57,009 bases of DNA. Origin: Nitrospirales bacterium. Lineage in GTDB: Bacteria > Nitrospirota > Nitrospiria > Nitrospirales > UBA8639. The DNA is taken from contig RKSG01000145.1 of NCBI GenBank assembly GCA_007570995.1, forward strand, positions 79,181 through 136,189, read 5' to 3'. This document shows, piece by piece, positions 1 to 57,009 of the stretch (positions are counted from its first letter, which is position 1; the number at the start of each line of letters is the position of its first letter). The notes under the pieces were generated by a model, which saw only the letters and a list, made by a program, of their open reading frames with translations, was not told the origin of the DNA and made no database searches. The position numbers were made by a program, and so were the translations under genes.

Positions 1-19
1 CCAGGATTGATACACAAAC

Positions 20-53
20 AAGGGGCCTTCCGAACAGAGACGGAAGGCCCCTT
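20..53 (-). terminator. Rho-independent terminator after the lipoprotein pair
   Basis: A perfect 13-bp inverted repeat (20-32 with 41-53, 8-nt loop) lies just past the end of the minus-strand lipoprotein gene. Read on the minus strand, it is followed by the T-rich run TTGTTTGTGT. It would end transcription of the two lipoprotein genes; the stem is symmetric and could also work for a plus-strand transcript entering the window. Confidence 0.8.
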
Positions 54-75
54 CTGTGGTGTTGAGCTGCTGGGG

Positions 76-564
76 TTACTCTCCCGACCGAATAAAGATG
101 GCGTTCTCGATTCTTTCAAATGCGTTTGTGTAAACCGTGGCATCCAGAATCGCGACATCCTCTCTACTGTTCTGCCCATAGGCTGAGGATGATTGTGTCG
201 TTGTCACAAAATTCAATCGTACCCGAGTCCTGTCTCTAATCTCTTCTACAAATGCGGTTGCCACCGTCTGTTCCATCACTATCATGCCAGCAAAGAGTTG
301 CCAGTTCGTATCTTGCTGGGTGGTGCTTTCTGCGTTGATGAGTCCGGTGTCGTTGTCTGCACTCTTTATGGTGTACCCCAAGTCTTGAAAGACTGAGATA
401 ACGCTGGCGAACACGATCTTTTTGGAAGATTCAAACTCTCTTGTCTGGATACTCTGAACCTCCAATGGAGTCATTGGTGGTTTCTGCTGGCCACCTGCAC
501 ATCCGGTAAGGTTGAAGGCTATGATGGTTAAAACGATTATCGCGCTTGTATAAAGCAACGGCAT
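76..564 (-). CDS. Small lipoprotein of unknown function
   Basis: A 162-residue protein with a lipoprotein signal: a short hydrophobic N-terminus ending in the lipobox LTGC (Cys22), so it is probably anchored to a membrane by lipid. The mature part contains a segment around residues 40-75 (a basic/acidic stretch, then VFQDLGYTIKSAD and GLINAES) that resembles a lipoprotein type I have seen with 'LQDLGF' segments; its function is not known to me. The start is supported by an AAAGGAGA ribosome binding site 8 bases upstream. It lies 32 bases downstream of another lipoprotein gene on the same strand, probably in one operon, and is followed by a strong terminator. Confidence 0.8.
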   Translation of the reverse strand: MPLLYTSAIIVLTIIAFNLTGCAGGQQKPPMTPLEVQSIQTREFESSKKIVFASVISVFQDLGYTIKSADNDTGLINAESTTQQDTNWQLFAGMIVMEQTVATAFVEEIRDRTRVRLNFVTTTQSSSAYGQNSREDVAILDATVYTNAFERIENAIFIRSGE

Positions 565-596
565 ATTTTTTTCTCCTTTATATATCAGAGCGGGGA

Positions 597-998
597 TCAG
601 AACTTTGAAGTTCGGCTCCGAAAGTCGCTCACAACGTCGTTTTTATCAAATTTAATGATGAGTGTTATCATACTTGAACTGCTTTCAAAGCCGGATGAAC
701 GTGAATTTTGACCGGCGAGGATAATGGTCCAGTATCCCGATTGACTGGATGATTGTGCGATCTGTGCCGACCGCTGGTAGGTCCAGACTTCGCGTTCTGC
801 TCCGTCACGGGTCGTGATGTTCGGTGCTCCGAAGGTTTCCAGTACCTCGGCCTTCGTTGTCTGGCCGACGATCAGGTTCATCTGAACATTCCCCTGTGTG
901 AGCTGGGCATTGCGCTGTGTGAGTGGGCGAGGTGGGTCCACGCATGCGCTCGACATCAGGATCACCCCGACGATCAGGCCGAGTACCAACGTTTTCAT
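597..998 (-). CDS. BamE/SmpA-like small lipoprotein
   Basis: A 133-residue lipoprotein with signal peptide and lipobox ending at Cys19 (MSSAC). Residues 42-75 follow the pattern of the BamE/SmpA/OmlA fold: a 'liVGqTTKAEVLETFGAPN' segment, then a hydrophobic 'VWTYQ' strand. BamE itself is a subunit of the outer-membrane protein assembly complex, but many short lipoproteins share this fold, so a Bam role is only a possibility. A Ser-rich stretch follows (SSSQS, SSGFESSSS). The start has an AAAGGAGA ribosome binding site. It is the first gene of a two-gene minus-strand unit with the lipoprotein at 76-564. Confidence 0.8.
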   Translation of the reverse strand: MKTLVLGLIVGVILMSSACVDPPRPLTQRNAQLTQGNVQMNLIVGQTTKAEVLETFGAPNITTRDGAEREVWTYQRSAQIAQSSSQSGYWTIILAGQNSRSSGFESSSSMITLIIKFDKNDVVSDFRSRTSKF

Positions 999-1172
999 AA
1001 CGCGTTTCTCCTTTGCTTCATTAAACCGAGAGCGTCAAGGCATCAAACAAGCGAACGTACTATAACGGCAAATCGGACTTCAACCGCTTGCGCGCATGCC
1101 CCAAAGCCCTGCACGCCGCATTGCCTGCATTTTTCGGGATGTGGTAGCGTCGATTGCCACGACGGGGAGCGC

Positions 1173-2126
1173 ATGACACCATACACCGACTTTATCAATT
1201 ATCATCTGTCACTGCTGACGGATGAAACGCGGACCGGTGCCTACCGCCAGGCCATTTCCCAAGCCGTACACCCTGGCGATGTGGTGGTTGACATAGGATG
1301 CGGCTCCGGCATGCTCTCTTTCCTGGCTTGCCGTGCGGGCGCGCGTCACGTGTATGCTATCGAGCACGAAGCCGTCATCGAAATGGCCAGACGCGTGGCA
1401 GCACAGAATGGGTTTCACGATCGCATCACATTTTACCGTGACCATTCCTCCAACGTTGAGCTGCCTGAACATGCCGACGTGATTGTGACGGAAACGATGG
1501 GAACGTTTGGTTTTGAAGAAGGCATCATCGGTTCACTGACCGACGCCCGGGATCGTTTTCTCAAACGGGGGGGGAAGCTCATTCCCCGCAGCTTGGCATT
1601 ATGGCTTGCTCCCGTTGAACTGCCGAAATTTTACGAACACGTTGTTGATTTCTGGGTGAATGGTTGTCAGGGATTTGATTTCTCACCTGTTCGCACCATG
1701 ACCGTGAACAGCTTCCATCCACTGAAGTTACACGAGGGAACATTACTTGGTGATCCTATCCGCGTGGCAGACGTGTCGTTTCAGGAGACGACACGAGCAG
1801 AGGTCAGTGTCAATTTGGCCGGCCGTGCCAAACGCCGTGGGTGGTTGCATGGTGTGGCCGGTTGGTTTAGCGCCGAGCTGGTTCCCACTCTTCACATTTC
1901 GAATGGTCCTCTTGAACGGGCCTCTCACTGGGGACTGGCTTTTTTCCCCATCAACCGTCCTGTCTCTGTAGAACGTGGGAATCGTATTGAGGTAGAAATG
2001 CGATCAAAGGGGAACGGAGAGTGTTGGGCATGGAATGTTATGGTGAACGGACATCGGTTTGAACAATCCACAGAGAAGGCCTCCCTGCTTTCATCGTCCG
2101 AAAAGCCAAACCGAAAAGCCTGTTAA
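1173..2126 (+). CDS. PRMT-like SAM-dependent methyltransferase
   Basis: The open frame extends back to 753, but the family begins at the ATG at 1173 (317 residues), preceded by a GGGGAG motif; the upstream part is antisense to the lipoprotein gene. Residues 38-46 (VVDIGCGSG) are SAM-binding motif I and Glu64 would hold the ribose. Residues 106-116 (TETMGTFGFEE) match the double-E loop of class I protein arginine methyltransferases, with Glu107 and Glu115 or Glu116. A SHW triplet at 251-253 matches the THW loop of that family. The C-terminal beta-barrel part is also present (residues ~140-305). These parts suggest methylation of guanidinium or another amine on a protein or small molecule. The dimerisation arm is not obvious. 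Substrate unknown. Confidence 0.75.
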   Translation: MTPYTDFINYHLSLLTDETRTGAYRQAISQAVHPGDVVVDIGCGSGMLSFLACRAGARHVYAIEHEAVIEMARRVAAQNGFHDRITFYRDHSSNVELPEHADVIVTETMGTFGFEEGIIGSLTDARDRFLKRGGKLIPRSLALWLAPVELPKFYEHVVDFWVNGCQGFDFSPVRTMTVNSFHPLKLHEGTLLGDPIRVADVSFQETTRAEVSVNLAGRAKRRGWLHGVAGWFSAELVPTLHISNGPLERASHWGLAFFPINRPVSVERGNRIEVEMRSKGNGECWAWNVMVNGHRFEQSTEKASLLSSSEKPNRKAC

Positions 2127-2228
2127 TGGAGTGAAAGGAAACGATCTGAACGCTGGAAGGCACAAGGGAAAGGCGCGAACGCACCCACCATCTTTTCCAC
2201 AGCGTCGTCTTATGGGAGAACAGACACG

Positions 2229-2786
2229 TCAGGGTGAGCTGACAATTAACCGTTGACCGATAGAAATGAGATCACTGGTCAGACCATTCCACTCTTTCAA
2301 TTGATCGATAGTCACGCCGTAATTGCGAGAAATCCGGTACAACGTTTCCTTGGCCTTGACCGTGTGGTAAACAGGTTCCCCGGTCCGTTCCTCATCGAAG
2401 TCAGGCATACCCGATTCCTCTTCGGAAAGATCGGGCAACCCAAGTTCTGAAAACGAGGTTTCGGAGAAAGACATATCGTCAGATTCACCAACGGACCCCG
2501 GCATGGTGGAGGTACTTCCAGAGGAAGTGCGGGGTTGCTGGTGGCTGATCTTGTCACGCAGCGATTCAAGCTGGACGGACATCTCATCTTTCTGCGATTC
2601 CAGTGACGCTATCTCAATTTTCGCCTTCTGCAACTGGGCATTGAGCTCGCCGGCACGATTTTCCTCTTGGGCCAATAAGCGTTGAAAGTTTAAGGCGCGG
2701 GCCTTCTCCGACTCGTATTTCTCCACACTCACACATCCGGAGAACAGAACAGAGCAGAAGATCGTACTCAGGAACCAAGGAGACAT
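2229..2786 (-). CDS. LysM-domain lipoprotein with coiled coil
   Basis: I place the start at 2786 (185 residues), which puts a normal hydrophobic signal before the lipobox LFSGC; an upstream in-frame ATG at 2861 would give a long polar N-terminus. After the lipidated Cys comes a heptad-like helical region (roughly residues 25-85, rich in Gln, Glu and Lys), then an acidic Ser/Glu-rich linker, and a C-terminal LysM domain of about 45 residues (YHTVKAKETLYRISRNYG to the end). LysM binds the glycan of peptidoglycan, so the protein probably links a membrane to the cell wall. It converges on the methyltransferase gene. Confidence 0.8.
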   Translation of the reverse strand: MSPWFLSTIFCSVLFSGCVSVEKYESEKARALNFQRLLAQEENRAGELNAQLQKAKIEIASLESQKDEMSVQLESLRDKISHQQPRTSSGSTSTMPGSVGESDDMSFSETSFSELGLPDLSEEESGMPDFDEERTGEPVYHTVKAKETLYRISRNYGVTIDQLKEWNGLTSDLISIGQRLIVSSP

Positions 2787-3222
2787 CCCACGGTCAGTCC
2801 ATCTCGTTGAGGATGTGTCATGTTCGTGTTGATGTCGTTTTCCGCATTGGAGTTTGGTCATGATTCAGGCTCTTTCAATGATGCAATAGTGGTTAGTGGG
2901 CAATCTGTCCGGACACATGCATGATCCGCCAGTGAGATGAAATACCCGGAGCACACCCCACGATAAAGGCATATCCCTGTAAATGTCAAGTGCCTGTCTT
3001 AATAACGAGAATGTAGAATCGTACCTGGTCTGTATTGACCCTCCAGGCAGCCTGTGCTAGCTTTCTCCCCCCGCCGACACTGACGTCATTTTGTGCGGAA
3101 CGGACCATGGCATGTCTCAACGATTCCGGGCAGAGTGGGCTTGGGAGTCGAAGAGGATGCATGGTATTTCATCCGGCCTGATACATCCCGTCACAGGCCC
3201 GTATCACCCGGAGCCGTCTGGC
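2787..3222. other. Divergent intergenic region, lysM lipoprotein / ligA
   Basis: About 436 bases between divergent genes. A possible ligA promoter is TTGACC at 3035-3040, a 17-base spacer and TAGCTT at 3058-3063; the -10 box is a weak match. No other hairpin, repeat or small gene stands out. Confidence 0.4.
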
Positions 3223-5280
3223 ATGCATGTCGATATGGTGTCATCTGAATCATCGTCGTCTGCTTATCCCCAGGATGTGCAGGAGCACATGGTGGAATTG
3301 CGCGAAGCGATTCGTCGCCACGACCATCTCTATCATGTTCTGGGTCAACCTGAAATTTCGGATTCGGCATATGACACACTGTTCAGAACTCTTCAGGATC
3401 TGGAAGCCCGGTACCCTGCCCTGATAACGCCAGATTCGCCAACCCGACGTATTGGAGGAGCCCCTCTTGAACAATTTTCCAAAGTGGCCCATGAGCGGCC
3501 GTTGTTGAGTCTGGATTCAATTGTGGCTATGGATGAAGTGTACGCCTTCGATAAACGTGTGAGAAAAGAACTTGCCACCGACCATATCGAATATGCTGTT
3601 GAACCGAAATACGATGGACTCTCCGTTGAACTCGTGTACGACGCTGGTCTCTTTGTCCGTGGTGCGACGCGGGGCGACGGGAAAACCGGGGAAGATATTA
3701 CCGGGAATCTGCGGACGATTCGTTCTCTCCCGCCACGTCTTGCCTTGGCCCCGCCCGTGCCCCAGCACGTTGTCGTGCGCGGGGAGGTCTATATGCGCCT
3801 TCCTGATTTTTACGCACTCAACCGCCGCTTGACCGAACAAGGGAACAAGACGTTTGCTAATCCTCGCAATGCTGCGTCTGGTTCACTCCGTCAGCTTGAT
3901 TCCCGGATTACGGCATCGAGACAGTTAGCACTGACCTGCTATGACCTCATGCTTTCTTCTGGTCCGTTGCCACCCACGCACGGAGACGCCATCGTCGTGC
4001 TGGAGACATGGGGGCTGCCCGTCCCCGCCTATCGCCAAGTGTGTCGGGACATTGACGAAGTAATGGCCTTTCACCACCTCATGCTCCAGCAGCGAGAAGA
4101 CTTGCCCTTTGAAATGGATGGCATCGTGGTAAAAATCAATGCTCGTGTCGAACAACAACGGCTTGGCGAAAAGTCCCGCAGTCCTCGCTGGGCCGTGGCT
4201 TTGAAATTCACCGCTCGCATGGAATGTACACAGGTCAAGGATATTGTCGTGTCTGTGGGACGAACGGGAACATTGACACCCATTGCCCTGTTGACGCCGG
4301 TGGACGTCGGCGGCGTCACAATCAGTCGGGCCTCACTGCATAACATGGACGAAATCGCGCGCAAGGACATACGAGTTGGTGATTCGGTCAAGGTTGAACG
4401 GGCAGGGGACGTGATCCCCGATATTGTCGAGCGGATCCCGATTCCAGGTGAACGTCGTGCCGACCCGTTTGCGATTCCGGATTACTGTCCCATGTGTCAA
4501 TCGGCCGTGGTCAAGGAAGGCTCTCTGCACTATTGCACGGGTCACACGGTGTGCTCGGCACAACTTAAAGGAGGGGTTGAACATTTTGCCTCAAAACATG
4601 CGCTCAATATCGAGGGGTTAGGGGAGAAAACCGTCGCACGGCTTGTCGAGGCAGGCCTCGTAAAAGATTTGTCTGGGATCTACAGTGTGAGCAGGGAACA
4701 CATTGTCAGCCTGGAAGGATTCGCTGAGAAATCAGCCACCCAACTCCATGCAGCCATTGAGCAAAGCAAGCAGCCTTCCCTGGAGCGTTTCCTGTTGGGT
4801 CTTGGCATTCGTCACGTTGGTGTGCATGTGGCCCGTATTCTGGCCACTCAGTTTGGATCGTTGGAGACACTGATGACTGCCACACGGGACAGTCTGGTGG
4901 ACATTCATGACATCGGGCCTGAAATCGCACAGAGCGTGGTGCACTTTTTTGCTGAACCTCGAAACCTGGGTGTACTGGAAAGCATGAAAGCCTTGGGCGT
5001 GACGGTTCAGGACGTTCCGCATGAGACGAATACACGTGCGATGTCCTTGAGCGGGAAGATTTTTGTGTTCACCGGCTCGCTTGAGCGTTGGAGCAGACGG
5101 ACCATCAGCCAACGCATTGCAGAACTGGGAGGAAAGGTCACCTCAAGCGTCAGTAAACAGACACATTACGTTGTGGTGGGGAAAGAGCCTGGAAGCAAAT
5201 TAGAGGACGCCAAACGTTTGGGGATTGCGATCCTTGATGAAGAGCAGCTCACTGCACTCGTTGGTGGTACCACCACATGA
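3223..5280 (+). CDS. ligA: NAD-dependent DNA ligase LigA
   Basis: Seals nicks in duplex DNA during replication and repair, using NAD+. With the start at 3223 (GGAG 9 bases upstream) it has 685 residues, normal for the family; an ATG at 3091 is in frame but would add 44 residues with no conserved character. Domain order is complete: Ia domain (HDHLYHVLGQPEISDSAYD), adenylation domain with the nucleotide-accepting lysine in EPKYDGLSVE, OB fold, four-Cys zinc finger (CPMC...C...C), helix-hairpin-helix repeats (IEGLGEK, HIVSLEGFAEKSA, LGIRHVGVHVA) and a C-terminal BRCT domain (about the last 80 residues). In domain Ia the usual HxxYY is HxxYH. It converges with the CorC-type gene. Confidence 0.97.
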   Translation: MHVDMVSSESSSSAYPQDVQEHMVELREAIRRHDHLYHVLGQPEISDSAYDTLFRTLQDLEARYPALITPDSPTRRIGGAPLEQFSKVAHERPLLSLDSIVAMDEVYAFDKRVRKELATDHIEYAVEPKYDGLSVELVYDAGLFVRGATRGDGKTGEDITGNLRTIRSLPPRLALAPPVPQHVVVRGEVYMRLPDFYALNRRLTEQGNKTFANPRNAASGSLRQLDSRITASRQLALTCYDLMLSSGPLPPTHGDAIVVLETWGLPVPAYRQVCRDIDEVMAFHHLMLQQREDLPFEMDGIVVKINARVEQQRLGEKSRSPRWAVALKFTARMECTQVKDIVVSVGRTGTLTPIALLTPVDVGGVTISRASLHNMDEIARKDIRVGDSVKVERAGDVIPDIVERIPIPGERRADPFAIPDYCPMCQSAVVKEGSLHYCTGHTVCSAQLKGGVEHFASKHALNIEGLGEKTVARLVEAGLVKDLSGIYSVSREHIVSLEGFAEKSATQLHAAIEQSKQPSLERFLLGLGIRHVGVHVARILATQFGSLETLMTATRDSLVDIHDIGPEIAQSVVHFFAEPRNLGVLESMKALGVTVQDVPHETNTRAMSLSGKIFVFTGSLERWSRRTISQRIAELGGKVTSSVSKQTHYVVVGKEPGSKLEDAKRLGIAILDEEQLTALVGGTTT

Positions 5281-5300
5281 ACGATCCCGCGACCACGAGT

Positions 5301-5325
5301 GGGGGGCATTACTCGGAAGCCCCCC
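5301..5325. terminator. GC-rich hairpin between convergent genes
   Basis: GGGGGGC at 5301-5307 pairs with GCCCCCC at 5319-5325 (11-base loop), just after ligA and overlapping the last codons of the CNNM-type gene. There is no T-run, so intrinsic termination is uncertain; a pause or roadblock for converging polymerases is possible. Confidence 0.35.
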
Positions 5326-6589
5326 CGACCGAAGGCTCTGTCGGCTGGGGAGGAGCTACCTCCTCTATCTTGTGGATCTGAACACTTTTAATAGATTTTT
5401 CATCGGCGTCGAGGACTGTCAGCTTGCACTCGTGCATGCTTAGTTCTTCGCCTGCAGGAGGAATATATCCGAGTTTCTGCTGAATCAAACCGCTGATGGT
5501 GTTCTGTTCTTCTTCGTCCAGTTTAACTTTGAGGCGTTCATTGATTTGCCGAACCTCTGTTCGCCCATTGACCAGTATGGTGTTGTTTGTGCCGGATTCT
5601 TTGATATGGTCTTCGGTAATATCGGTCTCGTCTACAATCTCGCCCACGACTTCTTCCAGAAGATCTTCCGTGGTGACCAAGCCTATCAACCCGCCAAATT
5701 CATTCACAACCATCGCAATATGTCGTTTCTGCTGTTGGAATTGTCTCAACAGGGCAGCAGCCGGTTTGCTGCCTGGAATGAACAGGGGCGGACGGGCCAA
5801 TTCCTTCAGAGTCTTGTTCTGATTCCCCTGTGCCAGTTCACATAACGCACGGTTAAGGTAAAGGATCCCTGTCACATTATCAGGGTTGCCGGCATAGATG
5901 GGAATCCGGGAACGTGGGGATTTAAATAATTCCTCTCTGACAGTGCCTAAGGAACTATTCTCATCCATGCCAAACATATCGATTCGCGGTGTCATCACGT
6001 CTTCGGCCGTCAGCTTCTTGGTAAACTTAAAGACGTTCTTAATCATTTTAACTTCGCCCTCTCCAAGCACTCCTGATTCGCCTCCGGCCTCAAGCATGAT
6101 CATCAACTCATCTTCCGTCGCAAACGGCACGGTCAGCCCCCGTCCGCCGGTCAATTTCAGAATCAGAGGCTCCAGCAGGACCAAAATCGGGGAGAAGATC
6201 TGTTCGATCCAGTAGATCGGATGGGCAAACAGACGAACGGCCACGGCATTGTGCTTGGCACACAATGTCTTCGGAACAATTTCTCCAAACAGTAGCATCA
6301 GCAGGGTTAAGAGCCCCGTGGCCACCGCGACCCCCTTGGATCCGAAAAATCGAAAGGCGACGATGGAAACCAGGGCCGCGGCCGTCAGATTGACCACGTT
6401 ATTCCCAATTAAGATCGTTGAAAGAAGCCGCTGGGGGTTTCGTCTGAGCAGAAGGGCCATCTGAGCAGCCTGGCTTTTTTCATCCACCATGGCCTTCAAA
6501 CGGCTTTCCGTGATGGAGAAAAACGCAATCTCCGCTCCCGAAAAGAACCCGGAGAGGAGTAAACAAATCAGAATGGCGGCAAATTCCAT
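5309..6589 (-). CDS. CNNM/HlyC-CorC family membrane protein (DUF21-CBS-CorC)
   Basis: A 426-residue protein with three parts. Residues 1 to about 180 form a DUF21 transmembrane domain; it opens with a hydrophobic helix and the GFFSGAEIAFFS motif, where small residues line the helix. A CBS pair (about 190-320) follows, beginning after the linker helix with DVMTPRIDMF. The C-terminal CorC_HlyC domain (about 340-410) contains 'RTEVRQINERLKV'. Family members export Mg2+ or Co2+ or affect their resistance, with the CBS pair sensing nucleotide. The old name 'hemolysin' is not informative. It is the last gene of the minus-strand run and has 354 bases upstream without a convincing gene. Confidence 0.9.
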   Translation of the reverse strand: MEFAAILICLLLSGFFSGAEIAFFSITESRLKAMVDEKSQAAQMALLLRRNPQRLLSTILIGNNVVNLTAAALVSIVAFRFFGSKGVAVATGLLTLLMLLFGEIVPKTLCAKHNAVAVRLFAHPIYWIEQIFSPILVLLEPLILKLTGGRGLTVPFATEDELMIMLEAGGESGVLGEGEVKMIKNVFKFTKKLTAEDVMTPRIDMFGMDENSSLGTVREELFKSPRSRIPIYAGNPDNVTGILYLNRALCELAQGNQNKTLKELARPPLFIPGSKPAAALLRQFQQQKRHIAMVVNEFGGLIGLVTTEDLLEEVVGEIVDETDITEDHIKESGTNNTILVNGRTEVRQINERLKVKLDEEEQNTISGLIQQKLGYIPPAGEELSMHECKLTVLDADEKSIKSVQIHKIEEVAPPQPTEPSVGGASE

Positions 6590-6943
6590 AGAATCAGATC
6601 AGATGCAAACGCTTGCCCAGAGCCGGAAGGCAAGAGAACACACTAAGTAAGCTCTTTGCTTCATCTGCAACGGCAGTGCGTTGGGAAACGGTGGAAGAAC
6701 AGCAGGAAGGTGGTTGGATAGCCTTGTGCTGGTAACGGGAACTTCGTTTGGGATTGTCGTCATCCATCAGCGGCATCCAGCCTAGCACAGAACATTCTTC
6801 CTTTCAACTGGGTTCAGAGCATGGCAGCAGGACAGTCTGTCACCGTCCCCCAGGGTGTCAAGAGGATCTCCATCGCCGGAAACGAGTGACGCCCGGGGAC
6901 GTTTCATGCCATGCGAACTGAAATGATTTTATTTATCAAGCAG
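6590..6943. other. Intergenic gap, no convincing gene
   Basis: About 350 bases between the unknown protein gene and the CorC-type gene on the minus strand. A 64-codon frame at 6594-6788 exists, but its product (Ser/Arg/His-rich, no start signal) does not look like a protein. I see no tRNA, riboswitch or strong terminator. Confidence 0.4.
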
Positions 6944-8179
6944 TTATGAATGCTCGCGCTGGGTGGGTGCAGGTTCAAACGTGTAACGTGGCTTACTCAC
7001 CACGGGAAAAACGGTAAAAATAGGAGTGCTGTGTGGAATAAAGCCTGTTTCCGATCCCGGATTCAACGTCAGATGTAAATTGACAAAATTGAAACTCAGC
7101 CCTTCCTGCCAAGGGTGCGACAGTGCTTCGGCGTACGTCTGGACCTTATCCGATGCATAGGATCGGGTCAGCAGCCCGGCACCTCCCTGAAGCCCGTATT
7201 CAGCCAGGTCTGGGGCACCCTGTATCAGGATAGAAACCGTCGAGGCATCAAACCAGATTTTAAAATTGCAGCTTACCTGAATGAATGGCCCAAGACTGCC
7301 CGTATGTTGAAGCATGGCGAGAGGGTAGGCATATTCAGGGGGCACGTCGCCGGAAGAGGGCATAGACCTGGCAAGAAATTCAGTATCTTTCACGCCTGAC
7401 ACGGATACAAACAAGAGGTGTGGGTCATCGAGAGCGATGTCATGCACCTTTCCATCGTGGTAACCACAGAGTTTTCCCATTTCATATCGCAGCGGGTAGG
7501 AGAAGCCCATTTGGGCGTAAAAGATTCTGACACCCGCTTCAAGCGGATCATCGGGACGACAGCTGATTTTCAAATCGAACGGTAACATCATGTGAAATCC
7601 CGTGGTCCGAACGGCCATGAACGGAGCACAGGCACCTGGAAATTCCTTATGCACGGCCGTCTCGTGAGGGTCAAATTGCCGAGGCGACCCGCCAAAATTC
7701 TGAGCGATGCGGGCTTCTTTCGTCAGCTTGTACTTGTTTTGGTAATACGCTCCGGCGCGCTTTTGAGCCAGATCCAGAAAATAGTCGGGGAGATCAGTCT
7801 CGACAAGCAACGCGTGACGGTCGAGGGACGAACGCCGGCCCGATTTCATGGCCTCGGTATAAATCTGCAACTCGGCGCCGGTTTTCTGAATATCGTGGTC
7901 CAATTCCTTTGCGAATTCAGGATCAAGGAACCGTGTCTGAGGTAGCAGTTGGCGTGCCTTCTGCAGTAATTCAAGTTTGAGTGAATAGCGCTTGGGCTCT
8001 GCAGCGATCGCCTGGCTGGTAGCAAAGATTAATGTAAACTGTTCCTCCGAAGAAAGGCCGAGTGCCATTAGATCCTGTTCGCGAAGAAACGCCATGGCCA
8101 AAGGGCCGAATGCCTCTTCACGACGAAGGTTCAAGGTCAGGAGGTAATTCAGGTAGGAACGGGCTTCCTCGTGAGTCAT
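6944..8179 (-). CDS. Conserved-looking protein of unknown function (411 aa)
   Basis: I do not recognise this protein. The start is the ATG at 8179, which overlaps the stop of the small gene upstream by the four bases ATGA; a TTG three codons earlier is also open. The first ~130 residues look alpha-helical, with many Leu, Glu and Lys (LNYLLTLNLRREEAFGPL, LQKARQLLPQTRFLDPEFAKEL). The rest is mixed, with aromatic- and Gly-rich strand-like segments (PFDLKISCRPDDPLEAGVRI, VSVSGVKDTEFLARSM). There is no signal peptide or membrane helix, so it is probably cytoplasmic. Position in a translationally coupled run after queG suggests co-expression, not function. Confidence 0.8.
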   Translation of the reverse strand: MTHEEARSYLNYLLTLNLRREEAFGPLAMAFLREQDLMALGLSSEEQFTLIFATSQAIAAEPKRYSLKLELLQKARQLLPQTRFLDPEFAKELDHDIQKTGAELQIYTEAMKSGRRSSLDRHALLVETDLPDYFLDLAQKRAGAYYQNKYKLTKEARIAQNFGGSPRQFDPHETAVHKEFPGACAPFMAVRTTGFHMMLPFDLKISCRPDDPLEAGVRIFYAQMGFSYPLRYEMGKLCGYHDGKVHDIALDDPHLLFVSVSGVKDTEFLARSMPSSGDVPPEYAYPLAMLQHTGSLGPFIQVSCNFKIWFDASTVSILIQGAPDLAEYGLQGGAGLLTRSYASDKVQTYAEALSHPWQEGLSFNFVNLHLTLNPGSETGFIPHSTPIFTVFPVVSKPRYTFEPAPTQREHS

Positions 8180-8400
8180 ACGCGCCAATCCGAGCGTGTT
8201 CTCAGAACATCCGGTCCGGTCGGGCAGGTGACAAAGGAGTATTCGAATCGAGAGTCCACCACAGGCTCATTATCTTTGCACAAAACACATTCTTTGCCAA
8301 GAACAAGCCACATGACATCCAGATCCACCTGGTTCCAAGTTTGCTCGCTTCGTAGAAGACTTTTCGTAGTCATGGTCACGACCGTCACGATCCTGGTCAT
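8176..8400 (-). CDS. Small protein with CxxC motif, coupled to queG
   Basis: A 74-residue frame that exactly fills the space between queG and the next gene. Its ATG overlaps the queG stop by ATGA (8400-8397), and its stop overlaps the next ATG in the same way (8179-8176). Two four-base overlaps in a row are the signature of translational coupling and argue that this is a real gene. An inner ATG at 8373 gives 65 residues. The product contains ECVLC (a CxxC pair) and one more Cys (VTCPTG), which could bind a metal, but there is no full zinc-ribbon. No family recognised. Confidence 0.65.
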   Translation of the reverse strand: MTRIVTVVTMTTKSLLRSEQTWNQVDLDVMWLVLGKECVLCKDNEPVVDSRFEYSFVTCPTGPDVLRTRSDWRV

Positions 8401-9506
8401 TGTGGCATCTTCACACTGGCGATCGTGTGCCGGGTGTCATTTGTCAGTGCGATGGCGACGTTGCGTTGCAGGCCTGAAAATTTCGCGCGGCGAACGGGGG
8501 AGCCTTCAAAATGACGGGCAAATTCCTCTTCGCTTACCGTCGACAGATAAGACAAACTGGGAGCTTGCGTGAGCCTGCGAGGATAAAAATCCATTTCATC
8601 AGTCGGTGGAGCGAAGGCATTATAGGGACATGCGTCCAGGCAGTCATCACAGCCAAAGATGCGGTTGCCCATTTGGGTTTGGATTTCCTGTGGAAGAGAC
8701 TGTCGGTCTCCGCGGTACTCAATGGTGAGGTACGAAATACATTGTCTGGCGTCAACGACGTAGGGTTCAACGATGGCCCCGGTCGGACAGGCCTGGAGAC
8801 ACAAGGTACATGTCCCGCACAGATCAGCTCCTGGTTCATCAGCTTCCAGTTCCGCTGTCGTTAAAATTTCTCCAAGAAGAAGCCAGGAGCCAAACGTGGG
8901 AGAGACAAGATTGGAATGTTTGCCGATCCATCCTAATCCGGCCTGCCAGGCCCAGAATTTTTCCATCACCGGGCCGGTATCCACATAACGACGCGTGTGA
9001 CAAGTCGGCTCAATGTCTTTGATTTCCCGTTCAAGATTCTTGAGTTTTTTCCTGAACACGCGGTGGTAATCCCGGCCCCAGGCATATCTGGCAATCCGTC
9101 CATTGCCAGGTCTCTCATCCGCAGAGACATCGGTCCAGTAATTCATGCCAACCGCGATAATAGAGCGGCAGTTCTCCAGGACTTCGGAAGGATTGGATCG
9201 GCGTTGAGGATTGTGGCTCATCCACTCCATGGCACCGTGATACCCTTGGGCCAGCCAACGCTTCAGATGGGCAAGATGATCTCTCAGAGATGGGGTCTCT
9301 GGATGGGAGACAGAGGTGGACAACTCCGCCACCCCTGACGGAACACGGGCAATGCCCACAGCGTGGAATCCAAGATTCAGGGCGGCGTGTTTAATGCGGT
9401 CGGTTGCGGAGGACACAGGAAATGCGCGTGCCGACGACGCAAGAGTCGTCTCTCGGTTAATCCTCGTAGATTTTTCTCGGCTGGACGGAGGGAGGACTGT
9501 CATCAC
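8397..9506 (-). CDS. queG: Epoxyqueuosine reductase QueG
   Basis: Carries out the last step of queuosine biosynthesis in tRNA: cobalamin-dependent reduction of epoxyqueuosine to queuosine. The 369-residue protein has the two [4Fe-4S] clusters expected: CGTCTLCLQACPTGAI and CDDCLDACPYN. The N-terminal part carries the substrate- and cobalamin-binding half (GVGMNYW-like segment as VGMNYWTD, YARGRDYH-like segment as YAWGRDYH). A HEAT-like tail is short here; the protein ends soon after RNVAIAL. Its 5' end overlaps the end of the upstream Cys-rich gene by 50 bases, if the ATG at 9506 is used; a GTG at 9416 is an alternative. Confidence 0.93.
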   Translation of the reverse strand: MMTVLPPSSREKSTRINRETTLASSARAFPVSSATDRIKHAALNLGFHAVGIARVPSGVAELSTSVSHPETPSLRDHLAHLKRWLAQGYHGAMEWMSHNPQRRSNPSEVLENCRSIIAVGMNYWTDVSADERPGNGRIARYAWGRDYHRVFRKKLKNLEREIKDIEPTCHTRRYVDTGPVMEKFWAWQAGLGWIGKHSNLVSPTFGSWLLLGEILTTAELEADEPGADLCGTCTLCLQACPTGAIVEPYVVDARQCISYLTIEYRGDRQSLPQEIQTQMGNRIFGCDDCLDACPYNAFAPPTDEMDFYPRRLTQAPSLSYLSTVSEEEFARHFEGSPVRRAKFSGLQRNVAIALTNDTRHTIASVKMPQ

Positions 9507-9834
9507 ACGTGAACATCACACTGAACCGGGCGGAACAATTATCTGTGCCGCAGGCACTGCATGAGCCAACGATCCTGTTTGTCCAGTCGGTTTTTTCTGT
9601 GTCAATGGCACACGTGGTCTTTCCGCCTTTGGAGACGTCAATCCACGGGGTTTCATAACCGGGAAATGTTGCGACCTGGCAACCTGATGGGATTGGCACT
9701 TCGCAACTGCGGCCCTGTTCTCCCTTGACCATTCCCAAATTACAAATGGACTCGGTGCGAGGCCCCGCTTCGACTTGCGTGCTCCCCAAAAACAGGATTC
9801 CAACGAGCATGACGAATATACTCACATGTTTCAC
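9457..9834 (-). CDS. Exported cysteine-rich small protein
   Basis: The open frame begins at 10005, but the best start is the GTG at 9834, with AGGAG six bases upstream (125 residues). The N-terminus is a clear signal peptide: a hydrophobic core MLVGILFLGS, then a VEA cleavage site. The mature part of about 100 residues has eight cysteines in a secreted-type spacing (ICN, SCE, GCQ, TCA, SCSAC, NCS, TCD), consistent with four disulfides in the periplasm or outside. I recognise no family. The 3' end overlaps the queG start by about 50 bases. The groL terminator lies just upstream. Confidence 0.65.
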   Translation of the reverse strand: MKHVSIFVMLVGILFLGSTQVEAGPRTESICNLGMVKGEQGRSCEVPIPSGCQVATFPGYETPWIDVSKGGKTTCAIDTEKTDWTNRIVGSCSACGTDNCSARFSVMFTCDDSPPSVQPRKIYED

Positions 9835-9954
9835 GATGATCTCCTGTTCTCTTTTCCTGTGATCACGCTCCCGTTCTCCGAACAACACGGGCTCCACTCT
9901 AACACAAGGTGTCTGACCAAAGCCAGTGCCAATTCGTGTGAGGTTTACAAAAAA

Positions 9955-9984
9955 GAAGGCCCGGGGACATATCCCCGGGCCTTC
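9955..9984 (-). terminator. Strong rho-independent terminator after groL
   Basis: A perfect 13-bp GC-rich stem (9955-9967 with 9972-9984) and a 4-base loop. On the minus strand it is followed by TTTTTTGTAAA, so it ends the groS-groL transcript and insulates the genes downstream. Confidence 0.92.
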
Positions 9985-10029
9985 AATCTGGCAACCACAG
10001 CCCACTTGGCAGGCTCATGGCACAGCTTG

Positions 10030-11679
10030 TCACATCATGCCGCCCATGCCACCCATACCTCCCATGTGGTCATGTCCACCCATACCGCCGGCAGGTTCCT
10101 TTTTCTCCTCAGGTAGATCGGTCACGGTCACCTCGGTGGTTAACATAAGCCCTGCGACGCTCGCTGCATTCTGCAGTGCACAACGTGTGACCTTGGTTGG
10201 ATCAATGACGCCTGCTTCAACCATGTCAACATATTCATCCGTGGCGGCGTTGTACCCGCGGTTTGCCGAATCCTTGCGTACGGAGTCCACGATGATGGAT
10301 CCTTCAACGCCGGCATTCTGCGCAATCAAACGGATGGGTTCCTCGCATGCCCGTCGAACAATGTTCGTGCCAAATTGCTGATCGCCAGGCAATTGCATTT
10401 TCTCCAGGGAAGGCACGCCTCGCAGAAGTGCCACGCCGCCGCCGGGGACAATGCCTTCCTCCACTGCCGCTTTTGTCGCGTGCAATGCGTCTTCCACACG
10501 GGCCTTCTTTTCTTTCATTTCGGTCTCTGTCGCTGCGCCAACGTTGATGACGGCCACGCCTCCCACGATTTTCGCCAACCGCTCCTGAAGTTTCTCACGG
10601 TCATAGTCAGATGTGGTCTCTTCGATTTGCGCCTTGATCTGCTTCACCCGACCTTCGATCTGCCTGGCCTCTCCGGCACCTTCCACGATCGTGGTATTGT
10701 CTTTATCAATCGTCACCCGTTTGGCGCGGCCGAGGTCCGTCAGCTTCACATTCTCCAGTTTGACACCCACTTCTTCGGAAATGACCTGACCACCGGTGAG
10801 AATGGCAATATCTTCCAGCATGGCCTTCCGACGGTCACCAAACCCAGGAGCCTTGACAGCCGCGATATTCAAGGTGCCGCGCAGTTTATTGACCACCAGG
10901 GTCGCCAGTGCTTCGCCTTCGACGTCTTCGGCAACAATGACCAGCGGTTTGCCCATCTTGGCCACTTGCTCCAGTATGGGAAGCAAGTCTTTCATAGCGC
11001 TGATTTTCTTTTCGTGAATCAGAAGGAAGGCATCTTCAAGGGCTGATTCCATCCGTTCTGCATTGGTGACGAAATATGGCGAGATGTACCCGCGATCAAA
11101 CTGCATGCCCTCCACCACGTCCAGCGAGGTACTCATGGACTTGGCTTCTTCGACAGTAATGACCCCATCCTTTCCAACTTTGTCCATGGCTTCGGCAATC
11201 AGGTCACCGATGGTGGAATCGTTGTTGGCGGAAATCGCGCCGATTTGCCCGATTTCTTTCTTGGATTGACAAGGTCTGCTGAGCTCTTTCAGCGTTTGGA
11301 CGGCCACTTCAACGGCTTTATCAATCCCACGTTTCAGCTCCATGGGATTCGCCCCGGCGCTGATGTGCTTCACCCCTTCGCGGAAAATAGCCTGTGCCAG
11401 CACGGTAGCCGTCGTGGTGCCGTCACCGGCCACGTCGCTGGTTTTACTGGCTACCTCGCGAACCAACTGCGCGCCCATATTCTGGTAGGGATCTTTCAGT
11501 TCGATTTCCTTCGCGACGGTGACACCGTCCTTGGTGATCGTGGGGGCGCCAAATTTCTTGTCCAGAATGGCGTTCCGGCCCTTGGGCCCCAGCGTGGCCT
11601 TGACGGCGTTGGCCAGCTGATTCACCCCCTGGAGAATTGCCGTCCTGGCTTGATCACTGTACAGTAACTGCTTTGCCAT
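10030..11679 (-). CDS. groL: Chaperonin GroEL
   Basis: The 549-residue 60-kDa chaperonin subunit, which forms the double-ring ATP-driven folding cage with GroES. It starts with the usual [11 protein letters not shown] and has the conserved ATP-site motifs ([27 protein letters not shown]). It ends in the Gly-Met repeat typical of GroEL ([11 protein letters not shown] then GGMM), which lies inside the cavity. A GGAGG ribosome binding site precedes the ATG. It lies about 65 bases downstream of groS, in the same operon. Between groS and the sigma factor gene I see no CIRCE element, so HrcA control is unlikely; the neighbouring RpoH-type sigma factor is the natural candidate regulator. Confidence 0.98.
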
Positions 11680-11745
11680 AATGTTCCTCCCTCAATTATA
11701 GAATGTCGCCTGCGTTGCTCTCAGCGTTCTCCCTCCGGACGGCGA

Positions 11746-12066
11746 TCAGGCATCAACAAATATGCCCAGAATGTCCTCTTCCTTCAGAATGAGACAATCA
11801 TCGTTTCCGATTCTGATTTTGGTTCCGGAATATTTGTCGAACAGGACTTGATCGCCAACTTGCAGGGTCTTGACGTCTTTCCCCACCCCCTCGACCTTGC
11901 CCCGTTGGGGTTTTTCTCTCGCAGAATCCGGCACATAAATTCCCCCCGCCGTACGTTCCAGTTCTTCCGTGTACGCCACGAAAATCCGGTCGCCAAGGGG
12001 TAAAAAGCCTCTGGCTGCTGCTCCCTTACAGGTTTCTTTTTCCTTCTCCTTCGTTTGTGTGCCCAT
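11746..12066 (-). CDS. groS: Co-chaperonin GroES
   Basis: The 10-kDa lid of the GroEL chamber. I place the start at 12066 (106 residues) because an AAGGAGGAAG ribosome binding site lies just upstream; the frame extends to 12150. Residues from about 20 on match the family: FLPLGDRIFV, the mobile-loop region ELERTAGGIYVPDSAREKP, and the closing strand GDQVLFDKYSGTKI with DCLILKEEDILGI. The N-terminus is longer than usual, with a charged stretch (TKEKEKETCKG) of about 15 extra residues. First gene of the groS-groL operon. Confidence 0.95.
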   Translation of the reverse strand: MGTQTKEKEKETCKGAAARGFLPLGDRIFVAYTEELERTAGGIYVPDSAREKPQRGKVEGVGKDVKTLQVGDQVLFDKYSGTKIRIGNDDCLILKEEDILGIFVDA

Positions 12067-12162
12067 GGGACAACTTCCTCCTTTGATTGTAAGCGTCAGG
12101 TCTCGACGGTTGGTGAAGGGCTCATTCCAGCGATCGTGTACACATCCCACATGTGCGGTTGC

Positions 12163-12191
12163 CTATACTCTGCTCGTGCCCGGAAGGTAAA
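12163..12191 (-). promoter_or_regulatory. Possible groSL promoter
   Basis: On the minus strand TTTACC (12186-12191) and GTATAG (12163-12168) are 17 bases apart, about 95 bases upstream of groS. Both boxes are only partial sigma-70 matches, and a TTGACT at 12206-12211 has no -10 partner. No sigma-32 consensus (CTTGAA, CCCCATNT) is visible. Confidence 0.3.
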
Positions 12192-12282
12192 GCGTTTTTT
12201 CCTGAAGTCAAGGCTGGAGGATGAAAAAAGTGTCAAGCGTGACCGAATCTGTGGACAGGTCGCTGCCTCGCAGAGATCCACC

Positions 12283-13338
12283 TTAGCCGTGTAATTCTTG
12301 AAAATCCGGCCATTCGGCTTGCATAAATTCTCGTAATTTTTTGATAATTTTTGCCTCGATCTGGCGCGATCGCTCTTTGGTGATCGAATACTTTCGGCCG
12401 ATCTCTTCCAGGGTCAATGGTGTTTCCGAAAGAAGCCGGTTCCGAAGAATGTCTTCATCCCGCTCCGAGAGGGTCCGTGAAAATTCTCCCAGCTTCTTCC
12501 GAAACAGACGCCGCAATTCATCCTGGGCCAGCGACTCATCAATGCTGGGGGTTTGGGAAGGGAGCACGTCCAGAAACGTCTCGCCATCCCCTTCCCTGCT
12601 GATGGGTTGATCCAGCGATAATTCCCATCCGTTCAATCGCTGGTCCATTTCCAGGACATCCCGTTCACGCACTTGGAGACGGTCAGCGAGGAGTTTGGCG
12701 TCAGGGACGAAGCCCTCACGTTCCAACTTGGCCTTTTCTTTTTTCAAGTTATAAAAGAGCTTGCGTTGTTCCTGTGTCGTGCCAATTTTCACCAGTCGAT
12801 GGGAATTGAGCAGATACCGGAGAATGTATGCCCGCACCCACCAAGCGGCGTAGGCATAAAAGCGTACATTCCGGGAGACATCGAATTTCTTAATGGCCTG
12901 CATGAACCCGACGTTTCCCTCCTGAATCAAATCCATCTGGTCCGCACCGGTATGGGTATATTCCGAAGCAATGGCAACAGCCACCCGGAGATTTGCTAGA
13001 ACCAACTTGACTGCCGCATCCTGACTGCCTTTCACGCGGTATTCGTGAAACAGCCGTATTTCTTCCTCTTTGGATAAAAACGGATAGCGCCGAACCTCGG
13101 CGAGGTACCGATCCAGGGCGGTACTGGGCACGAGGTCTCCTGACTCGTCCTGGCTGGAGGTCACGGAAGCCGTGGGGGATTTCTTCGCACTCTGGACAGC
13201 CAGATCTGAAGTATCGGGAACGGCCACGTCGGGGTCATGGGACCATTCCGTTTCAATGTCTGCATCAACCGATGTGGCCCATTCCTCTTCTTCGAGGTGA
13301 CTGCCATCCTGTTGAGGCAATGAGGTCAGGTTCTCCAT
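12283..13338 (-). CDS. rpoH: RpoH-type RNA polymerase sigma factor
   Basis: A sigma-70 family protein of 351 residues, with the start at 13338 (AGGA 10 bases upstream); an upstream ATG at 13386 is also open. The first ~70 residues are acidic and not conserved. Then come region 1.2 (LDRYLAEVRRYPFLSKEEE), region 2 (LVLANLRVAVAIASEY, DLIQEGNVGFMQAIKKFD, RFYAYAAWWVRAYI), region 3 and region 4.2 (LTLEEIGRKYSITKERSRQI). Residues 191-200 (QRKLFYNLKK) match the RpoH box that marks heat-shock sigma factors, so I prefer RpoH over RpoD/RpoS. It lies directly upstream of groS-groL on the same strand, which fits a heat-shock role. Confidence 0.85.
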   Translation of the reverse strand: MENLTSLPQQDGSHLEEEEWATSVDADIETEWSHDPDVAVPDTSDLAVQSAKKSPTASVTSSQDESGDLVPSTALDRYLAEVRRYPFLSKEEEIRLFHEYRVKGSQDAAVKLVLANLRVAVAIASEYTHTGADQMDLIQEGNVGFMQAIKKFDVSRNVRFYAYAAWWVRAYILRYLLNSHRLVKIGTTQEQRKLFYNLKKEKAKLEREGFVPDAKLLADRLQVRERDVLEMDQRLNGWELSLDQPISREGDGETFLDVLPSQTPSIDESLAQDELRRLFRKKLGEFSRTLSERDEDILRNRLLSETPLTLEEIGRKYSITKERSRQIEAKIIKKLREFMQAEWPDFQELHG

Positions 13339-13420
13339 TACAGATAGTCCTGCTGTGATATGCCCGGGTTGCGTCTCTCCGGGCAACAGATCAGAGGTTC
13401 AGACACGGGATTGCCCGGAA

Positions 13421-13449
13421 AGTATAACCCTTGGCCAGGGGAATCACAA
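13421..13449 (-). promoter_or_regulatory. Sigma-70-like promoter of rpoH
   Basis: On the minus strand TTGTGA (13444-13449), a 17-base spacer and TATACT (13421-13426). The -10 box matches consensus at five of six positions and the -35 at four. The predicted transcript would start near 13414 with a leader of about 75 bases. Confidence 0.55.
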
Positions 13450-13662
13450 AAAAACATGTTAACGTCCGCCAGCGTGTGTTCACGAGACTTGCTTCATCCG
13501 TCATTCGCATATTTCCGCACAGATGGGAATCCCGTAGGGGCCGGTATACGGTGGCATTCGCGCAGATGAGAGTCACTGCATGTGTGCTGATGCGGGCAAC
13601 ACATGGCCTGGCAGGCTGTCTGGTGATCGTTCAGTTGTCGGTCCTTCGATTGTGACAGACCA

Positions 13663-13692
13663 TTGCGATGGTCCATGGCGATATTCTATAGT
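13663..13692 (+). promoter_or_regulatory. Sigma-70-like promoter of the nitrate/nitrite porter
   Basis: TTGCGA (13663-13668), an 18-base spacer and TATAGT (13687-13692), about 95 bases upstream of the porter start. The rest of the 448-base divergent gap to rpoH (13339-13786) holds the rpoH promoter and nothing else I recognise. Confidence 0.45.
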
Positions 13693-13786
13693 CTGTTGCT
13701 GTTGCCTCAGTGACTGATAGTGCCTCTTGTGTTACACACACCATGCCAGCGTCACGCCGTTTCACCATTGTGCCTTCCCGTTGCCC

Positions 13787-14980
13787 ATGATCCACCGCGC
13801 ACTGACAAGCGGTCACTGGCCCTCGTTACTGGGGGCGTGGTTGCATTTTGAAGTCAGTTTTGTCGTCTGGCTCCTGATCGGCGCATTGGGCATTGCCATT
13901 GCACGGGAATTCGATTTGAGTGCGACGCAGAAAGGAATTCTGGTCGCCACCCCGTTGCTGAGCGGGGCCCTGTTACGCATTGTCATCGGGTCGTGGACGG
14001 ATCAGTTCGGCGCCAAGCGGGTCGGGCTCGGCATGCTGGGTATCGCCATGGTGGCACTGCTGTTCGCATGGTTATCCGGCCACAGTTACCCTCAGATGGT
14101 TGGCATCGGGTTGTTGCTGGGGTCGGCAGGAGCCAGTTTTGCCATTGCGCTTCCGATTGCAAGCCAGGCTTATCCACCCCACCGGCAGGGGCTGGCCATG
14201 GGAATCGCCGCAACCGGCAACAGCGGCGTCATCCTGGCCACCTGGCTGGCGCCGCGTCTTGCCGATCAGGTCGGATGGCACGGAGTGTTCGGGTTGATGA
14301 TAGTTCCCGTCGTCCTGACGGCAGCGGTGTTTGCCATGGTCGTCCACGACCGCTCCTTACGAAAATCCGCATGTGGCGGGAATGGCTTGGCGGATTCATT
14401 CCGTGTGGCGTTTCAGGAACGATTCATGCAGTGTCTGTGTTTTTTCTACGCGGTGACGTTTGGAGGTTTCGTGGGTTTCTCAAGTTTCCTGCCGATTTTT
14501 TTTCACGACCAGTATGACCTTGATATGGTCATGGCCGGGGCCATGACGGCTCTCTGCGCGTTTGCCGGAAGTCTTGCAAGACCGATGGGCGGCTATGCGG
14601 CTGATCGGGGCAGGGGGCTGCGTCTGCTGCAAGGTGGCCTGGTGTGTATCGGGGGACTGTGCATGCTCCTGGCCTGGTTGCCACCGCCTGTCTGGGCCGT
14701 TCCCTTGACCATGACAACCCTTCTGCTGCTGGGTTTTGGAAACGGGGTGGTCTTTCAGGTAGCCTCACTTCGCTATCTGGACATGATGGGGACGGCGTCA
14801 GGGTTCATTGGTGCCGCCGGTGGTCTGGGCGGATTTTTTCTGCCGTTCTGGTTTGGCCTCTTCAAGGATGTCACGGGAACCTATGCAAGTGGGTTTCTGG
14901 TATTTGCGTTCCTTGCCATGATCGCGGCGGGGAGTGTGGCACTCGTGCGACGATCCATGCCTGTGGCAGAAAAACAATGA
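13787..14980 (+). CDS. NarK/NNP-type nitrate/nitrite transporter (MFS)
   Basis: A 397-residue major facilitator protein with about 12 membrane helices. It fits the nitrate-nitrite porter family: Arg64 in helix 2 (SGALLRIVIGSW) and Arg265 in helix 8 (GSLARPMGG) sit where NarK uses two arginines to hold the anion. The Gly-rich signature segments are also present (GIAATGNSGVILAT near 139-152 and GAAGGLGGFF near the C-terminus). It would carry nitrate or nitrite across the inner membrane, either uptake or antiport. The start at 13787 is chosen because the upstream in-frame part is hydrophilic and His-rich. It stands alone, with its own promoter, before the rib operon. Confidence 0.85.
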   Translation: MIHRALTSGHWPSLLGAWLHFEVSFVVWLLIGALGIAIAREFDLSATQKGILVATPLLSGALLRIVIGSWTDQFGAKRVGLGMLGIAMVALLFAWLSGHSYPQMVGIGLLLGSAGASFAIALPIASQAYPPHRQGLAMGIAATGNSGVILATWLAPRLADQVGWHGVFGLMIVPVVLTAAVFAMVVHDRSLRKSACGGNGLADSFRVAFQERFMQCLCFFYAVTFGGFVGFSSFLPIFFHDQYDLDMVMAGAMTALCAFAGSLARPMGGYAADRGRGLRLLQGGLVCIGGLCMLLAWLPPPVWAVPLTMTTLLLLGFGNGVVFQVASLRYLDMMGTASGFIGAAGGLGGFFLPFWFGLFKDVTGTYASGFLVFAFLAMIAAGSVALVRRSMPVAEKQ

Positions 14981-15081
14981 CGTGCATTCGACACGCCACC
15001 GTCCATGCTCCCGCAGCAGGTATAATAACAGATTCCTCGGACACCTCCGGGGTGCCTTATGTGGTGAACCCGTACATTGCA

Positions 15082-15110
15082 TTGACAGCCGAGAGGCCCC
15101 CCCCTATATA
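15082..15110 (+). promoter_or_regulatory. Near-consensus sigma-70 promoter of the rib-nus-pur operon
   Basis: TTGACA (15082-15087), a 17-base spacer containing a run of C, and TATATA (15105-15110). The predicted start near 15117 leaves only about 17 bases of leader before ribBA, so there is no room for an FMN riboswitch between promoter and gene. Confidence 0.75.
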
Positions 15111-15133
15111 CTCCCCGCGGGAGCCAGTGAACG

Positions 15134-16336
15134 ATGACGACCTTTCATAACATTGACGAGGCCCTTGACGACATTCGCGCCGGGAAATTTGTCATCCTGG
15201 TGGATGATGAGGATCGTGAAAACGAAGGTGACCTGGTAATGGCTGCTGCGTCTGTCACCCCGCAGGCCATCAACTTCATGGCCAAACATGCCCGTGGCCT
15301 CATCTGTCTCACCCTCACGGCCGATCGAGCCGACCAGCTCCATCTCCATCCTCAGACGACAGAGAACACTGCACCGTTTGGAACCGCGTTTACCGTATCC
15401 ATTGATGCCGCACGAGACATCACCACGGGGATTTCAGCTGCTGACCGGGCTACCACAATCCGCATGGCTGTGGACTCATCCTGCAAACCCTCAGATTTCA
15501 CCAGGCCGGGGCATATTTTCCCTCTACGGGCCCATACCGGGGGGGTGCTCAGACGGGCAGGCCAGACTGAAGGATCCGTTGATCTGGCCCGTCTGGCCGG
15601 TCTGTATCCGGCCGGAGTGATTTGTGAAATTATGAACGACGATGGAACGATGGCACGGGTTCCTGATCTGTTGGCTTTTGCCGAACACCACGCTGTGAAG
15701 CTCGTGACCATTAAAGACCTGATTCAATACCGGCTGGTTCGTGAAACCTTTGTCAAACAATCCGGGAGTGCCCGCTTGCCCACCATCTTCGGAAATTTTG
15801 AAGTCCGGGTCTTTGAAAATGCACTGGACGGCAGCACGCATGTTGCGCTGGTTAAGGGCCATATTGATGAATCGCCGATCCTCGTGCGTGTTCACTCCGG
15901 CTGTCTCACGTCCGATGTCTTTGGTTCCCTGCGGTGCGACTGTCGCGACCAGTTCCAGCGTGCGATGGAAGTCATTGAAAAGGAAGGCAGGGGGGTGGTG
16001 CTGTATTTGAACCAGGAGGGGAGAGGCATTGGATTACTCAATAAGATCAAAGCCTATCACCTTCAGGATGAGGGGAGCGATACCGTGGAGGCCAACCTGC
16101 ATCTTGGGTTGAAACCCGACTTGCGGGACTATGGTGTGGGTGCACAAATTCTGGTGAGTCTGGGATTAAAGCAGATCCGTCTCATGACCAATAACCCGAG
16201 AAAAATTGTCGGGCTGGCAGGATACGGGCTGACAGTGGTCGAGCGCGTGCCTATTGAAATCATCCCCAAAGAGACCAATGTGCATTACCTGCGGACGAAA
16301 AAGTCCAAACTCGGACATCTGTTGAACAACGTCTGA
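15134..16336 (+). CDS. ribBA: Bifunctional DHBP synthase / GTP cyclohydrolase II
   Basis: Makes the two precursors of riboflavin: 3,4-dihydroxy-2-butanone 4-phosphate from ribulose 5-phosphate (N-terminal half) and the pyrimidine precursor from GTP (C-terminal half). The RibB half has the metal and substrate motif [10 protein letters not shown] (residues ~17-26) and the THxGxVLR-like [10 protein letters not shown]. The RibA half has the zinc cysteines in [17 protein letters not shown] and the NQEGRGIGL motif. Length (400) is normal for the fused form. First gene of a compact operon with ribH, nusB, purB, purS and purQ. GGGAG lies 10 bases before the ATG. Confidence 0.96.
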
Positions 16337-16363
16337 TCGTCCGCTTCTCTGTGCTGGTAGACC

Positions 16364-16885
16364 ATGGACCACCTGGACCTGCCGTTGGAACCTGCCGAAG
16401 GCAATCTGGATGCCCGCAATCTGCGTTTTGGCATTGTGGTGAGCAAGTTCAATGAATCCGTCACCAGTCGGCTGGAAACCAGCGCACTGGAAACCTTGCG
16501 CCGATACAAGGCACGGGAAAGTGCCATTCAACTGGTTCGTGTCCCCGGGGCGTTTGAAATCCCTTTGGTGGCCAGGTATCTGGCCAGATCCGGTCACTTT
16601 GACGCTGTGCTGTGTCTGGGAGCAGTCATTCGGGGAAAAACGCCTCATTTCGATTTTATCAGCGCGGAAATGAGTCGGGGCATTGCCCAGGCTTCCTGGG
16701 ATACGGGTATCCCTGTCGTATTCGGCGTGCTGACGACCAATACTGTGGAAGAGGCACAGGCCAGGGCAGGCGGCACGGGAATCAACCGGGGCGTGGATAC
16801 CGCACGTGTCGCCATTGAAATGGCCACACTCATGAAGACCCTGCACGACCTCGACCGCACCGGCTGGCGAACATCTCTGTCATGA
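16364..16885 (+). CDS. ribH: 6,7-dimethyl-8-ribityllumazine synthase
   Basis: Condenses the RibB and RibA-branch products to lumazine, the last precursor of riboflavin. The 173-residue protein has the family landmarks: IVVSKFNESVTSRL near the N-terminus, the VPGAFEIPL motif, CLGAVIRGKTPHFDFI and GVLTTNTVEEAQARAGG. It lies 27 bases after ribBA and its stop overlaps the nusB start by ATGA. Confidence 0.96.
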   Translation: MDHLDLPLEPAEGNLDARNLRFGIVVSKFNESVTSRLETSALETLRRYKARESAIQLVRVPGAFEIPLVARYLARSGHFDAVLCLGAVIRGKTPHFDFISAEMSRGIAQASWDTGIPVVFGVLTTNTVEEAQARAGGTGINRGVDTARVAIEMATLMKTLHDLDRTGWRTSLS

Positions 16886-17364
16886 CAACACAGGAAAAAT
16901 CCGATGAAACCGTGCCGCATTTTTTGCGGAACTCCACACGGCATGACGCACGTTGCCTGACTCTTCAAATCCTTTTCCAGTGGGATTTTCACGGCTCCAC
17001 GGAATTCTGGCTGGACCGGTTCTGGGCGCAACAACAGGCATCGCCGGCCGTCCGGGAATTTGCGACACAGCTGGTAACCGGCGTCCAGACTCATCACGTA
17101 GAGCTCGATGCGCTGATTGGAACCTATGCCAGAAACTGGACCATTGATCGCATGCCGACGGTGGATCGCAACATTCTTCGACAGTCAGTCTATGAACTGC
17201 TCTGGGTCACCGACATCCCGGCCAAAGTGACGGTGGACGAAGCCCTGCTGTTAGCCAGACGTTTTGCAGACGACAAGACCCGGCAATTTGTGAACGGGGT
17301 CCTGGATCAACTCATCAAACACGACACGCGGCTCGAATCCAAACGCCTTGCGCTGAGCCAGTAG
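16882..17364 (+). CDS. nusB: Transcription antitermination factor NusB
   Basis: An RNA-binding helical protein that, with NusE (S10), takes part in antitermination on rRNA operons. The 160 residues begin with a short polar extension, then match the family: RCLTLQILFQWDF, LIGTYARNWTIDRMPTVDRNILR, and the closing KVTVDEALLLARRFADDKTRQFVNGVLD. The start overlaps ribH (ATGA), the common ribH-nusB arrangement. Confidence 0.95.
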   Translation: MTTQEKSDETVPHFLRNSTRHDARCLTLQILFQWDFHGSTEFWLDRFWAQQQASPAVREFATQLVTGVQTHHVELDALIGTYARNWTIDRMPTVDRNILRQSVYELLWVTDIPAKVTVDEALLLARRFADDKTRQFVNGVLDQLIKHDTRLESKRLALSQ

Positions 17365-17421
17365 CTCGAACCGTTCGTTTCTTCATTCCACTCGCGGAAT
17401 CATGATGAAGAGCCTTGGTCG

Positions 17422-18774
17422 ATGATTGCACGGTACACCCTGCCCCGCATGGGGGCGATCTGGACACCAGAGCGCAAATATGCCGCATGGCTCCAGGTCG
17501 AACTGGCCGTCTGTGAGACACTTGAAGACAGAGGCCAGGTCCCGAAAGGCATAGCGCGAACGATCAAACGGAAAATCACCCTGGACCCGGCCCGCATCGA
17601 GGACATTGAACGCACGACCCGACATGACGTGATTGCGTTCCTGGAATCTGTGGCCGAGCAGGCAGGACCACATGCCAGGTATCTACACAACGGCCTGACT
17701 TCCTCGGATGTACTCGATACCGGGCTGGCCATCCAGTTGACCGAAGCGACGACCATTATCCTGGAGGATCTCGATGCTCTGCTGGCTGTCCTGCACACGC
17801 AGGCCGTTCGGCATCACGACACCACCATGGTGGGACGATCCCATGGTATTCACGGCGAGCCCATGTCGCTGGGCTTGAAATTTGCCCTGTGGTACGCGGA
17901 ATTCACGCGCCAGCGCAAACGCCTGACGGCCGCGAGAGAAGATATCGCCGTCGGAAAACTGTCCGGTGCCATGGGTACCTTTGCGTACCTCCCGCCAACC
18001 GTTGAGAAAGCCACCTGTGCGAAGCTGGGGTTGTCTCCTGCTCCTGTTTCCAACCAGGTGGTGCAACGGGATCGTCATGCTGCGTTTGTCACCACACTGG
18101 CCCTGATTGCGGCCAGTATTGAAAAAGTGGGCGTGGAAATTCGTCATCTCCAGCGAACCGAAGTCCTGGAAGTGGAGGAATATTTCAGCACCGGGCAAAA
18201 GGGCTCCTCCGCAATGCCGCATAAACGCAATCCGGTGGGATCGGAAAATCTGTGTGGCCTCGCGCGTGTCATTCGTGCCAACAGTCTCGCTGCACTGGAG
18301 AATGTTGCCCTGTGGCATGAACGCGACATCAGCCACTCCTCAGTAGAGCGCATTATTCTTCCGGACAGTACGATCCTGCTTGACTACATGATCGTCCGCC
18401 TGACACAAATTCTTGATACCCTGGTGATCTATCCGGACCAGATGCTGAAGAATATTCACCTGACGGGTGGGTTGGTGTATTCCCAGCGCCTGTTGCTGTC
18501 TCTGGTGAATCGAGGCATGGCACGCACCACCGCATACGAGATGGTCCAGCGTCATGCCATGCAGGCGTGGAAAAAACGCGGCACCTTTCAGGACCTCATT
18601 GCGCGCGACCCCGTCATTGCGAAAACCCTGACGCCCGCCGAAATCCGATCCTGCTTTGAACCCCAGTGGTACTGCCGTCACCTCAAGCAGGTATACCGTC
18701 GGGTCTTTGGCTCAGATGCTTCTTCTCCACCACGCCGCCACCGCCCACCACGGAGAGGGCGACCTCGCAGGTAA
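17422..18774 (+). CDS. purB: Adenylosuccinate lyase
   Basis: Acts twice in purine synthesis, removing fumarate from SAICAR and from adenylosuccinate. The 450-residue protein carries the superfamily signature SSAMPHKRNPV at about residue 262 with the flexible catalytic-serine loop, the TSSDVLDTG segment near 93 and GRSHGIHGEPMSLG with the catalytic His near 140. The core ends at about residue 430 (YRRVFG). The last ~18 residues are almost only Pro, Arg and Ser, which is unusual for this enzyme and may be a translated spacer. purS follows 8 bases later. Confidence 0.95.
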   Translation: MIARYTLPRMGAIWTPERKYAAWLQVELAVCETLEDRGQVPKGIARTIKRKITLDPARIEDIERTTRHDVIAFLESVAEQAGPHARYLHNGLTSSDVLDTGLAIQLTEATTIILEDLDALLAVLHTQAVRHHDTTMVGRSHGIHGEPMSLGLKFALWYAEFTRQRKRLTAAREDIAVGKLSGAMGTFAYLPPTVEKATCAKLGLSPAPVSNQVVQRDRHAAFVTTLALIAASIEKVGVEIRHLQRTEVLEVEEYFSTGQKGSSAMPHKRNPVGSENLCGLARVIRANSLAALENVALWHERDISHSSVERIILPDSTILLDYMIVRLTQILDTLVIYPDQMLKNIHLTGGLVYSQRLLLSLVNRGMARTTAYEMVQRHAMQAWKKRGTFQDLIARDPVIAKTLTPAEIRSCFEPQWYCRHLKQVYRRVFGSDASSPPRRHRPPRRGRPRR

Positions 18775-18782
18775 CCTTCATC

Positions 18783-19058
18783 ATGATCAAGGCACATGTT
18801 CATGTCACCCTGAAAGCGGGCATTCTGGATCCCCAGGGCCGTGCAATCCGACGTTCACTGGAAAACCAGGGATTCACCCTTGTGAACAATGTCCGGGTGG
18901 GGAAATTTCTGGAAATTGAATTACAGGAACAGGATCCAGCTCAAGCCGATGCGCAGTTGAAAGCCATGTGTGACACCCTACTCGCCAACCCGATCATCGA
19001 AGAATACCATTATGAACTGGAACGTCCCCCCGAACCCATATCAGGACAAGGGTCATGA
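18783..19058 (+). CDS. purS: FGAM synthase subunit PurS
   Basis: The small subunit of the three-part phosphoribosylformylglycinamidine synthase (PurSQL), which helps ammonia pass from PurQ to PurL. I use the ATG at 18783 (91 residues); the open frame runs further back through purB. The family pattern is clear: '[20 protein letters not shown]' start, [14 protein letters not shown], and [17 protein letters not shown]. Its stop overlaps the purQ start by ATGA. PurL, the catalytic subunit, is not in the window. Confidence 0.93.
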
Positions 19059-19750
19059 AATGGGGCGTGCTGACCTTTCCCGGTTCCAATTGTGATCGCG
19101 ATTGCGCACACGTGTTATCGGATCGGCTGGGACAAAGCGTTGACCGCATCTGGCACAGTGACCCCACCCTGGGCGGGATAGATGCCGTGATACTCCCCGG
19201 TGGTTTTTCATACGGGGACTACCTCCGTGCCGGTGCCATGGCACCATGGTCGCCGATTATGAGAGCCGTCAGAGAATTTGCCCATGCGGGCGGGCTCGTT
19301 CTCGGCATATGCAATGGCTTTCAGATCCTGCTTGAGGCTGGACTCTTACCCGGAGCCATGCGGGCCAATATCGGGCTGTCCTTTCTTTGCACAGACGTCC
19401 GGGTGCGCGTAGAAAACACTGACACGCCGTTCACCCGTTTCTATGAAACTGGACAAGTCATTCGACTGCCCATCGCGCATGCCGAGGGCAATTACTATGC
19501 CGACCCGATCACACTATCCACACTGCAAGCCAATGCCCAAATCGTGTTCCGTTACTGTCAGGCAGACGGTCTTGTGACGGAGGCCGCCAATCCCAATGGA
19601 TCTCTCGATAATATTGCCGGTATCCGGAACGCAGCAGGCAACGTCCTGGGTCTCATGCCGCACCCTGAACGTTGCGCGGAATCCGTTTTTGGCAATCCTG
19701 ATGGCCTTCCTCTGTTTCACTCCATGATCGAAGCTGCGGCAACGTCGTAA
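19055..19750 (+). CDS. purQ: FGAM synthase glutaminase subunit PurQ
   Basis: Class I glutamine amidotransferase that supplies ammonia to PurL. The 231 residues include the N-terminal [14 protein letters not shown], the oxyanion segment [16 protein letters not shown], the nucleophile elbow [10 protein letters not shown] with Cys at about 86, and the catalytic His-x-Glu in MPHPERCAE near the C-terminus. Last gene of the operon. About 190 bases without an obvious terminator follow, then the convergent broken gene. Confidence 0.95.
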
Positions 19751-19941
19751 GACAGAGCAGGGTAGGGGAACTTCCGTTCCGGTCTCACGTCTGCCATCTG
19801 ATTCTCTCCAGTTTCTCTTTCCCATTCACCAGCACAATTTTGCGGTTCACGTATCTCAAACATTCCGACAGCTGGCCTGTACCATAACACGGATTTTCCT
19901 GTAGGATGACTTTAAGTTAGCTTTAGATTTGCTTGAATTTC

Positions 19942-20661
19942 TCAAATAACAGCCCCGATTCGCACGTCCAGATAGCGGTCGCGGGCCGTGTCGATCGATC
20001 CACGTTCGATGCCGTGCAACACTTCGCCAAGTGCCTCGGCGATGGCGGCACTGGCGTTTCGGGTCGCGTCTTCGACGCTGTGCGATTCCATCGCGCAGGT
20101 GAGGGCTTGGGGCACCGTGTCCTGGCAGATTTCGTTGTATCGATAACCCGGTTGGATCCCATCCACGATGGTTGACAAATCGTAACCGTATTCACGCTTG
20201 ATGGTGCGGCGAATGTCCGTCCCTGCGTGCTGGTTCATCGCAAGCCAGATGGCGTGGGTGGTGGCTAATGCGCCCTTCATTCCTTGTTGATAATCGTGGG
20301 ATATTTCCGTGACCTGCTGCGCCTCCTGCAATGCGGCGTCGCGGTCGGTGCGGTGTAAAAACGCGGCAGGGGAACCCCGCATCGCCGCGCCGCTGCCGAA
20401 ACTCTGGTGGGTGCGCGGCGCATCGGCGGCGATCCACTGCGCAAACCTGCTCCGTAAACGCGGCCGGGATAGTCGCCGCACCACGCCTGCAGTGTGGCCG
20501 CTGGATCGCGGCGGTGCAGCAGGATGTCGGCTACCGTCACTGTGCACACCGTGTCGTCGGTGAAAGTGCACTTCTGATGACAGAAATCAAACGCCTTGTG
20601 CTTGGGGGGGGAGCGAACTCAAACGCAAGCCGACAATGTCGCCAATGACCGCGCCAAACAC
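19942..20661 (-). pseudogene. Broken ADP-ribosylglycohydrolase (DraG-like) gene
   Basis: The family would remove ADP-ribose from modified proteins or related substrates. On the minus strand three successive reading frames each carry part of one such protein: VFGAVIGDIVG (frame from the GTG at 20661), then AFDFCHQKCTFTDDTVCTVT and ADILLHRRDP in another frame, then FAQWIAADAPRTHQSFGSGA to the end at 19942 in a third. There are frameshifts near 20630, in the run of G at about 20605-20611, and near 20445-20460. Where the second metal motif GGDSDT should stand, the sequence goes from RNAS straight to AAIAEAL, so that site is deleted. Not functional. It lies on the 3' side of tRNA-Phe and looks more GC-rich than its neighbours. 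Confidence 0.8.
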
Positions 20662-20855
20662 ATTGATCCTGGCCTGACCAGTAGCGGATATCGGAGCCAG
20701 TGTCGCACGCAAAAACCACCCGATGCCCCCGCGCCTGCGCGATTCTGGTCGAGCCACACCCGCGCGGCACCGCGCCGGCGGTCCTGGAACCGCGCCGGGA
20801 ATTCGGCGATGCGCTACTGCTGATGATGCCGTCTGACCGGATTGTACTTAAAAGA
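20662..20855. other. GC-rich remnant DNA between pseudogene and tRNA-Phe
   Basis: About 190 bases that look GC-rich. Minus-strand frames give fragments such as GHRVVFACDTGSDI and ARVWLDQNRAG, but none is long or recognisable. It may be the decayed end of the same acquired segment. Confidence 0.3.
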
Positions 20856-20931
20856 TGGTGCCGAGGGGCAGAATCGAACTGCCGACACCAGCCTTTTCAG
20901 GGCTGTGCTCTGCCAACTGAGCTACCTCGGC
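20856..20931 (-). tRNA. tRNA-Phe (GAA)
   Basis: A complete cloverleaf on the minus strand, 76 bases with the CCA end encoded. The acceptor stem is GCCGAGG with CCTCGGC and discriminator A. The D arm contains AGCTCAGTTGGCAGAGC. The anticodon stem CAGCC/GGCTG encloses CTGAAAA, giving anticodon GAA, and the T arm carries GTTCGATTC. It reads phenylalanine codons. The 3' side borders a decayed acquired gene, a common insertion position for mobile DNA. Confidence 0.96.
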
Positions 20932-20959
20932 ACCTGGCGTGGTCTTGAGGCCTGTCCAG

Positions 20960-20976
20960 GGTGTTGAAGCAACACC
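20960..20976. other. Short perfect hairpin upstream of tRNA-Phe
   Basis: GGTGTTG and CAACACC (7 bp, 3-base loop) about 30 bases upstream of the tRNA gene and 220 bases upstream of proA. No T-run. It lies in a 265-base gap (20932-21196) in which I see no gene or clear promoter. Confidence 0.3.
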
Positions 20977-21196
20977 GGCCAAAAGTATGTAGCAGGGATG
21001 TAGCAGGATTGCCCATGAAAAATCAAGGTGGTGATACAGGGACGATGTGCTATCCAAACCGAACACGTTTCACGTATGGTTGGTTGGCATTGGTTGGCAT
21101 TGCTTGACCTTGTTTGCCGGGCATGGGTATTCTCAATTGCGCGCAGGACAGACACGCGGACGGCTTGGCACATCAGAAGTTGGAGGACCACCCTGC

Positions 21197-22552
21197 ATGA
21201 GTGCGGAAAAAATCCAGGAAAACCTGACGGGGAAACAACAGAAAGAACCCACAGGTCCCCCGTATGCCTCCAACGAGGATTCACGCGAAGAACGCGTTGA
21301 GATCCCTGTATATATCCAGACGCTTCTCCATCAGGCTCGTGCCGCATCCCGCACGCTGGGTAGCATGACCACGTCGGTCAAAAATGACGCGCTGATGGCC
21401 ATGGCCGATGGACTGGAAGCAGCCAGCGAGACACTCATTGAAGAAAACGCGAAAGACCTCGATGCCTTTGACACCGGCAATGGACAAGCAGCCATGGCGG
21501 ATCGGCTTACGCTGACCTCTGAACGCATTCGGGCCATGGCGGATGGCATTCGTGACATTGCGAAATTACGCGATCCCGTTGGCCAGTCGTCAGGCATGTG
21601 GGAACGTCCCAATGGCTTGTGGGTCGGGCGCGTCCGTGTTCCCATTGGGGTCATTGGCATTATTTACGAATCCCGCCCGAATGTCACGGCCGATGCGGCA
21701 GCATTGTGTCTTAAATCCGGGAATGTCTGCGTGCTCCGAGGCGGTTCCGAAGCCATCCATTCCAACAGGGCCATTGCCCGGGTTATCTCCGAAACCGTTC
21801 ACAAAGCCGGGATTCCAGAAGGTGCCATTTCCATGGTCGAACGTCCCGAGCGGGAAGCGGTCGTTGAACTGCTGAAACAGGATCGGTTTATCGACTTGAT
21901 TATCCCGAGGGGTGGGCCATCTCTCATGAAGACAGTCAACACCTATTCGACGATCCCGGTCATTAAACACGACCACGGGGTGTGCCACACCTATATTGAT
22001 GCCGATGCGGACCTTGATATGGCTGAGGCCGTCAGTGTCAATGCCAAAATCCAGAGACCGTCAACCTGTAACGCGATGGAAACGTTACTGGTCCATCAGG
22101 CCGTCGCCAGAAATTTTTTGCCAAGGCTGGGGAACCGTTTGATCGGTGCCCACGTGGAAATTCGCGGCTGCGCCAAAACCCGTCACCATATTCCCGACGC
22201 CTGTGTGGCGACTGAAGAAGATTACGGCCGGGAGTTTCTCGCGCTGATTCTGGCCGTCAAAGTCGTCAAAGACATGGATGAGGCCATGGATCATATCCAC
22301 CGGTACGGCTCTCGTCATACTGAAGTGATCGTCACCAGGGACTACGGCCGGGCCATGCGGTTCCTGCGGGACGTGGATGCCAGTGCAGTGATGATTAATG
22401 CTTCTTCCCGGCTCAATGACGGCTATCAGTTCGGCCTGGGTGCGGAAATCGGTATCAGTACCACACCCATTCATGCCAGAGGCCCCATGGGGTTGGAAGA
22501 TCTGACCTGCTCCAAATACGTGGTCTACGGCTCAGGACAGATTCGGGAGTAA
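21197..22552 (+). CDS. proA: Gamma-glutamyl phosphate reductase
   Basis: Second step of proline synthesis: NADPH reduction of gamma-glutamyl phosphate to the semialdehyde. I place the start at 21197, with TGGAGGA 9 bases upstream (451 residues; the open frame starts at 21047). About 35 polar residues precede the normal enzyme start. Family landmarks: VPIGVIGIIYESRPNVT, the catalytic Cys in RPSTCNAMETLLVH, and the end SSRLNDGYQFGLGAEIGIST with GPMGLEDL. proB is not next to it. A GC-rich hairpin without T-run (about 22554-22584) follows the stop. Confidence 0.95.
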   Translation: MSAEKIQENLTGKQQKEPTGPPYASNEDSREERVEIPVYIQTLLHQARAASRTLGSMTTSVKNDALMAMADGLEAASETLIEENAKDLDAFDTGNGQAAMADRLTLTSERIRAMADGIRDIAKLRDPVGQSSGMWERPNGLWVGRVRVPIGVIGIIYESRPNVTADAAALCLKSGNVCVLRGGSEAIHSNRAIARVISETVHKAGIPEGAISMVERPEREAVVELLKQDRFIDLIIPRGGPSLMKTVNTYSTIPVIKHDHGVCHTYIDADADLDMAEAVSVNAKIQRPSTCNAMETLLVHQAVARNFLPRLGNRLIGAHVEIRGCAKTRHHIPDACVATEEDYGREFLALILAVKVVKDMDEAMDHIHRYGSRHTEVIVTRDYGRAMRFLRDVDASAVMINASSRLNDGYQFGLGAEIGISTTPIHARGPMGLEDLTCSKYVVYGSGQIRE

Positions 22553-22643
22553 GCCACCCGACCAGGCTGAAAGCCTCAGGTGGTGGATCGTGTCCAACGG
22601 CTGTTACGGAACACGATTGAAGGTTTGAAACACCATTCCCAGC

Positions 22644-24425
22644 GTGGTTTCGTCCATTCTCCAGACTCCGGGAACCCTGCTGCTACCTGGCAACCGACTT
22701 CTCGCCACGACGGGTTCATCGGGCAGTGTCACGTGCCGCCGGCTCGCTACCGGACATCTGGTATTCGATGGCCCTCTGGGACGTCGCATCCTGCTGACTG
22801 ACCCCGGCGGTCACCCGCTGCATGAATGTGAGTGGCAGGAGCAGCCGGACGGGACGGTGCATCTCGTGTCGGCCAGGTTATACTTGGACTGGGGGCAGTG
22901 GGTAGGACTGAAACCCGGCGGGTTGGTCAATACGATGACCTTGGATCTGTCAACCCGTCCGGGGTGGCAAGCGCTGACCCGGTGGGATCTGCGTATGATG
23001 GCAGCCCGTGCCATGGGCGTCGCACTGGAGGAAGTCGAATTTTTTTATGCCGATGAGGATCTGGTGATCGAAGCAACCGGTCATGCCACGATTCGTCAAC
23101 GCAAAGACGCCTTGTACGTGTTGGAGGATGGCACCTTTGAACGGGCGCGTTTCATGTCCTGCATGAGCGCAATGCACTGGGCCTGCATTGATTACCTGCC
23201 GGTCGTGGAGCTGTTTCAGTCACTCCTGCCTGGAACAGGCAGTGCCATGTTTGAATTCATACGCGGGTTGTATGACGATCAAAACCGTCAGCACCCACGT
23301 CCCCTGCATTATCGGGGCATTCCCACATATCCGTCCAAAGCCGCCTTTGGCCTGTTCAGCAATTTCTTCACGGCCACGCACCGTGGCCCGGAGCCTCCTG
23401 TAACTGTTTTCATGGACGTGCCCCGGTCGCATGAAGTGGAATGGCTGCCGGCTCCGCATCCGCCGGTGCGGTACGTGGTTCCTCATCACCGGCTGTGTCT
23501 GACAGTCAAACATGGAAGCGTGTGCAAGGCAACCAGGATGGATGATACCAGCGGGTTCCCGTTTGTGCTCCCGAACCAGCAGGGATTTGCTCCCTGCGGG
23601 AAACGGGTCGCCGTGCACCATGATCGACTGTGGCTTTCCGATCACAGGACCTCGCACGAGATTCCTCTGGAACCGGGCTGGGGCGTCACGCAAAGTGCAG
23701 ATACGGGAACGGCATCGGGGACGGGGAACCAGCACGAACATTCATGGGAAGCCATGTTCCCGGACGGTGCTCCCGCAGTCTCGCCGCGGGAAGCCTTCTC
23801 GGCCGTCCTGCTCTATCCGGAAGATGAGACGGTGATCAGTGACCTTGCAAGCCAACCGTTTGTAGCCGATTTCTGGAATGAATTCATTGAGCACGATCAC
23901 GCCTTGGCTGTCCATGTCCGACAGGCCTCTCATCTGTTCATTCACGGGTTTGACGCCTGTGTTGGTGCCTTGCCGGTCAACCGTCCTCAACTGGCGACAA
24001 TCGTCTATACCGATGGCGCCCATGCACAGAAACAGGCACAGAGCCTCTGGAATCAATGCACCCGGCGTCATCCTCAGGCCCGGCCTGACTGGCATGCCTA
24101 CCGCTTTGTGAGCGAGGAAGCCGGCCACCATGATGTGTATCAGGCCACATATGATCTCATGTACATCTGGTTGCCGTTTAGGGCATACGATGAGAGGGCA
24201 ACACTCCAGGAACACGTGCAACGCATCAACCGGGGACTCCGGCACAACGGGCTGGCATGGCTCGCCGGGCCGGATAGTCTTCCCTCCCTCATCTCCGGGC
24301 TGGCCCTCGATATTGTGGAAGGGGAGCCGGTGTCAGGAGTCCAGCCTTTTCGTCTGCACAAATCACTGTTCCCCCGGGCCACACTGCATCCACGCCTGCA
24401 TTCATGGATTTTCAGAAAACGCTGA
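22644..24425 (+). CDS. Large protein of unknown function (593 aa)
   Basis: I do not recognise this protein. There is no signal peptide or membrane segment. It is rich in Arg, His and Pro. The last ~150 residues resemble the second half of a class I methyltransferase fold: a YQATYDLMYIWLPFRAYDE strand-loop, a helix with EHVQRINRGLRHNGLAWLAG, then a domain-ending strand. No SAM-binding glycine motif I is visible before it, so activity is doubtful. The N-terminal part may be a separate domain (VEFFYADEDLVIEATGHATI). It stands between proA and the pyr leader, about 90 bases after proA. Confidence 0.75.
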   Translation: MVSSILQTPGTLLLPGNRLLATTGSSGSVTCRRLATGHLVFDGPLGRRILLTDPGGHPLHECEWQEQPDGTVHLVSARLYLDWGQWVGLKPGGLVNTMTLDLSTRPGWQALTRWDLRMMAARAMGVALEEVEFFYADEDLVIEATGHATIRQRKDALYVLEDGTFERARFMSCMSAMHWACIDYLPVVELFQSLLPGTGSAMFEFIRGLYDDQNRQHPRPLHYRGIPTYPSKAAFGLFSNFFTATHRGPEPPVTVFMDVPRSHEVEWLPAPHPPVRYVVPHHRLCLTVKHGSVCKATRMDDTSGFPFVLPNQQGFAPCGKRVAVHHDRLWLSDHRTSHEIPLEPGWGVTQSADTGTASGTGNQHEHSWEAMFPDGAPAVSPREAFSAVLLYPEDETVISDLASQPFVADFWNEFIEHDHALAVHVRQASHLFIHGFDACVGALPVNRPQLATIVYTDGAHAQKQAQSLWNQCTRRHPQARPDWHAYRFVSEEAGHHDVYQATYDLMYIWLPFRAYDERATLQEHVQRINRGLRHNGLAWLAGPDSLPSLISGLALDIVEGEPVSGVQPFRLHKSLFPRATLHPRLHSWIFRKR

Positions 24426-24530
24426 TGAAAGCACTGTGCCTGCTTACAAGGTGTGCATGCAGGACAACAGTGCTCCTCCGACCCCGTCCAACGTGGTATT
24501 GCGATAGAGTGTGGCGACCATACAGACAGC

Positions 24531-24560
24531 TTGACTCATCCCACTCAAACTTCGTAGAAT
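24531..24560 (+). promoter_or_regulatory. Sigma-70 promoter of the pyr operon
   Basis: TTGACT (24531-24536), an 18-base spacer and TAGAAT (24555-24560). Each box differs from consensus at one position. Transcription would start at about 24566-24568, right at the foot of the PyrR-binding hairpin. Confidence 0.75.
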
Positions 24561-24567
24561 GACACAA

Positions 24568-24600
24568 CCTTTGTAGCTCATCCGGTGAGGTGAGGAAAGG
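24568..24600 (+). promoter_or_regulatory. PyrR-binding RNA hairpin (anti-antiterminator)
   Basis: CCTTT (24568-24572) pairs with AAAGG (24596-24600), and CTCA (24577-24580) pairs with TGAG (24591-24594), separated by an internal bulge. The loop TCCGGTGAGG (24581-24590) fits the conserved loop of Bacillus PyrR-binding sites, URUCCNGNGAGGYU, over its central part. Binding of PyrR with UMP would hold this hairpin and allow the terminator downstream to form. The 3' arm (24592-24600) could instead pair with CCTTCTC at 24650-24656, which would break the terminator. Confidence 0.75.
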
Positions 24601-24617
24601 CAAGATGTTTGCGATGA

Positions 24618-26185
<1,568 letters not shown>

Positions 26186-26237
26186 CAGGCCCGCACCTGG
26201 CAGTCCCTCTGCCACAAAGAACGTCATGGAGATCACC

Positions 26238-27554
26238 ATGGAGAACGACAGAAAAACCCTGATTACGGGAGGCCATGTTGTGGACCCCGGCCGATGGAAC
26301 GGCATGGCTGACGTGCTGATCGAGGGCAGGACCATCGTCGCCGTGAAACCCAATCTTCGTACCACCATTCACGCGTCCACTCTGTCACGGACGATCAACG
26401 CCACAGGCCTGATCGTCTGCCCCGGTTTCGTGGATGTGCACGTCCATTTTCGTGAGCCGGGCTTTGAGTATAAAGAAACGATCGCCACCGGCAGTGCTGC
26501 GGCAGTGGCCGGCGGGTTTACGTCGGTGTGCTGTATGCCTAATACGCAGCCTGTCAACGATTCGCGGTCCGTCACGGAGTTTATTCTTGCCCAGGCGGCG
26601 GCGGCCCGGAAGGCGCGGGTCTTTCCCATCGGCGCCATTACCAGAGGATCGCACGGGCAGGCACTGGCGGAAATAGGAGAATTATACGACGCCGGCTGCG
26701 TGGCGATTTCCGATGATGGTCTCCCGGTCATGAACAGCCAGGTCATGCGCCGGGCCATGGAATATGCCTCGGCTTTTCATCTTCCCATTGTTGATCATTG
26801 TGAAGAGTGTCATCTTTCCCACGGCGGAAGCATGAATGAGGGCGTGGTATCCACGCAACTGGGTATTCCAGGTATTCCGAATGCCGCCGAAGAAATCATG
26901 GTTGCCAGGAATATCGCCCTTGCCGAATTGACCGGTGCCCGCTTGCACGTGCCGCATGTCAGTACGTCGGGGTCCGTCCGGATGATTCGGGAGGCCAAGT
27001 CCCGCGAAGTGCCCGTGACCGCCGAAGCCTGCCCTCATCATTTCTCATTAACGGAGGAAGCCGTTCGGTCCTTTCATACCCACGCCAAAATGAATCCACC
27101 GTTGCGAACCGATGAAGACGTACAGGCCGTCAAGGAAGGGTTGCGCGATCACACCATTGACGTTGTCGCCACCGATCATGCGCCCCACGCACCCCAGGAG
27201 AAGCAACTGGAATTTGACGCGGCACCGTTTGGCATCATTGGGCTGGAGACGGCCCTTCCGCTTACCTTGAACCTTGTCGAAGAGGGTATGTTGACGTTGG
27301 AGCAGGCCATTGCCAAACTGACGAGTGCGCCGGCTCATGCGTTTCGTTTGCCCCACGGCACGCTTGCACCGGGAACCGAAGCCGATGTCACGCTGTTCGA
27401 CCCTGCCGCCACGTGGGTGGTGGATCCCGCGCAGTTTCATTCGCTCAGCCGTAACACGCCGTTTAACGGTTGGACAATGAAAGGACTGGTCGTTACAACG
27501 CTGGTGGGAGGGCAGGAGGTCTATCATGCAACACCCGCTCGCCGTGACCTGTAA
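26238..27554 (+). CDS. pyrC: Dihydroorotase
   Basis: Closes carbamoyl aspartate to dihydroorotate. The start at 26238 has GGAG six bases upstream (438 residues; the open frame starts at 26175). It is of the class I multifunctional type (like PyrC of Gram-positives): the metal ligands DVHVHFREPG are at ~68, with the usual TGSAAAVAGGFTSVCCMPNT. DHCEE and HVPHVST carry further histidines, and VATDHAPHA the final Asp near 313. The catalytic Asp-His residues all look intact. Third gene of the PyrR-controlled operon. Confidence 0.95.
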   Translation: MENDRKTLITGGHVVDPGRWNGMADVLIEGRTIVAVKPNLRTTIHASTLSRTINATGLIVCPGFVDVHVHFREPGFEYKETIATGSAAAVAGGFTSVCCMPNTQPVNDSRSVTEFILAQAAAARKARVFPIGAITRGSHGQALAEIGELYDAGCVAISDDGLPVMNSQVMRRAMEYASAFHLPIVDHCEECHLSHGGSMNEGVVSTQLGIPGIPNAAEEIMVARNIALAELTGARLHVPHVSTSGSVRMIREAKSREVPVTAEACPHHFSLTEEAVRSFHTHAKMNPPLRTDEDVQAVKEGLRDHTIDVVATDHAPHAPQEKQLEFDAAPFGIIGLETALPLTLNLVEEGMLTLEQAIAKLTSAPAHAFRLPHGTLAPGTEADVTLFDPAATWVVDPAQFHSLSRNTPFNGWTMKGLVVTTLVGGQEVYHATPARRDL

Positions 27555-27632
27555 CAGAGTGGGATTGGAGGTCACGTGACGCCTGTCGGGATGACACCGT
27601 GTCTGTGGTACATGGCACGGCGGGGATTGTGA

Positions 27633-28151
27633 ATGGCTCAGCGCATCGCGGGGTGGCAACGATCCTGTGCCTTGCTGGAGCTGCTTGGCCTCATGATGTG
27701 GATTGGGGGATTCACGGCGATTCTCACCATGGTGGTACCGGCGGTGTTCAATACCCTGGAAATGGAAACAGGCGGTCGGTTGTTACGTCGTGTTTTTGAC
27801 GGGTATCATACCCTGACCAGCGGCATCGTCATCGTGTTCACTGGCACGACGTTCCTACGGTCCTGGCAGGCACGGCGGGAACCGGAATGGAATACCCCGC
27901 CGACGCGATGGGAAATCGGGCTGGTGGCTGGGCTGGCAGGTGTGACGTGTGTCATTGTGTGGGGGCTTGGCCCCCAGGCTGTCCGGTTGCAGGAAGCCGC
28001 GTTCGAAGCGGAATCACGTGAAGCGAAGCAGGCGGCCTTTGAGGCGTTTTTTCAACTTCATATGATTGTGCGTGCCCTTCATCTGATCAACGTCGGGGTG
28101 GCCGTAAGCCTGCTTGTGGTGAAATGCAGGCGATGGATACAGCAGCCATGA
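27633..28151 (+). CDS. TMEM205-like (DUF4149) membrane protein
   Basis: A 172-residue inner-membrane protein with about four hydrophobic helices (residues ~12-38, 62-78, 98-118 and 145-163). The pattern FDGYHTLTSGI in the second helix and FFQLHMIVRALHLINVG near the end match the TMEM205-like DUF4149 group, whose function in bacteria is not established. It sits between pyrC and carA, and its stop overlaps the carA ATG by ATGA, so it is made together with carbamoyl phosphate synthetase. Confidence 0.75.
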   Translation: MAQRIAGWQRSCALLELLGLMMWIGGFTAILTMVVPAVFNTLEMETGGRLLRRVFDGYHTLTSGIVIVFTGTTFLRSWQARREPEWNTPPTRWEIGLVAGLAGVTCVIVWGLGPQAVRLQEAAFEAESREAKQAAFEAFFQLHMIVRALHLINVGVAVSLLVVKCRRWIQQP

Positions 28152-29317
28152 CCCGGGCAGTGCTTGTCCTTGCCGACGGCACGGTGTTTGAAGGACGTGC
28201 GCTGGGATTGACAGGTGAAACCGCAGGAGAGGTCGTTTTCAACACTGCGATGACGGGATACCAGGAAATCCTGACGGATCCCTCCTACACCGGCCAGATG
28301 GTGGTGATGACCTGTCCCCATATCGGCAATTACGGCCTGTCGCGGGATGATGCTGAATCCCGGCGTGTGTGGGCCGATGGCTTTATTGTCACGGAGGCCT
28401 GTCGTCGTCCCAGCAACTGGCGCTCGGACCTTTCACTCCATGACTATCTGACAGAACATCGCGTGGTGAGCATTGAGGGGATCGACACGCGCTATCTCAC
28501 ACGGCATCTGCGCGATCACGGCTCTCAGACGGGCGTGATCTCCCACGTTGATTTCGACCACGACCGTCTGGTCGAGAAGGCCAGGGCGTGGCCTGCCATG
28601 ATCGGCCGGGATCTGGTCGGGACGGTGACATGCCAGGAGCCCTACGAATGGACCGAGGGCACCGGGACCTGGTCTCAGAGTCTTACGACCAGGCGGTATG
28701 CGGCATCGGATCCGACAACGCCATTCCGCGTGGTGGTATATGATTATGGCGTCAAACAGAACATTCTGCGGCGTCTGGTGGATGAAGGGTGCGCCGTGAC
28801 TGTGGTGCCGGCGTCAACGACGGCGCAGACCATTCGCACGATGAACCCGGACGGCATCCTGTTATCCAATGGCCCCGGTGATCCTCAGGGGCCATCGTCC
28901 CTGGTGCCGCACATACGGGATCTTTTGGGATGGCGGCCCATCATGGGCATTTGCCTTGGTCATCAAATGCTCAGTCTGGCCCTTGGACTGTCTACGTATA
29001 AATTGAAATTTGGACATCACGGCGCCAACCATCCGGTAATGGATATCCGATCTGGCAAAGTGGAAATTGCCTCGCACAATCACAATTTTGCGGTGAACAT
29101 GACGGCGGGGGACCAGGCCGACAGTCGCGTTGAGACCCCCTGGGGCACTTTTGAAGCGACACATGTGAGTCTCAATGACGGATGCCTGGAAGGTCTGGCT
29201 GGCGTGTCCACATCGGTGATCTCGGTTCAGTATCATCCGGAAGCCTCTCCCGGGCCGCATGATTCGTCCTATCTGTTTGGACAATTTCGGTGTATGATGG
29301 AAGATCATCATGCGTAA
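28148..29317 (+). CDS. carA: Carbamoyl phosphate synthetase small subunit
   Basis: The glutaminase that supplies ammonia to CarB. The start at 28148 (389 residues) gives the family's usual beginning MTRAVLVLADGTVFEG; ATGs at 28124 and 28133 are also open. Landmarks: VVFNTAMTGYQEILTDPSY, PHIGNYG, the LSNGPGDPQ segment, the nucleophile elbow GICLGHQML and the catalytic His and Glu in QYHPEASPGPHD. It overlaps the TMEM205-like gene by four bases. Confidence 0.96.
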   Translation: MTRAVLVLADGTVFEGRALGLTGETAGEVVFNTAMTGYQEILTDPSYTGQMVVMTCPHIGNYGLSRDDAESRRVWADGFIVTEACRRPSNWRSDLSLHDYLTEHRVVSIEGIDTRYLTRHLRDHGSQTGVISHVDFDHDRLVEKARAWPAMIGRDLVGTVTCQEPYEWTEGTGTWSQSLTTRRYAASDPTTPFRVVVYDYGVKQNILRRLVDEGCAVTVVPASTTAQTIRTMNPDGILLSNGPGDPQGPSSLVPHIRDLLGWRPIMGICLGHQMLSLALGLSTYKLKFGHHGANHPVMDIRSGKVEIASHNHNFAVNMTAGDQADSRVETPWGTFEATHVSLNDGCLEGLAGVSTSVISVQYHPEASPGPHDSSYLFGQFRCMMEDHHA

Positions 29318-29361
29318 TCTCCTTCTCGCTCAACGGACGGGCGACTGCCACACGAGAGCCT

Positions 29362-30279
29362 ATGCGCTACGCTGAACGCAGAACGGGCATCAGCCCTTTA
29401 TTCGGACTCACCGCGATCCTGTGTGGGATCCTGGTCGTGGCCGGGTGCTTCAAAGCCCCGGGGACGGCACGCAATCAGCTTATTTTCATCTCGGAGGAAA
29501 AAGAACTGGCCATGGGGGCCGCGGCCTTCCGCGAGGTCCTGCAAAAAGCCAGGCTGAGCACGAATACCGAAGTGAATGCGATGGTGAATCGCGTGGGGCG
29601 GCGCATTGCATCCGTAGTGGACCGGCCACAGTACCACTGGGAATTTGCCGTGATTGAAGATAACTCCATGGTCAACGCCTTTGCCCTTCCAGGAGGCAAG
29701 GTGGCTATTTACACTGGTATCCTCAAACACACAAAAAACGAGGCAGGGCTGGCCACAGTCATTGCCCACGAAGTGGCGCACGCGCTCCAGCGGCACGGAG
29801 CCGAGCGTGTGAGCCGGGGCATTATTGATACAATCGCCCGGGTCGGGGCCATTGCCGGAGCTGCCACCGGTGCCGTGAATCCCGATCTGGCCGTCAGTGC
29901 CATCAGTGCCTACGGTGTCAGTGTTACCCTGCCACACAGTCGGAGCCAGGAATCGGAAGCCGATTATATTGGCCTGCAACTGATGGCGAAGGCCGGGTAC
30001 GACCCTCGTGAGGCCGTGGGCTTCTGGGAGCGCATGAGTGGGTGCCCCAAGCAGATGATTGGCAAGCTGTGTTTCCGCTCTAATGCGAACATCCCCGAAT
30101 TTCTCTCCACACACCCCTCGGACGTCATGCGCATTCGTAACATTGAAGGCTGGCTTCCGGAGGTCCTGCCCCATTATCGGCCGGAACTGAACGATATCGA
30201 ACGGGAAGCCATCCCGCTGACGCCGCTCTCCCTCCCGCAACAGCTGTACACCGATCCACTGTCCTACGCGACGACCTGA
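29362..30279 (+). CDS. M48-family zinc metalloprotease lipoprotein (LoiP/BepA-like)
   Basis: A 305-residue exported protease with an N-terminal signal and lipobox VVAGC (Cys29), so it is anchored in the periplasm or outer membrane. The active site HEVAH is at ~128-132 (zinc ligands and catalytic Glu), with the third ligand Glu in SRSQESEADYIGL. The substrate-binding edge NAFALPGGKVAIYTG also fits M48B. LoiP and BepA degrade or assist misassembled outer-membrane proteins. It sits between carA and carB, an odd position for a quality-control protease. Confidence 0.88.
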   Translation: MRYAERRTGISPLFGLTAILCGILVVAGCFKAPGTARNQLIFISEEKELAMGAAAFREVLQKARLSTNTEVNAMVNRVGRRIASVVDRPQYHWEFAVIEDNSMVNAFALPGGKVAIYTGILKHTKNEAGLATVIAHEVAHALQRHGAERVSRGIIDTIARVGAIAGAATGAVNPDLAVSAISAYGVSVTLPHSRSQESEADYIGLQLMAKAGYDPREAVGFWERMSGCPKQMIGKLCFRSNANIPEFLSTHPSDVMRIRNIEGWLPEVLPHYRPELNDIEREAIPLTPLSLPQQLYTDPLSYATT

Positions 30280-30285
30280 CGTTCC

Positions 30286-33200
30286 ATGCCGAGACGAGAC
30301 GACCTGCGGCGTATTCTTCTGATTGGCTCCGGGCCTATTGTGATCGGTCAGGCCTGCGAATTCGATTACGCCGGCACCCAGGCATGCAAGGCACTCAAAC
30401 GGGAAGGGTATGAAGTCGTGCTTCTGAACAGCAATCCCGCTACGATCATGACAGATCCTGACGTAGCGGATTGTACCTACATTGAGCCCATTACCGCTGA
30501 AGTCGTGGAACACATTCTTGAGCGTGAATGTCCCGATGCGCTGTTGCCCACCATGGGTGGACAAACGGCGCTGAACGTCTCCATCGACCTGCACCGGCGG
30601 GGCATTCTCGCACGGCACCACACACGGCTCATCGGGGCTGGCGACGAAGCCATTCACAAAGCTGAAGATCGGGAAGCCTTCAAACACGCCATGCAGCGCA
30701 TCGGAGTGGCCACGCCGCCGAGTCGGCTGATCCGGAGCCGCGACGAGGCCATCAGGTTTGTGGACCGCATTGGATTTCCCGCGATTGTCCGCCCCTCATT
30801 CACCATGGGCGGTGCCGGCGGAAACATCGCCTGCACACGCGAGGAATTTGAACGCGATGTGGATTGGGCCCTGCTCACCAGTCCGGTCGGCGAGGTGCTG
30901 ATTGAACGTTCCCTGATCGGGTGGAAAGAGTATGAACTGGAAGTCATGCGTGATCGGCACGACAACGTTGTCATCGTCTGTCCCATCGAAAACGTGGACG
31001 CCATGGGTGTGCATACCGGAGACAGCATTACCGTGGCACCGGCCATGACCCTGACGGATAAAGAATATCAGCGTATGAGAGACGCGGCCATCCGCATTAT
31101 CCGGGAAATTGGCATTGATACCGGCGGCTCGAACATTCAATTTGCCCTCAACCCGGCCAACGGGGAGATGATCGTCATCGAAATGAATCCACGCGTCTCA
31201 CGAAGTTCGGCCCTGGCCTCGAAAGCCACGGGATTCCCCATTGCGAAAATTGCGGCTCAATTAGCCGTGGGCTACACCCTGGACGAACTGGTCAATGACA
31301 TTACGCAGGTGACGAAAGCCTCATTTGAACCCACCATTGACTACGTGGTCGTCAAAATTCCACGCTTTGCCTTTGAGAAATTCCATGACTCGAATGCGAC
31401 GCTCACGACGCAAATGAAATCTGTTGGCGAGGCCATGGCATTGGGACGTACGTTCAAGGAGGCCTTTCACAAAGCCCTGCGGTCTCTGGAAACAGACCGC
31501 TGTGGCCTGACATCTCTCCACGGGCTGGACCGGCACGTGCCGGGCGATCGTGTGGACCCCGACAGGCTGGAACGGATTCGCACAGCCCTGGCCTCGGCCC
31601 ATCCGGATCGTCCCTGGCATATCGCGGACGGGCTGCGCGTGCAGATTCCCAAACAGGAGATCGCAACCGTCACGCACATTGACCCCTGGTTTCTCGATCA
31701 GATAGACGAGCTTGTGCGGTATGAACAGGTTCTGCTGCGTCATGCCCGCCTGTCCGTTCCATCGCCTGGCGGCAACGGCGGGGAGGTGAACAGGGAGCTC
31801 CCATCAACGATTGTCCATGACGCAGACTGGCACGCGCGGCTCAATGAGGCCAAACGTCTTGGATTTTCAGATCAACGACTGGCGCAATTACTGCACACCA
31901 CCGCGGCGGCCCTCCGTGGGTTCCGCACCACCCACCAGTCTGCTCACCAGGTCACCTATGCGCGTGTGGATACCTGTGCCGCCGAGTTTGAAGCGCTGAC
32001 ACCCTATTTGTATTCTACCTATGGCCGGGCCTGTGAATCACGTCCGACGGATCAGGACAAGGTCGTGATCCTGGGTGGCGGACCGAATCGAATCGGGCAG
32101 GGGATTGAATTCGATTACTGCTGCGTCCATGCCACGCTGGCCTTGCGGGAGCTGGGCCTGGAAACGATCATGGTGAATTGCAACCCCGAAACCGTGAGCA
32201 CGGATTATGACATGTCCGACCGGCTCTACTTTGAACCCCTGACCGAGGAAGATGTGCTCAACGTCATGGATGTTGAAAAGCCCGTGGGGGTCGTCGTGCA
32301 GTTTGGCGGACAAACACCGCTCAAGCTGGCACTGCCCTTGGAACGAGCAGGGATCCCGATTCTTGGCACCACACCCGACGCGATTGATCGAGCCGAAGAT
32401 CGCGAGCGGTTCAGTGCTCTCATCACCGCACTGAGCCTGCGGCAGCCCCGGAACGGCACCGCCCGGTCTGACGAAGACGCCTGTGCCATTGCCGCGCAGA
32501 TCGGCTATCCGGTCATCGTGCGTCCTTCATACGTGCTGGGCGGGCGTGCCATGCAGATCGTCTATGATGAGGACGCGCTTCGTCTCTACATCGCACGCCA
32601 CATTGTGACAACCGACCAGTATCCGCTGTCCATAGACCAGTGTCTGATCAATGCCATTGAAGTGGACGTCGACGCAGTCGCCGATGGAACCGACGTGATC
32701 GTCGCCGGCATTATGGAGCATGTCGAAGAAGCCGGCATTCATTCAGGCGATTCTGCGTGCTCCCTGCCCCCTCATTCTCTTCCCGCAGACGTGATTGACA
32801 GGATTCGCACGCAAACGGTCACGCTGGCACGCCACCTGCGTGTGGTGGGGCTCATGAACGTGCAGTTTGCCGTGCAGGGCGACGACATCTCCATCCTGGA
32901 AGTCAATCCACGGGCGTCGCGTACGGTCCCGTTTGTCAGCAAGGCCATTGGCGTCCCGCTGGCCAAACTTGCCATGAAAGTCATGATGGGGCATTCACTG
33001 CGGGAGCTGCACGGTACCACCGTTCCGACAATCTCGCATATCGCGGTCAAGGAATCGGTGTTCCCCTTCACCAAATTCGGGAACGCCGATGTCCTGTTAG
33101 GCCCTGAAATGCGCTCGACAGGGGAAGTGATGGGGATTGACCTGGACTTCGGGTGGGCCTTTGCCAAATCACAGGCCGCCGCGGGTCTGAGTCTGCCCCG

Positions 33201-33600
33201 GGCGGGCATCGTCATCATGAGCATGAAAAACGGAGACAAAGCCGGCACGGTTCCCATCGCCAGACAATTACAGGCATTGGGGTTCAGCATTCAGGCCACA
33301 CGTGGCACGGCGTCGTATCTGATCAATCACGGTCTGACCGTCACCACGGTCAACAAAGTTCACGAAGGACGTCCACATCTGGTGGATCACATTAAAGACC
33401 GCCAGGTGCAGATGGTCATCAACACCGTGGGCACCTCGTCCTCGCAGGACGATTCACGGTCCATTCGACGAGAGGCTGTCCGACAGAACATCCCCTATTT
33501 CACCACGATTCAGGGCGTTCGGGCAGCCGTAACGGCCATTGAGGCCATGCAGAAATCAGCACTCACGATCAAACCGTTACAGGCCTATCACACCACCTGA
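30286..33600 (+). CDS. carB: Carbamoyl phosphate synthetase large subunit
   Basis: Makes carbamoyl phosphate from bicarbonate, ammonia and two ATP for pyrimidines and arginine. The 1104 residues hold two homologous ATP-grasp halves: the first begins [21 protein letters not shown] (~10-30) and the second [21 protein letters not shown] (~588-608). Both have the ATP-grasp signatures ([12 protein letters not shown] and [12 protein letters not shown]). The C-terminal allosteric MGS-like domain is also present. A linker at ~485-500 is Gly/Pro-rich. greA follows closely. Confidence 0.97.
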
Positions 33601-33639
33601 CATGGAGCAGGAGATGGACAGGACAACATGGAGTCAGCC

Positions 33640-34113
33640 ATGCGCATTCCGATGACCCCCAAAGGCTATGAGGCCCTCAAAACCGAACTGGAACGTTTGC
33701 GGAAGGTGGATCGCCCCAAGAACATTCAGGACATCGCCGAAGCCCGCGAACATGGCGATTTGCGGGAAAATGCCGAATTCAAAGCCGCCAAGGAACGCCA
33801 GGCTTTCCTCGATACACGCATCGGTGAAATCGAACAGAAACTGGGGCAGGCGGATGTCATTGAGATTGGCACGGGCACCAGCGACACCGTGGTCTTCGGC
33901 ACGACCGTCCGCATTCGAGCCCTGGAATCAGATGAACTGAAAACCTACACCCTGTTGGGGCAGGAAGAAGCCGATGTGAAAAACGGCTTGATCTCCGTAC
34001 AATCTCCTCTGGGACGTCAACTCATTGGCTGTCACGTGGGAGACGTGGTGCAGGTCACCCTCCCGGCGGGCATGATTGAGTACGAAATCCAGGACATTTT
34101 TTTTCGGGAATAG
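33640..34113 (+). CDS. greA: Transcription elongation factor GreA
   Basis: Binds the RNA polymerase secondary channel and stimulates cleavage of backtracked RNA. The start at 33640 (157 residues, GGAG six bases upstream) fits the family beginning MRIPMTPKGYEALKTELERL; an ATG at 33628 is also usable. The N-terminal coiled coil carries the acidic tip 'EHGDLRENAEFKAAKE' and the C-terminal FKBP-like domain ends with LPAGMIEYEIQDI. It is at the end of the pyr operon region. Confidence 0.95.
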   Translation: MRIPMTPKGYEALKTELERLRKVDRPKNIQDIAEAREHGDLRENAEFKAAKERQAFLDTRIGEIEQKLGQADVIEIGTGTSDTVVFGTTVRIRALESDELKTYTLLGQEEADVKNGLISVQSPLGRQLIGCHVGDVVQVTLPAGMIEYEIQDIFFRE

Positions 34114-34115
34114 CC

Positions 34116-34943
34116 ATGCCATCTGCCATCTCCGTCGTGACGTTACTGACAGACTTCGGCGAACGGGACTACTTCGTCGCCAGCATGAAAGGCGTCATGC
34201 TGGGTATCAATACCCAGGCACGTGTCGTTGACATCTCCCATACCATCACCCCACATGCCATTGACGAAGCGGCCTTTCTTCTGAATGCCTGTTATCATTA
34301 TTTTCCCGATGGCACCGTGCATGTCGTGGTCGTGGATCCGGGCGTGGGATCATCCCGCCGTGGATTGCTGGTCACCACCTCGCGATATTTTTTTGTCGCG
34401 CCCGACAACGGCGTGCTGACCTCTGTGATTGAACACGAGCACGCCGTGGAGGTCCGGCAGATTGAAAATCGTCAGTTGTGCCTGGATGCGGAAGGTGCCA
34501 CCTTCGACGGGCGGGATGTCTTTGCTCCGTCGGCTGCCTGGTTGACACGGGGACACCCACCAGGAGCCTACGGCCGTCTGGTGTCCGACTACCACAGGCT
34601 CCGGATTCCCAAACCCGAAATACGCGACGGGGCCCTGCATGGTCGCGTCGTCTATATCGATCATTTCGGCAACCTGATCACCAACATCACGCCCGCGGAT
34701 CTTGCCGCATGGCAGACGTGGAAAGCGGAGCAGGCGGGATCACGTGCCGGCGGGCGGCAGGATATGACGTTGACCATCGGCGGGGCGACCATTGACAGTC
34801 TGAAAACGCATTACGCGCAGGGCTCCCCTGACAAACCGGACGCGCTGATCAACAGCATCGGTTATCTTGAAGTGTTTATGAAAGAAACCCATGCCGCGCA
34901 TGCCTTGCGCGTCGCGACGGGTGCAGCGGTGGTCCTGCAGTAG
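34116..34943 (+). CDS. SAM hydrolase (SAM hydroxide adenosyltransferase, DUF62 family)
   Basis: The 275-residue protein belongs to the fluorinase/chlorinase-like family whose common bacterial members hydrolyse S-adenosylmethionine to adenosine and methionine. Landmarks: VTLLTDFGERDYFVASMKG at the start, the VVDISHTITPHAI segment, VVVDPGVGSSRRGL at ~70 and the C-terminal beta-barrel part with IDHFGNLITNI. I do not see the extra loop of the halogenases. It lies 2 bases after greA. Confidence 0.9.
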   Translation: MPSAISVVTLLTDFGERDYFVASMKGVMLGINTQARVVDISHTITPHAIDEAAFLLNACYHYFPDGTVHVVVVDPGVGSSRRGLLVTTSRYFFVAPDNGVLTSVIEHEHAVEVRQIENRQLCLDAEGATFDGRDVFAPSAAWLTRGHPPGAYGRLVSDYHRLRIPKPEIRDGALHGRVVYIDHFGNLITNITPADLAAWQTWKAEQAGSRAGGRQDMTLTIGGATIDSLKTHYAQGSPDKPDALINSIGYLEVFMKETHAAHALRVATGAAVVLQ

Positions 34944-35009
34944 TCACGGTCCGGCACACCAGACGGGGAGGGGAATCGATGCCCTGTCCCGGCTCCATCC
35001 CGTGTCTCG

Positions 35010-35441
35010 TTAATCGCCTCCATGCAGAGCATCCCGGTCGTACTCATCCCGCATCTCGTCGACCTGTCTGCCCAGTCCTCTCTGAAATGAACGCTGAATC
35101 GCTGTGACACGTTCCTGCACGTCGGTCCCCTGAATGTGGGGGCCAAACCGATCAAGAAACTGCCGGGTCAGTTGCACGCCCTTCCTGAAATGGCGGGGGT
35201 GGGTTTCCTCAGTCGCCTGCTGCCACGTGGCAAAGATCAAAAATTCCTGGAATGCCTGTGCCTGCGGCAGTCGTTCGCCAATGGCCAGCAGGGTTTCATA
35301 GGCGCGTGTCGCCTCGACGCCCGTCTCGGAAGAAAACACCTCTTCTGCCGCTTCGATGTCGGCGCACGCGTCGCCAATCGCGTCATGGGCATAGGCCCGG
35401 CCCAGGGCATCGCGAGCCGCAATGGCGGGATCAACCTTCAT
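35010..35441 (-). CDS. Helical protein of unknown function coupled to bioA
   Basis: The frame opens at 35594 but the ATG at 35441 overlaps the bioA stop by ATGA, and that gives 143 residues. The product is highly helical and charged (IEAAEEVFSSETGVEATRAYETLLAIGERLPQ), with no signal or membrane part. No family recognised. Translational coupling to bioA suggests joint expression. It converges with the SAM hydrolase gene. Confidence 0.7.
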   Translation of the reverse strand: MKVDPAIAARDALGRAYAHDAIGDACADIEAAEEVFSSETGVEATRAYETLLAIGERLPQAQAFQEFLIFATWQQATEETHPRHFRKGVQLTRQFLDRFGPHIQGTDVQERVTAIQRSFQRGLGRQVDEMRDEYDRDALHGGD

Positions 35442-36877
35442 CGTCGGGCCACACCCGGTGTCGAACAGACTGCCTGGCATGCTGCGGTCAGGATATGGAC
35501 CATCCGACGCAACTCCCGCTCCGACGCGGCCAGTGGGGGAACGAGGATCACCACGTTCCCGATGGGCCGAAGAAGAAGGCCGCGATGACGACATTCCATG
35601 GCCACGCGATCACCCATGCGCGCGGAAAAGGGGAAGGGTTTGCGGGAGGCTTTGTTGATGACCAGCTCAATGCCCACCATCAGCCCGCGCTGGCGGATAT
35701 CTCCCACGATTGGGATCGCCGCCAGGGCCTGCAGCAGGGTCCGCAGCAGTCCAGCATGTTTCCGGACACGGACCAGCGTCTTCTCTTTTCTGAACACCTC
35801 AAGGTTGGCCAGTGCCGCGGCGCAGCCAAGCGCATTGCCCGTATAGCTGTGCCCGTGGAAAAAGGTTCTGCGGTCACGATACTCTCCCAGAAATGCCTCA
35901 TAAATGTTGTCCGTGGCGAGGGTGGCACCGAGCGGCACATACCCGCCGGTGCACCCCTTGGCCAGGCACAGCAGATCCGGCGTGACCTGTTCCTGTTCGC
36001 ATGCGAACATGGTGCCGGTTCGGCCAAACCCCGTGGCGACTTCGTCGGCGATCAGCAGGACATTGTAGCGGGTGCACAAGGCTCGTACGCGTGAGAGATA
36101 GCCCGGAGGGTGCGTAATCATTCCAGCCACTGCCTGCACCACAGGCTCGACCATCACTCCGGCAATGTGGGCACGTCGTCGCTTCAACACCCGTTCCAGA
36201 GGATCCAGACAGGCCATCCCGCATGAGGGAAACTGTAACTGCAGAGGGCAGCGATAGCAGTAGGGAGCATCAATGGAATGGGTGGGAAAGATCAGAGACC
36301 GAAACCGTTGACGAAAGAGCTCCACCCCGCCCACGCTCATGCTCCCCACGGTATCGCCATGATAAGCGGCATCCAGACGGACAAATTCCTTGCGTTGTAC
36401 CCGTGGCGGGCGTTGCTGCTGCCAGTACTGCACGGCCATTTTCAGGGCCACTTCGACGGCCGTGGAGCCGTTATCTGAATAAAACACGCGCCTCAGCCCT
36501 TTCGGGGCAAGCCTGACCAGTGCTCGAGCCAGCAGAATGGAGGGAGGGCTGGCGGCGCCCAACAACGTGCTGTGGGCCACTTTGCCGAGCTGCCGACGAA
36601 TGGCGGCGTCAATGGTGCGGTGCCGGTGTCCATGCAGATTGACCCAGATGGACGACGTGCCATCCAGATACCTGTTGCCACGATCATCGTAGAGCCAGGA
36701 TCCCTTCCCTGTTTCGATAATCAGCGGGGTATGCTCCACCCATTCTTTCATCTGTGTGAACGGGTGCCACACATACTGCCTGTCCCATTGTGCCAGCCGT
36801 GACGACCACGCCGGCTCACACGGGACATGGCCTCTACGGCCGGACTTCCTGTTGACCATGTGTTTCGACGGTTTCAC
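35438..36877 (-). CDS. bioA: Adenosylmethionine-8-amino-7-oxononanoate aminotransferase
   Basis: Transfers an amino group from SAM to KAPA, giving DAPA in biotin synthesis. The start is GTG at 36877 with AGGA eight bases upstream (479 residues); an inner ATG at 36859 lacks a binding site. Family landmarks: YVWHPFTQM near 36, STLLGAASPP, the PLP motif LLIADEVATGFGRTGTMF and the Schiff-base lysine in LCLAKGCTGGYVPLGATL. No other bio gene is nearby. The C-terminal part is longer than in many BioA, with a basic stretch before the end. Confidence 0.93.
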   Translation of the reverse strand: MKPSKHMVNRKSGRRGHVPCEPAWSSRLAQWDRQYVWHPFTQMKEWVEHTPLIIETGKGSWLYDDRGNRYLDGTSSIWVNLHGHRHRTIDAAIRRQLGKVAHSTLLGAASPPSILLARALVRLAPKGLRRVFYSDNGSTAVEVALKMAVQYWQQQRPPRVQRKEFVRLDAAYHGDTVGSMSVGGVELFRQRFRSLIFPTHSIDAPYCYRCPLQLQFPSCGMACLDPLERVLKRRRAHIAGVMVEPVVQAVAGMITHPPGYLSRVRALCTRYNVLLIADEVATGFGRTGTMFACEQEQVTPDLLCLAKGCTGGYVPLGATLATDNIYEAFLGEYRDRRTFFHGHSYTGNALGCAAALANLEVFRKEKTLVRVRKHAGLLRTLLQALAAIPIVGDIRQRGLMVGIELVINKASRKPFPFSARMGDRVAMECRHRGLLLRPIGNVVILVPPLAASERELRRMVHILTAACQAVCSTPGVARR

Positions 36878-36971
36878 CGGGACATTCCTGCATCACGTTC
36901 TACGGTGCAGACCACCCTCCGCATCCTTGTGCTGCCGGAGGAGAATGGGATTATAGGAACGCATTCTCTCT

Positions 36972-37000
36972 TTGACAAGACATCGGAACCTTCATAGAAT
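36972..37000 (+). promoter_or_regulatory. Sigma-70 promoter of lepA-lepB
   Basis: TTGACA (36972-36977), a 17-base spacer and TAGAAT (36995-37000), differing from consensus at one position. It would give a leader of about 50 bases before lepA. Confidence 0.75.
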
Positions 37001-37055
37001 CGGCGGATTGTACCGTACCCCCGTATCCAGAACAGCCTCGGCCCCCGCGGTTACC

Positions 37056-38864
37056 ATGAACAACATTTCCGCTATCCGCAACTTTTCCATCATTGCCCAT
37101 ATTGACCACGGGAAATCCACCCTGGCCGATCGTTTCCTGGAGTTAACCGGCGCCATTAGCACAAGGGAATTCCGTGATCAGATCCTGGATGACATGGATC
37201 TGGAACGCGAGCGTGGCATTACCATCAAGGCCCGTGCGGTCACCACGATGTACAAGGCCCATGACGGACAGAACTATCAATTGAATCTCATTGACACCCC
37301 CGGGCATGTGGACTTCACCTATGAAGTCTCGAGGAGTCTGGTGGCCTGTGAGGGCGCCGTGTTGCTGGTTGATGCCACACAGGGCGTGGAAGCCCAGACC
37401 ATCTCCAACGTGTACCTCGCCATGGCCAACAATCTCGTGATTCTTCCTGTGATTAACAAGATTGACCTGCCCAGTGCCGACATCGAAGGCGTGCGGCAGC
37501 AGATTGTCGAGGTCCTCGGACTGGACGCCCATGATCCTCTCCTGGTCAGTGCCAAGCAGGGGATTGGGGTGGACGAAGTCCTGAACGCCGTCGTCCAGCA
37601 CGTGCCTCCGCCCGCGGGATCCGTTGATGCCTCGCTCAAGGCGCTGGTGTTTGATTCCTGGTTTGACAGTTATCAGGGGGCCATTGTGCTGGTTCGTATT
37701 GTCCATGGTGTGATTAAACCTGGCATGACGATCAGGCTCATGTCCACGCGACGCACGTTTGAGGTCTCGGAGGTTGGGGTGTTTTCCCCCAAACGCACAA
37801 AAATCGCGGCATTGGAGGTCGGGGCCGTGGGCTACGTTGTCGCCGGCATGAAGGACGTATCCGATACCAAAATCGGGGACACGCTGACCCAGGCCGACCG
37901 CCCGACAGATGTGCCGCTCCCGGGCTATCGCGAGGTGAAACCCATGGTCTTCTGCGGGCTGTACACCGTGGATCATGCGGACTATGAAAACCTTCGGGAC
38001 TCACTCGACAAACTCCGTCTCAACGATTCCTCGTTTGTGTATGAACCGGAATCGTCGCTGGCGCTGGGCTTCGGCTTCCGGTGCGGGTTCCTGGGGTTGC
38101 TGCACATGGAAATCATTCGCGAACGTCTGCACCGTGAGTATGACCTGGCCCTCATCAGCACGGCGCCCACCGTGATTTACCGCATCCGAACCCAAAACGG
38201 GGCGACACTGGACATTGACAATCCCGCCAGATTTCCCGAACCCGAAACCATTGTGACCACCGAAGAGCCGTTTATCCTGGCCACGATTGTTGCGCCGGAA
38301 CGGTACGCCGGCAACATTATCTCCCTCTGTCAGGAGCGACGGGGCATCCAGAAAAGTATGCAGTACCTGGATCCCACCCGCATCATGGTGGTCTATGACC
38401 TGCCGCTGAACGAAATGGTGATGGATTTTTACGACAAACTGAAATCCCGCACCCAGGGCTACGCCTCGCTGGATTATGAGTTCGCCGATTACCGGGAATC
38501 GGAACTGGTGAAACTCGATCTGCTGCTGAACGGCGAAACCGTTGACGCCCTGTCGTTTATCACGCACAAAACCAAATCGGTGGCCCGTGGTCGTCAGTTA
38601 GTGGAAAAAATGAAGGAATTGATTCCCAGGCAAATGTTTGAAGTCGCCATTCAGGCCGCGATCGGCAAACGGATCATCGCGCGCGAGTCGGTGTCCGCCC
38701 TCAAGAAAAACGTCACCGCGAAGTGTTACGGAGGAGACATCACACGCAAACGGAAGCTCTGGGAAAAACAGAAAGAAGGCAAGAAACGGATGAAGCAACT
38801 CGGGCGCGTGAACATCCCGCAGGAAGCCTTTCTCGCACTGCTGAAAGTCAGGGATGATGCATGA
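37056..38864 (+). CDS. lepA: Elongation factor 4 (LepA), back-translocating GTPase
   Basis: A ribosomal GTPase that can move a stalled ribosome backwards or aid 30S assembly. With the start at 37056 (the frame opens at 36972) it has 602 residues, the normal length. The G domain has [13 protein letters not shown] (P-loop), [20 protein letters not shown] and NKIDLPSAD. Domains II-V follow, with the LepA-specific C-terminal domain after [17 protein letters not shown] and ending [15 protein letters not shown]. lepB overlaps the stop by ATGA. Confidence 0.97.
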
Positions 38865-39625
38865 CCGATTCGAATCCGGCCCCTGTCTCCGATCCTGATC
38901 CCGCTTCCACGAACCCCGATACGAGCACCGGTCGTGCGTCTTCCGGTGCGGACGAGGGGACCACACCGAAAAAATCGCTGTGGCGGGAATATGCCGAAGC
39001 CATGCTCATCGCGGTGATCCTGGCCTTGACCATCCGCGCGTTTGTGGTCCAGGCTTTCAAGATCCCCTCGGGGTCCATGATTCCCAGTTTGTTGATCGGC
39101 GATCACATCCTGGTCAACAAACTCGCCTATGGTCTGCAGCTCCCCGGGGAGTGCGAATGGACGATCTCGTTTCCCCCCGTCACCTGCTATGCTTCCAACC
39201 CGCTCATTGCCTTTGACGCACCCGAGCGGGGAGACGTGATTGTGTTCCGGTACCCGGAAGACGAGCAGAAAGATTTTATTAAACGCATCATCGGGGTGCC
39301 CGGAGACACCATCCGTATTGAAAATAAAGTCGTGTATGTCAATGGCGCCCCGTTGCACGATGCCGCGTTCACCCAACGCGTGGATCCCGGCGTGATTGAT
39401 GGCCGGATCAATCCCCGGGATAACTTCGGCCCCCTCACCGTTCCGGACGATTCCTATTTTGTCATGGGGGACAACCGCGATCAGAGCCTGGACAGTCGTT
39501 TCTGGGGATACGTCCAACGGCATAAAATCAAAGGGCGCGCGTTTCTCATCTACTGGTCATGGAATGGTCGAGGCCCGTGGACGGAATGGGTGCGGTGGAA
39601 TCGCATTGGCAAAGGCATTGAGTAA
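38861..39625 (+). CDS. lepB: Signal peptidase I
   Basis: Inner-membrane protease that removes signal peptides from exported proteins. The 254-residue protein begins with a polar Ser/Pro/Asp-rich extension (to ~40), then one membrane helix ([17 protein letters not shown]). The catalytic serine is Ser72 in [10 protein letters not shown] and the lysine Lys141 in [11 protein letters not shown]. Box E is [15 protein letters not shown]. It is translationally coupled to lepA, the classic lepA-lepB pair. Confidence 0.96.
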
Positions 39626-40689
39626 GCCCCGTGGGAGAGGAAGCCCTCGTGCTGGCACCCGGGCACCGGCCTCCCGCGGAAGCAGCCCTGACTGCGGCCC
39701 TGAGGCGGGTCCGACGATTACCCCGACCAGGCTGGAACGGTACCTTCGTCGGTTCTCCAGCGGCAACGTGCTCGTGCTCGGCGACCTCATGCTTGATCGC
39801 TACATCTGGGGTGCCACCACCCGGCTTTCTCCCGAGGCTCCTGTCCCCGTCCTGCATGTGGAACGGGAATCTCTGCAACCAGGAGGAGCCGCCAATGTGT
39901 ACAACAATATCCTGTCACTGGGAGGTCGGGCCCTGCTTTGCGGCGTCATTGGTGCCGACGACGCAGGACAGGCCCTGATCGGGGCCTTGCGCCTACACCA
40001 ACACCATCGTCCGGGGATTCTGGTTGACCCCACACGGCCCACCACACAAAAAACCCGGGTCGTTGCTCATCGCCAGCATGTCGTTCGCTACGATATCGAG
40101 CAGTGCCATGACGTGCCACACACATGCACCAGGTCGATGATGCGTTACATTGAAACACACCTCACGTCGCTGTCCTGTATCGTGGTATCGGATTACTGCA
40201 AGGGGGCGATCACGTCTTCGCTGATGGCCAGACTTGCCCCGTTGGCTCGCACACATCGTGTTCCCGTTCTTGTTGATCCTAAAGTCGCCCATGTGCCGTA
40301 TTACCAGGGGGTCACCATCATCACGCCCAACCATCTGGAAGCCGAGCAGGCCGCAGGCCGTACGGCGCGTGACGACGCATCCATCCACGACATCGGCCAC
40401 CACCTCCGCACACAACTTGGCTGTGACGCCGTGCTGGTCACCAGGGGCGAGCAGGGGATCAGCCTGTGTGAAGCCACGGGTCAGAGCTGGCACATTCGGG
40501 CACGGGCCAGGGAAGTGTATGATGTCACGGGCGCCGGGGATACCCTGGTCGGCACGCTGGCCCTGGCCATCAGCGCGGGTGCCTCCATCCGGGAAAGCGC
40601 AGTGATCGCCAACCATGCCGCCGGGGTCGCTGTGGGCATGCTCGGCACCGCCGCCATTACCATCATGCAACTGCGAGAGGCCATGCGAC

Positions 40690-40703
<14 letters not shown>
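39618..40703 (+). CDS. D-glycero-beta-D-manno-heptose-7-phosphate kinase (RfaE domain I)
   Basis: Makes heptose 1,7-bisphosphate for the LPS inner core. The ribokinase-fold body starts at LERYLRRFSSGNVLVLGDLMLDRYIWG, with the anion hole and catalytic base GAGDTLVGTLALA near residue 305. It is the kinase part only; the nucleotidyltransferase domain of bifunctional HldE is absent. The start is unclear: no in-frame ATG or GTG exists after the lepB stop before the conserved part, so a TTG at 39618 or 39606, inside the end of lepB, is likely; ahead of the domain lies an extension of about 35 residues rich in Gly, Ser, Arg and Pro. kdsB overlaps its end by 14 bases. Confidence 0.85.
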
Positions 40704-43096
<2,393 letters not shown>

Positions 43097-43282
43097 TCAT
43101 GCGCGGGCCTTCACCCGCAGGCGTGGTTGGTGGGAGGGATAACATCCAGAGCGGGACAGGCACGTCCGTGCTTCCCGTGGCAAAGAACAGCAGGGGAGGG
43201 ATGCGACGGTTCCCGTTCTCGCACGCAGGCGCAGTCGGTGCGATGGAGCATGGGACGGTCCCCGGCATGGAGAGATACGGGA

Positions 43283-44158
43283 ATGGCAACGGAAGGCCAC
43301 AAGAACACCACACCCCGGATGACACGGGATGTCTCCGTCGGCAACGTGCGGGTCGGAGGGCGTCACCCCCATGTCCTGATTGCTGGCCCGTGTGTGATTG
43401 AGAGCAAAGAACTTGTTATCGAGACGGCGTTTGCCATTGCCGGGATTGCCCGTGAAGTCGGGTTCCCCTGTGTCTTCAAATCGTCGTACGATAAAGCAAA
43501 CCGAAGCGCCATTGATTCATATCGGGGGCCAGGCATTCACGAAGGCCTGGCCATTCTGCAGACCGTGAAAGATACCGTGGGCATTCCCGTCCTGACCGAC
43601 GTGCACAGCGTGGCGGATGCTCAGCAGGCAGGGCAGGTCGTGGACGTGGTCCAGATTCCCGCGTTCCTGTGCCGACAGACCGACCTTCTCATTGCCGCAG
43701 CACAGACCGGCAAACCCGTCAACGTCAAAAAGGGCCAGTTTCTTTCTCCCTGGGACATGCGCAATGTCGTCAACAAACTGGAGGAAAGCGGAACGAAACA
43801 TATCCTGCTCACCGAGCGAGGATGTTCGTTCGGCTACAACAATTTAGCCGTTGATATGCGATCGCTCCCGGTCATGCGCGGGTTGGGCTGTCCGGTGATT
43901 TTTGACGCCACGCACAGTGTCCAACTGCCCGGAGGCATGGGCAGACAATCATCGGGGCAACGTGAGTTTATTGCACCACTGGCACGCGCGGCCGCCGCCG
44001 CGGGCTGCGACGGGTTTTTCATGGAAGTGCATCCGCACCCGGATGACGCCCTGTCGGATGGCCCCACGATGGTCCCGCTTCACAAACTGAAAGTTTTACT
44101 TGAAGAATTGCAGCAGGTCTGCCTGGCGTCCGGCAAAGGATCGGCTGTCACCCTGTAA
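43283..44158 (+). CDS. kdsA: 3-deoxy-8-phosphooctulonate synthase
   Basis: Condenses arabinose 5-phosphate with PEP to Kdo 8-phosphate. The start at 43283 gives 291 residues, near the family size; the frame opens at 43127 and the part before 43283 is not conserved. Landmarks: LIAGPCVIESKELVIETA, KSSYDKANRSAIDSYRGPG, VLTDVHS, the QIPAFLCRQTDLL segment with NVKKGQFLSP, and ERGCSFGYNNLAVDMR. It ends with FMEVHPHPDDALSDGPTMV. Whether it is the metal or non-metal type depends on the Cys near GPCVIES; a Cys is present there. Confidence 0.95.
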   Translation: MATEGHKNTTPRMTRDVSVGNVRVGGRHPHVLIAGPCVIESKELVIETAFAIAGIAREVGFPCVFKSSYDKANRSAIDSYRGPGIHEGLAILQTVKDTVGIPVLTDVHSVADAQQAGQVVDVVQIPAFLCRQTDLLIAAAQTGKPVNVKKGQFLSPWDMRNVVNKLEESGTKHILLTERGCSFGYNNLAVDMRSLPVMRGLGCPVIFDATHSVQLPGGMGRQSSGQREFIAPLARAAAAAGCDGFFMEVHPHPDDALSDGPTMVPLHKLKVLLEELQQVCLASGKGSAVTL

Positions 44159-44291
44159 CCGTGTTCCTGTATCATCACATGTCACACCGTCTGACCACAG
44201 CTCACTGGCCCGGTTACCTGCAAACGTGATTCCATTTCAACCAGAACCGGCCTCGCCGGAGTCAGCCTCAAACACGATCAGGGTTGAACAG

Positions 44292-44861
44292 ATGTTCAAC
44301 CTTCCTAACGTGCTGACCTTTGGGCGTATACTGATGATTCCAGTGTATGTTGGATTCTTCTCCACGCCAACGGCGAGCCGGTCTATTGCCGCGGCCGCGG
44401 TTTTCGGCCTGGCAGCGTTCACCGACCTGCTGGACGGATATATCGCACGACAACGTGCGCAAGTCACCAGAATCGGCCGTCTGTTCGACCCTATTGCCGA
44501 TAAATGTCTTGTGATCGCCGGACTGGTGCTCCTTGTTCAGTTCCAGCGGGTTGCGGCATGGCTGGCCATCATGCTCATTGTGCGTGAACTGGCCATGACT
44601 GGCGTCCGGGCAGCGGCAGCCAGCCAGGGGCTCGTCATCGCTGCCGGCACGCTGGGAAAATATAAGGTGGTGTGTCAGATGACGGCGATCATACTGCTGA
44701 CACTGGAAGGGGCGTTGTCCCTGTCCATCTTCCCCATCATCACGCTCCACCAGGCAGGTACCGTGGCCCTGTATGCGGCGCTGGCATTTTCCCTCATTTC
44801 TGCCGGACAGTACATGCGCGATGCCTGGAACGAGCTTGTCAAACAGGGAGGAACAGCCTGA
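44292..44861 (+). CDS. pgsA: CDP-diacylglycerol-glycerol-3-phosphate 3-phosphatidyltransferase
   Basis: Makes phosphatidylglycerol phosphate in the inner membrane. I start it at 44292 (MFNLPNVLTFGRILMIPVY, 189 residues), matching the family N-terminus; a GTG at 44226 is also in frame. The CDP-alcohol phosphotransferase motif is complete: DLLDGYIARQ, then GRLFDPIADK with the four Asp at the expected spacing. About five or six membrane helices. It lies immediately before plsY. Confidence 0.93.
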   Translation: MFNLPNVLTFGRILMIPVYVGFFSTPTASRSIAAAAVFGLAAFTDLLDGYIARQRAQVTRIGRLFDPIADKCLVIAGLVLLVQFQRVAAWLAIMLIVRELAMTGVRAAAASQGLVIAAGTLGKYKVVCQMTAIILLTLEGALSLSIFPIITLHQAGTVALYAALAFSLISAGQYMRDAWNELVKQGGTA

Positions 44862-45485
44862 TTGTCCATATCGCCTGAGATACAGGGATTCCTTATCTGT
44901 CTTGCCGCCTACGTTCTTGGCTCCATTCCCTTTGGCATTGTCCTGTCGCGTGTCTGCGGGACGCCAGACCCCAGGCAGGCGGGCAGTCACAATATCGGTT
45001 TCACGAATGTGCTGCGTGTGTCGGGGAAGACCGTGGGCATCCTCACGTTAATCGGTGACATGGGAAAAGGCTGGCTGGTGGGTTGGGGTGTGCAGCGTGC
45101 AGCAATACCTGGTCCGTGGGTGCTCATGGCCGTCCTTGCTGTGGTCCTGGGTCATCTCTTTCCGGTGTTTCTCAAATTTCGCGGCGGAAAGGGCGTTGCC
45201 ACGGGGCTGGGCGGTATTGCCGGGCTTCACCCGCAACTGGGGATGGTACTGGTGGCCCTGTGGGCGGTAGCCGTGGGTGTGTGGAGATATTCTTCGGGCG
45301 GAGCACTTATGGCCTTCGGTGCGCTTCCGGTATGTAGCTGGTTCATGACATTCGACCTGGAGTTCACGATTTTCAGTGCGCTGCTTGGCATACTGGTTAT
45401 TGTCAGGCATAAAGGCAATATCGTGCGTCTGATGAACGGGACAGAGTCACGGCTGGGACAATTTCAAGGCAAATCTGTAATTTGA
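44862..45485 (+). CDS. plsY: Glycerol-3-phosphate acyltransferase PlsY
   Basis: Acylates glycerol 3-phosphate from acyl phosphate, the first step of phospholipid synthesis. The start is TTG at 44862 with GGGAGGAA about 8 bases upstream (207 residues), directly at the pgsA stop. Motifs: GSIPFGIVLSRV, AGSHNIGFTNVLRVSG, the GH in VLGHLFPVFLKFRGGKGVATGLG and IVRHKGNIVRLMNGTE. About five membrane helices. Confidence 0.94.
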   Translation: MSISPEIQGFLICLAAYVLGSIPFGIVLSRVCGTPDPRQAGSHNIGFTNVLRVSGKTVGILTLIGDMGKGWLVGWGVQRAAIPGPWVLMAVLAVVLGHLFPVFLKFRGGKGVATGLGGIAGLHPQLGMVLVALWAVAVGVWRYSSGGALMAFGALPVCSWFMTFDLEFTIFSALLGILVIVRHKGNIVRLMNGTESRLGQFQGKSVI

Positions 45486-45510
45486 CATAATACTTCTTAT
45501 CCGACATTAA
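45482..45510 (+). promoter_or_regulatory. Possible promoter of the Deg protease gene
   Basis: TTGACA (45482-45487), a 17-base spacer and CATTAA (45505-45510), overlapping the plsY end. The -10 box is poor. If used, transcription would start at about 45517, so the protein must start at 45530 or later. Confidence 0.35.
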
Positions 45511-45529
45511 CAGTTTGTGTGACCGGGCA

Positions 45530-47038
45530 ATGATTTGGCCATATTCCAGCCAGTTCGGCAATCGGTACACGTTGGGCGTTGCCCGATCCTCCCATATCCC
45601 ATCCATCCCCGTGACAGGCAATGGTTGTCCAAAGCCGACGTCGTGCTCATGGCTTGCATGGCTGTCTCAATCCTGCCTCCCCCTGCTGTATGGTGTGCTG
45701 ATTGCCCTGTGCGTGCCGGGTCCGGCTCATGGTGCTCACGTCAAACCCGTTGAGGAGTCTCGAGGGCTTCAGGTTCTGGAGGAAATTCAGAAAGCGATCA
45801 CGCAGTTGGCCGAACATGTCACCCCCACGGTCGTTGGGGTTTCCGCCATCAGAACTGCGCCTCGACCAGGTGGCACGCCGCGTCAGAGCGACATGCGTGT
45901 TCCGGGGGCGGGTTCTGGTGTGGTCATCCATGAAGATGGCTATATCGTCACCAATAACCACGTGGTTGGCAACGGCTTGAATGCGGAAATCCATTTCCCT
46001 GACCAGTCGACCCTCATTGCGGACATCGTGGGCCGGGATCCAGACACCGATCTTGCCCTGTTGAAAGTTCGGGCAACCAGCCCACTGCCAAGCGTCCAGT
46101 TCGGCGATTCCAGCAAGGTCAAGATCGGGCAATGGGTTCTGGCCGTGGGCAATCCGTTTGGATTGGATCAGACCGTGACCCTGGGAATCGTGAGCGGAAT
46201 TGGCCGGGAAAACATGAATGTGTCCCGTTACGAAAACTTCATTCAAATTGATGCGTCCATCAATCCCGGCAATTCAGGCGGGCCTCTCTTTAACCTGCGG
46301 GGCGAAGTCATCGGGATCAACACGGCCATTATCAGCTTTGCTCAGGGCATCGGCTTTGCCATTCCGTCCAACATGGCCAACCGTATCATCCAGCAGCTCA
46401 AAACGGACGGCAGGGTGGTTCGTGGGTGGCTTGGGGTTGGCATTCAGTCGTTGACCCCGCAACTTGCGGAACAATTCAATGTTCCGGACGGCATGGGCAT
46501 CGTGGTCGACGAAGTGTTTGCCAACGAGCCGGCGGCTCACGCGGGCATCCAATCCGGGGATATCATCACGCAAATCGGGAACGAACGACTGAGCTCCACC
46601 AGCCAGTTATCCCGTGTGGTGGCAGGTTTTCTGCCTGGCCAGGAGGTGATGGTCCACGTCATACGGGATGGACACCCGCTTCAACTCCCCGTTTTCCTTG
46701 GCAGCAAACAGGAGATGGTCATCGGAGCCTCGCCCTCCCCCACCGCCACTGAAATTGATCTGGGTCTTGACGTGTCTCCCATCACCGACGCGCTGGTCGA
46801 ACGGTTTGCCCTCAAACGGGACACGGGCATTCTGGTCGTACACGTGGCACGGGGAAGCGTTGCACACGCAGAAAATGTCCGAAAAGGCGATGTGATTGAG
46901 GAAGTGAACCGAGTGGCCGTGCCCACCATCCAGGCATTCCGCCGGGAGCTGGACGCGATCAATCCTGGAGAGACCGTACTGCTCCGGATTCTTCGAGAGT
47001 CGAGGACATTTTTTGTCGTGTTGCGACCTGGCAGGTAG
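45530..47038 (+). CDS. Periplasmic Deg/HtrA serine protease
   Basis: Degrades or refolds damaged exported proteins. The frame opens at 45515; ATG 45530 (502 residues) or GTG 45611 may be the start. A hydrophobic signal (WLAWLSQSCLPLLYGVLIAL) with cleavage near AHG sits at about residue 41-68. The trypsin-like domain has the triad His144 (TNNHVVG), Asp174 (DTDLALLKV) and Ser249 (NPGNSGGPL), and LGIVSGIGR. Two PDZ domains follow (about 275-370 and 400-495), the first with RGWLGVGIQSLTPQLAEQF, the second with DVIEEVNRVAVPTIQAF. It fits DegP/DegQ; I would not pick between them. Confidence 0.93.
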   Translation: MIWPYSSQFGNRYTLGVARSSHIPSIPVTGNGCPKPTSCSWLAWLSQSCLPLLYGVLIALCVPGPAHGAHVKPVEESRGLQVLEEIQKAITQLAEHVTPTVVGVSAIRTAPRPGGTPRQSDMRVPGAGSGVVIHEDGYIVTNNHVVGNGLNAEIHFPDQSTLIADIVGRDPDTDLALLKVRATSPLPSVQFGDSSKVKIGQWVLAVGNPFGLDQTVTLGIVSGIGRENMNVSRYENFIQIDASINPGNSGGPLFNLRGEVIGINTAIISFAQGIGFAIPSNMANRIIQQLKTDGRVVRGWLGVGIQSLTPQLAEQFNVPDGMGIVVDEVFANEPAAHAGIQSGDIITQIGNERLSSTSQLSRVVAGFLPGQEVMVHVIRDGHPLQLPVFLGSKQEMVIGASPSPTATEIDLGLDVSPITDALVERFALKRDTGILVVHVARGSVAHAENVRKGDVIEEVNRVAVPTIQAFRRELDAINPGETVLLRILRESRTFFVVLRPGR

Positions 47039-47070
47039 TGGGCTTTGGATGATTCCTCACATGAAAAAGC

Positions 47071-47112
47071 CCCCCCTCCGTCATTCCCGCAGTGAGTTGA
47101 GCGGGAATCCAT
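47071..47112. repeat. REP-like palindrome, copy 1
   Basis: ATTCCCGC (47083-47090) pairs with GCGGGAAT (47101-47108) around a 10-base loop, preceded by a run of C and CTCCGTC and followed by CCATGG. A near-identical inverted copy is at 56937-56976. The element lies between the convergent ends of the Deg protease and the fusion gene and may also help to end transcription. A smaller palindrome GGGATG/CATCCC (47113-47125) follows it. Confidence 0.75.
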
Positions 47113-47126
47113 GGGATGTCATCCCG

Positions 47127-49397
47127 TTATCGCTCCGCATGAATAATGCTCACAAAACTTTCCTCGCCGCCATACACGGAACAGGCATGCTCGAAAATCT
47201 CGCACAGTCGCTTGCCGGATTCAAGGGGCGCCGTGGCAAAGATCGTGTTCAGTTCATTGATTAAACGAGCGTCTTTAAAGGCCAGATTCAGAGTGAATCC
47301 CGGCCCTGATCCATCCTTCAGCAATGCGGGAACGACTTTTTCCATCACCCAGCTGTTGCCGGCGCTTGACTGGACCATTGTCACGAGCTGGTGCAGATCA
47401 AGACCGGCTTCCCTGCCCAGAGAGAGGACTTCGCCGATAGCCTTGGCATTGACGAAGCACAGATAATTGATTAGCAGCTTCACGATCACGGCGTTGGAAA
47501 ACGTTCCGACATAATAAATGTGCTCGCCTACCGCTTCCAGCACCCCCTTGACTTTCTCGAATGACTCGCTGTGACCGCCGACAAACATGGAGAGCGTGCC
47601 TGTCTCGGCGGCTTTTGCCCCGCCCGACACCGGTGCAGCAATGGATGCGATGCCGCATTCGCTGGCACGGGTCGAAATCGTCTTCATGGTGTCGATGGAG
47701 TTCGTGCCCGTGTCGAGCCAGATCGCGCCAGGCCTGGCATGGGCCAGCACGCCTGCCTCGCCGAGCATCACTGCCTCCAGTTGTTGCGGCCCCGGCAGAC
47801 AAGTGATGATGACATCGGCCTGACGTGCCACAGCCTGCACAGAATCACACCACATGGCACCGGCGGCGGTGACCATGTCCGCCCTGGTTGCTTCAATGTC
47901 ATAAGCGGAGAGCTTAAAACCACGCTTCAGCAGGTTAGCGGCCATGTTGCCGCCGATGGTGCCAAGACCGATGATCCCCACATGCCCAGCACGTGCGGTG
48001 GTGCCACGTGAGGAAGTCGTAACAGCCTCCTGTTCAGATCCAGGGGCATGCCTGGTCCTCCCGGATTCATTGCAGGCTGCATCGGCAATGGCCAGTGCCT
48101 CGTCAATCACGGCAAAGCCTTCATCAAGTTGCGCCCGGGTAATACAAAGGGGTGGTGACAGGAACAGCCAGTTCCAGCGCAACAGGGTGTACAGTCCCCC
48201 TTGAAGCAGACGGGAGCCAATCTCGCTCATCACCCCCATTTCATCCGGCCTGGCATTCCACGGCACCAGCGGTTCCCGGGTCTCCCGGTTTTTAACGCAC
48301 TCAATCACGCCGTAGAGGCCCAGACTGCGCACATCCCCCACGGAAGGATGGGCGGCCTTCATCTGCTGAAGCCACTCCGCCATATAATCACCGAGAAGAC
48401 GGCTGTTCGCCACCAGATTCTCTTCCTCGTAGATGGTCATGGTGGCCAGGGCAGCCGCGCAACCCAGGGGATACCCGCTGAAGGTCAGTCCACAGCCAAG
48501 AGGAATCTCATCGAAATAATCGGCGATGGGCTGTCTGACACTGACGGCTCCCAGAGGAACATACCCGCAGGTCAGACCTTTGGCCATGGTCATGATGTCC
48601 GGAACCACACCATAATGCTCGATGGCAAACATTTTCCCCGTGCGTCCAAACCCGGTCAGGACTTCGTCGCAGATCAGCAGAATGCCATGCCGGTCTGCAT
48701 AGTCCCGCAGGGCCTGCCAGTAGCCATCGGGGGGAATAATCACCCCGTTGAAACCTGTGATGGGTTCCATCAGGATCGCCGCGACGGTCTGCGGGCCTTC
48801 CAACTCAATCGTCTGGATCACATGATCGATGTAAATCTGAGGATTGCCGTGCGGCGCGTACCCGAATGGACAGCGGTAGGCATAGGGATCATGCACACGC
48901 ACAAAGCCACTCACCCCCATTTCACTGTAGAGGCGCCTGGGATCGCCGGTCGCGGTGCCTGCGCCAAGAGACGCGCCATGATAGCTGCGATAGCGGGTGA
49001 TGATCTTGTGCCGGCCGGTGTACTGCCGGGCGATTTTAATGGCATTCTCAATCGCCTCGGCGCCCCCGAGGGTGAACAGCGTTTTGTTCAGATCGCCCGG
49101 TGTCATCGCGGCCAGTTTCGCTGCTGCCTTCGCCCTGATATCCGTTGCGGCGCCGGGATGCGCAAAGGACAGTGTCTGCGCCTGCTGCTGCAGGGCCGTC
49201 AGCAGTGCAGGATGACTGTGACCGATGTTCATATTGACAACCTGACTGGCGAAGTCGAGATAGCGTTTGCCCGTCTTGTCCCAGAAGTACACGCCTTCGG
49301 CGCGGTCCATCACGATGGGAGTGCGGGCACTGTTCTGGGCCACCCATGGAAACAACACATGATCGCGGTGGGCTTGCACAATCGTTGCGGCATTCAT
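47127..49397 (-). CDS. Class III aminotransferase fused to beta-hydroxyacid dehydrogenase
   Basis: A 756-residue fusion (start ATG 49397 with AAGGAAA upstream). Residues 1-~440 form a class III omega-aminotransferase: LFTLGGAEAIENA at ~107, LLICDEVLTGFGRTGKMF with Asp244 and the PLP lysine Lys273 in MAKGLTCGYVPLGA. After a linker (~443-470, Ser/Thr/Arg-rich), residues 471-756 form an NAD(P) dehydrogenase of the 3-hydroxyisobutyrate dehydrogenase family: GIIGLGTIGGNMAANL (475-490), substrate motif APVSGGAKAAETG, and the catalytic lysine in VIVKLLINYL (~640). The pair would turn an omega-amino compound into a semialdehyde and reduce it to a hydroxy acid, or the reverse. Substrate unknown (3-aminoisobutyrate, beta-alanine, taurine and GABA types are all possible). 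Last gene of the cluster. Confidence 0.85.
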   Translation of the reverse strand: MNAATIVQAHRDHVLFPWVAQNSARTPIVMDRAEGVYFWDKTGKRYLDFASQVVNMNIGHSHPALLTALQQQAQTLSFAHPGAATDIRAKAAAKLAAMTPGDLNKTLFTLGGAEAIENAIKIARQYTGRHKIITRYRSYHGASLGAGTATGDPRRLYSEMGVSGFVRVHDPYAYRCPFGYAPHGNPQIYIDHVIQTIELEGPQTVAAILMEPITGFNGVIIPPDGYWQALRDYADRHGILLICDEVLTGFGRTGKMFAIEHYGVVPDIMTMAKGLTCGYVPLGAVSVRQPIADYFDEIPLGCGLTFSGYPLGCAAALATMTIYEEENLVANSRLLGDYMAEWLQQMKAAHPSVGDVRSLGLYGVIECVKNRETREPLVPWNARPDEMGVMSEIGSRLLQGGLYTLLRWNWLFLSPPLCITRAQLDEGFAVIDEALAIADAACNESGRTRHAPGSEQEAVTTSSRGTTARAGHVGIIGLGTIGGNMAANLLKRGFKLSAYDIEATRADMVTAAGAMWCDSVQAVARQADVIITCLPGPQQLEAVMLGEAGVLAHARPGAIWLDTGTNSIDTMKTISTRASECGIASIAAPVSGGAKAAETGTLSMFVGGHSESFEKVKGVLEAVGEHIYYVGTFSNAVIVKLLINYLCFVNAKAIGEVLSLGREAGLDLHQLVTMVQSSAGNSWVMEKVVPALLKDGSGPGFTLNLAFKDARLINELNTIFATAPLESGKRLCEIFEHACSVYGGEESFVSIIHAER

Positions 49398-49443
49398 CGG
49401 CGTTTCCTTCTCGGGGACATGGGACTGCCCGGACGACGTCCCG

Positions 49444-50292
49444 TTACAGGCGGCGAAGGTCCAACAGGCCCCATTGAAACAGGCCCTGTTCGGCAGCATC
49501 CACCCAGTGATCAAATCCGGCTCTCGTCAGTGCCAGAAATTCTGCTGAACAGCGTCGGCGCAGTTCAGCGTCATGCTCCGCCACGGCGTCTTTCCATTTG
49601 CTGTAGTGGATCAGCAGGTGTGGGGACAAATCAACCGTCTCACGGCATTCAAAGCCGAGTGCAGCCGCCGTCTCCTGGTAAGACCGGAAAGAGCTGATAC
49701 GCGCATGGTGGATATTGACCCGTCTCAGTGCCGTCTTCAAGGCACCATCAGGGCAATCGTCGGATTGCAGAATATCCATCAGAAGAAATTGTCCGCCCGG
49801 TTTCAGCACGCGACAGGTTTCCGCCAGCACTTGGGCCGGGTCATCGGTATGAAACAGGGCATCCTGGGTCCAGGCCAGATCAAAGACAGCATCGTCCAAG
49901 GGCATGGCCTTGAAGTTGCCCGGCACGACGTCAATCAGATGATCGAGATGCTGTTGTCGATTAATCGCCTGATTTTTGGCATTCTGCTCTTCGCTGACAT
50001 TGAGACAGGTAACATGGCACCCGTAGGTCCGGGCCAGGTAACGGGCTGCGGGTCCATAGCCCGCGCCGATGTCCAGGACATGGAACGTGGCAGTCAGCCC
50101 CTCTGCCTTTCCTGCCATCCACTCGGTGGTGTTCCGCATCGCCTGTGCAATCGTGCGCGTGGGGTCGTCATACAGGCCCAGATTGAGCGTATCGCCGCCG
50201 ATGACTACCTCGTACAGATTCTGCGCGTCCTGGCTGTTGTAATGTCGACGCGCCTGCTCCGACGCAGCCTGCGGCTCGTTTGTCGTGCCCAT
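49444..50292 (-). CDS. Sarcosine/dimethylglycine N-methyltransferase-like enzyme
   Basis: A 282-residue SAM methyltransferase; the start at 50292 has a strong GGAGGTG site inside the end of the upstream gene (the frame opens at 50382). The whole pattern follows the SDMT group of glycine betaine synthesis: EQARRHYNSQDAQNLYEVVIGG near the start, SAM motif I VLDIGAGYGPAARYLA (72-87), CHVTCLNVSEEQN, WTQDALFHTDDP, LKPGGQFLLMDILQSDDCP and the C-terminal FDHWVDA..QGLFQWG. SDMT methylates sarcosine and dimethylglycine to betaine. No glycine-sarcosine methyltransferase is next to it, so the amine it methylates may differ. It is translated closely after the SHMT-like gene. Confidence 0.8.
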   Translation of the reverse strand: MGTTNEPQAASEQARRHYNSQDAQNLYEVVIGGDTLNLGLYDDPTRTIAQAMRNTTEWMAGKAEGLTATFHVLDIGAGYGPAARYLARTYGCHVTCLNVSEEQNAKNQAINRQQHLDHLIDVVPGNFKAMPLDDAVFDLAWTQDALFHTDDPAQVLAETCRVLKPGGQFLLMDILQSDDCPDGALKTALRRVNIHHARISSFRSYQETAAALGFECRETVDLSPHLLIHYSKWKDAVAEHDAELRRRCSAEFLALTRAGFDHWVDAAEQGLFQWGLLDLRRL

Positions 50293-50294
50293 GT

Positions 50295-51650
50295 TTACAA
50301 CACCTCCATTAAGTTTGCAGACGATGCAGTGGCCGTATGGCTGTCCCTGACCCGGGGATACCAGGCCCGGTGACGGAGACACAAAGCGGCGACTTCCTGG
50401 CGCACGGAGCGGATGGTCTGGGCCGTTGGTGTATCGCTGAGCATCTTGTCAATCATCGTCGCGATGGCATGCATGTCCTCCTGGCTATACCCGCGGGATG
50501 TCATCGCGGCAGTTCCGATGCGGATACCACTGCAGACCAGTGGGGAATGTTGGTCGTACGGAATCAGGTTCTTATTCACCATGATGTTCACGCTGGCCAG
50601 CCGGTTTTCCGCCTCGACCCCGGTGATACGTTGCCGACTCAAATCCAGAACCATGAGATGATTCTCCGTTCCCCCCGTGATGAGCTGAAAGCCGTACTGC
50701 ATCAGGTCCTCGGCCAGGATGCGGGCATTATTGAGCACCGCGTGCTGATAGGTGACAAAATCGGGCTGCAAGGCCTCGCCCAGGGCCACGGCCTTGGCAG
50801 CGATGGTGTGCATGTGCGCGGCACCTTGAGTTCCGGGGAACAGCGCGCGATCAATGCGTTGCGCAAATGCCTCGGCCGTCTCCTCGCCGAGTAAAATCAT
50901 CCCGCCGCGCGGCCCGCGCAACGTTTTCTGTGTGCTCGTCGTTACGAAATGCGCATGAGGCACGGGAGAAGGATGCAGGCCTGCCGCAATCAATCCCGCG
51001 ACATGCGCCATATCGCACAGCAGCAATGCCCCGACCTCATCAGCAATCTCACGAAAACGCTTGAAATCAATGATCCGGGGATAGGCGCTGGCCCCGGCGA
51101 TAAGCAAACCCGGGCGTACCTCTTTCGCCCGGGCAAGGAGTTGATCGTAGTCAATGCGCCCGCTGTGGTGGTCGACACTATACGAATAGCTGACATGATG
51201 GCGTGCTGCCATGGTGCCTTTCGCCCCGTGGGTCAAATGCCCGCCATGCTTCAGGTCCATGCCCAGGATGCGGTCACCGGATTTCAAATTGCACAAGTAC
51301 ACCGCCTGATTGGCCTGCGAACACGAATACGGCTGGACATTGGCATGTGCGGCGCCGAACAATTGTCTGGCTCGGCGCTTGGCCAGGTTTTCAAGCCTGT
51401 CCATCTCTTCGCATCCGCTGAAATAGCGTTGTCCTGGATACCCTTCCACCACATTATCCGTAACGGATGATCCCATGGCCTCAAGGACGCTGGGGCTGAC
51501 AATATTTGCCGAGGCGATCATGTCCAGACTGTCCTGTCGCCGCTGGCGTTCACGTTTGATAACGGAAAACAGCTCGGGGTCCTGTTGTCGTAAGGTGGCA
51601 TACCGCTGCAGTTCATCATCGGCTGGCGTCTGCAATGGTTGACGACTCAT
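50295..51650 (-). CDS. SHMT-fold PLP enzyme lacking the folate-active glutamate
   Basis: A 451-residue protein with AAAGGAG five bases before the ATG at 51650. It aligns along its whole length with serine hydroxymethyltransferase. PLP-binding Asp213 (LCDMAHVAG), Schiff-base Lys242 (QKTLRGPRGG) and carboxylate-binding Arg377 (SGIRIGT) are present. Several conserved residues differ: the IASEN motif is IASAN, so the catalytic Glu is Ala48, and the Tyr two residues later is Ile50; RYYGG is RYFSG; HSGSQAN is YSCSQAN (Tyr108, Cys110); the His before Lys242 is Gln241. In GlyA that Glu is required for the tetrahydrofolate reaction but not for folate-independent aldol cleavage. This suggests an aldolase, transaldolase or other PLP reaction on a beta-hydroxy amino acid instead of ordinary GlyA. 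Calling it glyA would be risky. Confidence 0.85.
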   Translation of the reverse strand: MSRQPLQTPADDELQRYATLRQQDPELFSVIKRERQRRQDSLDMIASANIVSPSVLEAMGSSVTDNVVEGYPGQRYFSGCEEMDRLENLAKRRARQLFGAAHANVQPYSCSQANQAVYLCNLKSGDRILGMDLKHGGHLTHGAKGTMAARHHVSYSYSVDHHSGRIDYDQLLARAKEVRPGLLIAGASAYPRIIDFKRFREIADEVGALLLCDMAHVAGLIAAGLHPSPVPHAHFVTTSTQKTLRGPRGGMILLGEETAEAFAQRIDRALFPGTQGAAHMHTIAAKAVALGEALQPDFVTYQHAVLNNARILAEDLMQYGFQLITGGTENHLMVLDLSRQRITGVEAENRLASVNIMVNKNLIPYDQHSPLVCSGIRIGTAAMTSRGYSQEDMHAIATMIDKMLSDTPTAQTIRSVRQEVAALCLRHRAWYPRVRDSHTATASSANLMEVL

Positions 51651-51667
51651 CCGTACTCCTTTCCTGA

Positions 51668-52327
51668 TCAGGCGGTCCATTCCGTTTCAGACGTCCATTC
51701 CAGGTCGGGCAGGAACTGCCGAATCCGCGAAACAGACAACGCACCTGAGCGCAACAGTCTCGGGACAGCTCCCGTAAAATCAACCAGGGTGGAGGGATTG
51801 CTCCGCTGGCTTGGCCCACCGTCCAGCACCAGCGGAACCTGCGGGCCGAGTTGCCGTGCGACATCCTGCGCGGTGTCATGCGTCACCATCCCGGACACAT
51901 TCGCACTGGTCATGGCGACAGGATAGCCGACCCGCTCCACCAGATCCAGACACAACCGATTGTCGGGAATACGCACCGCCACCGCTCCGATACCGGCAGT
52001 CACGTAATCCGGGACCACCTCATCATTCTTGAGAAAGATCCCGGCCATTGCCCCAGGCCAGATATTCCGCAGAGCACCGATGGTTTGTTCGTCCACATAC
52101 ACGACCACCTGTCGAAACTGTTCAAAGCCGGCGACATAGATCATGACAGGCTTGCCCCGGCTGCGTGCTTTCACATCATAAATCTTCTCGATCCCGGACG
52201 CGGTTGCGATACTGGCGGCGATGCCATACACCGTATCGGTAGGAAGCACCACGACATCTCCCCTCTCGAGCAGTGCCACGGCCCTGTCGACCGCTCGCGC
52301 ATCCGTTGCAGGTAAAATCTCTGTCAC
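51668..52327 (-). CDS. L-threonylcarbamoyladenylate synthase-like (TsaC/YrdC/Sua5)
   Basis: A 219-residue YrdC-fold protein starting with GTG at 52327 (AAGGA six bases upstream). Landmarks: VVLPTDTVYGIAA (the ATP/substrate pocket) at ~25-37, KARSRGKPVMIYV, and the binding loop PVAMTSANVSG at ~135-145. Family enzymes join threonine, bicarbonate and ATP to threonylcarbamoyl-AMP for the t6A tRNA modification. Length fits TsaC without the Sua5 extra domain. Most genomes have one essential copy, so it may be that housekeeping gene placed in the cluster. Separated from the SHMT-like gene by 17 bases. Confidence 0.85.
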   Translation of the reverse strand: MTEILPATDARAVDRAVALLERGDVVVLPTDTVYGIAASIATASGIEKIYDVKARSRGKPVMIYVAGFEQFRQVVVYVDEQTIGALRNIWPGAMAGIFLKNDEVVPDYVTAGIGAVAVRIPDNRLCLDLVERVGYPVAMTSANVSGMVTHDTAQDVARQLGPQVPLVLDGGPSQRSNPSTLVDFTGAVPRLLRSGALSVSRIRQFLPDLEWTSETEWTA

Positions 52328-52419
52328 CAGTCTTCCTTCACCTGGGGTGGCACCATCTGTCCGCTTGATATGCGAGGGTGTGTCCGGGCAGGTGTGATCC
52401 AGCGAATGCCCAGTGTTCG

Positions 52420-53424
52420 CTAACGCCGGGTGGCTTCAATGATAACGCCGTCCCAGTCGCCGGTTCCCTTTTTCAACTGAAGACACCGTGGTTGGCGGAA
52501 TCCGCAAATTGTCAGCCATCGTTGCACCTCCTGGGCACTGTAGGTATTCCCCGCCCGGGAGTACAGGAGCATCGTAATGGCAAACAGGTTCGTTTCCAGG
52601 ACATTGAACCCCGGCCTGTTCATGAGAAACGTGTCTTGAATAAGAATGCGTCCGCCGGGGGGAATCGCACGTCTCAGTTTGTAGAACAGGGTTCGGTTTT
52701 CGACCGGTGAGAACATGTGCACTACGTTTGAGACCCACATCACGTCAAACGTTCCGGGCACTGGATCATTGAACAGGTCGCCGGCATGACAGGACAGTCG
52801 TGCACCGTGACGCAGCGGTTCGGCGATCTGTTGGGCAACATCCAGGGCATCCGCACGATCCCAGATACCCGCGTGCAACTTGGGATGTTTCCTCAAAAAC
52901 TCCAGTGCATACGTACCGGGGCCGCCTCCCACATCCAGGAGAGAGGTCACGTTTTTCAGATTCAGCTGCGCCGCCACCTCTCTTGCAGGTTTCAGCGACC
53001 GCTGGTGCATGGCCCAGGTAAATGAACGACGGGATGCGGGATCACTGTTCTCAATGGGCTTCGGATCGCGTATCACCGTCTTCAACTGTGCCCAGGACTG
53101 CCACTGTTGCACGATCAGGTCAAGATACGCGCCCTGATAGTCCGGGCTGTTCCGGTTCAGGTATGTGCGTCCCAACGGGCCAACACCATAGGCGGCACCC
53201 TGTTTGAAGAGCAGGCCGACGGTATGCAGATTGCGAAGCAGAATCTCCACCGCGCGATCATTGGCCTCCAATGCCCTGGCCAGGACTTTGGGAGTCCAGA
53301 CCCGTTTGCCCATGTGGGTGAACACGTCGAGCTCAAGCGCCGTGGCCAGCAGGCCAGGCAAACGAAACGCATACAGCACATCCTTGAACTGCTCCATGGT
53401 ACGAATGGGCAATGGTGTCATCAT
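52420..53424 (-). CDS. O-methyltransferase-type SAM methyltransferase with dimerisation domain
   Basis: A 334-residue protein (start 53424 with AAGGAAGGA upstream; the frame opens at 53493). The first ~90 residues are a winged-helix dimerisation domain (LPGLLATALELDVFTH, ARALEANDRAVEILLRNLHTVGLL), and the rest a Rossmann domain with motif I LLDVGGGPGTYALEFL at ~165. The catalytic-region pattern VSNVVHMFSPVE..., then PPGGRILIQDTFL matches the plant-type and CrtF/BchU O-methyltransferases. A conserved His sits in VVHMF. The acceptor is unknown; it could be a hydroxyl or carbon. No overlap with the next gene. Confidence 0.8.
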   Translation of the reverse strand: MMTPLPIRTMEQFKDVLYAFRLPGLLATALELDVFTHMGKRVWTPKVLARALEANDRAVEILLRNLHTVGLLFKQGAAYGVGPLGRTYLNRNSPDYQGAYLDLIVQQWQSWAQLKTVIRDPKPIENSDPASRRSFTWAMHQRSLKPAREVAAQLNLKNVTSLLDVGGGPGTYALEFLRKHPKLHAGIWDRADALDVAQQIAEPLRHGARLSCHAGDLFNDPVPGTFDVMWVSNVVHMFSPVENRTLFYKLRRAIPPGGRILIQDTFLMNRPGFNVLETNLFAITMLLYSRAGNTYSAQEVQRWLTICGFRQPRCLQLKKGTGDWDGVIIEATRR

Positions 53425-53437
53425 AGCATCCTTCCTT

Positions 53438-54052
53438 TCACGGCTGACCTGGGATTGTGGTGTGTAACGCTCGTTCAACCACGGCTTTTGCACCGGTCAT
53501 GATAGAGGCTCCGTCACCGACCAGGAGTGAATCAAAATGATAGTTGAGCACACGACGTACCCCCTCGCGTGCCCTGGCCGGGTCGGCGTATTTTGCGTCT
53601 GGCAACAGACTCACCGAGCCTGCGGGTTTGCCGAGCAGGGCGTCCCCGACAAGCAGGACCCCCCTCCCCTGCTGCAGAAACAGAGCCGACTCACCAGGCG
53701 ACTTCTGATCGGCCAGGTGGATGACCCACAGGCCGCCGGGCAGCAGTTCCCCATCCACAAAGGTCTTGTCGGGCGTCACCGACATCTCTGGTGCATCTGC
53801 CTTCGGAACATAGACGCGAGCGTGCAACTCGTCCCGGTACCGGGCGGCTTCGCGTACATGGTCACGATTCGTGAGCACGATGTAATCCACGCCGCCGGCG
53901 GCCTTAAGCTGTGTCAGATCAGCATCAGGGAGAGGGGGAGGATCAACGAGGATACGATGTTCGCCCACGTCCAGCAAATGGCCATTAAACTCAATCTGCT
54001 TTTCCTCGGAAAACCACGACCAGGTCGCGATGCCGGGCAGAACGGGCCTCAT
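53438..54052 (-). CDS. Metallo-beta-lactamase-fold protein with lost metal ligands
   Basis: A 204-residue protein with the MBL-fold strand order, including LLVGDALLG near 134-142. The metal motif HxHxDH is replaced by TNRDH (61-65, only DH kept), PGH is PGE121, and the final GH is GDG. Only Asp137 in VGDAL clearly remains. It therefore probably does not bind two zinc ions as normal members do. It may be structural or bind another ligand, or belong to a known ligand-poor MBL branch. Its start overlaps the upstream gene's stop by ATGA. Confidence 0.7.
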   Translation of the reverse strand: MRPVLPGIATWSWFSEEKQIEFNGHLLDVGEHRILVDPPPLPDADLTQLKAAGGVDYIVLTNRDHVREAARYRDELHARVYVPKADAPEMSVTPDKTFVDGELLPGGLWVIHLADQKSPGESALFLQQGRGVLLVGDALLGKPAGSVSLLPDAKYADPARAREGVRRVLNYHFDSLLVGDGASIMTGAKAVVERALHTTIPGQP

Positions 54053-54288
54053 AGTTCGGCAATCGCCTCACGCAACATGGCCGTCGTTTGGGAGAGAATG
54101 TTTTCTTCAGAAGGCAGGTCGAGAATATCGTCTTCGGGCACCGTCAGAAATTTCCGGTTGGCCCCTTTCGTCAGTGAAATCAAAAACCGGCTGTTCGAAG
54201 GTACGGTCGGAATGACCACCTCCACGTCGGCATCAATGTTTTTCACCGCCGCAAGAAACGCCGCTTTCCCTTCCTCAAAATCTTCCAT
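54049..54288 (-). CDS. Small acidic protein, unknown
   Basis: A 79-residue acidic protein (MEDFEEGKAAFLAAVKNIDA start) with no signal or membrane helix. It has a repeated SE/DL pattern (DILDLPSEENILSQT) and reads as a small folded domain. Overlaps the MBL-fold gene by ATGA, so they are co-translated. No family recognised. Confidence 0.65.
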   Translation of the reverse strand: MEDFEEGKAAFLAAVKNIDADVEVVIPTVPSNSRFLISLTKGANRKFLTVPEDDILDLPSEENILSQTTAMLREAIAEL

Positions 54289-54321
54289 GGTGTCTTCTCC
54301 CCATCCAATCGCTGGATGGCG

Positions 54322-54516
54322 TCATCCTCTCATGAATTCATCAAGCCGTAGACCTACGTAAAAAAGATTGACAACAAACGACAGACCCAATACCGCGAAA
54401 GCCCATTTCGCCCAGGTGCGGTAGCCGCCCTCCTGGTTCTTACCTTCAACGGCGACAACGCCCGTCAGGATGACTGCGCTCATCACCTGGATGATGGCAA
54501 CCATCGCTTCGATCAT
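54322..54516 (-). CDS. Small membrane protein, unknown
   Basis: A 64-residue protein with two hydrophobic helices (residues ~5-22 and ~37-54) joined by a polar loop (VEGKNQEGGYRTWAK). It begins directly at the stop of the thioredoxin-fold gene (TGAATG). No family recognised. Confidence 0.65.
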   Translation of the reverse strand: MIEAMVAIIQVMSAVILTGVVAVEGKNQEGGYRTWAKWAFAVLGLSFVVNLFYVGLRLDEFMRG

Positions 54517-55047
54517 TCAAACCGGTTCCCCGTCGGCCAGCAGTTTCGAGATTTCTTCCAGTATGGCTGCGGAGTCTGCCAGTGCCATGTTGCCGACGCG
54601 CTGCCATCGGATCACACCGGACTGGTCCAGGATATACACGTTAGGAATGAACCGTCCGCCGCCGTACAGGCGATCCGTGACCCGGTCAGGGTCCGTGAGG
54701 TAGGGATACGTCACCTTCACAGGAAACGTCCCGAGAAATTCCTGCACATCGGTCTGGGAGTCGCCAGAGGAATTCACCCCGACCACTGACACACGCTGTC
54801 CCTGCGTAGCCTCGTGAACCTTTTGCAGATTTGTGCCCTGTATACGGCAGGGTTCGCAAATATGAAACAGGCCGAGCACCACGACACGGCCCCGCAGATC
54901 CTGCAACGAGAGCGGATGACCCTCAAGGGACGTCAGCGAGAATGTTGGCGCCGGCTCACCAACCTTCCAGACCCCCCCGGCCCAGACTGCTGGAGTGAGA
55001 ACAAGAAGCATCGCAAGACCGACCAGGCTGACACGGTAATGTTTCAT
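54517..55047 (-). CDS. Exported TlpA/ResA-like thioredoxin-fold protein
   Basis: A 176-residue protein starting at 55047 with a GGGGAGGA binding site and a clear signal peptide (MLLVLTPAVWAG). The mature part is AhpC-TSA/redoxin-like: APTFSLTSLEGHPLSLQDLRGRVVVLGLF with the active site FHICEPC (Cys64 and Cys67), then VVGVNSSGDSQTDVQEFL and VYILDQSGVIRWQRVGN. TlpA- and ResA-type proteins reduce disulfides in the periplasm, often for cytochrome c maturation; this CEPC variant fits that group. It is the first gene of the cluster and lies 141 bases from purF. Confidence 0.85.
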   Translation of the reverse strand: MKHYRVSLVGLAMLLVLTPAVWAGGVWKVGEPAPTFSLTSLEGHPLSLQDLRGRVVVLGLFHICEPCRIQGTNLQKVHEATQGQRVSVVGVNSSGDSQTDVQEFLGTFPVKVTYPYLTDPDRVTDRLYGGGRFIPNVYILDQSGVIRWQRVGNMALADSAAILEEISKLLADGEPV

Positions 55048-55188
55048 GGCAATCCTCCCCTGTGACGCAACGACCAAAAGCCGCCACGGCACTCGATTCC
55101 AAGCCACCCGGGTTCGGACTCTATCACAGGACGGCTTCGGCGGGCAATCCAATTGCGGTTTTTATTTGTGGCTGTCTGCACCTGTCCA

Positions 55189-56655
55189 TCAAACGACAGT
55201 GGGACGGGTGCCTGTCGCAGCACTGTTCGCCTTGCCGGCATCGGGTGTCTCAAACAGCCCAAGCTGAATTTCTTCGGCTTTCGTCAGGGCAATGGGATAC
55301 TGTTCAGAAAAACAGGCATGACAATAATGATCGTTGCGGCCCGGCACGGCATTGAGCATGCCCTCCAGGCTCAGATAGTGGAGACTGTCGGCGGTCACAT
55401 ACCGACGGATCTCCTCGACGGAATGGCCGAACCCGATCAGCTCTTTCTGCGTAGGCGTATCAATGCCGTAAAAGCACGGGGAAACCGTCGGCGGAGAACT
55501 GATGCGCAAATGCACTTCTGTCGCGCCGGCGTTGCGGATCATTCTGATAATTTTCTGGCTTGTCGTACCGCGCACAAGGGAATCATCCACGACCACCACG
55601 CGCCGGCCGTTCAGGACATCGGGCACAACATTCAACTTCAGCTTCACGCCAAAGTGTCGAATGGCCTGCTCCGGTTCAATGAACGTGCGTCCGACATAAT
55701 GATTCCTCGTCAACCCGATTTCAAACGGAATGCCGGAGCCTTCCGCATACCCCATGGCCGCCGGCACGCCGGAGTCCGGAACAGGAATCACCACATCAGC
55801 GTGCACATAGGCTTCTTGAGCCAACTGCCGTCCCAGGGTTTTGCGAACGGGATACACGGCATGATCGCCAAAGATCCGGGAATCCGGCCGCGCGAAATAC
55901 ACATATTCAAACACACACTTTGCGGGCGTATCGGGAAGGGTAAACGGATGATGAGAGGTGACCCCGCTGTCATTAATGACCATGATTTCCCCTGGCTCAA
56001 CATCCCGCACAAACCTGGCCTCCATGAGATCAAACGCACAGGTCTCCGATGCGACGACCCACGCGTCCTGGAACTGCCCAAGACACAGAGGCCGGAAGCC
56101 ATACGGGTCACGCGCCGCGATCAGGTCGTGATCGGTCAGCATCACCAGCGAGTAGGCCCCGCGCACCAGTGACAGCGCCTCGGTGACCCGTTCGAGCAAC
56201 GTCTCTCCACGGGAATGAGCCATCAAATGGATAATCGTTTCGGTGTCGGAGTTGGACTGAAAAATCGAGCCATAGGCCTCGAGTTCACTGCGCAGCATCG
56301 ACGCATTGGTGAGATTTCCGTTGTGGGCCACCGCCAGATTCCCGAGGGCGAAATTGACGGTCAGCGGCTGCACATTGTTGAGAACACGCTCTCCGGCGGT
56401 GGAATAGCGATTGTGGCCAATCGCCTTGTCGCCGTGGAGACGGCGAATGTCCTTTTTGCCGAAAATATCCGCGACCAGTCCCATCCCTTTTTCCACGTGG
56501 AAATTCCGGCCGTCCGAGGACACGATTCCCGAACTTTCCTGCCCGCGATGTTGCAGCGCATACAAGCCCAGATACGTGAAATTGGCGGCTTCCCGATGCC
56601 CGTGAATGCCAAACACCGCACATTCATCGTGGAATTTATCCGGGGACGAATCCAT
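55189..56655 (-). CDS. purF: Amidophosphoribosyltransferase
   Basis: First step of purine synthesis: PRPP and glutamine to phosphoribosylamine. The start at 56655 has GGGAGGAG upstream (488 residues; the frame opens at 56859). An 11-residue propeptide precedes Cys12 (DECAVFGIHGH), the glutaminase nucleophile after processing. Four further cysteines (AKCVFEY, VSPCFYG, and YCHACF) match the [4Fe-4S] ligands of the Bacillus-type enzyme. The PRPP loop is VVVVDDSLVRGTTSQKI. Separate from the pur genes at 17.4-19.8 kb. Confidence 0.96.
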   Translation of the reverse strand: MDSSPDKFHDECAVFGIHGHREAANFTYLGLYALQHRGQESSGIVSSDGRNFHVEKGMGLVADIFGKKDIRRLHGDKAIGHNRYSTAGERVLNNVQPLTVNFALGNLAVAHNGNLTNASMLRSELEAYGSIFQSNSDTETIIHLMAHSRGETLLERVTEALSLVRGAYSLVMLTDHDLIAARDPYGFRPLCLGQFQDAWVVASETCAFDLMEARFVRDVEPGEIMVINDSGVTSHHPFTLPDTPAKCVFEYVYFARPDSRIFGDHAVYPVRKTLGRQLAQEAYVHADVVIPVPDSGVPAAMGYAEGSGIPFEIGLTRNHYVGRTFIEPEQAIRHFGVKLKLNVVPDVLNGRRVVVVDDSLVRGTTSQKIIRMIRNAGATEVHLRISSPPTVSPCFYGIDTPTQKELIGFGHSVEEIRRYVTADSLHYLSLEGMLNAVPGRNDHYCHACFSEQYPIALTKAEEIQLGLFETPDAGKANSAATGTRPTVV

Positions 56656-56737
56656 GGCGGGACTCCTCCCTGCCCGCGAACGACGGGCAGGCATCACGAG
56701 CGAAGACGGGTTCCAGTAGCCGGCGTGTTGCATGGAA

Positions 56738-56920
56738 TCAGCGTTGTTTATGGTGCCACCACTCGACAATTTTTGTGACCACCTGCCAGACAAACCCGCC
56801 AAGAAACACCACAATGGTGAAAACAAGGGATTGGCCAATGTCCGGATCGTTTGCAGCACGAGTCGCCATCAGGAACAGAAACCCTCCCACACCTGCGAAC
56901 CGCATGAACCAGGCAAGCAT
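56738..56920 (-). CDS. Small two-helix membrane protein
   Basis: A 60-residue protein with two hydrophobic helices (residues ~3-19 and ~30-48) and a basic end (WWHHKQR). The start at 56920 lies inside a short sequence (GCATGCCCCTGGCG) that recurs at the window end. It lies 82 bases upstream of purF on the same strand. No family recognised. Confidence 0.6.
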   Translation of the reverse strand: MLAWFMRFAGVGGFLFLMATRAANDPDIGQSLVFTIVVFLGGFVWQVVTKIVEWWHHKQR

Positions 56921-57009
56921 GCCCCTGGCGCCCCCCCCTGGATTCCCGCTCAACACACTGCGGGAATGACGGAGGGGGGGGCATGATGCGGGAATGCATG
57001 CCCCTGGCG
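56917..57009. repeat. REP-like palindrome, copy 2, with flanking direct repeat
   Basis: ATTCCCGC (56942-56949) pairs with GCGGGAAT (56960-56967), 10-base loop. With its flanks (CCCTGG, then ACGGAGGGGGGG) this is the inverse of the element at 47071-47112, differing at only a few positions. A 14-base direct repeat GCATGCCCCTGGCG flanks it at 56917-56930 and 56996-57009. Confidence 0.75.

What the first reader, a model, noticed from the sequence alone, without database searches (positions are those of the whole stretch)
47127..53424. Candidate new amino acid/amine pathway built around a folate-independent SHMT-fold enzyme
Five minus-strand genes in a row combine an SHMT-fold protein whose folate-dependent glutamate is alanine (A48), an SDMT-type N-methyltransferase with its ribosome binding site inside the end of that gene, and an aminotransferase-dehydrogenase fusion, plus TsaC-like and O-methyltransferase-like genes. 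A PLP carbon-carbon bond enzyme, methylation, amino transfer and semialdehyde reduction form a plausible chain for making or breaking an unusual amino acid or amine. Seen: gene order, spacing and residues. Known: the roles of these families. Inferred: that they act on one substrate.
Basis: partly seen in the sequence, partly recalled or inferred. Interest (0 to 1): 0.8.

Follow-up and report, generated by a model that had tools for sequence, protein, structure and literature searches.

The report
Mobile amino-acid-building gene cassette
A block of four neighbouring genes, found also in some cyanobacteria and in an animal symbiont, looks like a transferred kit for making an unusual methylated amino acid, built around a serine enzyme that has probably switched to a bulkier substrate while keeping its folate cofactor site.

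Summary
The genes are real and travel together, but the key residue was misread. A48 aligns with E. coli SHMT E36; the folate glutamate (E57) is present as E69, and all six published folate-site residues are kept in 12 of 12 members. "Folate-independent" is not supported. What changed is the PLP/amino-acid pocket: Y55V, Y65F, H228Q, G263A, P264A/V (12/12; 0/79 ordinary SHMTs). These positions, and P367, are also the ones changed in methylserine-type hydroxymethyltransferases, on a separate branch. Best reading: a folate-dependent hydroxymethyltransferase for an alpha-substituted amino acid.

The cassette (TsaC-like, SHMT-like, SDMT-like, aminotransferase-dehydrogenase; 47127-52327) recurs in Ca. 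Endobugula sertula and ten cyanobacteria, partly in three of them. SHMT-like and SDMT-like are neighbours in 12/12 loci, with the aminotransferase in 11/12. In 8 of 8 same-genus genomes examined the site lacks it. The O-methyltransferase is a core genus gene, not part of it. Inferred chemistry: hydroxymethylation, oxidation, transamination, N-methylation, carbamoyl activation. The product is unknown.

The parts
47127..49397 (-). Fusion of a class III aminotransferase (N-terminal) and a beta-hydroxyacid dehydrogenase of the 3-hydroxyisobutyrate dehydrogenase type (C-terminal)
   Evidence: Pfam Aminotran_3, NAD_binding_2, NAD_binding_11; nearest solved structure of the aminotransferase part is taurine:2-oxoglutarate aminotransferase 6jix, 363.8 bits against 281.8 for the next; fused also in E. 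sertula, separate genes in the cyanobacterial loci that hold both
49444..50292 (-). SDMT-like SAM-dependent N-methyltransferase
   Evidence: NCBIfam NF041675 254.5 bits, cut-off 550 not reached; 58-68% identical among cassette copies, other homologues at most 44% over full length; one contig-cut partial match at 51% (G726) was not examined
50295..51650 (-). SHMT-like PLP enzyme; changed A48, V67, F77, S78, S239, Q241, A277, A278, A381; kept S47, E69, Y76, H138, D213, H216, K242, R377
   Evidence: Pfam SHMT 499 bits; residue table
50303..50307 (-). GGAGG ribosome binding site of the SDMT-like gene inside the last codons of the SHMT-like gene
   Evidence: Sequence
51668..52327 (-). TsaC-like carbamoyl-AMP synthase family protein, a second copy in this genome
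   Evidence: TIGR00057 163 bits, over its cut-off; 59-62% to other cassette copies, 25-39% to the other copies compared; separate branch 100/100; the other copy is on contig C62
47039..52419 (.). Stretch inserted between the HtrA-like and O-methyltransferase genes relative to same-genus genomes
   Evidence: 8 of 8 same-genus regions fetched have the flanks and no cassette; in G002 about 245 bases separate the two genes
52420..53424 (-). O-methyltransferase-like gene: neighbour, not part of the cassette
   Evidence: In 13 of 13 same-genus relatives at 65-70% identity; no match in the 11 other cassette loci

Best explanation
A horizontally acquired biosynthetic cassette for a small unusual amino acid. 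Shown by sequence: TsaC-like, SHMT-like, SDMT-like, class III aminotransferase and beta-hydroxyacid dehydrogenase genes form a conserved unit; the SHMT-like enzyme keeps the folate site and the PLP lysine but has changed its amino-acid pocket at positions that also differ in methylserine-type hydroxymethyltransferases. Inferred: the SHMT-like enzyme is a folate-dependent hydroxymethyltransferase that puts CH2OH on the alpha carbon of an alpha-substituted amino acid, giving a quaternary serine-type product. The dehydrogenase oxidises CH2OH to CHO; the aminotransferase, fused to it here, turns CHO into CH2NH2; the SDMT-like enzyme N-methylates; the TsaC-like enzyme activates an amine as a carbamoyl-AMP, which beside a second amine would close to a cyclic urea. 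In most other carriers a gamma-butyrobetaine-type oxygenase, and in some a sulfotransferase, further methyltransferases or a decarboxylase, would tailor the product. Odds by step: conserved transferred unit about 0.95; enzyme identity about 0.6; the whole chain about 0.3.
For: Unit: 12 loci, control 0 of 27, distances of the six proteins correlate at r 0.82-0.99, Mantel p 0.001-0.019. Transfer: empty site in 8 of 8 same-genus regions, 1 of 365 genomes sampled in the own phylum, no full-length fusion match in 96 relatives. Enzyme identity: six published folate-site residues kept in 12 of 12; Y55V, Y65F, H228Q, G263A and P264A/V in 12 of 12 against 0 of 79 canonical rows with a residue there; Tyr55 and Tyr65 are described as the donor-specificity positions that differ in alpha-methylserine hydroxymethyltransferase, and Y55T as widening SHMT to D-Ser (PMC6411801, passages); the TRIS-pathway mSHMT and three relatives carry Y55T, Y65H, H228T, G263S, P264A/L, P367S with E57 kept; 6 shared positions among 9 and 10 changed of 100 conserved columns, hypergeometric p 1.3e-5; a joint clade fits worse, p-AU 0.038, which suggests parallel change. 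The housekeeping roles are covered by a second SHMT and a second TsaC. Chain: dehydrogenase nearest solved relatives act on hydroxymethyl acids (with the G179 copy); aminotransferase nearest is taurine:2-oxoglutarate aminotransferase.
Against: No substrate or product is shown. The pocket residues differ in kind from mSHMT (V, F, Q, A against T, H, T, S), and E36A, G66S and T226S are the cassette's own. The TRIS mSHMT's activity is itself called plausible in that paper's abstract, by similarity and growth. The mSHMTs also carry Y64F, which the cassette does not. Active-site columns are not independent, so the p-value is optimistic. One locus (G1313) has the first two genes without the others in about 56 kb read. 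By plain identity the window TsaC-like protein is not closest to the E. sertula copy (59%; L226 62%), though the tree joins them.
Confidence: 0.5

Rival explanations
1. The SHMT-like enzyme is a folate-independent aldolase, working as in guanitoxin or carnitine biosynthesis: an oxygenase hydroxylates the beta carbon of an amino acid, the PLP enzyme cleaves it to glycine and an aldehyde, the aminotransferase or dehydrogenase processes the aldehyde, the methyltransferase methylates the amine.
For: An Fe/2-oxoglutarate oxygenase is present in 9 of 12 loci. Guanitoxin uses a retro-aldol (GntG) and a transamination (GntE) step (PMC10367076, passages). The changed pocket could admit larger aldehydes.
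Against: The folate site is intact in 12 of 12, which an enzyme free of folate has no evident reason to keep. The window genome has no TauD-family oxygenase match. Identity to ordinary SHMT is 46-50%, unlike the 25-35% given for threonine transaldolases (PMC8072733, passage).
Confidence: 0.15
2. A betaine (quaternary ammonium) pathway of carnitine type: the SDMT-like enzyme trimethylates an amino acid and the gamma-butyrobetaine-type oxygenase hydroxylates the betaine, for example as an osmolyte.
For: SDMT relatives make glycine betaine; nearest solved relatives of the oxygenase are TmpA, DfmD and gamma-butyrobetaine dioxygenase, whose substrates are trimethylammonium compounds (for DfmD and gamma-butyrobetaine dioxygenase recalled).
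Against: The position of the cage tyrosine Tyr194 (cage residues recalled) is Asn in 9 of 9 copies. It gives no role to the SHMT-like and TsaC-like enzymes. The oxygenase is missing from the window genome.
Confidence: 0.15
3. A catabolic route: the SHMT-like enzyme removes a hydroxymethyl group from an alpha-substituted serine, as mSHMT does in TRIS degradation.
For: The mSHMT with the shared pocket positions works in a breakdown pathway (PMC10848231, abstract and passages).
Against: The cassette has an N-methyltransferase, a carbamoyl-AMP-type enzyme and in some loci a sulfotransferase, which fit building better; FolD, PurU and a D-serine dehydratase, present beside the TRIS mSHMT, were not among the cassette neighbours scanned.
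Confidence: 0.08
4. Chance neighbours of ordinary housekeeping genes.
For: Each gene has common relatives, and the O-methyltransferase neighbour is indeed a core gene.
Against: Co-occurrence in 12 genomes including a gammaproteobacterial symbiont and cyanobacteria, separate housekeeping SHMT and TsaC in the same genome, site without the genes in relatives.
Confidence: 0.02

Closest known systems
Methylserine hydroxymethyltransferase (mSHMT; TRIS plasmid p1_Teo1 and relatives)
   Same: SHMT fold; folate glutamate kept; pocket changed at E. coli positions 55, 65, 228, 263, 264, 367
   Different: Other residues at those positions; separate branch; 45% identity, no closer than to E. coli SHMT at 46%; different neighbours
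Serine hydroxymethyltransferase (GlyA)
   Same: Passes NCBIfam PRK00011 (544.7 bits, cut-off 335); folate site and PLP lysine kept
   Different: Seven positions changed in 12 of 12 members (E36, Y55, Y65, G66, H228, G263, P264); a canonical copy is also in the genome
Sarcosine/dimethylglycine N-methyltransferase
   Same: Best NCBIfam model and best solved match (2o57)
   Different: 254.5 bits against a cut-off of 550
Taurine:2-oxoglutarate aminotransferase (6jix)
   Same: Best solved match of the aminotransferase by a wide margin
   Different: Fused to a dehydrogenase here; substrate untested
TsaC/Sua5 threonylcarbamoyl-AMP synthase
   Same: TIGR00057 over cut-off; most conserved family positions kept, such as K53, R55, S141, N143, S179, R193
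   Different: Second copy in the genome, own branch; many otherwise conserved positions changed in the cassette copies
Guanitoxin biosynthesis (gnt) in cyanobacteria
   Same: Small-molecule logic with a PLP carbon-carbon enzyme and a transaminase (passages)
   Different: No homologous gene set was tested; the SHMT-like enzyme here keeps its folate site

Membership tests
Serine hydroxymethyltransferase, ordinary glycine/serine type | Folate-site residues L121, G125, L127, N347, E57, Y64 | tested here: met
   12 of 12 members keep all six
Serine hydroxymethyltransferase, ordinary glycine/serine type | Published PLP-site residues unchanged, including Y55, Y65, H228, G263 | tested here: not met
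   All four changed in 12 of 12; unchanged in 79 of 79 canonical rows with a residue there
Methylserine hydroxymethyltransferase | Tyr55 and Tyr65 replaced, folate glutamate kept | tested here: met
   V67, F77, E69; but the residues themselves are not Thr and His
Methylserine hydroxymethyltransferase | Common descent with known mSHMTs | tested here: not met
   Separate branches; joint clade p-AU 0.038
Methylserine hydroxymethyltransferase | Activity with alpha-substituted amino acids | not testable with these tools
   Needs enzyme assay
L-threonine transaldolase | Low identity to SHMT (25-35%) and family model score | tested here: not met
   46% to E. coli SHMT; TIGR04506 109.8 bits, cut-off 650; identity range from PMC8072733 passage
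Sarcosine/dimethylglycine N-methyltransferase | NCBIfam equivalog cut-off | tested here: not met
   254.5 of 550 bits
TsaC housekeeping t6A enzyme | Family model over cut-off | tested here: met
   TIGR00057 163 bits, cut-off 123.2
TsaC housekeeping t6A enzyme | Groups with the lineage's own TsaC | tested here: not met
   9 cassette copies form one branch apart from 25 others, 100/100
Gamma-butyrobetaine/carnitine-type pathway | Oxygenase with a full trimethylammonium cage | tested here: inconclusive
   Tyr194 position is Asn in 9 of 9; Trp181 position is Phe in the copies printed (cage residues recalled); the gene is absent from the window genome

The most novel reading that the evidence does not exclude
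A previously undescribed, horizontally spread route in which an SHMT, independently re-tooled at the same active-site positions as methylserine hydroxymethyltransferase, builds a quaternary amino acid; a dehydrogenase and an aminotransferase, fused in two lineages, turn its new CH2OH arm into an aminomethyl arm that is N-methylated; and a TsaC homologue, taken from tRNA modification, caps or cyclises the product as a carbamate or urea. If the acceptor were glycine after all, the same chain would give an N-methylated 2,3-diaminopropanoate of the BMAA type; this variant is weaker because the pocket has moved away from the glycine enzyme.
Probability: 0.25. Interest if true: 0.8.

Novelty: new variant of a known kind. 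Interest (0 to 1): 0.62.

Why it matters
It gives a defined, testable gene set for an unknown metabolite shared by cyanobacteria, a bryozoan symbiont and the window's lineage, and marks copies of two primary-metabolism enzyme families, SHMT and TsaC, as recruited to a transferred pathway. The parallel changes in the SHMT pocket give a residue-level hypothesis that one enzyme assay can settle. It also corrects a tempting misreading: alanine in the IASEN motif does not mean that the folate glutamate is lost.

Tried and rejected
Folate independence from A48: rejected by alignment. O-methyltransferase as a pathway member: rejected. TsaC-like gene as the housekeeping copy: rejected. Threonine transaldolase: rejected. 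Carnitine-like betaine pathway: kept only as a rival. Plasmids with the SDMT-like protein: 102 records, all under 60% identity, 3 covering 80% of the query, 12 listed. Viral contigs: none. Plasmids with the SHMT-like protein: 242 records, all under 60%, 60 listed.

Literature: searches returned 0 papers; one search returned 7, none on this cassette by their listing; one search returned 6 BMAA papers by listing, of which one was searched for a biosynthetic gene and gave only reference-list hits. So no description of the cassette was found with those searches; most subscription papers are not held.

Limits. SDMT scans used samples that partly overlap; cassette-type copies: 2 of 388 (class of G098), 1 of 369 (class of G097), 1 of 6 (order of G179), 1 of 341 (order of G097), 9 of 368 (order of G098), 1 of 365 (own phylum). 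They are called cyanobacteria because they share class or order with the Symploca genome G098. The control used 27 of 49 non-cassette matches. The canonical SHMT set is 79 fetched loci plus E. coli; one row is truncated and has no residue at the sites. Trees used about every second or third canonical row; one search dropped one near-empty row. Six plasmid SHMTs were fetched of 242 records: four show the mSHMT pattern, one is canonical (Aminobacter), one is described under noticed in passing; for three of the four were used, because the pLWPZF copy looks the same as p1_Teo1. Synteny used 8 of 13 same-genus relatives. Names KdsA, PgsA, PlsY, HtrA and EF-G-like are by eye from translations, not from a family scan. 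Structure prediction was not run.
Full report
Observation. The SHMT-like gene starts at ATG 51650 and its residue 48 is alanine; the ribosome binding site of the SDMT-like gene lies inside its last codons, an ordinary arrangement. The genome (1.98 Mb, 186 contigs, 90% complete) has another, canonical SHMT on contig C153 and another TsaC on C62.

The residue claim is out of register. In the printed alignment to the Bacillus SHMT structure the folate glutamate, E53 there and E57 in E. coli, lies in the motif aegypg and faces vegypg of the window protein, residue E69. A48 faces the E of IASEN, E36 in E. coli. A published list (PMC7916883, one passage seen) gives the E. coli folate site as L121, G125, L127, N347, E57 and Y64; all six are kept in 12 of 12 members.

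What did change is the PLP/amino-acid pocket. In 12 of 12 members, and in none of the 79 canonical rows with a residue there: E36A, Y55V, Y65F, H228Q, G263A, and P264 to A or V. G66 is S in 12 of 12 (77 of 79 canonical rows have G, none S); P367 is changed in 11 of 12 and T226 in 11 of 12. Y55, Y65, T226, H228 and G263 are in the published PLP-site list. G98, also on that list, is C in 2 of 12. A review (PMC6411801, passages seen) says that Tyr55 and Tyr65 are donor-specificity positions that differ in alpha-methylserine hydroxymethyltransferase, and that Tyr55 to Thr lets SHMT use D-Ala and D-Ser.

Test against mSHMTs. The TRIS-degradation paper (PMC10848231, abstract and passages seen) describes an mSHMT on plasmid p1_Teo1 and cites tetrahydrofolate dependence for such enzymes; its own abstract calls the conversion plausible. 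That gene (L235) and relatives on three other plasmids (L230, L232, L233) carry Y55T, Y65H, H228T, G263S, P264A or L, and P367S, with E57 kept and Y64F. Among 100 columns conserved in at least 95% of canonical rows the cassette family differs at 9, the mSHMTs (3 rows) at 10, and 6 are shared, hypergeometric p 1.3e-5; at the 85% level it is 7 shared of 14 and 16 in 145 columns, p 1.1e-4. Active-site columns are not independent, so these values are optimistic. The two groups are separate branches; holding them together costs 23 log units, p-AU 0.038. I read this as parallel change towards alpha-substituted amino acids, which fits the intact folate site. It does not name the substrate.

The cassette. 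A genome-contig scan with the SHMT-like protein gave two outliers, Ca. Endobugula sertula (65%) and a Symploca MAG (61%); all other loci among the 80 kept of 188 are at 53% or less. Both outliers hold the neighbours. Scans with the SDMT-like protein showed a gap between cassette copies (58-68%) and other homologues (at most 44% over full length, one contig-cut partial match at 51% not examined) and brought in nine more cyanobacterial loci. Across 12 loci: SHMT-like 12, SDMT-like 12, aminotransferase 11, dehydrogenase 10, TsaC-like 9, oxygenase 9, sulfotransferase 3. Exceptions: G1313 has the first two genes but none of the others in about 56 kb of contig read; in G1484 the contig ends inside the aminotransferase; in G1461 no TsaC-like gene lies between the oxygenase and the contig start; the window lacks the oxygenase. 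Of 27 non-cassette SDMT homologues none has a partner gene in the flank held. Pairwise distances of the six proteins correlate, r 0.82-0.99, Mantel p 0.001-0.019. The fusion and the TsaC-first order are seen only in the window and E. sertula, which are sisters in the SHMT-like and TsaC-like trees, although by plain identity the window's TsaC-like protein is closer to some cyanobacterial copies.

It is an insertion. The O-methyltransferase is in 13 of 13 same-genus relatives. In 8 of 8 whose region was fetched, the HtrA-like gene and the O-methyltransferase flank the site in the same arrangement, with further shared neighbours as far as the stretches reach, and no cassette gene matches. In G002 about 245 bases separate the two genes; in the others about 3 kb, which in G010 holds a gene that looks like elongation factor G (by eye). 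No full-length fusion match is among the best matches of 96 relatives, and 1 of 365 genomes sampled in the phylum, the window's own, has the SDMT-like gene at E 1e-85. G+C of the cassette (58.4%) is like that of its flanks (57.6 and 57.1%), so composition gives no sign of recent arrival.

Mechanism. The dehydrogenase's nearest solved relatives are 2-hydroxymethylglutarate and 3-hydroxyisobutyrate dehydrogenases (with the G179 copy), which act on hydroxymethyl groups next to a carboxylate (recalled). The aminotransferase's nearest is taurine:2-oxoglutarate aminotransferase. Their fusion suggests a shared aldehyde. The simplest chain is hydroxymethylation of an amino acid at its alpha carbon, oxidation to the aldehyde, transamination to an aminomethyl arm, N-methylation, and carbamoyl activation by the TsaC-like enzyme, with ring closure where two amines are neighbours. 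Every step beyond the residue evidence is inference. The oxygenase, sulfotransferase, extra methyltransferases, decarboxylase and short-chain dehydrogenase in other loci look like tailoring. The window genome has no TauD-family match, so its product would lack that step unless the gene lies in the missing tenth.

Verdict. The most probable identity of the central enzyme is a folate-dependent hydroxymethyltransferase with a new amino-acid acceptor.

Noticed in passing
L234:2956-4272 (Neorhizobium sp. NCHU2750 plasmid pNCHU2750b): A glyA-annotated SHMT homologue with the mSHMT-like changes Y55T and Y65H whose folate site is broken (E57V, L121G, L127F, N347C), among spermidine/putrescine-type transporter genes: a better candidate for a folate-independent SHMT-fold enzyme than the one in the window.
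   Followed up: partly
L230 (Pseudomonas putida plasmid pLWPZF): An mSHMT-type glyA with D-serine ammonia-lyase, FolD and PurU, the layout of the TRIS-degradation cluster II of p1_Teo1.
   Followed up: no
Window 47039-52419 and L203:8664-12005: The gap between the HtrA-like and O-methyltransferase genes varies within the genus: about 245 bases in G002, about 3 kb in seven others (an EF-G-like gene by eye in G010), the cassette here.
   Followed up: partly
L221, L228, L229 (G1313): SHMT-like and SDMT-like genes without the other cassette genes in about 56 kb, next to an FtsK-type and an AMP-binding enzyme gene.
   Followed up: partly
L225:7346-9307 and L224:1161-3122: A 653-residue ORF between the SDMT-like gene and the aminotransferase; in L225 it matches the PLP-dependent group II decarboxylase family, the L224 ORF of the same length was not scanned.
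   Followed up: no
Window 53438-54052: Metallo-beta-lactamase-fold protein (PF14597) beside the O-methyltransferase, with matches in 8 of 8 same-genus regions.
   Followed up: no
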